Positions 1 through 36,460 of a DNA stretch of 36,460 bases are shown in pieces. How positions within the stretch are numbered: the first letter of the stretch is position 1; each line of letters begins with the position of its first letter. The DNA comes from Ignavibacteria bacterium. Its GTDB lineage: Bacteria; Bacteroidota; Ignavibacteria; Ignavibacteriales; SURF-24. Where the stretch lies: positions 1-36,460 of the forward strand of contig JAAXKN010000042.1 of the NCBI GenBank assembly GCA_025612375.1, written 5' to 3'. The translations under genes were made by a program, and so were the position numbers. The notes beneath the pieces were generated by a model. It did not search any database and was not told where the DNA came from. It saw only the letters and a list, made by a program, of their open reading frames with translations.

Positions 1-2225
1 ATTGAAGCATTCATTACTTTGGAAATTGAGTTGTAATAAAGGTCAATTAAGTTGTCTAAAGAAAACTCGTACTTACCGTTTACACTAAACTTGCTTCCGC
101 CCGTTGTTCCAAGAAGGGTAAATGCCTGTCCTGATCCGGAAAGCTTCTGTTCAAATTCCTCTTTTTTAGCAGCCTCAACAGACACAATTACTCTCGACTG
201 GCTTTCAGAGAATAAGGAGAAATCCTCTCTTGTTTTAAGCGGGATATTCACCTCTGCGCCAACGGCATATTCCCTTTCCATAATGCAGCATTCAGCAACT
301 GCCGTCATAATTCCGCCGTCTGAGACGTCATGAGCCGAACGGATAAACCCTCCCTTAATCAAGGAAAGAAGCGCATCCTGAAGTTTTTTCTCCCGTTCAA
401 GGTCCATTTTCGGGCATTCGCCTGCTACATTACCGTGAATGAGCTGCATATATTCGCTTCCGCCCATCTCTTCAAAATCCTCTCCGAGAAGATAAATCAG
501 GTCGCCTTGTCCTTTGAAGTAGGAAGTTGTAACGTCCTTCAGGTCCTCAACGAGGCCTATCATACCGATAACGGGTGTGGGATAGACTGAGGTTTCAGGC
601 GACTCATTATAGAAAGAGACATTTCCGCCCGTAACCGGGGTATCGAAATACCGGCAGGCCTCGCCCATTCCTTCAATAGCCTGTTTGAACTGCCAGTAGA
701 CCTCGGGCTTATACGGGTTTCCGAAGTTAAGGCAGTTTGTAATTGCAAGAGGGACACCGCCCGAGCAGACGATATTTCTTGCGGATTCGGAAACAGCAAT
801 CTTGGTGCCTTCTTTAGGATTAAGGTATACATATTTCCCGTTGCAGTCGGTCTTGGCTGCAAGCGCCTTATTGGTATCCTTGACGAATATTACGGCCGAA
901 TCGCATCCCGGTCCCACGATGGTGTTTGTTCTTACCATGGAGTCGTACTGTTCATAGACCCATCTTTTTGAAGCGATGTTAGGCGAGCTGAAGAGTTTTT
1001 CAAAAACATCTTTCATATCAGCGGGTCTGGGAGTATTTGAAAAATCGTATTTTCTTGTAGTCTTAAGATATTCAGGTTCTTTGGTTTCCCTTATATAGAC
1101 CGGGGCGCCCCCACCCAGGACGAGGTCGAAAGCAGGGACAGTTGCCTTGCGCTCTCCTTCATAGTCAATTTCCAGTATGCCGCTATTAGTTACCTCTCCA
1201 ACAATTTCACAGTGCAGGTCCCATTTGTCAAAAATTTCTTTTACCCTGCTTTCATTTCCTTTTTTCACCACAACGAGCATTCTTTCCTGGCTTTCAGAAA
1301 GCATGATCTCATAGGCGGTCATTCCCTTTTCTCTTAAGGGAACCTTACTTAGGTCAATCTTCATACCTGATTCCCCCTTGGCGCTCATCTCTGAAGTTGA
1401 GCATGATATGCCGGCAGCTCCCATGTCCTGTATGCCAACTATAAGGTCTTCTTTTATGATTTCCAGAGTGGCTTCAAGAAGGAGTTTTTCGGTGAATGGG
1501 TCACCCGCCTGGACCGAGGGGCGTTTGGCTTCGGACTTCTCTGAGATTTCCTCAGAGGCAAAAGTTGCCCCGTGGATTCCGTCGCGTCCGGTAGAAGATC
1601 CAACTATCATAACCGGGTTACCTTCGCCATTGGCGGTTGCCGAGGCAACGCGGTCGGTTTTGACTATTCCGACAGCCATAGCGTTTACAAGAGGATTTCC
1701 TTTATAAGAATTATCGAAATAAACCTCGCCTGCCACAGTCGGCACTCCGAAGCAGTTGCCGTAGTCCCCTATTCCCTTAACAATGCCGTCGAAAAGGAAT
1801 CTGGTTCTTGCGTCATCAAGTGTTCCGAACCTTAGTGAGTTCAGAGATGCGATAGGGCGGGCACCCATGGTAAAAATATCCCTTAAGATTCCGCCAACGC
1901 CTGTAGCAGCCCCCTGGTAGGGTTCAACTGCCGAAGGGTGGTTATGGCTTTCAATCTTGAATACAACCCCGAGACCGTCACCAATGTCCACGAGCCCTGC
2001 ATTTTCCTCGCCTGCGCCGACTAAGAGCCTGCCGCCGCTTCTGGGGAGGGTCTTAAGGAGAGCTATTGAGTTTTTATAGCTGCAGTGTTCGCTCCACATA
2101 ACGCTGAAGATACCGAGTTCGGTATAGTTCGGCGTGCGGCCTAATATATTAAGTATCCTGTTATATTCTTCTTCAGTAAGTCCATGTTCCAGGGCTAATT
2201 GCAAAGTTACTTCCGGTTCTTTCAT
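1..2225 (-). CDS. purL: Phosphoribosylformylglycinamidine synthase subunit PurL (3' end cut by window)
   Basis: PurL is the ATP-dependent synthetase subunit that converts FGAR plus ammonia to FGAM in purine synthesis. I read it on the minus strand from the ATG at 2225-2223 ([16 protein letters not shown]). 741 codons are open to the window edge with no stop. The small, PurS/PurQ-dependent PurL type is about 740 residues long, so only the last few residues should be missing. Visible hallmarks are [14 protein letters not shown] near residue 40, the nucleotide/Mg loop [41 protein letters not shown], and in the second half [27 protein letters not shown] and SAHDVSDGG. There is no glutaminase domain, so separate PurQ and PurS are expected elsewhere. 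It is divergent from the TonB-dependent receptor, with 226 bp between the starts. No clear Shine-Dalgarno precedes the start. The family call is very secure. Confidence 0.96.
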
Positions 2226-2383
2226 TTATATTTGGTCCAGTAAATAAATGTGAAATTATTATTCCGTAATATAACACTTTTCACGGAGCTTTAGAAGTAA
2301 ATATGCGGGTCATTTAGCCGTCGGCAATTTCAGGCATCTGGCGGGGAAATACCGGGCTTACACCGATTTCTTTTTGCGGGGCC

Positions 2384-2414
2384 TTAGAACTATTTGTACT
2401 TTCTACCGTCTAAA
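2384..2414 (+). promoter_or_regulatory. Possible ECF-type promoter of the TonB-dependent receptor
   Basis: TTAGAAC at 2384-2390 and GTCTAAA at 2408-2414 are separated by 17 bp. This fits the general AAC...CGTC pattern of ECF sigma promoters and resembles the three better matches near the sigma gene at 29996. The predicted start of transcription would leave a leader of roughly 30 bases before the ATG at 2452. The second element overlaps a short palindrome, TCTAAATTTTAGA (2409-2421), which could instead be an operator. A single loose match in AT-rich DNA is weak evidence. Confidence 0.3.
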
Positions 2415-2451
2415 TTTTAGAAACACATAAAAACAAAGGGACCATGTAAAA

Positions 2452-4947
2452 ATGAGATTTTTTAGGGGAATTCTGTTAATTTCATTTCTTTTTATTTTCC
2501 ACTCAAATTTGTTTTCCCAGCAAAACTACATAAATGGCGAGGTTACTGACGCAAAGACCAAAGAGCCTCTGATGGGAGCAAATATAGTGGTAAACGAATT
2601 AAAGTCCACAGGGGCCACAAGCACAGAGGACGGCAAATTCAGAATTAAAGTTCCGGTTGGAAGCTATTCCATTACTGTCAGCTCAATCGGATATCAGACT
2701 GTGGTAAAGACAGATGTCATTGTAACAACCAGCAGCGAATGCAATATTGCCGTTAAAATGGAAGAGACCTCTTTTGAACTTGGGCAGGTTTTGGTTAAAG
2801 CGGACTATTTTGACAAGGCAACCAAAGACAACAATTTGAGCACTGTTGTGCTAGGGCCCGAGGAGATAAGGCGCTCTCCGGGATCGGTGCAGGACTTTCA
2901 GAGAATACTTCAGGGCATGGCTGGAGTATCATTTTCAAACGACCAGACAAATGAGCTACTGGTTAGAGGAGGCTCTCCGAATGAAAACCTTACGGTTTTT
3001 GACAACATGGAGATCCACTCAACAAACCACTACCCCAACGAGTATAATTCCGGCGGGCCTATCAACATGGTTAACGTTGACCTGATAGAAGACATTCAGT
3101 TCTCAACCGGAGGCTTTATTTCAAAATACGGCGACAAGCTTTCTTCTGTCATGAACATCACCTCGCGCGAAGGTACAAGAAACAATCCCTTTAATGCCAA
3201 TTTCAATCTTTCCATGGCGGGCTACGGAGCCGTAATGGAAGGCGCCATAAACGGCGGACAGGGCTCCTGGATACTCTCGGCCAGAAAAAGCTTCCTTGAC
3301 CTCATAACAGGCGGAATCGGACTTTCGGCAGTGCCCAGATATTATGACATTCAGTTTAAGGCGGCCTACGACCTCTCAAAAGTCCACAAGCTCTCATGGG
3401 CAGGCATTTACGGTAATGATAAAATATTTTTTAACGGCGAGCCTGAATCTTCTGACCAGTCAATGGCAGGAAAAGCTGATTCAATAGGGCTGGAGAGAGC
3501 TGACGTCAGGCAGCGGCAGTACGCTACAGGTCTTACACTAAAGAGCCTCTGGAGCAAGAACTTTTACTCTCTTGTGACACTTTACTACAACGATTATCAC
3601 AACTCCGTGGATGTAGCTGAAAACTTTACGGAAAGGTTTTATAACGCTTCTGGCACACTCGCATCCTCGCGCGTGCTTAACAGGAGGCCGGTTTACAATG
3701 AGAACCACGACAACGGACAGTTAACATTCAAAAGTGAGTTTGTATGGAATTTATCCAAATTCCAGGAGCTTAACTTTGGCGGCTCCGTGGCAACAGCCAA
3801 CTACGACCAGGACCTCTTTGTTTCCGGGGACTCGGCACGGTATTTAATTAACGGCCTGTGGAGTGATCCTGTAGTGGTCCCGTCTACAAGCCCGGTATAC
3901 GACATACGACTTTTTGACAACTATAAGACTTACGCTTATGTTAACGACAAGTTTAAGCTTTTTGAGGACAGGATGATAATTAACCTGGGGCTCAGATACG
4001 ACTACTTCACTTACAGCAAGCATGGTAACGTGAGTCCACGCCTTGCCATGACATATTATATTGTTCCGGCCCTGACCAATATTAACTTCGCATACGGGGA
4101 GTTTTACCAGTCGCAGTCGTACCCCACATACGGCGACCGCTACCACAGCGACGTCAATAGATACCTTAAGAATACACATGCAAGGCACCTGGTCTTAGGT
4201 GTTGAGCACATACTGGATGACGGCTTAAAGCTTACGGTAGAAGGATATCACAAGTCATATACGGATATTCCTGTTTCCGAGACATTTGTAAATTTCAACG
4301 ACAGAATGATGCGTTCAGAAAGAAATCTTAACCTCGGCAGACAGACGGCATACGGCTTTGACATGATGCTCCAGCAGAAAATGGTAAAGGATCTCTACGG
4401 AACAATAAGTTATTCAAGGATGTGGTCAAAGATGAAAGATCCCCGCATAGGGCGCGAGGGAGAGGAATATGCTTCCGATTATGATTTCCCTCATGTCTTT
4501 ACCGCTATTGTGGGAAAAAGATTCAGCGGCTTAAGAGACAAACTTAGTTCCATGCCCTTTTACATAAAGTACCCCAGTTACATTCTGCCTTTTTCAAACG
4601 ACATGGAAATAAGCCTCCGCTGGCGCTATGCAAGCGGAAAGCCATATACGCCGAACCGCTACGTTACAACGGAGCAGCATATGGAAGGAGGCGTCAAATG
4701 GGGCAGGGGCACATGGATTCCGACAGATGAAATAAATTCTGTTCGGTACCCTGATTACCACAGGCTGGATATTTCCTTCAACAGCAGGTATAATTTTGAG
4801 AAATGGAATCTGAGGATTTTCCTCTCGATTGAAAACCTTTATAACAGGAAGAATATTGCAGTCTACCAGTATAATTCAGATGGTACGGTGGATGAAGTTT
4901 ATCAGTACACACTCTTCCCTGTTGCGGGAGTAGAGCTTGAGTTTTAG
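2452..4947 (+). CDS. TonB-dependent outer-membrane receptor with carboxypeptidase-regulatory-like N-domain
   Basis: This is an 831-residue outer-membrane active transporter of unknown substrate. Residues 1-22 form a signal peptide ending in LFSQ. Residues about 26-105 form a beta-sandwich of the CarboxypepD_reg-like type (GEVTDAKTKEPLMGANIVV ... GSYSITVSSIGYQ), typical of Bacteroidota receptors. A plug domain follows at about 125-240, with LLVRGGSPNENLTVFDNMEI (VRGG at 171-174) and GGFISKYGDKLSSVMNI. The rest alternates aromatic beta-strands and ends LFPVAGVELEF, with the terminal Phe expected for BAM-dependent insertion. It has no SusD-like partner and stands alone between purL and a convergent exonuclease gene, so it is not a standard SusCD glycan system. 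The Shine-Dalgarno is weak. A terminator follows at 4974-5007. The substrate cannot be told from sequence. Confidence 0.92.
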   Translation: MRFFRGILLISFLFIFHSNLFSQQNYINGEVTDAKTKEPLMGANIVVNELKSTGATSTEDGKFRIKVPVGSYSITVSSIGYQTVVKTDVIVTTSSECNIAVKMEETSFELGQVLVKADYFDKATKDNNLSTVVLGPEEIRRSPGSVQDFQRILQGMAGVSFSNDQTNELLVRGGSPNENLTVFDNMEIHSTNHYPNEYNSGGPINMVNVDLIEDIQFSTGGFISKYGDKLSSVMNITSREGTRNNPFNANFNLSMAGYGAVMEGAINGGQGSWILSARKSFLDLITGGIGLSAVPRYYDIQFKAAYDLSKVHKLSWAGIYGNDKIFFNGEPESSDQSMAGKADSIGLERADVRQRQYATGLTLKSLWSKNFYSLVTLYYNDYHNSVDVAENFTERFYNASGTLASSRVLNRRPVYNENHDNGQLTFKSEFVWNLSKFQELNFGGSVATANYDQDLFVSGDSARYLINGLWSDPVVVPSTSPVYDIRLFDNYKTYAYVNDKFKLFEDRMIINLGLRYDYFTYSKHGNVSPRLAMTYYIVPALTNINFAYGEFYQSQSYPTYGDRYHSDVNRYLKNTHARHLVLGVEHILDDGLKLTVEGYHKSYTDIPVSETFVNFNDRMMRSERNLNLGRQTAYGFDMMLQQKMVKDLYGTISYSRMWSKMKDPRIGREGEEYASDYDFPHVFTAIVGKRFSGLRDKLSSMPFYIKYPSYILPFSNDMEISLRWRYASGKPYTPNRYVTTEQHMEGGVKWGRGTWIPTDEINSVRYPDYHRLDISFNSRYNFEKWNLRIFLSIENLYNRKNIAVYQYNSDGTVDEVYQYTLFPVAGVELEF

Positions 4948-4973
4948 TTTTTTTCTGATGTAAAGTATTCATT

Positions 4974-5007
4974 GGGCTGCGGAGAAATCGGCAGCCCTTC
5001 TTTTTTT
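4974..5007 (+). terminator. Rho-independent terminator of the TonB-dependent receptor
   Basis: A perfect 7-bp stem GGGCTGC/GCAGCCC (4974-4980 and 4991-4997), closed by a 10-base loop, is followed by TTCTTTTTTT. It lies 27 bases after the receptor stop codon. Confidence 0.88.
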
Positions 5008-5010
5008 AAT

Positions 5011-5052
5011 GTTGAATGTTGAATTTTAAGTTTTGAGTTTTGAGTTTTAAGT
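5011..5052. repeat. Tandem heptad repeat, six units (GTTGAAT / TTTGAGT family)
   Basis: Six consecutive 7-base units are in perfect register: GTTGAAT, GTTGAAT, TTTAAGT, TTTGAGT, TTTGAGT, TTTAAGT. The array starts directly after the receptor terminator and runs into the 3' end of the convergent exonuclease gene, supplying its stop codon (5047-5049). Related arrays occur at 10971-10998 and 18785-18812. Confidence 0.85.
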
Positions 5053-5736
5053 TTCCAGGTTAAGGTATTCATTCCAAATCTTATATAGCTCATAGGCTGC
5101 ATGAACATCTCCCGCGCAATAGCTTGCAATTTCCTTTATACGGCCTGATAAATAATAATTCTTCACCTCTCTTCCGTTCAATTCTTTTGACTTTGGGGAT
5201 TTTATGCCGAAGGCATGACAATAGAAGTCGAGGTTAAATTTTCTTGCTGCGCCGTAGAAGCTAAGCTGGTCCAAAAGATCTACATGGTGCGATTTATCGA
5301 AGCGGTTTTTAATTATATTTTTTACCGGCTTAACTTTAAGCATGGCCGAACGCATCATAAGAAAAGGGATATCAAAAGTCCTTCCGTTAAAGGTAATTAC
5401 CAGCTCTGTCTGGGCCATAATCTTCCAGAATAGTCTCAGCATCTCGCATTCAGAGCGTCCTATGTACCTGGTATTTTTCTCAGGCTCTGCCCACTCCTCT
5501 TTTTCCACAGCTTCATAATAAACTGCGGTTTTTTCAGATTCCACGTCCATCAGGCCTATTGCAATTATCCTGGCAGTAAAGGGGTAATAGCTTAAGGAGC
5601 GTTCAACGTCTTCTTCAGTAATCGTCTGAGGCGCTTTCCAGATTTCCTGTTCCCTCAGGAGGAATTCCCGCTGAGACTCTGAAAGGTCATTAAGGCCGAA
5701 GCCGCAGGTCTCAATATCAAGTACAATTTTCTTCAT
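5047..5736 (-). CDS. Ribonuclease H-fold 3'-5' exonuclease (predicted PolB-exonuclease-like)
   Basis: This 229-residue protein has the DEDD exonuclease signature. Exo I is LDIET (Asp7, Glu9), Exo II is ITFNGRTFDIPF (Asp122), and Exo III is SYCAGDVHAAYEL (Asp210). HVDLLDQLSFYG near 151-162 is also typical of the group. It resembles the stand-alone predicted 3'-5' exonucleases related to the DNA polymerase B proofreading domain (COG3298 type). No polymerase domain is attached. Substrate and role, whether DNA repair or RNA trimming, cannot be decided. The start is the ATG preceded by AGGA about 9 bases upstream. The gene is convergent with the TonB-dependent receptor and its last codons merge into the 7-base repeat array, which sets the C-terminal end. 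Confidence 0.82.
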   Translation of the reverse strand: MKKIVLDIETCGFGLNDLSESQREFLLREQEIWKAPQTITEEDVERSLSYYPFTARIIAIGLMDVESEKTAVYYEAVEKEEWAEPEKNTRYIGRSECEMLRLFWKIMAQTELVITFNGRTFDIPFLMMRSAMLKVKPVKNIIKNRFDKSHHVDLLDQLSFYGAARKFNLDFYCHAFGIKSPKSKELNGREVKNYYLSGRIKEIASYCAGDVHAAYELYKIWNEYLNLET

Positions 5737-5958
5737 AGCTTAAATTCCTGCATCTGAATATAAGATAGGATATAACGGGAATAATGGAAATTATTTTTTT
5801 GAAGGATCCTAAGAAGGAGAGATGGATTATAAAAATAATTTTCTGAGGCCGCAAAGGTGAATCCTATTTATCTTATCTGCATCATACGTTCATCTTAATA
5901 TTTGAATGCTGGTAAAATTAAATTCTAAAACAATTATATTATTACTAAAGAAAATCAG

Positions 5959-7623
5959 ATGGGAAAAAGTAATTCTACAAAAATATTGATCATTGGCGGT
6001 GTGGCAGGTGGGGCTACGGCTGCTGCACGAATCAGGCGTTTAGACGAAAAAGCAGAAATAACCATACTTGAAAAAGGCCCTTATGTCAGCTTTGCCAACT
6101 GCGGCCTTCCCTACTTTATAAGCAGGGATATACAGCGGCGCTCAAAGCTGCTGCTGCAAACGCCAGAGGGTTTTTTCAGCAGGTACAGGGTAGCGGTCAA
6201 AACAAATACCGAAGCCCTTGAAATAAAGCGCACTGAAAAGAAGGTAGTTGTCAAAACACAGACGGGCGAAGAACTTCTATCTTACGACAAACTGATACTG
6301 GCGCAAGGCGGCAGCCCAATTGTGCCCCCGATTCCAGGCATAACACTGGAGCATGTATTCAAGCTCTGGACAATTCCGGATATGGACCGCATACATAAAT
6401 ACATAGAAGAAAAGCATCCCGCAAGGGCTGTCATTACGGGCGGGGGCTTCATCGGTCTTGAAATGGCAGAGGCTTTGTCGGCAAGAGGAATTGAAGTAAC
6501 ACTTGTTGAACTGGCAGAGCAGCTAATGATATCCATGGATCCCGAATTCGGAGCGATGATAAAATCGGGGCTTGAAGAAAAAGGGATAATTGTTAAAACA
6601 AACGCCGGCTTGTCTTCAGTTTCCGGAAATGGCGTTACACTGACAGACGGCTCAGTAATAGAGACTGATATGGTACTTTTGTCAATTGGTGTACGCCCTG
6701 AATTATCGCTCGCTAAATCAGCTGGCCTGGAAACAGGGATTAGTGGCGGGCTCGTTACTGATGAAAACATGAGAACGAGCGACCCTGACATTTATGCAGC
6801 CGGAGATATGGTGGAGGTCATAAATAAAGTCCATGGCAAAAAAGTGCGCATTCCGCTGGCAGGGCCGGCAAACCGCCAGGGAAGAATTGCAGGGACGAAT
6901 GTACTGGGCGGAAGCATGAAATACCGCGGAGCGCTCGGAACTTCCGTGGTAAAGCTTTTTGAGCGCACTGCAGCATCAACCGGGCTTTCAGAAAAAACTG
7001 CACGTGAAGCAGGATATGACACCGGAGTCTCTTATGTTTTTAAGGATAATCATGCAGCATATTTCCCGGGCGGAAAGCCTCTGGCCCTTAAGATTGTCTT
7101 TGACAAAAAGTCAGGCAGGCTTCTTGGTGCACAGGCATATGGGGAATCAGGCGTAGAAAAAAGAATTGATGTGCTGGCAACGGCTCTTCATGGGAATATG
7201 ACCCTGGAGGATCTGTCGGAATTGGATCTAGCTTATGCGCCACCATATAACACCGCAAATGATCCTGTAAACATTGCAGCATTTATCGGCATGAACGATA
7301 TAATGGGATATAGCCCCCTGAAGACTCCGGCACAGGTTCTTTTGGAACCGGGAATCAAAGACAGCCTTATACTTGATGTACGCACTGTGGGCGAGCAGGC
7401 AAAAGCACCCTTTTGCGGGGCACTTCATATTCCGGCAGATGAGATACGTGACCGGCTTGGTGAAATACCAAAAGACAAGACAATTTATATACTGAGCAAG
7501 GATGGGTTTCTTGGTCACACAAGCCTGCAGATATTGAAAGCCGAAGGATATAAAAATTTATTTAATATTGCTGGAGGTTATTCTGCAGCACAATGGTTTA
7601 ATGGATGGAATTTCAACAATTAA
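5959..7623 (+). CDS. CoA-disulfide reductase/NADH oxidase-like flavoprotein fused to a degenerate rhodanese domain
   Basis: This 554-residue FAD/NAD(P)H-dependent pyridine-nucleotide-disulfide oxidoreductase belongs to the CoADR-rhodanese fusion family. The FAD-binding loop IIGGVAGGATAAARIRR is at 11-27. The single redox Cys48 lies in SFANCGLPYF, the family signature. The NAD loop is ITGGGFIGLEMAEAL, and the second FAD motif is DIYAAGDMV. The conserved AYAPPY precedes a rhodanese-like domain at about 455-554. In that domain the active-site loop, normally CxxGxR, reads SKDGFL: Cys is Ser513 and Arg is Leu518, so sulfur transfer by this domain is unlikely. An intact rhodanese gene follows 24 bp downstream, which suggests a division of labour. 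The family reduces CoA disulfide, CoA persulfides or polysulfide. Which of these applies here is unknown. Confidence 0.9.
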   Translation: MGKSNSTKILIIGGVAGGATAAARIRRLDEKAEITILEKGPYVSFANCGLPYFISRDIQRRSKLLLQTPEGFFSRYRVAVKTNTEALEIKRTEKKVVVKTQTGEELLSYDKLILAQGGSPIVPPIPGITLEHVFKLWTIPDMDRIHKYIEEKHPARAVITGGGFIGLEMAEALSARGIEVTLVELAEQLMISMDPEFGAMIKSGLEEKGIIVKTNAGLSSVSGNGVTLTDGSVIETDMVLLSIGVRPELSLAKSAGLETGISGGLVTDENMRTSDPDIYAAGDMVEVINKVHGKKVRIPLAGPANRQGRIAGTNVLGGSMKYRGALGTSVVKLFERTAASTGLSEKTAREAGYDTGVSYVFKDNHAAYFPGGKPLALKIVFDKKSGRLLGAQAYGESGVEKRIDVLATALHGNMTLEDLSELDLAYAPPYNTANDPVNIAAFIGMNDIMGYSPLKTPAQVLLEPGIKDSLILDVRTVGEQAKAPFCGALHIPADEIRDRLGEIPKDKTIYILSKDGFLGHTSLQILKAEGYKNLFNIAGGYSAAQWFNGWNFNN

Positions 7624-7647
7624 TATTATTATTTACGGAGAAAAAAG

Positions 7648-7920
7648 ATGTCAGGATTAAAAGAAAAAATTAAAGCCGGAGCTAAAATAGTAGATGTTCG
7701 TACCAGCGAGGAATTTAGTGAAGAAGCCTACCCAAATGCGATCAACATTCCGGTAGATCAGGTTAAGGCAAGGATAAAGGAATTTGGACAGTTCGACAGC
7801 CCGATAATTGTTTACTGTGCTTCAGGAGCAAGAAGTGCATATGCGGCCAGCATTTTGAAGAGCTGCGGATATCAGGATGTTGTCAATGCCGGCGGTCTGG
7901 ACGATATGCCGGTTCTCTAG
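7648..7920 (+). CDS. Single-domain rhodanese-like sulfurtransferase
   Basis: This 90-residue protein is one compact rhodanese domain. VDVRTSEEFSEEAYPNAINI near 15-34 is the typical N-terminal motif. The active-site loop is VYCASGARSAYAASIL, with Cys57, Gly60 and Arg62 matching CxxGxR. Single-domain rhodaneses carry sulfane sulfur as a persulfide. The gene is 24 bp after the flavoenzyme and has a good ribosome-binding site (ACGGAG). Because the rhodanese domain of that enzyme lacks its Cys, this protein is a plausible sulfur-carrying partner in the same transcript; that link is inferred. There is no signal peptide, so it should act in the cytoplasm. Confidence 0.93.
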   Translation: MSGLKEKIKAGAKIVDVRTSEEFSEEAYPNAINIPVDQVKARIKEFGQFDSPIIVYCASGARSAYAASILKSCGYQDVVNAGGLDDMPVL

Positions 7921-7955
7921 GCAATTTATATGAAGCCATGCCGCAGCTAATCAGA

Positions 7956-7984
7956 TTGCTTTTCTTCCGGGGCCTTTGTATAAT
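7956..7984 (+). promoter_or_regulatory. Sigma-70-like promoter for the aldo/keto reductase
   Basis: TTGCTT (7956-7961) and a consensus TATAAT (7979-7984) are exactly 17 bp apart, upstream of the ATG at 8025. The leader would be about 34 bases and contains ACGGAG. The match is to the general bacterial consensus; promoters of this lineage are not well defined, so it remains a prediction. Confidence 0.45.
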
Positions 7985-8024
7985 TTTAAAGGTTAGCATA
8001 TAAATCAACTTTAACGGAGTAAGT

Positions 8025-9011
8025 ATGGAACAGCGTGAATTAGGAACCCAGGGCCTGAAGGTTTCGGCAATTGGTTTGGGGTGCATGGGGATGTCGGAAT
8101 TCTACGGCGGAAGGGATGACAACGAGAGTATAGCCACAATACACAGGGCGCTTGAACTTGGAGTTAACTTCCTGGACACGGCGGACATGTACGGCCCATT
8201 TATAAATGAAGAACTTGTAGGAAGAGCAATCCGCGACAGGCGCGACAAGGTGGTGCTGGCAACAAAATTCGGCATACAGAGGACCGGTGATCCTAATGTC
8301 CGAGGCGTAAACGGCCGCCCTGAATACGTAAAGAGTGCATGCGAGGCATCATTAAAGCGCCTCGGGGTAGACCATATCGATTTATACTACCAGCACCGCG
8401 TTGACCCGAATGTACCGATTGAAGATACCGTTGGGGCGATGGCGGACCTGGTAAAGGCGGGCAAAGTGCGTTTCCTTGGTCTAAGTGAAGCGGGCCCCAA
8501 TACAATCAGGCGAGCCCACTCAACGCATCCTATTTCGGCTCTTCAGACAGAATATTCCCTCTGGACAAGGGATCCCGAAGATGAAATACTCCCCACAGTA
8601 AGGGAGCTTGGTATAGGCTTTGTCGCCTACAGCCCTTTAGGAAGAGGCTTCCTTACGGGCAGGATCGTAAACTATGAGGACCTGGATCCCGATGACTTCA
8701 GGAGGTTTTCGCCCCGGTTTCAGGGAGAGAATTTCCAGAAGAACCTTGATCTTGTAAAGCGGGTTGAAGAAATTGCAAACGGCAAAAGCGTCAGGGCAAG
8801 CCAGCTTGCAATTGCCTGGGTGCTGGCGCAGGGAAAGGACATAGTCCCCATTCCGGGTACAAAAAGAAGGAAGTATCTGGAAGAAAACGTGGCAGCAGCG
8901 GATATTAAGCTTACTAAAAATGACTTTGAAAGGATTGATCAGGTAATGCCCAAAGGTGCCGCAAGCGGGCTAAGGTATCCGGAGGCTACGATGAAGATGG
9001 TGAATATTTGA
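8025..9011 (+). CDS. Aldo/keto reductase
   Basis: This 328-residue NADPH-dependent (beta/alpha)8-barrel oxidoreductase is of the group that acts on aldehydes and ketones. It opens with [20 protein letters not shown]. The catalytic tetrad is visible as Asp51 and Tyr56 in FLDTADMYG, Lys81 in LATKFG and His124 in YYQHRVD. The cofactor region includes [13 protein letters not shown] and [18 protein letters not shown]. Length and motifs match the large subgroup of soluble YakC-like enzymes. The physiological substrate is unknown. It probably has its own promoter (7956-7984) and is closed by a strong GC-rich terminator at 9040-9070, so it appears to be a single-gene unit. Confidence 0.93.
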
Positions 9012-9039
9012 TGTAAATTAATCAGTTACACACTTAAGA

Positions 9040-9070
9040 GGCGCCGGGGAATGGCCCGGCGCCCGGTTTT
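9040..9070 (+). terminator. Rho-independent terminator of the aldo/keto reductase gene
   Basis: GGCGCCGGG (9040-9048) pairs perfectly with CCCGGCGCC (9055-9063) around a 6-base loop, followed by CGGTTTT. It also argues against the upstream in-frame ATG at 9051 being the start of the next gene, because that codon lies in the hairpin loop. Confidence 0.85.
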
Positions 9071-9197
9071 CCGCGCTATCCTGCCTCAGTTTCCTCTCCA
9101 TAATTTTAATGATATTTTTCTTTGGAGGTACTTTTTATTTCAAAAGGATTTAATATCTTTATGCCTGAATATTTTATCAACTTCCAAAACACAAGAT

Positions 9198-10463
9198 ATG
9201 AACATTAAACTACGTTTAACTGTAATGAATTTCTTCCAGTTTTTCATTTGGGGAAGCTGGCTTTTGACGATTGGTGCCTACTGGTTCCAGACCAAGCACT
9301 GGTCGGGCACAGAATTCGGAGCTATTTTTTCCACCATGGGTATTGCATCGCTGTTCATGCCTGCAATTGCAGGAATTATTGCCGACCGGTGGTTGAATGC
9401 CGAGAAGCTCCTGGGTATTTTTCACCTTTTAGGGGGCATTGTTCTGTTTACCGTTCCTCTTATAAATAATCCGGATACAATGTTCTGGGTGATGCTTTTG
9501 GACATGATGTTTTATATGCCGACAATTGCTCTTGCAATAAGCGTCTCTTATACTTCCTTAAAAAACTCACAGATGGATATAGTAAAAGATTATCCGCCAA
9601 TAAGAGTTTTCGGCACAATCGGGTTTATTGTGGCACTTTGGACCATAAGTCTGAGCGGCTTTGAAACTTCCGCCATGCAGTTTTATGTTGCCTCTGTCTG
9701 TTCAATATTTTTAGGGATTTATTCTTTTACACTTCCCAAATGCCCGCCGCTTGGACACGGAGAAAAGAAATCTTTTTTCGATGCTCTGGGGCTTAATGCA
9801 TTTGCCCTTTTCAAGAACGTTAAGATGGCTTTGTTTTTTATTTTCGCCATGCTCCTTGGAGCGGCTCTTCAGCTTACAAACGCATACGGCGATACATTCC
9901 TGCACGACTTTAACGGAATAGCAGCTTACCAGGATTCACTTGCAGTTAAATACCCTGCAATCATAATGTCGATCTCACAGATCTCCGAGACACTGTTTAT
10001 ACTTGCAATTCCCTTCTTCTTAAAGAAATTCGGGATTAAAAAGGTAATGCTGATAAGCATGGTTGCCTGGGTACTCCGCTTTGGGCTCTTTGCCTACGGG
10101 AACCCAACAGACGGGCTCTGGATGATAATTCTCTCATGCATCATTTACGGAATGGCATTTGATTTCTTCAACATTTCAGGCTCAATTTATGTTGAAACCC
10201 AAAGCACTCCAGAGATCCGCGCAAGCGCGCAGGGCCTGTTTATGATGATGACGAACGGTTTTGGCGCCTTCTTAGGAAGCAGGATAAGCGGAATTGTAAT
10301 TGATAAGTATTTTACGGTTACAACTGCAGACGGCCTTAGCGCATTTGACTGGCACGGGATCTGGATCGCATTCTCTGCCTACGCGCTGGTTGTTGCCATA
10401 TTATTCGCTCTCTTCTTCAAGCACAAGCACGACCCCAATGCCATGGCAGGCGTAAGCCACTAA
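9198..10463 (+). CDS. MFS permease, nucleoside:H+ symporter (NupG-like) family
   Basis: This inner-membrane transporter of about 421 residues has some twelve hydrophobic segments. The start MNIKLRLTVMNFFQFFIWGSW is characteristic of the nucleoside:H+ symporter branch of the major facilitator superfamily, as are GAIFSTMGIASLFMPAIAGI and IADRWLNAEKLLG. The open frame extends upstream to 9051, but those 49 codons start inside the previous gene's terminator hairpin and have no family character, so I place the start at the ATG at 9198. Its ribosome-binding site is weak. The likely role is import of nucleosides or a related solute. No nucleoside catabolism genes adjoin it, so the substrate is not confirmed by context. 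A strong bidirectional terminator follows. Confidence 0.88.
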   Translation: MNIKLRLTVMNFFQFFIWGSWLLTIGAYWFQTKHWSGTEFGAIFSTMGIASLFMPAIAGIIADRWLNAEKLLGIFHLLGGIVLFTVPLINNPDTMFWVMLLDMMFYMPTIALAISVSYTSLKNSQMDIVKDYPPIRVFGTIGFIVALWTISLSGFETSAMQFYVASVCSIFLGIYSFTLPKCPPLGHGEKKSFFDALGLNAFALFKNVKMALFFIFAMLLGAALQLTNAYGDTFLHDFNGIAAYQDSLAVKYPAIIMSISQISETLFILAIPFFLKKFGIKKVMLISMVAWVLRFGLFAYGNPTDGLWMIILSCIIYGMAFDFFNISGSIYVETQSTPEIRASAQGLFMMMTNGFGAFLGSRISGIVIDKYFTVTTADGLSAFDWHGIWIAFSAYALVVAILFALFFKHKHDPNAMAGVSH

Positions 10464-10470
10464 AATTATA

Positions 10471-10504
10471 AGCAGGCCGCATAAAAATATGCGGCCTGCT
10501 TTTG
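10471..10504. terminator. Bidirectional terminator between convergent genes
   Basis: A perfect 13-bp stem AGCAGGCCGCATA/TATGCGGCCTGCT (10471-10483, 10488-10500) with an AAAA loop is flanked by TTTT on the right and by A-rich DNA on the left. It serves the permease on the plus strand and the thioesterase on the minus strand. Confidence 0.88.
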
Positions 10505-10509
10505 AATAA

Positions 10510-10965
10510 TCAAATCTCTTCACCGTTTTTAATTACTTTTACTTCAGTGTCATACGACTTAACCGACTTATAGAATTCTTCCGGAAGAGGCGTGGATTTC
10601 TTTTCCCTGCTGTTTATATGCACCATTACACCGCCTCCTTTTGCAAGAACCTTTCCATTTTTCGCATTTTCCACCAGGTGTTCAAAAGTAAAGCTGGAAT
10701 TTTTAATTGAGCCCACGCGTGTATACACGTTAACTTCATCGTCAAAAAGTGCGGGCTCAATATAGTCGCACTCATTCCGGGCGATTAAGAAAAAATTGTC
10801 GCCCGGCTGCATTTTATTGACGTCCCTGAACTGACCCACTGCCTTCAGGTATTCAATGCGGGCGGTTTCAAAATAGTTAAAGTAAACGGCGTTGTTTACG
10901 ACGCCCAGGAGGTCCACTTCGTGGAACTGTACCCTGAAAGAAATTTTATGATTAAAGCCGTCCAT
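10510..10965 (-). CDS. Acyl-CoA thioesterase, hotdog fold (YbgC/4HBT-like)
   Basis: This 151-residue single-hotdog protein probably hydrolyses acyl-CoA or acyl-ACP thioesters in the cytoplasm. The family signature is FHEVDLLGVVNNAVYFNYFE near 14-33, in which Asp18 sits at the catalytic position of the 4-hydroxybenzoyl-CoA thioesterase group and is followed by the usual NNAVYFNYFETAR helix. The start is the ATG with AAGGAA just upstream. It lies about 100 bp after the threonine aldolase gene on the same strand, separated by a 7-base repeat array (10971-10998). It ends at the bidirectional hairpin shared with the permease. The chain-length preference is unknown. Confidence 0.87.
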   Translation of the reverse strand: MDGFNHKISFRVQFHEVDLLGVVNNAVYFNYFETARIEYLKAVGQFRDVNKMQPGDNFFLIARNECDYIEPALFDDEVNVYTRVGSIKNSSFTFEHLVENAKNGKVLAKGGGVMVHINSREKKSTPLPEEFYKSVKSYDTEVKVIKNGEEI

Positions 10966-10970
10966 ATTTC

Positions 10971-10998
10971 CTTAAGTTTTGAGTTTTGAGTTTTAAGT
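10971..10998. repeat. Tandem heptad repeat, four units
   Basis: CTTAAGT, TTTGAGT, TTTGAGT and TTTAAGT follow one another without gaps. The last three match the last three units of the array at 5011-5052. The array lies immediately upstream of the thioesterase start and could carry or disturb its leader. Confidence 0.8.
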
Positions 10999-11062
10999 TT
11001 AAAACAGTGAAGCGAAGTTCTTCATATTAAAATGAAAAACCCCGCTTCTTTACTAACATAGA

Positions 11063-12094
11063 TCAGGCTAAAACTTCCTGAAGGATTTTTACAGCTTTTT
11101 CTACGTCTTCAAAGCTAGCATCCAGGTGGGTTACTATTCTTACAGAATCGATTTTCCCGCCTGAGATAAGGAGGCCTTTTCCCTTGCATTTTGCAATGAG
11201 TTCGTCCGGTGTCATGGTGCGGGGTTTTACAATTATGATGTTTGTCTGAACTGACGACAGGTCAACTTCAACCTTCGGGTTTTCAGAGAGGCTTTTGGCA
11301 ATTATGCATGCTTTTTCGTGATCTTCTTTCAGGCGTTCAATGTTGTTCTTTAGGGCATAAAGTCCTGCTGCAGCAAGAGAGCCGATCTGTCTCATTCCGC
11401 CGCCCCAGGCTTTGCGTGTCCTGAAAGCCTTTTCAATAAATTCCTTTGGTCCTGCTATAATTGATCCGGCCGGAGCGCCCAGTCCTTTTGAAAGGCAGCA
11501 GGAGACTGAATCAAAATGGCTTGCGTATTCACTTACAGGAATTCCAGTTGCAACCGAGGCGTTCCAGATCCTCGCGCCGTCCAGATGGATATAGAGGTTG
11601 TATTTCCTTGCCAGTTTTTTGAGGGCTATGATGTTTTCAATCGGGTGGATTGTGCCGCCGGCCCTGTTGTGTGTATTCTCAACTTCAATCAGCCTGGATT
11701 TAGGCATATAGTAAGCTGAAACGGGTCTGATCATAGGTTCAACCTGTTCCGGCGTAATAACGCCCTTATTGCCTACGATCGGGAGAATCTGAATGCCGCT
11801 AAGGACGGCGGGTGAACCCGATTCATAGTTAAAGATGTGGGCATCCATTTCGCAGATGACCTCGTCGCCCGGGCTCGTCCAGGTATTAAGGCAGAGCTGG
11901 TTACCCATTGTGCCGCTAGGGACGTAGAGCGCAGCTTCTTTACCCAAAAGTTCAGCCGCATAATTCTGGAGTTTATTTACGGTAGGGTCCTCCTGATAAA
12001 CGTCGTCGCCAACTTCGGCCTCATACATAACCTTGCGCATGGCATCAGTCGGGCGTGTTACCGTGTCGCTTCTAAGATCAATAAATTTGCTCAT
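11063..12094 (-). CDS. ltaE: Low-specificity L-threonine aldolase
   Basis: This 343-residue PLP enzyme (fold type I) cleaves L-threonine or L-allo-threonine to glycine and acetaldehyde. The N-terminus FIDLRSDTVTRPTDAMR and VGDDVYQEDPTVN are classic for the beta-eliminating-lyase/threonine aldolase family. His86 in DAHIFNYESG stacks on the cofactor. Asp172 in IHLDGARIWNAS contacts the pyridine nitrogen, and Lys203 in CCLSKGLGAPAGS is the Schiff-base lysine. A good ribosome-binding site (AAAAGGA) precedes the ATG. The protein is cytoplasmic and probably supplies glycine. It lies upstream of the thioesterase gene, but the repeat array between them leaves cotranscription uncertain. Confidence 0.93.
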   Translation of the reverse strand: MSKFIDLRSDTVTRPTDAMRKVMYEAEVGDDVYQEDPTVNKLQNYAAELLGKEAALYVPSGTMGNQLCLNTWTSPGDEVICEMDAHIFNYESGSPAVLSGIQILPIVGNKGVITPEQVEPMIRPVSAYYMPKSRLIEVENTHNRAGGTIHPIENIIALKKLARKYNLYIHLDGARIWNASVATGIPVSEYASHFDSVSCCLSKGLGAPAGSIIAGPKEFIEKAFRTRKAWGGGMRQIGSLAAAGLYALKNNIERLKEDHEKACIIAKSLSENPKVEVDLSSVQTNIIIVKPRTMTPDELIAKCKGKGLLISGGKIDSVRIVTHLDASFEDVEKAVKILQEVLA

Positions 12095-12154
12095 ATCAAG
12101 TAATTCCTTTTTGTTGTCACAAAATTAGCAATAATAGTTACAGTATAAAAACAC

Positions 12155-12190
12155 AAAAGCCGGCTTATGGAATTCCTTAAGCCGGCTTTT
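12155..12190 (-). terminator. Terminator of the secD-secF transcript
   Basis: AAAAGCCGGCTTA (12155-12167) and TAAGCCGGCTTTT (12178-12190) form a perfect 13-bp stem just after the secF stop. Because of the flanking A and T runs it could stop transcription in both directions. The loop contains GGAATTCC. Confidence 0.85.
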
Positions 12191-12208
12191 TCTTACAATC
12201 AAAACACG

Positions 12209-13348
12209 TTAAAAGTCGATTTTCCCTTTTGTCCTGTTCACATATTCAAGCACTATAGCGCTGGCTACGAATACCGAGGAATATGTTCCGGTAATGATAC
12301 CGAAGAACAGTGTGAATGAGAATGCCCTTAAAACTTCACCGCCGAATATGAGGAGTACCAGAACTGACATCAGCGTAGTACCTCCGGTTAAAACCGTACG
12401 GCTCATAGTTGCGTTAACGGCTTTGTTCATTGCTTCTTCAATTGGCATTGACTTGTGGATTTTGAGATACTCCCTCACACGGTCGAACACGATAACCGTA
12501 TCGTTTACAGAGTAACCGATAAGTGTAAGGAATGCCGCCACCACAGTCAGGTTAATTTCGAGATTAAGCCCCGGAATAACGTTGTATAGTGCCGCATAAA
12601 GTCCCAGAGTAATCAGAACGTCGTGGAAGAGCGCCACAACGGCTCCGAAAGCAAAGATGAACTTAAACCTGAATGCCAGGTAAATAAGGATACCCACCAG
12701 AGAAAGGAAAACAGAGATCAAAGCCTGTGTCTTCAGTTCGTTTCCGACCTTAGGACCGACCTTGTCTTCTTTGAGGACCTGGAATGAGTTACCGGGCATT
12801 TTCTCTTTCAGGTTTTCCTTAATCCATTCAGAGATACCTACACGGACGACCATTTTGGTGTTGGTAGCTTCTTCAGAGAATTTACCTGACTGGTAACCCT
12901 CGGAAAGAAGCTGGTTAACAACTGCATTTGTGGTGTCGGGGTTAGTAAAAGCAAAAGTAACAGAAGTTGCAGTAGTATCAACAATCTGGCGTTTAAGTCC
13001 GGGAAAATCCTTTTCAATCGTCTTGTCGATTCCGCCGATTACACGGGGAAGGATATTCTTCGGGATCTCCTGAATTTCGGTTCTCATCAGTATACCGCTT
13101 GACTGGCCGAAAGTTTTAAGTTCAACCTCGCCAAGGCCTATATTATTTACGTAGTTTCTGACCTGTGATATTTCCACAGGCTTCTGAAACTGCAGGGCGA
13201 TTTCAGTACCACCCTTAAAGTCGATACCGAATATAAGGCCTCTGAATACAACAGCAACGAGACCTATCAAAAAGAACAGGGCGCTGAGGAAGTAGAAAAA
13301 TCTTCTCTTGCCCATAAAGTCTACATCTAAATTATGAAATATCCGCAT
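12209..13348 (-). CDS. secF: Protein-export membrane protein SecF
   Basis: SecF pairs with SecD in the inner membrane and uses the proton gradient to help move preproteins through SecYEG. This 379-residue protein has a first membrane helix at about 16-36 and then the SecF signature GIDFKGGTEIALQF. A periplasmic domain follows, then five more helices beginning near 208. GYSVNDTVIVFDRVREYL is the conserved D5-type motif. It is longer than E. coli SecF (323 residues) because the periplasmic part is larger. The gene has a good ribosome-binding site (AAGGAG) and follows secD by 30 bp, so the two are cotranscribed. A hairpin terminator follows directly. Confidence 0.96.
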   Translation of the reverse strand: MRIFHNLDVDFMGKRRFFYFLSALFFLIGLVAVVFRGLIFGIDFKGGTEIALQFQKPVEISQVRNYVNNIGLGEVELKTFGQSSGILMRTEIQEIPKNILPRVIGGIDKTIEKDFPGLKRQIVDTTATSVTFAFTNPDTTNAVVNQLLSEGYQSGKFSEEATNTKMVVRVGISEWIKENLKEKMPGNSFQVLKEDKVGPKVGNELKTQALISVFLSLVGILIYLAFRFKFIFAFGAVVALFHDVLITLGLYAALYNVIPGLNLEINLTVVAAFLTLIGYSVNDTVIVFDRVREYLKIHKSMPIEEAMNKAVNATMSRTVLTGGTTLMSVLVLLIFGGEVLRAFSFTLFFGIITGTYSSVFVASAIVLEYVNRTKGKIDF

Positions 13349-13378
13349 TTATTTTATTCTCCTTAGAATCCGATTTTA

Positions 13379-15301
13379 TTAACCTATGGAAATTTTAGCG
13401 CCTCTTGCGATCATGAAGTCATAGACCACACGGGCGACGACTAGTGCGCTGAACATACTTACAACGATACCGATCATCAGTGTGAGAGCGAAACCCTGAA
13501 CCGGGCCGCTTCCGCCGAACTGATAGAGTATCAATCCGGTGATGAAAGTGGTAATATTAGAGTCAAGAATAGCGGAATATGAATTAGCAAATCCGCTGTC
13601 AACGGCGGCTTTCAGGGTTTTACCCGTAGCCATTTCCTCTCTGATTCTTTCAAAGATAAGCACGTTAGCGTCAACGGCCATACCCATGGTTAATACGATA
13701 CCGGCGATACCGGGTAAAGTCAGTGTTGCGCTGAAGCCTGCAAGAACACCCATGATAATGAGTATTGTGATGAACAATCCCAGATCTGCAATTGCGCCTG
13801 ATTTCTGGTAATAAATTATCATAAAGATAGCGATGAAGAGGTAACCTATCAGAGCCGAGTTAAGTCCCTGGTAAACAGAGTCTGTACCGAGTGAAGGGCC
13901 AACGATTCTCTCTTCCATAATTTCAACAGGGGCAGGAAGTGCACCGGCCTTAAGAACGATTTCGATGAGCTTAGCTTCATCCATATCTTTCATGCCAGTG
14001 ATCTGTGAACTTCCGTTCGGAATCTTGTTCTGAACCGTAGGAGCCGAGTAAACAAAGTTATCGAGCACGATTGCAATTCTTTTTCCGACGTTTGAGCCTG
14101 TGATGCGTGCCCATTCTCTGGCGCCTTCGGAGTTCATCTGCATTGTAACTTCGGCACCTGAGGTCTGCGGATCGATATTTGCACGGGCCTCAGTAATTGT
14201 TCCGCCTGTAAGTTCAGGGTTTTTATTTACGAGGTAAAGGAGGCGGTATTTGCCACCGTCCTGGCCAGTAATCGGTTTAGCCGAATAAAGGAATTCAACG
14301 TTATCAGGCATTACTTTCTTAACTTCGGGGCGGTTGAGCATCATGTCAAGTTTACCCCTGTCAGATTCCTTTACGTAAGCTTCAGCTGTTTGAGCCTGAG
14401 GAGGAATCATAGCGATAGAGAAGAAAGGATGCTGTTTTGCAAATTCTTCCTTGCTTAACTGCTTCTGTGTAGTGTCTTTCTTTGCAGCTGCAGTCTTGTT
14501 GGCTGCTTTTGTAGAATCGTTCAGTGTTGAGTCGGCAATACCGGTTCCGGCCAAAACCTCGTCAACTTTCTGCATTACCTGAACGGTAAAGTTAGGATCC
14601 TTTAAGAGTTTGAATTCCAGAAGAGCGCTTCCCTGCAGAAGGTGCTTGGCTTCTTCTTCCTTAGCCACGCCAGGCAGCTCAACGATAATTCTGCGGCTGC
14701 CCTGCTTCTGAATGCTGGGTTCCGAAACGCCGTACTGATCGACACGGTTTCTAATAATTTCCATTGCACGGCTTACTGCGTCGTCGGCCTGTTTCCTAAG
14801 ACTAGAGATTATCTCATTATCACTTTCCCTGATCGTGCCGAAGTAGCGGCTCAGTCTTATACCCTTGCTCTGTATATTGCGCGCCAGAACGCTTACGATA
14901 TCGGCGTCACTGGTTCTGACTTCATTTTCAGCTGACTGTAAAGCCTGGCGGAAGTTGGCATCAGGATCCTTGGCAAGTTTTCTGAGCATTTCAGTGGTAT
15001 TTACTTCCATAACCATGTACATACCGCCCTGCAGGTCGAGGCCTAACTTAAGCCTTTTTGCACGGTCCTTAGCGTAGGATGGGTTATTAACCCTGACGCT
15101 GTCTGCAACTGATTCGCCAAGTGCCTGAACTTTGTCTGTGGCGAGTTTGGGGTTTGCGCTGCGTACGCTGTCAATTACGTGCTGTCTGATCTTATCGACC
15201 TTCTTATTGTTCTGGTAATCGGCATATGTGTAATGCAGCAAGTACAAACTCAGTGCAATAGCACCGAGAATGATAAAGAGTCTAAATCTTAGTTCTTTCA
15301 T
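13379..15301 (-). CDS. secD: Protein translocase subunit SecD
   Basis: This 640-residue partner of SecF has a first membrane helix at about 6-24, then LKLGLDLQGGMYMVMEVN, the P1 periplasmic domain with IIRNRVDQYGVSEPSIQKQG, and six helices in the last 200 residues, including the conserved TMGMAVDANVLIFERIREE. A low-complexity Thr/Lys/Ala-rich insert near residue 260-285 (TKAANKTAAAKKDTTQK) breaks the P1 region; long SecD proteins with such inserts are usual in the Bacteroidota/Chlorobi group. A TATAAT hexamer (minus strand, 15331-15326) stands 24 bases before the start, without a convincing -35. No yajC is next to it. Its upstream neighbour is a methyltransferase gene 104 bp away. Confidence 0.96.
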   Translation of the reverse strand: MKELRFRLFIILGAIALSLYLLHYTYADYQNNKKVDKIRQHVIDSVRSANPKLATDKVQALGESVADSVRVNNPSYAKDRAKRLKLGLDLQGGMYMVMEVNTTEMLRKLAKDPDANFRQALQSAENEVRTSDADIVSVLARNIQSKGIRLSRYFGTIRESDNEIISSLRKQADDAVSRAMEIIRNRVDQYGVSEPSIQKQGSRRIIVELPGVAKEEEAKHLLQGSALLEFKLLKDPNFTVQVMQKVDEVLAGTGIADSTLNDSTKAANKTAAAKKDTTQKQLSKEEFAKQHPFFSIAMIPPQAQTAEAYVKESDRGKLDMMLNRPEVKKVMPDNVEFLYSAKPITGQDGGKYRLLYLVNKNPELTGGTITEARANIDPQTSGAEVTMQMNSEGAREWARITGSNVGKRIAIVLDNFVYSAPTVQNKIPNGSSQITGMKDMDEAKLIEIVLKAGALPAPVEIMEERIVGPSLGTDSVYQGLNSALIGYLFIAIFMIIYYQKSGAIADLGLFITILIIMGVLAGFSATLTLPGIAGIVLTMGMAVDANVLIFERIREEMATGKTLKAAVDSGFANSYSAILDSNITTFITGLILYQFGGSGPVQGFALTLMIGIVVSMFSALVVARVVYDFMIARGAKISIG

Positions 15302-15404
15302 AGCTCTGCTGGTTTTTAAAGAAAAATTATAACAAGTACAATTATTTAAGTTGACTAATATATAGGGTTATGCCAAAAAAATCAATTAAAATGAGGAGGT
15401 GCAA

Positions 15405-15968
15405 CTATTTATTGACTTCTGCCTCACCGGCACACCCTACGTCGTAAATTCTGCGTAAATCGAAAATTGCGATTCCATAAGCCACAGCCACATTAAGCGA
15501 CTGCTTAATCCCAAATTGCGGGATTTCGACCGAAAAATCGCACAAATCTATTAAATCCTGTGATACGCCCGTTATCTCGTTACCGACTATAAGGCACAGC
15601 GGAAACTCACTTTCCGGCACGCTGTAGTAAGTACGGCTTTTGCTGGTTTGTTCGAGGGCACAAATTTTAACTCCCTGACTCTTAAGGGCCAGGACGGCCT
15701 CTTTCGGGTCCTTGACGTATTCCCACTTAACGCTTTCCGTTGAGCCTAAGGCAGTCTTAAGGATCTCTTTTTTAGGCGGATGAGGCGTGTAGCCGCAAAG
15801 GAAGAGTTTCTCGATCATGGCGCCGTCGGAGGTTCTGAAAATGGAGCCGACATTATATGTGCTTCTTATGTTATCGAGCAATACATAAACCGGAAGCTTA
15901 TTTACAGTATGAAGTGTATCAAGTGTGCTCCGGTTAACTGAAATTTCATCGTGTGTGAGCTTTTTCAT
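15405..15968 (-). CDS. SPOUT-class (TrmH/SpoU) RNA 2'-O-methyltransferase
   Basis: This 187-residue protein is a single SpoU-type methyltransferase domain. Motif 1 is LLDNIRSTYNVGSIFRTSDG, motif 2 LIVGNEITGVS, and motif 3 IPQFGIKQSLNVAVAYGIAI, which together form the SAM-binding trefoil knot. There is no separate L30e-like RNA-binding domain, so it belongs with the short SpoU proteins that modify tRNA or rRNA. The exact target nucleotide cannot be assigned. Its start is 18 bases downstream of the SMR exporter gene's stop, so the two are probably cotranscribed. No Shine-Dalgarno is evident. Confidence 0.9.
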   Translation of the reverse strand: MKKLTHDEISVNRSTLDTLHTVNKLPVYVLLDNIRSTYNVGSIFRTSDGAMIEKLFLCGYTPHPPKKEILKTALGSTESVKWEYVKDPKEAVLALKSQGVKICALEQTSKSRTYYSVPESEFPLCLIVGNEITGVSQDLIDLCDFSVEIPQFGIKQSLNVAVAYGIAIFDLRRIYDVGCAGEAEVNK

Positions 15969-15986
15969 AATATATATAGATAGAGT

Positions 15987-16307
15987 TTAATTGCTGGAGG
16001 TTAACTTAAGCCCGATTACACCTGAAATAATTATCAAAAGGCAGACTATGCGCAGGATTTCACGGGATTCATTAAAGAACATCATGCCGTAGAAAGCCGT
16101 GCCCGCAGCACCAATGCCCGTCCAAATTACATACGCAGTACCTATAGGAAGATGTTTTGATGCCTGAGAAAGGAAAACAAAACTTAAGATCATCGTAACA
16201 ACCGTAAAAACCGTTGCAAAGGGCTTAGTCAATCCCTCGCTATATTTCAGGCCAATTGCCCAGGAAATCTCAAAAACACTTGCAATCAACAGCATTAACC
16301 AGGCCAT
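15987..16307 (-). CDS. Small multidrug resistance family exporter, SugE/Gdx-like
   Basis: This 106-residue protein has four membrane helices. Glu13 in the first (ASVFEISWAIGLKYSEG) is the essential coupling residue of the SMR family, and the WAIGLKYSEG, LPIGTAYVIWTGIGAAGTA and SGVIGLKLTSS segments are closer to SugE/Gdx guanidinium exporters than to EmrE. It is encoded singly, so a dual-topology homodimer is expected. The ribosome-binding site AAAGGAG lies about 11 bases before the ATG. I looked for a guanidine riboswitch in the 111-bp leader region and did not see the ACGR loops. The role as guanidinium/H+ exchanger is inferred from family similarity. Confidence 0.88.
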   Translation of the reverse strand: MAWLMLLIASVFEISWAIGLKYSEGLTKPFATVFTVVTMILSFVFLSQASKHLPIGTAYVIWTGIGAAGTAFYGMMFFNESREILRIVCLLIIISGVIGLKLTSSN

Positions 16308-16418
16308 TTAAGAAACAACTCCTTTGAAAATTAAAAAGTGCAAAATATAAAGATTTAAGTCAACTATTATTTAATTAGAAATTAAGGGTGAAGTACCCAA
16401 ATACTGACTTTGATGGAA

Positions 16419-17486
16419 TCAGTACCTGGCAGCCAGCTGTCCGCAGGCAGCAGCAATATCATTGCCCTGGGTTTCGCGGATCATGACAGTAATGTTGTTA
16501 TCCCTCAACTGCTGTGCAAAATGCTGAATATCCTTATACGGCGTAGGCTCAAGGCTAGCCGATATGCCGCCGGGATTCATATGAGCAATTGAGTTAAAAG
16601 GAATAATATTGATTTTTGAAGGTATCTTGCCCGAAAGTTTAGCAAGAGCCTTAACATCTTCCTGGCGGTCGTTAATCCCTTTGAGCATTGTATATTCAAA
16701 AGTAATGCGCGTACCGGTCTTTTTGGCAAAGTATTTAATTGCCTCTATATTATCCTTGAGCGGAAATTTGTCATTTATAGGCATAATTGTGCTCCTTATG
16801 TCCTCAAAGCAGCTGTGGAGCGACAAGGCAAGCTTCACCCTGAAGCCTGAGTCTGCCAGTTCTTTAATTTTTGGAGCGATGCCGGAGGTTGAAACAGTAA
16901 TTCTGTTCCGGCTGACCCCCTTGGTCAGTTCGGCAGTAAAGATAGAAAGCGAGCTCAATGTGTTTTTATAGTTTAGCAGGGGTTCACCCATGCCCATATA
17001 TACAATATTTGTAATCCTGTCTTTGCCGTAATCCTTTGCCGCCAGGAGGTACTGGTCCACCACTTCGCCAACGCTCAGGTTTCTCTTATAACCCATAAGT
17101 CCCGTAGCACAGAACTTACAGTCCAAAGGGCAGCCTACCTGAGTCGAGATGCAGAGCGTAGCCCTGTCATCCTCGGGGATGACGACAGATTCTATCTTCC
17201 TTTCGTCAGAAGTCTGAAAAAGATACTTTTTAGTTCCTGTACTGGGAGAATCCTGTACGGTTACAAGTTCCAGTGCCTGAAGCGAGCAGGTTTCAGTAAG
17301 TTTACTCCTGAGATCTTTGGAGAAGTTCTGCATTTCCTCAAAACTGAAAGAAAGGTGGTTATACATCCAGTTAAAGAGCTGTTCTCCGCGGAAAGCCGGT
17401 TCGCCGATCTCCCTGAAATACGCTTTAAGTTCCTCTAAGGTAAGACCTTTAAGCTGATTTTTTATATTAATAATGTTATTTTCCAT
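16419..17486 (-). CDS. rlmN: Dual-specificity 23S rRNA/tRNA adenine-C2 methyltransferase RlmN
   Basis: RlmN is a radical-SAM enzyme that makes 2-methyladenosine at A2503 of 23S rRNA and A37 of some tRNAs. I choose the ATG at 17486 (MENNIINIKNQLKGLTLEEL, 355 residues). The frame stays open for ten more codons to an ATG at 17516, but those residues (MKLGFRIFRV) do not look like the family and may be leader. The cluster motif is CPLDCKFC (Cys119, 123, 126), preceded by CISTQVG (Cys112). GMGEPLLNY and the Ser/Thr-rich VSTSGIAPKI are conserved. The methyl-carrying cysteine is Cys348 in AAACGQLA near the end. It is the most upstream gene of this minus-strand group. Confidence 0.95.
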   Translation of the reverse strand: MENNIINIKNQLKGLTLEELKAYFREIGEPAFRGEQLFNWMYNHLSFSFEEMQNFSKDLRSKLTETCSLQALELVTVQDSPSTGTKKYLFQTSDERKIESVVIPEDDRATLCISTQVGCPLDCKFCATGLMGYKRNLSVGEVVDQYLLAAKDYGKDRITNIVYMGMGEPLLNYKNTLSSLSIFTAELTKGVSRNRITVSTSGIAPKIKELADSGFRVKLALSLHSCFEDIRSTIMPINDKFPLKDNIEAIKYFAKKTGTRITFEYTMLKGINDRQEDVKALAKLSGKIPSKINIIPFNSIAHMNPGGISASLEPTPYKDIQHFAQQLRDNNITVMIRETQGNDIAAACGQLAARY

Positions 17487-17637
17487 GACCCTAAATATAC
17501 GAAAGCCCAGTTTCATTTATGACAGAAAAAAAATGACATAGCCTGCACCTTGGAAAATTAAACACCTGCTCTCCGGATACGGTTCCCTATTGATATAAAG
17601 GACTGCAGTTAGTATTTTTCATTAAAAAGGAGTCACA

Positions 17638-18783
17638 ATGACATTTGATCTTACCGAAGATCAGTTAATGATTCAGCAGACGGCAAAAGAGTTTGCAGAA
17701 TCTGAAATTGCTCCGACTGCGGTGGAAAGGGACAAAAAATCCGAGTTTCCCGCTGAAATTGTGAAAAAGCTGGGCGAGCTTGGCTTTATGGGGATGATGG
17801 TCTCTCCGGATTACGGGGGAGCCGGGCTTGATACGATAAGCTACGTTCTGGCCATAAAGGAGATTTCCAAGGTGGATGCCAGCGTGGGCGTAATTATGTC
17901 GGTCAATAATTCCCTGGTATGTTACGGACTTGAAAGATACGGCTCTGATTATATCAAAGACAAGTACCTGAGACCCCTGGCTTCAGGAGAAAAACTTGGG
18001 GCCTTTGCCCTTTCTGAGCCTGAGGCCGGAAGCGACGCCACTCAGCAGAGGACGACGGCCGAGAAAAACGGTGACTGTTACGTCTTAAACGGAACGAAGA
18101 ACTGGATTACAAACGGCCAGAGCGCGGACTATTTCCTCGTTATGGCAGCTACAGATAAATCCAGGGGGCACAAGGGAATTACTACATTCCTTGTGGAAAA
18201 AGGGACTCCGGGATTTGAACACGGGCTGAAGGAAGACAAGCTTGGAATAAAGAGTTCAGACACGTGTTCACTTTCATTTACAAACTGCAGCGTACCGAAA
18301 GAAAATATTGTCTGGGAAGAGGGCAAAGGATTTAACTTTGCCATGGACACGCTTAACGGCGGAAGAATAGGCATAGCCTCGCAGGCACTTGGAATTGCGG
18401 AGGCATCCCTGGAGGCCTCAGTCAACTATTCAAAGCAGAGGAAAGCCTTCGGAAACCCGATAGCCGACCTGCAGGCAATACAGTTTAAGATTGCCGACAT
18501 GGCAACCAAGGTGGATGCCGCAAAGCTCCTGACTCTCCAGGCAGCGGCACTTAAAGACGCACACGTAAAATTTTACAAGGAGGCCGCAATGGCAAAGCTC
18601 TTTGCCTCCAAAACTGCAGTTGAATGCGCCCTGGAAGCAATACAGATCCACGGGGGCTACGGCTATGTAAGGGAATACCTGGTGGAAAGATATTTAAGGG
18701 ACGCAAAGATTACGGAAATTTATGAAGGCACCTCCGAAATACAGAAGATTGTTATTTCAAGAGCGCTGCTGGAGAATAAATAA
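17638..18783 (+). CDS. Acyl-CoA dehydrogenase (short/branched-chain type)
   Basis: This 381-residue FAD enzyme catalyses alpha,beta-dehydrogenation of acyl-CoA in the cytoplasm. Conserved features are FALSEPEAGSDA near 122-133, NGTKNWITNGQ, and the C-terminal QIHGGYGYVREYLVERYLRDA. The catalytic base position, Glu363 in IYEGTSEIQKIVISRALL, is the arrangement found in short-chain and butyryl-CoA dehydrogenases; isovaleryl- and long-chain enzymes place it elsewhere. No ETF genes adjoin it in the window. The start has AAGGAG eight bases upstream. The stop codon is followed directly by a 7-base repeat array, and no hairpin terminator is visible, so read-through into the YidD-like gene is possible. 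Confidence 0.93.
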   Translation: MTFDLTEDQLMIQQTAKEFAESEIAPTAVERDKKSEFPAEIVKKLGELGFMGMMVSPDYGGAGLDTISYVLAIKEISKVDASVGVIMSVNNSLVCYGLERYGSDYIKDKYLRPLASGEKLGAFALSEPEAGSDATQQRTTAEKNGDCYVLNGTKNWITNGQSADYFLVMAATDKSRGHKGITTFLVEKGTPGFEHGLKEDKLGIKSSDTCSLSFTNCSVPKENIVWEEGKGFNFAMDTLNGGRIGIASQALGIAEASLEASVNYSKQRKAFGNPIADLQAIQFKIADMATKVDAAKLLTLQAAALKDAHVKFYKEAAMAKLFASKTAVECALEAIQIHGGYGYVREYLVERYLRDAKITEIYEGTSEIQKIVISRALLENK

Positions 18784-18784
18784 T

Positions 18785-18812
18785 GTTGAATTTTGAATGC
18801 TGAATGTTGAAT
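18785..18812. repeat. Tandem heptad repeat, four units
   Basis: GTTGAAT, TTTGAAT, GCTGAAT and GTTGAAT are contiguous and begin one base after the acyl-CoA dehydrogenase stop codon. The unit is the same as the first units of the array at 5011-5052. Confidence 0.8.
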
Positions 18813-18859
18813 TGAAAGGCATGGTTAATTCATGCCTTCTCTTATTTAATGGGAATAAT

Positions 18860-19312
18860 ATGCGTAGATCTGTAATTATATGCCTGGTGCTTTTTACTTC
18901 AGCTCTGGTTCACGCACAAGAGACTGACTGGCAGAGGTGGGAGAAAAGTGAAGTCCAGTATACTTCTGTACCTGCAAGTGATGTTTCACCCGTAAAGGAG
19001 GAAAGGAGTTTCGGCAGCTTTCTGCTTGGCACGTCGCACAAATTATACAGCTTTTTTATTTCAGATCTGGACGGGGATAACTGTCCTTTTGAACCCACGT
19101 GCTCAAATTTTTTCATCCAGTCCGTTAAGGCCACAAATATTTTCCAGGGCTCCTTAATGTTTATTGACCGCTTCACGCGCGATATGAACATACTGAAAAT
19201 AAACCACTACCCTTTTACGCCGGACAGGCTTCATTTTACGGACCCGGTTATGAATTATACGCTAAGCGCGGATAAGATCAGGTACATCCCCCCGGAAACA
19301 ATTAAAAAGTGA
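18860..19312 (+). CDS. Secreted protein with a YidD-like domain
   Basis: This protein has about 150 residues. I take the ATG at 18860 because it begins a clean signal peptide (MRRSVIICLVLFTSALVHAQ); the open frame continues upstream to 18797 through repeat-derived sequence. Residues about 50-125 resemble YidD, the small membrane-protein insertion efficiency factor: HKLYSFFISDLDGDNCPFEP followed by TCSNFFIQSVK has the CxFxPTCS core (Cys75, Cys81), and HYPFTPDRLHFTDPV looks like a decayed form of the HPxxPGGxDPVP tail. Normal YidD is 70-90 residues, cytoplasmic, and sits with rpmH-rnpA-yidC. Here the domain should be in the periplasm and is followed by two TPR/membrane proteins. The function is unknown; I would not assume the classical YidD role. 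Confidence 0.75.
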   Translation: MRRSVIICLVLFTSALVHAQETDWQRWEKSEVQYTSVPASDVSPVKEERSFGSFLLGTSHKLYSFFISDLDGDNCPFEPTCSNFFIQSVKATNIFQGSLMFIDRFTRDMNILKINHYPFTPDRLHFTDPVMNYTLSADKIRYIPPETIKK

Positions 19313-19401
19313 AGGCAGGGTCTGCTTCCGGTATGCAGGCTTGATATAATAGCCAGCAGGTGTTATTTTCCGTAGATTATCTTTTAACATTCCGGCCTTT
19401 A

Positions 19402-20271
19402 ATGAATAAATACCTTTTGCTCGGACTTATATGCTTTTTCACATCTCTGCCTCTTGCGGCACAGAATGACTCTGCCGGTATTTTTCATTCGCCGGAGAAC
19501 ATACTTAAGTTTGCCGATTACCTCTACTGCCAGAAAGATTACCTGAGGGCAATTTCGGAATATGAAAGCCTGCTTAAATTCCAAAACTCTGACACAATAA
19601 AATTTAAGATTGCACTTGGCTTTTCTAAAATGGGAAAGTCAAAGGAAGCTGAGGATAGATTTAACAGACTTGCCACCGGGAGCACATTTTCAGATGAAGC
19701 CAGGCTTGAACTATATAAATCGAAATTCTTTACTAATGATATTGCTTCTCTGAGGCAAATGTATAACGAAAAATCCCTTCTTCCGGGTAAGTACATTGAA
19801 TCCGTAAAAAGCCTTTACTATACTTCCTTTTTATTTGATAATGCCACGCTTCCCGGTAAAGAAGAATTTATTGAAGCTTTTCCGGTCTTTGCAAGAAGTG
19901 AAATGGGAAATTTCTATCTGAGGAAAAGTAATCCGCCTTATAAAAGTCCTGTTAAAGCCGCCATTTTATCGGCCATATTCCCTGGCCTCGGGAAGGCTTA
20001 TGCCGGGGAATGGGGTGACGGACTTACGTCCTTAATTGTCACAGGTTTCTTAAGTTACGTTTCATATGACAACCTGAAGGCGCACCACAATTTCAGGGGA
20101 TACTTATTCGGAGGCCTTGCGGCACTTTTCTACGCCGGGAATGTTTATGGTTCTATAGCACAGGCGCAGATATATAACGCACAGGTTGATTTCACGTTTA
20201 CAACGGATCTCAAGTTTTTCTTAAACAGTCATAATTATTTTCTGCCTCAATATGAAAAGTTTTGTAAATAG
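19402..20271 (+). CDS. TPR-like protein with C-terminal membrane domain, unknown function (paralogue 1)
   Basis: This protein has about 289 residues. I place the start at the ATG at 19402, which opens a signal peptide (MNKYLLLGLICFFTSLPLAAQ); the frame is open back to 19360. Residues about 35-130 form tetratricopeptide-like helix pairs (ADYLYCQKDYLRAISEYESL, KIALGFSKMGKSKEAEDRFN). From about residue 182 come a Pro/Lys boundary (PPYKSPVKAAILSAIFPGLG) and two or three hydrophobic helices with a PGLGKAYAGEWGDG turn, similar to TM2/DUF5683-type domains. The next gene has the same architecture and overlaps this one by 20 bp. A TATAAT (19345-19350) lies upstream but has no clear -35. No function is known to me; a periplasm-facing scaffold or assembly factor is a guess. 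Confidence 0.72.
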   Translation: MNKYLLLGLICFFTSLPLAAQNDSAGIFHSPENILKFADYLYCQKDYLRAISEYESLLKFQNSDTIKFKIALGFSKMGKSKEAEDRFNRLATGSTFSDEARLELYKSKFFTNDIASLRQMYNEKSLLPGKYIESVKSLYYTSFLFDNATLPGKEEFIEAFPVFARSEMGNFYLRKSNPPYKSPVKAAILSAIFPGLGKAYAGEWGDGLTSLIVTGFLSYVSYDNLKAHHNFRGYLFGGLAALFYAGNVYGSIAQAQIYNAQVDFTFTTDLKFFLNSHNYFLPQYEKFCK

Positions 20272-21103
20272 AGCACTCTTCTTTCTTTTTGTCTGTCTAC
20301 TTACAGGCCCTTCCAGGGGCCTTAAGGCGCAGACGCCGCTTGAAAGCCAGCTGATAAAGGCCAAACTGCTTCTTCAGAAAGAAGAGTACTATGATGCAAT
20401 TACTGAACTTAAGAGGCTCCTGTTTTTTGACAAAGAGAAGAAGTACACTTTCATTGGCAACTACCTGATCGGGGAGTCTTATAAAAAAGGGGCGAAGCTT
20501 GATGAGGCAGTAAAATACCTGAGTCTTGCACAGCTTTATGCACCGGACAGCAGCATACTTTTTGAAGTAAAAACAGAAATAGTCCGCTGCAACATTTTAA
20601 GGTGCACGGAAGAAAGCGCCCTGCTCTTACTAAGGCAGTTGGAAAAGGACACCCGTTTTCCGGGCAAATCAAAACAGATTAATTACTGGAAAGGCTGGGC
20701 GTATATATTTGAAGACGACTGGGAAAAAGCCTCTGAAGAATTCCGGAAATCGGACAGTACAAATGAGCTTTCTGAGTTCTGCCGGGGAGTTGAAAAGGCA
20801 AAATATTCTGTGTCATTTGCAAAAGTAATTTCTTATATTCTACCCGGTTCTGGGCAATTTTATACTGGAAACTACGTCTCAGGCATAATGTCAATGGCCT
20901 GGACAGGATTTTTAGGCTACCTGACTTACAATTCATTTGCAGAAGAGCGGGCGTTTGACGGGCTCGTTGAAGCAGGGCTTTTTTTCCGTTTCCACAGGGG
21001 CAACGTTCAGAACGCCGAAAAATTTGCCATAGAGAGAAATTCACAAATTTCAAAAGATGCGCTAATTTACTTACAGAATAATTATAAAGGGTTAAAACCG
21101 TGA
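20252..21103 (+). CDS. TPR-like protein with C-terminal membrane domain, unknown function (paralogue 2)
   Basis: This 283-residue protein is built like its upstream neighbour: a signal peptide to about residue 26 (ending LKAQ), TPR-like helices (KLLLQKEEYYDAITELKRLL, NYLIGESYKKGAKLDEAVKY, YWKGWAYIFEDDWEKASEEF), and then a membrane segment with the matching turn ISYILPGSGQFYTGNYVSGI followed by AWTGFLGYLTYNSFAEE. The shared order and the PG(L/S)G(K/Q)xY motif point to duplication followed by strong divergence. Its ATG lies inside the end of the preceding gene, which implies translational coupling, and its TGA overlaps the GTG start of the ACT-domain gene. Molecular function is unknown. Confidence 0.72.
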   Translation: MKSFVNRALFFLFVCLLTGPSRGLKAQTPLESQLIKAKLLLQKEEYYDAITELKRLLFFDKEKKYTFIGNYLIGESYKKGAKLDEAVKYLSLAQLYAPDSSILFEVKTEIVRCNILRCTEESALLLLRQLEKDTRFPGKSKQINYWKGWAYIFEDDWEKASEEFRKSDSTNELSEFCRGVEKAKYSVSFAKVISYILPGSGQFYTGNYVSGIMSMAWTGFLGYLTYNSFAEERAFDGLVEAGLFFRFHRGNVQNAEKFAIERNSQISKDALIYLQNNYKGLKP

Positions 21104-21522
21104 GATTATCAGAAGATGAAATAAGACAGATCACACTCAGTGCAATTGAGGAGCTTGGCGAGAAGGCCTCTCCCGAACTGGTGAAGAAAGTTGTACAACG
21201 GTCAGTTTCGAAAATTGAAGCAAGCGGCAAGGCCGGGAGTGAGGTTACAAGCGGAAGGGTAATTTTAACTGCATACGGATTAAATCACCCCGGAATCGTA
21301 AGCTCAATTACAAAGGCACTCAGTGAAAGCAACTGCGACATTCAGGATATCAGCCAGAAAATCATGCAGGAATTCTTTTCCATGATCATGCTTATAGACA
21401 TTACAAACAGCCCTAAGGACCTCAAAGAGATACAGGATGAAATGTCGGCAATTGCAAACGATCTGAAGGTTAAGATATTCATGCAGCATGAAGAGCTCTT
21501 CAGATTCATGCACAGAATTTAA
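21100..21522 (+). CDS. ACT-domain protein (UPF0237-like) with N-terminal extension
   Basis: The protein has 140 residues. It starts with GTG inside the preceding stop (GTGA overlap). Residues about 50-140 form an ACT domain: VILTAYGLNHPGIVSSITKA is the ligand-binding turn and SNCDIQDISQKIMQEFFSMI follows. This matches the UPF0237 family, whose genes are usually found directly before UPF0210 genes, as here. UPF0237 proteins are normally about 90 residues; the first 45 residues (LSEDEIRQITLSAIEELGEK and the following helix) are an added, mostly helical part. ACT domains commonly sense amino acids, so a regulatory role for the UPF0210 partner is plausible but inferred. Confidence 0.87.
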   Translation: MRLSEDEIRQITLSAIEELGEKASPELVKKVVQRSVSKIEASGKAGSEVTSGRVILTAYGLNHPGIVSSITKALSESNCDIQDISQKIMQEFFSMIMLIDITNSPKDLKEIQDEMSAIANDLKVKIFMQHEELFRFMHRI

Positions 21523-21548
21523 TATAAAGATTTTAGGAGAATACTATT

Positions 21549-22910
21549 TTGCCATACGAATTTGATGAAGTATTAGAAACCATAAAGATGACGGAAATCG
21601 AACACTTCGATATCCGTACAGTTACTTTGGGTATAAGTTTAAGGGACTGTGCCGACAGAAATCTTGAAGTTGTAAAGCAGAAGATATACGAAAAAATCAC
21701 CAGGTACGGCCAGAACCACGTAAAATTTGCAAAAGAGATTGAAAGCCGCTACGGCATTTCAATTGCAAATAAAAGAATTTCCATTACTCCCCTTTCAATT
21801 GTAGGCGATGCCTTCAAGGCCGATGAATTTGTTGAGATTGCAAAAGTCCTCGACAAAGCCGCCATGGAAGTGGGCGTTGATTACCTGGCCGGGTACTCGG
21901 CACTGGTGCAGAAAGGCTTTACAAACGGCGACCTTGAACTGGTAAAATCAATTCCCTACGCCTTATCCGAAACAGGAAGGGTTTGTTCAAGCGTTAACGT
22001 TGCTTCCACAAAGGCAGGCATAAACATGGATGCCGTAAATATGATGTCGGAAGTAATTAAGAAAACGGCAGAACTGACAAAAGACCGCGATTCAATCGGA
22101 TGCGCAAAACTTGTCGTCTTCTGCAACGTGCCGGAAGACAACCCGTTTGTAGCAGGAGCCTTCCACGGTGTAACGGAGCCGGAAGTTGTTTTGAATGTCG
22201 GCATCAGCGGCCCGGGCGTTGTACTTGATGCTATCCGTTCGGCCGGACGTGTTGACCTTCAGCAGCTTGCAGAAGTAATAAAGCGCACAATATTTAAGAT
22301 TACGCGCGCGGGTGAGCTTATGGGGCGCAAGGTTGCCGAGAAGCACGGCATCCCGTTTGGAATTGTGGACATCTCGCTTGCCCCGACTCCTGCCGAAGGG
22401 GACTCGATTGCAGACATTCTTCAGGCAATGGGCGTTGAATATGTTGGCGCTCCTGGAACGACAGCGGCACTTGCGATGTTAAATGACAGTGTAAAGAAGG
22501 CAGGACTTATGGCCAGCTCTTCGGTGGGCGGAATGAGCGGCGCTTTCATACCTGTAAGTGAAGATGCCGGAATGATTTACGCAGCTAAGATGGGTTATCT
22601 TTCGCTTGAAAAGCTGGAGGCAATGACGGCTGTATGTTCAGTCGGTCTGGATATGATTGCAGTTCCGGGCGACACACCGGCTACAACAATTGCCGGCATC
22701 ATTTCGGATGAAAGTGCAATAGGCATGATCAACGACAAGACCACGGCTGTAAGAATTATTCCTGCATACGGAAAGAAAGTAGGTGAATTTGTCGATTACG
22801 GAGGCCTGCTTGGCCAGGCGCCTATTATGCCAGTCCGCAATCTCAGGTGCGACAATCTTGTTTTAAGAGGCGGAAGAATCCCTGCACCGATGAGAAGTCT
22901 GACAAATTGA
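21549..22910 (+). CDS. UPF0210 (DUF711) family protein
   Basis: This 453-residue protein belongs to a conserved family with no firmly known activity. Structures of relatives resemble the pyruvate formate-lyase/glycyl-radical barrel, although the radical chemistry has not been shown. It starts with TTG at 21549, supported by TTTTAGGAGA upstream and by the family start [20 protein letters not shown]. Conserved stretches include [49 protein letters not shown] and [20 protein letters not shown]. It is 26 bp after the ACT-domain gene, the usual partner. Length agrees with the family norm of about 450. No terminator is evident after it. Confidence 0.93.
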
Positions 22911-23048
22911 TATTGTCCCGGATTTATTATATTCATAAATAATAGAATATCAGTTAAGAAACGTTGTTTTAAGGCAAGGCAGGTGTGTTTTTCGCCCAAG
23001 TCCTTTTTTGTGCTCAATTTGGAATCTTAATTAATTACGGAGGAGTGA

Positions 23049-23654
23049 ATGAAAAGAGGTGTACTGGTAGGGTGCTCAATTGCCGGTGTCATTCTTGTAA
23101 TAATAATCGGTCTTGTAATGTGGGGTGTCGGCGTATATAACAGCCTGGTATCCTTAAATGAATCAGTCAACCAGAGCTGGAGCCAGGTTGAGAATCAGTA
23201 CCAGAGAAGAGCCGATCTGATCCCGAACCTTGTTAATACGGTAAAAGGCTACGCAAACTTCGAAAAAGAGGTATTAACAAGGGTAACTGAGGCCCGTGCA
23301 AGTGTAAACCAGATAAAACTGACGCCTGAGATGCTCAGCGACCCGCAGGCTTTTCAGCGTTTCCAGTCTGCACAGGGAAATTTAAGCAATGCTCTTTCAA
23401 GGCTTTTGGTAACAGTGGAAAATTATCCTAACCTGAAGGCGAACGAGAACTTTCTGCAGCTTCAGGCGCAGCTTGAAGGAACAGAAAACCGCATTGCAGT
23501 TGAAAGGATGAAATTCAACCAGGTAGTACAGGAATATAATACCAGGATAAAAAGATTTCCGGCCTTCATATTTGCAAATATGTCAGGCTTCAGGGAGAAA
23601 CAGTATTTCAAATCTGCTCCGGGAGCAGAAACTGCCCCAAAGGTGGAATTCTAG
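23049..23654 (+). CDS. LemA family protein
   Basis: This 201-residue protein has one N-terminal membrane helix (about 6-28) and a coiled-coil-rich remainder that should face outside the cytoplasm. The family signature is clear: YNSLVSLNESVNQSWSQVEN, then YQRRADLIPNLVNTVKGYAN, LLVTVENYPNLKANENF and MKFNQVVQEYNTRIKRFPAF. LemA proteins are widespread, with no agreed biochemical function. In many bacteria lemA stands beside a gene for a TPM-domain protein, exactly as here (6 bp apart), so the two are taken to work together at the membrane. The ribosome-binding site GGAGGAG is strong. Confidence 0.95.
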   Translation: MKRGVLVGCSIAGVILVIIIGLVMWGVGVYNSLVSLNESVNQSWSQVENQYQRRADLIPNLVNTVKGYANFEKEVLTRVTEARASVNQIKLTPEMLSDPQAFQRFQSAQGNLSNALSRLLVTVENYPNLKANENFLQLQAQLEGTENRIAVERMKFNQVVQEYNTRIKRFPAFIFANMSGFREKQYFKSAPGAETAPKVEF

Positions 23655-23660
23655 GATAAC

Positions 23661-24404
23661 ATGAAAAAAGTTTCTTTTTTATTCCTTTTAGTCTTCCTAC
23701 TGACAATTCAGAATTTGTTTGCCCAGCAGCCTGAGATTCCAAGTCTCAAGAGCTGGGCAACGGATTTTACAGGTACTCTTTCAGACGAGGAGCTTGGCTA
23801 CCTGAACAGGGATCTTAAGACCTTCAGCGACTCCACATCGAACCAGATTGTTTTCCTCATGATATCATCTCTTGATGGGTATCCCCTTGAATCGTACTCT
23901 TATGACGTTGCCTCAAAGAACAAGATCGGGACCAAAGAAAACATGAACGGAATCCTTTTTCTTGTTGTAAAAGAGGACCGTAAGTTCAGGATTGAGGTTG
24001 GCTACGGGCTTGAGGGTGCACTTCCCGATGCCCTGTCGAATTCAATCTTAAGAAATGAGGTAAAGCCTTATTTTCAAAAGGGTGAGTATTTTGAAGGCGT
24101 GCGTGCCGGTCTTGATGCCATTAAGGCCGCCACGGCAGGTGAATACAAGGCCAAGGATAAAAAACACAGGGGCACAAACTTCAAAGGCGTAGGCACTTTC
24201 ATAATTATCCTGCTTTTCATACTTTTCAACTTTATTTTCAGGGGAAGAAGAAGACGCGGCGGCTTTACATTCTGGGGCGGCGGCTTTGGAGGCGGAGGCG
24301 GCTTCGGGGGCTTCGGCGGCGGTTCCGGCGGAGGAGGCGGTTTCGGCGGCTTTTCAGGCGGCGGAGGCTCTTTTGGAGGAGGCGGCTCAAGCGGGAGCTG
24401 GTAG
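23661..24404 (+). CDS. TPM-domain membrane protein with glycine-rich tail (YgcG-like)
   Basis: This protein has 247 residues. It begins with a signal peptide ending QNLFAQ (about 1-22). A TPM domain spans about 32-160, with DFTGTLSDEELGYLNRDLKT, NMNGILFLVVKEDRKFRIEV and GYGLEGALPDALSNSIL. One membrane helix follows at about 176-193, and the last 50 residues are almost only Gly, Ser, Phe and Trp (from GGGFGGGGGFGGFGGG to SSGSW). TPM domains are known as phosphatase-like or chaperone-like modules in plants and are common next to LemA in bacteria. The Gly-rich end is typical of the family but of unknown use. It is translated directly after lemA. Confidence 0.93.
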   Translation: MKKVSFLFLLVFLLTIQNLFAQQPEIPSLKSWATDFTGTLSDEELGYLNRDLKTFSDSTSNQIVFLMISSLDGYPLESYSYDVASKNKIGTKENMNGILFLVVKEDRKFRIEVGYGLEGALPDALSNSILRNEVKPYFQKGEYFEGVRAGLDAIKAATAGEYKAKDKKHRGTNFKGVGTFIIILLFILFNFIFRGRRRRGGFTFWGGGFGGGGGFGGFGGGSGGGGGFGGFSGGGGSFGGGGSSGSW

Positions 24405-24595
24405 GATTTTCTATTTCAGATTTTTTTGTCTTGATTATAATCCTCCTATTTATTAAAATTGCCTACCGGAGAGATAAAAATTATTGTAAAAATTATTTCT
24501 TTTTATTACTTTATTTCTGCCGGTACAATTCTTCTCAAAAACGTATCCTAATTATGCTTAATAAATGTACAACTTAATTATAGGAGTTTAAGACC

Positions 24596-24928
24596 ATGGC
24601 TATTATGATAACCGAAGAATGCATCAACTGCGGTGCATGCGAACCTGAATGCCCTAACAATGCCATCTATGAAGGCGGCAGCGAGTGGGTATTAGGCGGA
24701 AAGTCTTTTGGTGAAGGCGATGCTGCTCCCTCAGGCGCAAGCGGATTCTTCAAGAATGATTTCTTTTATATCGTTCCTGACAAATGCACAGAATGTGTAG
24801 GCTTCCACGATGAGCCTCAGTGTGCTGCTGTATGCCCGGTTGACTGCTGTGTCCCCGATCCGAATCATGTGGAAGACAAAGACGCCTTAATGGCTAAAAA
24901 GGAAGAACTGGATACTGTAGGCAGATAA
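24596..24928 (+). CDS. 2[4Fe-4S] ferredoxin (Alvin-like)
   Basis: This small cytoplasmic electron carrier of 110 residues carries two cubane clusters. The first motif is CINCGACEPECP (Cys9, 12, 15, 19). The second is CTECVGFHDEPQCAAVCP (Cys64, 67, 76, 80), with the eight-residue spacing between its second and third Cys that marks Allochromatium-type ferredoxins. Cys84-Cys85 follow. A Gly/Ser-rich insertion of about 35 residues (25-60) separates the motifs and is longer than in typical family members. The start has AGGAG 9 bases upstream. A terminator closes it at 24961-25006, so it is a single-gene unit. The partner enzyme is not visible here. Confidence 0.93.
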   Translation: MAIMITEECINCGACEPECPNNAIYEGGSEWVLGGKSFGEGDAAPSGASGFFKNDFFYIVPDKCTECVGFHDEPQCAAVCPVDCCVPDPNHVEDKDALMAKKEELDTVGR

Positions 24929-24960
24929 GCCTCCCGGTGCCGGACTTTTGATTTTTGTTG

Positions 24961-25006
24961 AAACCGTAAGGGCCTGTTTTCAGGCAGGCCGTTGCGGTTT
25001 TTTGTT
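24961..25006 (+). terminator. Terminator of the ferredoxin gene
   Basis: AAACCG (24961-24966) pairs with CGGTTT (24995-25000), and GGCCTG pairs with CAGGC/GGCC inside, giving an imperfect hairpin followed by TTTTTTGTTTTT. It starts about 30 bases past the stop codon. Confidence 0.75.
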
Positions 25007-25111
25007 TTTAAAGGGCTTTTCTACGCCTGTTCTTTCATGGAAGATTAGAATTTCGGCGGAATTTAGGTTATATTATATGAATCCTTATAACAGACGAGGC
25101 ATCTTATTATT

Positions 25112-25957
25112 ATGAAAGTCGGGAAATATAAGCTGGAGATTCTTGAAGCCGGAAGCTTTGCCCTGGATGGAGGGGCTATGTTCGGCATTATACCGAGGCC
25201 TTTATGGGAAAAGCAGAATCCGGCCGATGAGAAAAACCGCATTAAATTAAGCACAAGGTGCCTTCTATTGACTTCAGAGGATAGGAAGGTGCTTGTCGAT
25301 ACGGGAATGGGCGACAAGTGGGATGAAAAATCGTACAATATTTATGATATTCATATGCCCGGGAGCCTGACTGATCTTTTAGGGCAAAGAGGGATCAAGT
25401 CTGAAGATATTACGGACGTGATACTGACGCACCTGCATTTTGACCATACCGGGGGCTCAACAAGATATGTTGACGGTAAGCTTGTTCCCTCGTTTCCGAA
25501 TGCCACTTATTACGTTCAGAAGAAGAACCTCGACTGGGCCTTAAGCCCATCAGACAGGGATAAAGGGAGCTACATTAAGGATAACTTTGTGCCGCTTTTA
25601 GAACACGGGGTGCTGAAATTTTTTGACGGCAATCAGGCCTTTGACGAAAATATTGAGCTCATTGAGATGAACGGGCATACTTTCGGGCAGCAGCTTGTTA
25701 AAATTTCCGACGGGGAGAATACTTTTGTTTACTGCGGCGACTTAATACCGTTGGCTTCGCATACTCATTTACCTTATATTATGGGCTATGATCTTCAGCC
25801 GCTTGTTACGCTGGAAGAAAAGAAAAATCTTCTTACACGCGCCTCTGAGGAAAACTGGAAACTGATTTTTGAGCACGACCCTTATTCAGCCTGTGCTACT
25901 GTTACACTAACGGATAAGGGCTTCAAAATAAAAGAAAGGTATGACACTCTTTTATGA
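25112..25957 (+). CDS. Metallo-beta-lactamase-fold hydrolase
   Basis: This 281-residue cytoplasmic metallohydrolase has the metal-binding motif LTHLHFDHTGG (His107, His109, Asp111, His112). A further His in MNGHTFGQQLV, an Asp in YCGDLIPLASH and a late His in IFEHDP complete a two-metal site. The shape resembles lactonase-like and other MBL-fold enzymes; the substrate cannot be named. Its stop overlaps the start of the Rieske gene (ATGA), which in turn touches queG, so all three are probably translated together. That context suggests a shared task, but I know of no established pathway that links them. Confidence 0.9.
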   Translation: MKVGKYKLEILEAGSFALDGGAMFGIIPRPLWEKQNPADEKNRIKLSTRCLLLTSEDRKVLVDTGMGDKWDEKSYNIYDIHMPGSLTDLLGQRGIKSEDITDVILTHLHFDHTGGSTRYVDGKLVPSFPNATYYVQKKNLDWALSPSDRDKGSYIKDNFVPLLEHGVLKFFDGNQAFDENIELIEMNGHTFGQQLVKISDGENTFVYCGDLIPLASHTHLPYIMGYDLQPLVTLEEKKNLLTRASEENWKLIFEHDPYSACATVTLTDKGFKIKERYDTLL

Positions 25958-26289
25958 CAGACACAGAGGGGTTTACAAAGCTCTGCAGGTTAAGTGAATT
26001 AAAAGAAAATGAAGGCAAAAAATTTATAATAGATGAGGCGGAAATAGCTCTTATTAAGACTGAGGGAGAGGTTTTCGCCCTGGACAATATTTGTCCGCAT
26101 CAGCATGCAGCCATAATTTATGACGGCTTTGTTGAAGAGGGATGCATCGTATGCCCTGCCCACGGCTGGATGTTTGACCTCAGGACAGGCTGCATGAAAA
26201 CAGGCTCGAGGGGCCTTAAGAGCTACAATGTAAAAGTTATTGATAATTATGTTTATGTAAAGGCTGAAGGAAGGTCTTTTAAGTTTTAA
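25954..26289 (+). CDS. Rieske [2Fe-2S] ferredoxin
   Basis: This 111-residue stand-alone Rieske protein ligates its cluster through Cys47 and His49 in NICPHQHAAI and Cys67 and His70 in VCPAHGWMFDL, the usual CxH and CxxH boxes of NirD/bacterial Rieske ferredoxins. There is no signal peptide or membrane helix, so it is a soluble electron carrier. Its ATG overlaps the MBL-fold gene's stop, and its own TAA shares a base with the ATG of queG (TAATG). QueG needs electrons for its cobalamin and iron-sulfur chemistry, so this ferredoxin is a candidate donor; that is an inference from gene order. Confidence 0.94.
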   Translation: MTDTEGFTKLCRLSELKENEGKKFIIDEAEIALIKTEGEVFALDNICPHQHAAIIYDGFVEEGCIVCPAHGWMFDLRTGCMKTGSRGLKSYNVKVIDNYVYVKAEGRSFKF

Positions 26290-27215
26290 TGAAGCTGACA
26301 AATGAAATAGTTTTAGACATTGCAAAGAATACCGGGTTCGACCTCGTGGGGTTTGCCCAGGCAGACGAACTTGTTGAAGAAACCGGAAAGCTCGGGGAAT
26401 GGCTCAAGAACGGGTATCAGGCAGGTATGGCATATATGGAGCGGAACCTCGAAAAAAGACGCGACGTAAGGAATATTCTGCCCGGGGCAAAAAGCGTAAT
26501 TTCACTGGCCTTAAACTATTATACGGATGAAAAGCATTCAGGAGATCCCCAAAAAGGCAAAGTATCGCGCTATGCCTGGGGAACGGATTACCACTATATA
26601 ATCTGGGAGAAGCTCGACTTAATGGTCAGTGCGCTTAAAGGAATTGATCCGGAGTTTGAAGCAATGACCTATGTTGATACCGGTCCCGTGATGGATAAGG
26701 CATGGGCTTCAAAGGCAGGGCTTGGATGGATAGGAAAGCACTCAAACCTGATAACAAAGGAGATGGGGAGCTGGGTATTCCTGGCTACAGTTATAACGAA
26801 CTATGAATTCAGGTATTCAGATATAGTTACAGACCACTGCGGAAGCTGCACAAGATGCATGGATGCCTGCCCCACCGGCGCAATTACCAGTGAGTATGTT
26901 GTTAACGGCTCAAAGTGCATTTCGTATCTGACTATTGAGAATAAGGGAGAAATTGAAAGTGAGTTCAAAGGGAAAATAGCAGGTTGGCTCTTTGGATGCG
27001 ACGTATGCCAGGAAGTCTGCCCCTGGAACGTTAAATTCCCCAAATTAACACGTGAAGAAAAATTTTATCCGGAAAACGGGAACAAGGAAATAGATCTTAA
27101 TGAAGTGCTTTTGATGGAAAGCGCTGTTTTTAAGGCGAGATTTTTTAGAAGTCCCATAAGCCGTGCAAAATTAAAAGGGCTTAAAAGGAACGCAGAATTT
27201 CTTAAAAAAGATTGA
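26289..27215 (+). CDS. queG: Epoxyqueuosine reductase QueG
   Basis: QueG reduces epoxyqueuosine to queuosine in the wobble position of tRNAs for Asp, Asn, His and Tyr, using cobalamin and two [4Fe-4S] clusters. The protein has 308 residues. The N-terminal cobalamin-binding part includes GMAYMERNLEKRRDVRNILP and YVDTGPVMDKAWASKAGLG, with the proposed acid Asp130. The ferredoxin-like part has CGSCTRCMDACPTGAI (Cys184, 187, 190, 194), Cys210 and CDVCQEVCPWNV (Cys237, 240, 244). The start shares a base with the Rieske gene's stop. The length is toward the short end for the family, without a C-terminal HEAT domain. Confidence 0.95.
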   Translation: MKLTNEIVLDIAKNTGFDLVGFAQADELVEETGKLGEWLKNGYQAGMAYMERNLEKRRDVRNILPGAKSVISLALNYYTDEKHSGDPQKGKVSRYAWGTDYHYIIWEKLDLMVSALKGIDPEFEAMTYVDTGPVMDKAWASKAGLGWIGKHSNLITKEMGSWVFLATVITNYEFRYSDIVTDHCGSCTRCMDACPTGAITSEYVVNGSKCISYLTIENKGEIESEFKGKIAGWLFGCDVCQEVCPWNVKFPKLTREEKFYPENGNKEIDLNEVLLMESAVFKARFFRSPISRAKLKGLKRNAEFLKKD

Positions 27216-27281
27216 TATTTTATATAACAGAAGCCAGATCATGAAGCTGGATAAAAATTGTTAAAATCAGGAGGAAAATTC

Positions 27282-28277
27282 ATGAGCAACACTCAGGATG
27301 CAGGTAAGGTATTGGAACAAATGAAAACAGAGTCAAATCATTACAGAGTATTAATTATAGGTTCAGGTCCTGCGGGACTGACGGCAGCTCTTTATAATGC
27401 AAGGGCCAACTTAAACCCTGTAGTTTTCGAAGGAATGCAGCCCGGCGGGCAGCTTACAATTACAACTGATATTGAAAACTATCCCGGTTTTGAGGAAGGG
27501 ATACAGGGTCCGCGCCTGATGGAAATTATGCGCAAGCAGGCGCAGAAGTTCGGCGCCAAGCTGTTCTTCAAGGAAGTTACGGCAGTGGATTTCTCAAAGA
27601 GGCCTTTTACCATAAAGTCATATGACGAAACATATACAGCCGATTCCGTGATAATTTCGACCGGTGCCTCAGCCAGGCTACTGGAACTGGAAAGCGCAAA
27701 GAAGTATATGGGGTGCGGTGTTTCGGCATGTGCAACGTGCGACGGATTCTTTTTCAAGAACCTGAAAGTGCTGGTTGTCGGAGGCGGCGACACGGCAATG
27801 GAAGAAGCCACATATCTTACCAAGCACGCCTCAGAAGTAATTGTAATACACAGAAGAGACGAATTCAGGGCTTCAAAGATAATGTTTGAAAGGGCAAAGC
27901 AGAATTCAAAGATCAAGTTTCTTACAAACAGGGTAATAAAAGAGGTTCTGGGAGTTGAAGAAAACGGACGCAAGTTTATAACTGGCGCAATACTTCAGAA
28001 CACAGTTGACGGCTCGACAGAAGAGATCAAGGCTGACGGCATCTTTATTGCAATCGGGCACAAGCCTAATACTGAAGTCTTTGCCGACTACCTTGAAATG
28101 GATGAAACAGGCTACCTCGTTGTAAAACCGGGTACCACGCACACCAACATTGAAGGCGTTTTTGCCGCAGGCGACGTGGCCGACAAGCACTACCGTCAGG
28201 CAATTACAGCAGCCGGAACAGGCTGCATGGCCGCAATCGACGCCGAGAGATGGCTTATGGAACAGGGAATGGATTAA
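27282..28277 (+). CDS. trxB: Thioredoxin-disulfide reductase
   Basis: This 331-residue flavoenzyme passes electrons from NADPH through FAD to thioredoxin. I choose the ATG at 27282 because AGGAGGA stands directly before it; the frame stays open to a TTG at 27258. The FAD loop is LIIGSGPAGLTAALYNARA, the NADPH loop VVGGGDTAMEEATYL, and the redox centre SACATCDGFF with Cys150 and Cys153. The N-terminus has about 20 residues before the first beta-strand, slightly more than in E. coli TrxB. GVFAAGDVADKHYRQAITAA is the C-terminal FAD motif. It is a single-gene unit with a strong terminator behind it. Confidence 0.96.
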   Translation: MSNTQDAGKVLEQMKTESNHYRVLIIGSGPAGLTAALYNARANLNPVVFEGMQPGGQLTITTDIENYPGFEEGIQGPRLMEIMRKQAQKFGAKLFFKEVTAVDFSKRPFTIKSYDETYTADSVIISTGASARLLELESAKKYMGCGVSACATCDGFFFKNLKVLVVGGGDTAMEEATYLTKHASEVIVIHRRDEFRASKIMFERAKQNSKIKFLTNRVIKEVLGVEENGRKFITGAILQNTVDGSTEEIKADGIFIAIGHKPNTEVFADYLEMDETGYLVVKPGTTHTNIEGVFAAGDVADKHYRQAITAAGTGCMAAIDAERWLMEQGMD

Positions 28278-28315
28278 GGCTTAGGAAACATTTGCGGGAT
28301 TGATATAAAGAGGAT

Positions 28316-28351
28316 AAAAAAATGCAGAGTATTGTTACTCTGCATTTTTTT
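28316..28351 (+). terminator. Terminator of trxB (possibly bidirectional)
   Basis: ATGCAGAGT (28322-28330) and ACTCTGCAT (28337-28345) form a perfect stem, flanked by A7 before and T7 after. The A run would also let it act on the convergent minus-strand gene that ends at 28378. Confidence 0.88.
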
Positions 28352-28377
28352 ATATTCCCCGAGCATATTTTTAATTG

Positions 28378-29136
28378 TCAGGAGCCGGTTCTGACCAGTT
28401 CCAGTGGCTTTCCCTGGATTTTCCCATTAGGAGTGGGCCCGCTTAGCTTATATAAGAAAATATTTTTGTCATTTTTCTCCCACATGAAATAATCCAGCTT
28501 TATTATCTTTTTACCGCCATTTCCAAAGCTTTTAATTTCTTTCATAACCAATATATTCTGGTCTTTGGGAACAGCATCTTTAGTCAGTGAAATGCTGTAT
28601 TCATTATATTCCCTGAAGCCTTTTATTTTTCCGTCTGACGAAAAAGTAATCCGGCTATTTTCATTTCCCCGCAAAATATAACTGCCTGTAATATAATGGT
28701 CATTGATAAAGTGGAACACTCCTTCAATAGTTTTGTAATTGTCCGGCAGGTGTAAAAAGGCCATTTCCTTCCCCTGGATATTCAGAAGAAGCCTGTCCAT
28801 GCCACTTATTTTCTTTAGTTCTAGTGTGCATTTAGTTCTTCCCTGATTATCCAACACCGCCACCAAATTTCTTTTCAGGAGTTTATATTTGTATCTCAGG
28901 CAGTCATGAAAACTTAACAGATGCAGTTCCCGGCTTTTATTATTGAATCCAACAGCCAGGATCTGATTTTCCTGGGGTTGTAGGCTCATGGGCATTTTCC
29001 CCTGCATTAGTCCGTCATAATAATCATCCAGCATCCACACGGAATTGCTGCTGAATATTTTGTTCTTATTATTCTGGGCCTGGGTTGGAATAATCAGGCA
29101 TAAAAAGAAAAGCAGCAGCTGAAATGTTATTTTCAT
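28378..29136 (-). CDS. Secreted protein of unknown function
   Basis: The protein has about 252 residues. I place the start at the ATG at 29136, which begins a clear signal peptide (MKITFQLLLFFLCLIIPTQAQ); the frame is open upstream to 29247, but those 37 residues are hydrophobic noise before a second signal-like stretch. The mature part is mainly predicted beta-strands with repeated Gly-Asn/Asp turns and phrases such as NKSRELHLLSFHDCLRYKYK, NYKTIEGVFHFINDHYITGS and GKIKGFREYNEYSI. It has two cysteines in the mature chain and no lipobox. I do not recognise the family. It is more AT-rich than its neighbours, which may point to an accessory gene. It is convergent with trxB. Confidence 0.7.
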   Translation of the reverse strand: MKITFQLLLFFLCLIIPTQAQNNKNKIFSSNSVWMLDDYYDGLMQGKMPMSLQPQENQILAVGFNNKSRELHLLSFHDCLRYKYKLLKRNLVAVLDNQGRTKCTLELKKISGMDRLLLNIQGKEMAFLHLPDNYKTIEGVFHFINDHYITGSYILRGNENSRITFSSDGKIKGFREYNEYSISLTKDAVPKDQNILVMKEIKSFGNGGKKIIKLDYFMWEKNDKNIFLYKLSGPTPNGKIQGKPLELVRTGS

Positions 29137-29335
29137 TTTATCCCCTTGCAATCTTTTCACATACCTAAAAGTCAATGAGAAATGAAATGATGTATATAAA
29201 AACAGGTTAATCGACGAAAACTTAAGGAGAAGTTTCGAGATAAGCAATAAGAAGGATTTTTTGAATGCAGGAATATATTTAGAGAAGATAAAAAGAAAAA
29301 TTAAATACTCCGATTCATGATGCAGAGCGGAGTAA

Positions 29336-29387
29336 CAAAAATGCGAGGACTCCGCCAGAGAAGCGGTTTCTTTCTCTGGCGGAGCCT
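29336..29387 (-). terminator. Terminator downstream of the DUF6249-like gene
   Basis: CTCCGCCAGAG (29350-29360) and CTCTGGCGGAG (29374-29384) form an 11-bp stem, extended by AGG/CCT around one bulged base. On the minus strand it is followed by CGCATTTTTGTTA. It lies about 20 bases past the stop of the gene at 29406-29759. Confidence 0.8.
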
Positions 29388-29405
29388 GATATAAATTCCA
29401 TTCTA

Positions 29406-29759
29406 TTAATAACTCTTCTCCAGCTTACGGCCGAGGAGGTTGGCAATTACAAAACCGAGTCCCGATAAGGTGAACAGCAGCAGGGGCATCCAGAATTCCT
29501 GATCGGTAACCTCCTGGAGATACATTCCCACGCCAACACCGATACCAAAGAATATGGCAATTATTCCGATCTTGGTCATGAGAAAAGGATTTGATTTACC
29601 TTTGTTTTCAAAAAACTGCTTGATTTCCTCGGCGGGCAGCCCGCGTTCTATAAGCATCTGGCGCTCCCTGGACTTAAAATAGGCGACTGTCACCCATACA
29701 AGACCAATCACCAGGGTTATAGCTATTGGTATAAATGCTCCGATTACTCCAGGTACCAT
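29406..29759 (-). CDS. Small membrane protein, DUF6249-like
   Basis: This 117-residue protein has three hydrophobic segments, at about 6-27, 59-79 and 90-108. Between the first two is a charged stretch, FKSRERQMLIERGLPAEEIK, which resembles the DUF6249 family found near ECF sigma genes in Bacteroidota. The function is unknown. It is divergent from the sigma factor gene, and one or two ECF-type promoter motifs (TGTAACC, 16-17 bp, GTCwmAA) point at it, so it is probably a target of that sigma factor. A good ribosome-binding site (AAAGGAG) is present, and a terminator follows at 29336-29387. Confidence 0.75.
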   Translation of the reverse strand: MVPGVIGAFIPIAITLVIGLVWVTVAYFKSRERQMLIERGLPAEEIKQFFENKGKSNPFLMTKIGIIAIFFGIGVGVGMYLQEVTDQEFWMPLLLFTLSGLGFVIANLLGRKLEKSY

Positions 29760-29788
29760 GATAGACTCCTTTTATTATCTAATTATTT

Positions 29789-29815
29789 TGACGGGATTTC
29801 CGCCAAAAGGTTACA
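29789..29815 (-). promoter_or_regulatory. ECF-type promoter of the DUF6249-like gene
   Basis: On the minus strand TGTAACC (29815-29809) and GTCAAAA (29792-29786) are separated by 16 bp. The first element continues as CTTTT, as in the sigma gene's own promoter. The predicted transcript would have a leader of about 23 bases with AAAGGAG before the ATG at 29759. Confidence 0.6.
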
Positions 29816-29885
29816 CTTTTATGAATTTATTTTCCTTACAGTTTTTTTTATATCCGGATATAATATTTCTGATCTCTACTATTTG

Positions 29886-29913
29886 AGACTAGGAGGAAGT
29901 GAGAAAGGTTACA
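29886..29913 (-). promoter_or_regulatory. Second upstream ECF-type promoter motif
   Basis: On the minus strand TGTAACC (29913-29907) and GTCTCAA (29889-29883) are separated by 17 bp. It points toward the DUF6249-like gene from about 100 bp farther upstream, so it may be a tandem promoter or give a separate short transcript. Confidence 0.4.
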
Positions 29914-29957
29914 CATTTTGCCCGCGGGAATTATTTTATTAATTTGACGAGGCAGTC

Positions 29958-29988
29958 TGTAACCTTTTCCTTAATTAAATGGTCACAA
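29958..29988 (+). promoter_or_regulatory. ECF-type promoter of the sigma factor gene (autoregulation)
   Basis: TGTAACC (29958-29964), 17 bp and GTCACAA (29982-29988) stand directly before the sigma gene ATG at 29996. The -35 element continues CTTTTCC. With a start site about 5-8 bases after the -10, the mRNA would have almost no leader. Confidence 0.55.
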
Positions 29989-29995
29989 GTATACG

Positions 29996-30562
29996 ATGAG
30001 GAATTTAAGCGACATAGAAATCATAGAATCGGTTAAAAGGGGCAATCAGGCTGACTTTTCGCTCATTGTTGACCGGTACAAGGACAAAGGCTTCTCCCTG
30101 CTTAAGAGGATGCTGAGGAATGACTTTGACGCCGAGGAAGTCCTGCAGGACAGCTTCCTTAAAGCCTACCAGTCACTTTCCTCATTCAGGCAGGATTCCA
30201 AATTTTCGACCTGGTTTTACCGTATCGCTTACAATTCGGCGCTGACATTCCTTTCAAGCAAAAGACGGAGGAATGAAAAAGAGCTCTCATCGCTTGAAGA
30301 CCACCTGGAACTGAAAGACAGCGATAACGAGGTATATGCCGAGAGCGAGAACGTGGCGCAGTTTGTAAATAAAATGATAGACAAGCTGCCCGGGAAATAT
30401 TCGAGCATTATTAATATGTTCTATATAGATGATATGAGTCTTGATGAAATTAGCAAAACTACGGGGTTATCCCTGGTAAATGTTAAAGTTATCCTTCACA
30501 GGTCGCGCAATGCATTAAGGGACCTGGTACTGAAGCATAATTATCATGAGGAGCTGTTATGA
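29996..30562 (+). CDS. ECF sigma factor (RpoE family)
   Basis: This 188-residue sigma factor has only regions 2 and 4. Region 2 includes DFSLIVDRYKDKGFSLLKRM, DAEEVLQDSFLKAYQSLSSF and FSTWFYRIAYNSAL; region 4 includes KLPGKYSSIINMFYIDDMSL and EISKTTGLSLVNVKVILHRS. There is no C-terminal SnoaL or other extension. It is preceded by its own ECF-type promoter and lacks a Shine-Dalgarno, so its mRNA may be leaderless. The anti-sigma gene overlaps its end (ATGA), which is the usual arrangement for sigma/anti-sigma pairs. The likely regulon includes itself and the divergent DUF6249-like membrane protein. The signal is unknown but is probably at the envelope. Confidence 0.94.
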   Translation: MRNLSDIEIIESVKRGNQADFSLIVDRYKDKGFSLLKRMLRNDFDAEEVLQDSFLKAYQSLSSFRQDSKFSTWFYRIAYNSALTFLSSKRRRNEKELSSLEDHLELKDSDNEVYAESENVAQFVNKMIDKLPGKYSSIINMFYIDDMSLDEISKTTGLSLVNVKVILHRSRNALRDLVLKHNYHEELL

Positions 30563-31092
30563 CGCACATTAGCGATGAAGTCTTAAATAAATATATTGAC
30601 AACGAACTTGAAAGCCGTGAGCTTTCGGAATTAAACGAGCACCTGAAGTTCTGCACTTCATGCCTCTCGAGGCTTAAAGCTCTCCGTATGGTTGATCAGC
30701 AGCTAAGGCGGATAGAGACTTTCCATGTTTCAGCCGACTTTACGCAGAATCTGATGAAGAAAATTGAAAAGATATCTTTCCATTACACACCCAGAAAGAG
30801 TTATTTCTTCAGGTTTGTTGTTGCTTTATTCGTAATTCTGACTGCCGCCATGCTGGCTGCAGTTGTAATTACAGTTAAGGCATCCGCTCCTGCCGTGGCC
30901 TCAGAGCCGGCATGGTACAAGGCGATTCTGGATACGTTTTCGGCTAAACTTTCGAGCGTACTTACCGGCTACAACAGCCTTTTTACCAACAGGAGCTTTT
31001 CCATCGTGGGCTCAGGGCTTGCATTTATAATTTTAGTGAGCATTTATATTGTCTATGAATCCTTTAAGGGGGTAAAAGGAAGGATTCATTAA
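30559..31092 (+). CDS. Anti-sigma factor with zinc-finger (zf-HC2/ZAS) domain
   Basis: This 177-residue membrane protein should hold the preceding sigma factor inactive. The N-terminal anti-sigma domain has the ZAS motif HLKFCTSC (His28, Cys32, Cys35) within SDEVLNKYIDNELESRELSE. A membrane helix follows at about 85-107 (FFRFVVALFVILTAAMLAAV), then a short outer part of about 45 residues, and a second hydrophobic segment near the end (GSGLAFIILVSIYIVYESF). A second helix places the C-terminus back inside, which is less common for this class. The start overlaps the sigma gene by four bases. A terminator follows at 31122-31150. Confidence 0.9.
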   Translation: MTHISDEVLNKYIDNELESRELSELNEHLKFCTSCLSRLKALRMVDQQLRRIETFHVSADFTQNLMKKIEKISFHYTPRKSYFFRFVVALFVILTAAMLAAVVITVKASAPAVASEPAWYKAILDTFSAKLSSVLTGYNSLFTNRSFSIVGSGLAFIILVSIYIVYESFKGVKGRIH

Positions 31093-31121
31093 AAGTTATC
31101 TGAAATGACTATGCAGGAAAC

Positions 31122-31150
31122 AAGCCGGGGCCTCCCCCGGCTTTCTTTTT
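31122..31150 (+). terminator. Terminator of the sigma/anti-sigma operon
   Basis: AAGCCGGGG (31122-31130) and CCCCGGCTT (31135-31143) form a perfect 9-bp stem with a CCTC loop, followed by TCTTTTT. Confidence 0.88.
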
Positions 31151-31184
31151 GTACACGGAATTGTCCGGCGCTTTTTACATTACA

Positions 31185-31213
31185 TTGCCTTTGAGGCTTT
31201 TGTTAGATATATT
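31185..31213 (+). promoter_or_regulatory. Sigma-70-like promoter of era
   Basis: TTGCCT (31185-31190) and TATATT (31208-31213) are 17 bp apart, 36 bases before the era ATG, in the short gap after the previous terminator. CAGGAG precedes the start codon. Confidence 0.45.
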
Positions 31214-31249
31214 GACTGGTATCATTATTTTAATTTAAGTTCAGGAGTT

Positions 31250-32158
31250 ATGGCAGTAAAATCAGGTTATGTAACGATTATAGGGAAGCCAAATGTGGGT
31301 AAATCCACATTGCTTAACGCGTTCTTGGGTGAGAAACTTTCAATTACTACAAATAAACCGCAGACCACACGCAAGAGGATACTGGGAATTTTATCCACCG
31401 AAGAATACCAGATCATATTTCTGGATACACCGGGCATTCTGAAGCCGGATTACCTCCTGCAGGAAAAGATGCTCGAATATGTGCACCAGTCGGTAAAAGA
31501 TGCAGACGTATTACTTTTTATCATAGATATTACGACTGATCCCGAAGGCAAAAAGACGCTTGAGGATGAAAACGTAAAGAAAATGCTCTCCTTCAGGAGG
31601 GCAAAGAAGATACTCCTTATCAACAAGGTGGATCTTTCAAATGAGGAAAAGGTAAAGCTTTTAATGTCGAAGCTGGAGAAGACAGGAAGTTTCGACAATA
31701 TATTCCCAGTTTCAGCAATGCTGAACTACAATACGGATAACGTGCTTCACAGCATACTGGAATATCTGCCCGAGCACCCGAAATATTATCCCGATGACAT
31801 AGTATCAATTGAACCTGAACGTTTCTTCGTTTCAGAGATCATACGCGAAAAGATACTTGAACAGTACCAGGAAGAGATCCCTTACAGCGCAGAAGTTGTA
31901 ATAGAGGACTTCAAGGAAAGAGAAGGCCGGAAAGACCTCATTCAGGCGGCAATTGTCGTAGAAAAAGAAAGCCAGAAGCCGATTATAATTGGCCGGCAGG
32001 GTTCAGCAATAAAAGAGCTGGGACAAAGGTCCCGCGAGGCCATTGAAGCTTTTCTGCAGAGGCCTGTATATCTGGAGCTGAGGGTAAAAGTCAGGAACAA
32101 GTGGCGTTCCGATCCAAATTTCTTAAAATCCTTCGGTTACTCAACTGATGATGAATAA
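31250..32158 (+). CDS. era: GTPase Era
   Basis: Era binds the 3' end of 16S rRNA and checks small-subunit assembly. It is 302 residues, the normal length. The GTPase motifs are G1 GKPNVGKST (12-20), switch TTNKPQTTRKRI, G3 DTPG (59-62) and G4 NKVD (125-128). The C-terminal KH domain includes VEKESQKPIIIGRQGSAIKE and VYLELRVKVRNKWR. The promoter and ribosome-binding site lie in the gap before it. The next gene overlaps its last eleven bases, so the EamA transporter is probably made from the same transcript although it has no known functional tie. Confidence 0.97.
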   Translation: MAVKSGYVTIIGKPNVGKSTLLNAFLGEKLSITTNKPQTTRKRILGILSTEEYQIIFLDTPGILKPDYLLQEKMLEYVHQSVKDADVLLFIIDITTDPEGKKTLEDENVKKMLSFRRAKKILLINKVDLSNEEKVKLLMSKLEKTGSFDNIFPVSAMLNYNTDNVLHSILEYLPEHPKYYPDDIVSIEPERFFVSEIIREKILEQYQEEIPYSAEVVIEDFKEREGRKDLIQAAIVVEKESQKPIIIGRQGSAIKELGQRSREAIEAFLQRPVYLELRVKVRNKWRSDPNFLKSFGYSTDDE

Positions 32159-33137
32159 TTCCAGATCGCTCATACATAAAAAATATTTCGGTGAAGGTGC
32201 CCTCCTTTTTAATACTATAATCTGGGGCGGCACATTTGTAATAGTAAAGAATTCACTGAATGATATTTCCCCGATGCTTTTTGTCGGGATCAGATTCCTT
32301 ATTGCCTCACTAGTTCTCCTTCCTTTTGCCATAAAGGAATTAAAGAAGCTTGACGGAAAATCTGCACGTATGGGCCTTGTGGTGGGAGTATTCTTGTTCC
32401 TGGGTTTTTCCACACAGACAGCAGGCTTAAACTATACAACCGCGACCAAGTCGGGCTTCATTACAGGTTCACTTGTAATGTTCACCCCCCTTCTGCAGCT
32501 ATTAATTGAAAGAAGGAAGCCTACATTAGGCGCTATGTTCGGAAGCCTCCTGGTTCTGATGGGACTGGTATTCCTCTCGGTAAGGGACACCTCAATATGG
32601 AATCTGTTTTATGAGCTGGGGAGCAATTTTAACTTTGGCGACGTGATGACGCTTCTATGCGCCATCTTCTTTGCCATGCAGATAGTGTTCCTGGACCGGG
32701 CAAGCCGCCGCATAAACTTTAAGGCGCTTACATTCCTGCAGCTTTCTGCTACTTCAATGCTTGCGCTGCTGCTTGCATTTGCGCTTTCGGCAATGGGCGT
32801 TGAACCGGTGCGTGCGGAGTTCACGGGCTCACTCATAGGCGGGCTTGCCTATACGGCCTTTCTTGCCACATTTATTACAATGACAGTCCAGACTAGATTC
32901 CAGAAGGAAGTAAGCCCTACGAAGGCCGGAATTATTTATTCTTTTGAGCCTTTATTCTCTGCTGTTTTTGCATTTTTTGCTCTTTCAGAGCGCTTCACGC
33001 TTTTCAGTTTTATTGGATGCGCGCTCATTTTCTCGGGACTTTTAGCCTCAGAACTTCTTGAAAAAAGGAGCTCAAAATCCAAAGCTGAAGAGAAAGCGGA
33101 GGATGAGGAAGTAAGCCTTGAGAAGAACGGATTTTAA
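32148..33137 (+). CDS. EamA/DMT-superfamily transporter
   Basis: This 329-residue inner-membrane protein consists of two EamA repeats, ten hydrophobic helices in all. The first repeat opens with LLFNTIIWGGTFVIVKNSL, and NYTTATKSGFITGSLVMFTP is the usual end of its fourth helix. The second repeat has GGLAYTAFLATFITMTVQTR and KAGIIYSFEPLFSAVFAFFA. The C-terminal 30 residues are charged (Lys/Glu-rich) and should be cytoplasmic. Members export metabolites such as amino acids; the substrate here is unknown. It overlaps the end of era; either of the two adjacent ATG codons (32148 or 32151) could be used. Confidence 0.9.
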   Translation: MMNNSRSLIHKKYFGEGALLFNTIIWGGTFVIVKNSLNDISPMLFVGIRFLIASLVLLPFAIKELKKLDGKSARMGLVVGVFLFLGFSTQTAGLNYTTATKSGFITGSLVMFTPLLQLLIERRKPTLGAMFGSLLVLMGLVFLSVRDTSIWNLFYELGSNFNFGDVMTLLCAIFFAMQIVFLDRASRRINFKALTFLQLSATSMLALLLAFALSAMGVEPVRAEFTGSLIGGLAYTAFLATFITMTVQTRFQKEVSPTKAGIIYSFEPLFSAVFAFFALSERFTLFSFIGCALIFSGLLASELLEKRSSKSKAEEKAEDEEVSLEKNGF

Positions 33138-33201
33138 GAAAGACGTATTTTGAAAATACTCCATCTGTTCTTATTTTTCTTTAACAGATAATTTATAAAC
33201 T

Positions 33202-33489
33202 ATGACAGAAAAACTCTTCAGGGCGGAGATTCTGGCTGAAGGAATGGTCCAGGGTGTAGGCTTCAGGTATTTTGTGCTCAGGAACGCACAGAAGCTGGGG
33301 CTAAAAGGGTATACGAAAAACCTGTACACTGGAGACGAAGTCCTTACAGTTGTTGAAGGGAGCAAGGCCACTATTGAAGAGCTTTTTAAGATAATAAGGA
33401 CGGGTCCCATGCACGCTTCTGTAAACAGGTGCACCATAGCATGGGAAGAGTACACGGGGGAATTTTCCTCCTTTGAAATAAGGCATTAG
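33202..33489 (+). CDS. acyP: Acylphosphatase
   Basis: This small cytoplasmic enzyme of 95 residues hydrolyses acyl phosphates. The catalytic Arg22 lies in GMVQGVGFRYFVLRNAQKLG and the catalytic Asn40 in GYTKNLYTGDEV; both residues and their spacing match the family. The chain is complete and of standard length. It is 64 bp after the EamA gene and 68 bp before ispF, with no clear terminator between; a GC hairpin after it (about 33503-33533) lacks a T run. It is probably part of one long transcript with ispF, the DedA gene and lnt, though no metabolic link is evident. Confidence 0.94.
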   Translation: MTEKLFRAEILAEGMVQGVGFRYFVLRNAQKLGLKGYTKNLYTGDEVLTVVEGSKATIEELFKIIRTGPMHASVNRCTIAWEEYTGEFSSFEIRH

Positions 33490-33557
33490 TTTTCCACAGA
33501 AAAGGCCGCCGGGGCAATATTTCCCTCTGGCCTCACAAAACAGTAAGGGTTCCTTAG

Positions 33558-34052
33558 ATGCATTTACCATTCAGGACAGGCTTCGGCTACGATGTTCACG
33601 CCTTTGCCGAAGGCCGGAAGCTTATTTTAGGCGGAGTTGAAATACCTTATGAAAAGGGACTTTTGGGGCATTCGGATGCAGACGTACTTCTGCATGCAGT
33701 TTCAGACGCGCTTTTAGGTGCCCTCTCCCTTGGCGACATTGGGAAACATTTTCCAGATACAGATGCGAAGTATAAAAATGCCGACAGCACAAAGCTTCTG
33801 GCTAGTGTCTATGAACTTGTAAAACAGAAAGGTTACCTGCTCGGGAACCTTGACGCCGTAATTGTAATGCAGCGCCCGAAGGTTGCCAAATTTATACAGG
33901 CTATGAGAGAAAGAACAGCACAGATCCTGGAAAGCGACACCGATCAGGTTTCCATAAAGGCCACAACAACAGAACATCTCGGCTTTACGGGAAGAGAAGA
34001 AGGTGCTGCTGCTTATGCCACGGTTCTTTTAGTTAAAAGTAAAGAGGTTTAA
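33558..34052 (+). CDS. ispF: 2-C-methyl-D-erythritol 2,4-cyclodiphosphate synthase
   Basis: IspF cyclises CDP-ME2P to MEcPP in the non-mevalonate isoprenoid pathway. It is 164 residues. Metal ligands Asp12 and His14 are in FGYDVHAF and His46 is in [19 protein letters not shown]. Asp40 lies in GHSDADV, HFPDTDA follows, and the C-terminal [16 protein letters not shown] carries the substrate contacts. The enzyme works as a trimer. Its presence indicates that this organism uses the MEP pathway. The last base of its stop codon is the first base of the DedA gene's ATG (TAATG), so the two are translationally coupled. Confidence 0.97.
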
Positions 34053-34678
34053 TGCTTGAAGATATAATTGCATATATAAGTAGTTTAAGTCCATTCTGGG
34101 TCTATATTACATTATTTTTCTTTTCTTTCATTGAGAATGTTTTTCCCCCTTCGCCAAGTGATGTAGTGGTAATATTCGGGGCCTCGCTTATTACGGGAGG
34201 AGACCAGCATATAGGATTCATACCCGTGCTTCTGATTACAAGCCTGGGCAGTTCGGCCGGTTTCATGCTTATGTATTACGTAGGAATGACCCTGGGTGAA
34301 AAAGCAGTCAGGCATAAAAAGCTGAAATTCATTTCGCCTGAATCGATCGCAAAGACAGACGAATGGTTTAAGAAATACGGCTACAAGCTGATTATCTTTA
34401 ACCGCTTCATGCCGGGAACGCGCTCTGTAATAAGCTTTTTTTCCGGATTCAGCGAGCTTGACGCTAAAAAGACTTTTATTTATGCCACAATAAGCGCATT
34501 TGCCTGGAACGTCATAATCATCTGGTTAGGCGTAATACTCGGCAATAACATTGAGGCCATAGACAAGTACCTCGCAATTTACAGCAATGCAGTCATTGGA
34601 CTTACTTTACTGGCAGTTTTAGCCATAGTTATTAGACAGATTTTACTGAAACAAAAGCGGCAGAAAAGTGAATCTTAA
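34052..34678 (+). CDS. DedA/VTT-family membrane protein
   Basis: This 208-residue inner-membrane protein has the DedA signature. FIENVFPPSPSDVVVIFGAS near 27-46 is the first re-entrant motif with its acidic residue, and NRFMPGTRSVISFFSG is the conserved arginine motif. Several helices and the terminal helix near 178-200 are visible. DedA proteins are needed for membrane-potential maintenance, lipid transport and envelope integrity; some recycle undecaprenyl phosphate or phosphatidylethanolamine. Its start is coupled to ispF, the isoprenoid gene, and its end overlaps lnt. That order fits a cell-envelope lipid theme, but the precise activity is not resolved by sequence. Confidence 0.92.
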   Translation: MLEDIIAYISSLSPFWVYITLFFFSFIENVFPPSPSDVVVIFGASLITGGDQHIGFIPVLLITSLGSSAGFMLMYYVGMTLGEKAVRHKKLKFISPESIAKTDEWFKKYGYKLIIFNRFMPGTRSVISFFSGFSELDAKKTFIYATISAFAWNVIIIWLGVILGNNIEAIDKYLAIYSNAVIGLTLLAVLAIVIRQILLKQKRQKSES

Positions 34679-36347
34679 GTTCCTTCAAAGAATCCCTGTT
34701 ACACCGGAAGAAAGAAAATTAAGAAAAAAGCAGCGCATGCTGGGCTTACTAAGCGGCCTGCTGATGGGCCTGGCATTTCCCCCTGTACCATTCCCATTTA
34801 CGCTTCTCATATTTTTGGGCCTCGTTCCCTACTTAAGTGTGCTTGAAAAAAAAGAAAAGCTGCTTGATATAAACAGGTTTACATATCTTACTTTTTTTAT
34901 CTTTAACATTATAACTATATACTGGGTTGGGAGCTGGACCAGTGAGGCGGATCCGTTTTTGATGGTTGGAGGCATCCTCCTTCTTTTTATCAATACCGCG
35001 TTCTTTCTTATCCCATCCACTCTTTACTATTTTGCCAGAAAGACATTCGGAAACTTTACAGCGCTGATGCTCTTGCCCTTCTTCTGGGTTTCATACGAAT
35101 ATTTTTATATGATAACAGATGCAAGCTTCCCATGGCTTACACTGGGAAACGGGATGACGCATTTCCTGCACTTCATACAGATTGCAGACATCATCGGGGC
35201 GCTCGGGCTCTCGCTTCTGGCAATATACATTAATGCATTTTTCTTTCTGGCAATGAGGCACTTTAAGAGCAACAAGAAAAAGAGCTATATTGCACTTGCT
35301 GCGGCACTGGTGCTTTTTATTGTTCCAATTATTTACAGCACTTACCGCCTTAATACTTTTAAGGTCTCAAAAAATACCATTAAAGTGGGGCTCATTCAGC
35401 CTAACCTTGACCCATGGGACAAGTGGTCGGGTGCTGGGGGACGTGAGCTGATGCACGGGTACCTGGAGTTATCCCGGGAGGCCGCGGGCAAAGGGGCGCA
35501 GGCAGTATTCTGGCCCGAAACGGCGCTTCCTTTTTATTTAAGGGACGGCAGCCACCGCGATGCCATCGACTCGATTTATAATTTTGTACAGAAAAACGGC
35601 GTTTATCTCATTACCGGGATGCCCGACTTTATTTACTTTCCGAAAGCAGGCGAGGCTCCTCCGGATGCAAAGTACAGCAGGGTAAACGAGATGTATTACG
35701 CAACGTACAATTCCGTGCTGTTGTTTTCACCTTACTCATATCATATTGAACGTTATGCAAAGCAGAAGCTTGTTCCCTTTGGCGAAAGGGTGCCGTTTGT
35801 TGATGCGCTTCCATTTTTAGGGGATTTCCTTAAATGGAATGTAGGGCTTTCGGGCTGGAACATTGGGCGTGACACTCTGGTATTTAACTTAATTGAGAAG
35901 CCTTCCGGATCCAAAACCGCGTTTGACACTGTAAAGGTAAACAGCCTGGTTTGTTTTGAATCGGTTTATCCGGCCTTTGTTGCAGCTTTTGCACAAAGAG
36001 GCGCCCAGCTGATAAGCGTTGTAACAAACGACAGCTGGTACGGAAACTCCAGCGGCCCTTACCAGCATAAGGAAATTTCGGTCCTGAGGGCAATTGAGAA
36101 CAGGAGGACTGTAGTAAGAGCGGCCAACGGGGGCATAAGCACGATAATAGACCCTCTGGGAAGGACGGTCGTTGAGTCGAAGATGTTTACAAGGACGGAA
36201 ATTACAGGTAATGCTCCTTTAGAAACAGTTCTCACGTTTTATTCTAAGCATCCTTTAATCATTCCGTATCTGTCATTTATGGTTTCCGGTTTGATGATAA
36301 TAATTTTCTTTGGCGCAAAGATTTTCAGAAAGGTTAAACGGGATTAG
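34668..36347 (+). CDS. lnt: Apolipoprotein N-acyltransferase Lnt
   Basis: Lnt adds the third acyl chain to the N-terminal Cys of lipoproteins in the inner membrane. It is 559 residues, longer than the E. coli protein (512). It starts with GTG inside the DedA gene. Membrane helices fill residues 22-225 (for example LGLLSGLLMGLAFPPVPFPF), and the nitrilase-like domain follows. The catalytic triad is visible as Glu284 in FWPETALPFYL, Lys367 in AKQKLVPFGERVPF and Cys429 in NSLVCFESVYP. The stretch FAQRGAQLISVVTNDSWYG is conserved. The nitrilase part has a loop enlarged near 325-345. A last helix at about 530-550 closes the protein. Palindromic repeats start directly behind its stop codon. Confidence 0.95.
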   Translation: MNLKFLQRIPVTPEERKLRKKQRMLGLLSGLLMGLAFPPVPFPFTLLIFLGLVPYLSVLEKKEKLLDINRFTYLTFFIFNIITIYWVGSWTSEADPFLMVGGILLLFINTAFFLIPSTLYYFARKTFGNFTALMLLPFFWVSYEYFYMITDASFPWLTLGNGMTHFLHFIQIADIIGALGLSLLAIYINAFFFLAMRHFKSNKKKSYIALAAALVLFIVPIIYSTYRLNTFKVSKNTIKVGLIQPNLDPWDKWSGAGGRELMHGYLELSREAAGKGAQAVFWPETALPFYLRDGSHRDAIDSIYNFVQKNGVYLITGMPDFIYFPKAGEAPPDAKYSRVNEMYYATYNSVLLFSPYSYHIERYAKQKLVPFGERVPFVDALPFLGDFLKWNVGLSGWNIGRDTLVFNLIEKPSGSKTAFDTVKVNSLVCFESVYPAFVAAFAQRGAQLISVVTNDSWYGNSSGPYQHKEISVLRAIENRRTVVRAANGGISTIIDPLGRTVVESKMFTRTEITGNAPLETVLTFYSKHPLIIPYLSFMVSGLMIIIFFGAKIFRKVKRD

Positions 36348-36353
36348 GAATCG

Positions 36354-36377
36354 GGGGCTGAAGCCCCGGGAGTTTTT
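36354..36377 (+). terminator. Hairpin behind lnt; possible terminator, also part of a palindromic repeat element
   Basis: GGGGCT and AGCCCC (36354-36359, 36362-36367) form a perfect stem around GA. GGGAG and then TTTTT follow after five bases. It may end the lnt transcript. The shared CTGAAG core with the next palindrome suggests it is part of a dispersed repeat. Confidence 0.5.
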
Positions 36378-36387
36378 ATTAATGGAT

Positions 36388-36407
36388 CCACGACCTGAAG
36401 GTCGTGG
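36388..36407. repeat. REP-like perfect palindrome
   Basis: CCACGACCT (36388-36396) and AGGTCGTGG (36399-36407) form a 9-bp perfect stem with a GA loop. The core CTGAAG is the same as in the palindrome 20 bases to the left. The flanking GGCTATT links it to the tandem array that follows. Confidence 0.75.
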
Positions 36408-36412
36408 CTATT

Positions 36413-36460
36413 CAGGTCGGGGGCTATTCAGGTCGGGGGCTATTCAGGTCGGGGGCTATT
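36413..36460. repeat. 16-bp tandem array, three exact copies reaching the window edge
   Basis: The unit CAGGTCGGGGGCTATT occurs at 36413-36428, 36429-36444 and 36445-36460 without a mismatch. It resembles the right half of the preceding palindrome plus its tail (AGGTCGTGGCTATT). The array ends exactly at the last base given, so its true length is unknown. Confidence 0.9.

Follow-up and report, generated by a model that had tools for sequence, protein, structure and literature searches.

The ECF sigma factors SigX, SigW and SigM of Bacillus subtilis are paired with membrane anti-sigma factors and transcribed from self-activating promoters with an AAC motif in the -35 element and CGTC or CGAC in the -10 element. 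In Flavobacterium psychrophilum, an ECF-like promoter class termed SM6 has been described (PMC9723704), and a study of Toastrack (DUF4097) and phage-shock/Lia envelope-stress systems notes Toastrack contexts in which a sigma factor gene is part of the operon (PMC11237479). The locus described here, from an Ignavibacteria bacterium (assembly GCA_025612375.1, contig JAAXKN010000042.1), combines an ECF sigma gene, a predicted anti-sigma gene and three AAC/GTC sites with a divergent gene for a small DUF6249 membrane protein. It lies in the window, the whole stretch of 36,460 nucleotides that was analyzed. We consider it highly probable that the region between the two divergent genes is a positively autoregulated control region of the sigma/anti-sigma pair, with DUF6249 and a few other genes as further targets.

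Gene content and promoter-like sites of the locus

The sigma gene (29996..30562, plus strand) encodes 188 amino acids with matches to Pfam Sigma70_r2 (1.7e-15) and Sigma70_r4_2 (5e-11), and its score against TIGR02937 (sigma70-ECF) is 98.9 bits, above the cut-off of 42.9. With regions 2 and 4 only, in about 190 residues, it has the architecture of an ECF (group 4) sigma factor, and it stays below the equivalog cut-offs of SigW (124.5 vs 209 bits) and RpoE (107.5 vs 236 bits). By its named hits, it comes from a member of Ignavibacteria. Directly downstream, overlapping the sigma gene by ATGA, is a 177-residue anti-sigma gene (30559..31092, plus strand) with a Pfam zf-HC2 match above cut-off, an HxxxCxxC motif and two hydrophobic segments; these features and the overlap mark its product as the predicted cognate anti-sigma factor. 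Of 50 orthologues, 46 show an ATGA-type overlap; 12 carry the HxxxCxxC zinc motif itself and 38 lack it, despite the kept gene order and overlap. The divergent partner and predicted target (29406..29759, minus strand) is a 117-residue small membrane protein matching DUF6249 (PF19762, 43.4 bits, gathering cut-off 33). Beyond it on the same strand, an open reading frame of up to 289 residues (28378-29247) has a signal-peptide-like start and yielded no Pfam or NCBIfam match.

The 240-bp intergenic region between the sigma and DUF6249 genes contains three copies of TGTAACC followed after 16 or 17 nt by GTC, two further bases and AA, all between 29786 and 29988. A sequence-only reading of this DNA had described this pattern, and direct inspection found it exact. 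P1, the predicted ECF promoter of the sigma gene (29958..29988, plus strand), has its -35 element TGTAACC at 29958-29964 and, 17 nt later, its -10 element GTC at 29982-29984, followed by ACAA. Two copies face the DUF6249 gene on the minus strand: a predicted distal promoter, P2 (29883..29913; TGTAACC 29913-29907, 17 nt, GTC 29889-29887, then TCAA), and a predicted proximal promoter, P3 (29786..29815; TGTAACC 29815-29809, 16 nt, GTC 29792-29790, then AAAA). The assignment of one copy to the sigma gene (ATG at 29996) and two to the DUF6249 gene (ATG at 29759, minus strand) in that reading was likewise correct. The T-rich bases that follow TGTAACC in all three sites are an addition to it. Matches to TGTAAC-N16-19-GTC number three in the whole window, all of them here, within about 200 bp, where dinucleotide shuffles of the window give 0.44 +/- 0.69. 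No known RNA element or terminator was found in the intergenic region. A perfect 16-bp palindrome, TTATATCCGGATATAA, lies between P2 and P3 at 29848-29863 and is not at the same place in relatives.

Conservation within the order and across the phylum

The sigma factor was sought in 59 genomes, and 50 orthologous loci from three families within the order were read. A divergent gene is present at all 50, DUF6249-like by sequence inspection, and in 45 a sigma-facing TGTAAC...GTC precedes the start codon by 35-39 nt. Three more loci (G012, G037, G048 in our genome numbering) have AGTAACC with GTC at the P1 position, which brings the fixed placement to 48 of 50; in the other two (G036, G053) the sigma-facing copy is farther upstream. 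On the DUF6249 side, 49 of the 50 loci carry at least one minus-strand copy, and 25 carry more than one. Most loci have 17 nt between TGTAACC and GTC, the rest 16 or 18 nt, and across the three families TGTAAC and GTC have stayed fixed while the spacers diverged. Upstream of the sigma gene, an AAC -35 and a GTC -10 element with 16-18 nt between them, the ECF geometry proposed from the sequence alone, are kept across the 50 loci. When a motif model was run over the 59 genomes, the sigma/DUF6249 locus ranked at the top almost everywhere. Gene content agrees: DUF6249 occurs in 20/20 sampled same-order genomes with the sigma factor and in 0/5 without it. In some relatives (L021, G047:C28; L059, G016:C1:1892203-1892845) two DUF6249-like genes follow one another downstream of these promoters.

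For the phylum, 247 genomes were searched for DUF6249, and 47 loci from outside the order were read. In 45 of these 47 sampled genomes an ECF gene adjoins DUF6249 as its divergent neighbor, usually with the promoter pair seen in the order. By manual count, 28 of the 45 have TGTAAC or TGAAAC followed by GTC 35-42 nt before the ECF start codon; in 8 such a site is present at a greater distance upstream, and 9 are without one. The -35 element differs between lineages of the linked sigma factor, mostly being TGTAACC or TGAAACC. Comparison with related genomes, proposed in the earlier reading as a check, therefore finds the arrangement retained both in same-order loci and across the phylum, and the presence of the gene pair with its promoters outside the order argues that the circuit is old.

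Predicted start sites and the sigma mRNA

All 75 minus-strand sites carry a purine 10 nt after GTC, usually preceded by T, and this conserved purine suggests a start site about 10-11 nt after GTC, at the edge of the 5-10 bases expected in the sequence-only reading. Transcription from P3 would then begin at about 29780-29779, with a leader of about 20 nt that contains AGGAG, and P2 is predicted to give a leader of about 118 nt on the DUF6249 side. From P1, the start would fall at about 29994-29996, with a predicted leader of 0-2 nt. The gap between GTC and the sigma start codon is 9-12 nt in 45 genomes (standard deviation 0.9), as compared to 19-106 nt (median 32) for DUF6249, and a Shine-Dalgarno-like motif precedes 44/49 DUF6249 genes versus 3/49 sigma genes. 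Given the short gap and the suggested start distance, a sigma mRNA with no leader, or almost none, is expected. Leaderless mRNAs make up 5.5% in F. psychrophilum (PMC9723704), and 5' UTRs under 10 nt about 3.7% in B. thetaiotaomicron (PMC7366714); as such mRNAs are rare in these maps of Bacteroidota, the predicted leaderless sigma mRNA is a testable peculiarity of the locus.

Candidate regulon and a second ECF sigma factor

In the genome of the window, TGTAACC-N16-18-GTC-NN-AA has seven matches, as compared to none for a reversed-pattern control. Three are at the sigma locus, two fall inside reading frames, one precedes a Toastrack DUF4097 gene (G000:C45:352) by 58 nt and one a DUF5916/CBM9 gene (G000:C23:5449) by 88 nt. 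The motif had been put forward as usable for finding the rest of the regulon, which held in part. As a genome scan, the exact pattern was ruled out, since matches outside the locus, summed over genomes with the sigma factor, equal those of the reversed-pattern control (66 vs 68) and so show no enrichment; combined with a comparison of orthologues, the motif gave two recurring targets. Upstream regions of orthologues were scored with a weight matrix (score 10 or more) that was trained on the sigma loci of the same clade; the scored orthologues are related rather than independent. Sites were found upstream of 30/50 DUF4097 and 17/30 DUF5916/CBM9 orthologues, against about 0.1% in shuffles. DUF4097 occurs in 49/51 genomes that have the sigma factor versus 3/8 that lack it (P = 2e-4), although the sampled genomes without the sigma factor also lack a second ECF sigma factor, such that this co-occurrence alone cannot separate the two. 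The sequence-only motif model that ranks the locus at the top almost everywhere was rejected as a regulon finder: in the window's own genome it overlooks the DUF4097 and DUF5916 sites, which may reflect its scoring of the AT-rich spacers as well. Serine hydrolases (two genomes), an M61-like peptidase, an L,D-transpeptidase-like protein and a MATE-like transporter, the last three named by sequence reading only, were set aside for too little recurrence.

The second ECF sigma factor, about 30% identical to that of the window, lies beside further Toastrack DUF4097 copies (G000:C53 around 14497, L271; G055:C3:1504773, L268; G025:C82:116, L269; G007:C24:3391, L275; and others). In most of the 21 genomes read, a conserved motif particular to it, ACAACCTTT-N16/17-GTCTAA (ACAACC...GTCTAA), lies upstream. 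In their -35 sequence, 26/30 DUF4097 sites are like the motif that belongs to the window's sigma factor, and a DUF4097 site is present in 9/14 genomes that have this sigma factor and lack the second ECF. The DUF5916 sites are mixed between the window-sigma and second-ECF types (11 vs 7), which leaves DUF4097 as the firmer target. Two genomes without either sigma factor (G023, G042) still have the motif upstream of DUF5916; together with the similar motif of the second ECF, this suggests that more than one sigma factor may read such sites. We predict a small envelope regulon comprising the Toastrack (DUF4097) protein and the DUF5916/CBM9 protein.

Proposed circuit and alternative explanations

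For the circuit proposed here, sequence, motif conservation and gene content were observed, whereas promoter activity, start sites, inducing signal, the sigma factor that reads P1-P3 and the role of DUF6249 are all deduced. Envelope stress would release the sigma factor from the anti-sigma factor in the membrane. Sigma-bound RNA polymerase would start at P1, yielding sigma and anti-sigma factor, and at P3 and P2, yielding the DUF6249 membrane protein, in line with the predicted self-activation and control of the DUF6249 gene. A few other genes would also be switched on, the Toastrack (DUF4097) protein most consistently and the exported DUF5916/CBM9 protein in several genomes. Because P1 adjoins the sigma start codon so closely, the sigma mRNA would be leaderless or have a leader of 1-2 nt, and as the anti-sigma gene begins over the sigma stop codon, translation of the two would probably be coupled, limiting the response.

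As several copies in both orientations within one intergenic region, the repeats could also be operators of a conventional DNA-binding regulator rather than promoters. Such operators would have to be non-palindromic, consist of two half-elements at a promoter-like spacing of 17 nt (16 or 18 nt in a minority), stand at a constant distance from the start codon of the sigma gene and be followed by a purine preference about 10 nt after GTC, in a locus whose only linked regulator gene is an ECF sigma gene, and we regard this explanation as very improbable. It is somewhat less improbable, and still quite unlikely, that the promoters are real and are read mainly by another ECF sigma factor, the local one having a different specificity. 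The genome has about 14 ECF-like matches, and the ACAACC-N16/17-GTCTAA motif of the second ECF is related. However, the motif is strictly tied to the local sigma gene in 50 genomes, 14 of which have no second ECF at the threshold applied; the promoters of the second ECF differ in the bases before AACC, and the choice between TGTAACC and TGAAACC follows the lineage of the linked sigma factor.

A larger share of doubt attaches to the sigma mRNA, which may have a leader after all, with a true start farther upstream at another promoter or a start codon downstream. In 2/50 relatives the gap between GTC of P1 and the start codon is 70-84 nt, and a weak sigma-70-like match lies at 29835-29864 (plus strand), at chance level. 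Against this, protein conservation begins at the Met of this start codon, the next Met being residue 39, the GTC-ATG gap is uniformly short for the sigma gene as compared to that for DUF6249, and of the two genes only the sigma gene lacks a Shine-Dalgarno motif; a leadered sigma mRNA is thus rather unlikely. Returning to the autoregulated circuit with a near-leaderless sigma mRNA, its extension to the whole phylum is offered tentatively, as a possibility that we would not yet favor: an ECF/anti-sigma/DUF6249 stress circuit in which the sigma mRNA, made from the sigma factor's own promoter, is leaderless, the targets have ordinary leaders and DUF6249 is a conserved feedback or effector membrane protein. 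Were this true, the regulator would be translated by other rules than its targets, for example under a stress that impairs ordinary initiation.

Relation to known systems

Beyond the first reading of the sequence, whose observation and interpretation both hold up, the prediction of a near-leaderless sigma mRNA and that of a small envelope regulon are new. DUF6249, a family of unknown function, becomes the predicted stress-regulated partner of one ECF sigma factor across much of the phylum, and a poorly studied class gains a comparison-supported promoter motif with first targets. The locus also yields the prediction of a leaderless, conserved regulator mRNA, in a group for which such mRNAs are reported to form a small minority (PMC9723704, PMC7366714). 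In the library searched, no functional study of DUF6249 turned up, nor any paper on the TGTAACC...GTC motif in Bacteroidota.

Among described promoters, SM6 of F. psychrophilum (PMC9723704) is comparable in that several same-phylum loci here have TGTAACC...CGTC before the ECF gene, whereas SM6 has type IX secretion genes among its targets. The Toastrack (DUF4097) systems (PMC11237479) share with the locus their Toastrack protein, the most consistent extra target here; unlike in those systems, the Toastrack gene is unlinked and is tied to the sigma factor by the promoter motif, and where an ECF gene does adjoin Toastrack genes, it is that of the second sigma factor, a paralogue. The combination of ECF sigma factor, membrane anti-sigma factor and AAC/GTC promoter, with self-activation predicted here, is that of SigX, SigW and SigM of B. 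subtilis. The SigW model matches the window's sigma factor, albeit far below its equivalog cut-off, and the divergent DUF6249 gene, the predicted leaderless sigma mRNA and the Bacteroidota-group host set the locus apart from the B. subtilis systems. We regard it as a new case, conserved widely, of a familiar arrangement, a putatively self-activating ECF sigma factor with a divergent target, to which a predicted and consistent leaderless feature is added.
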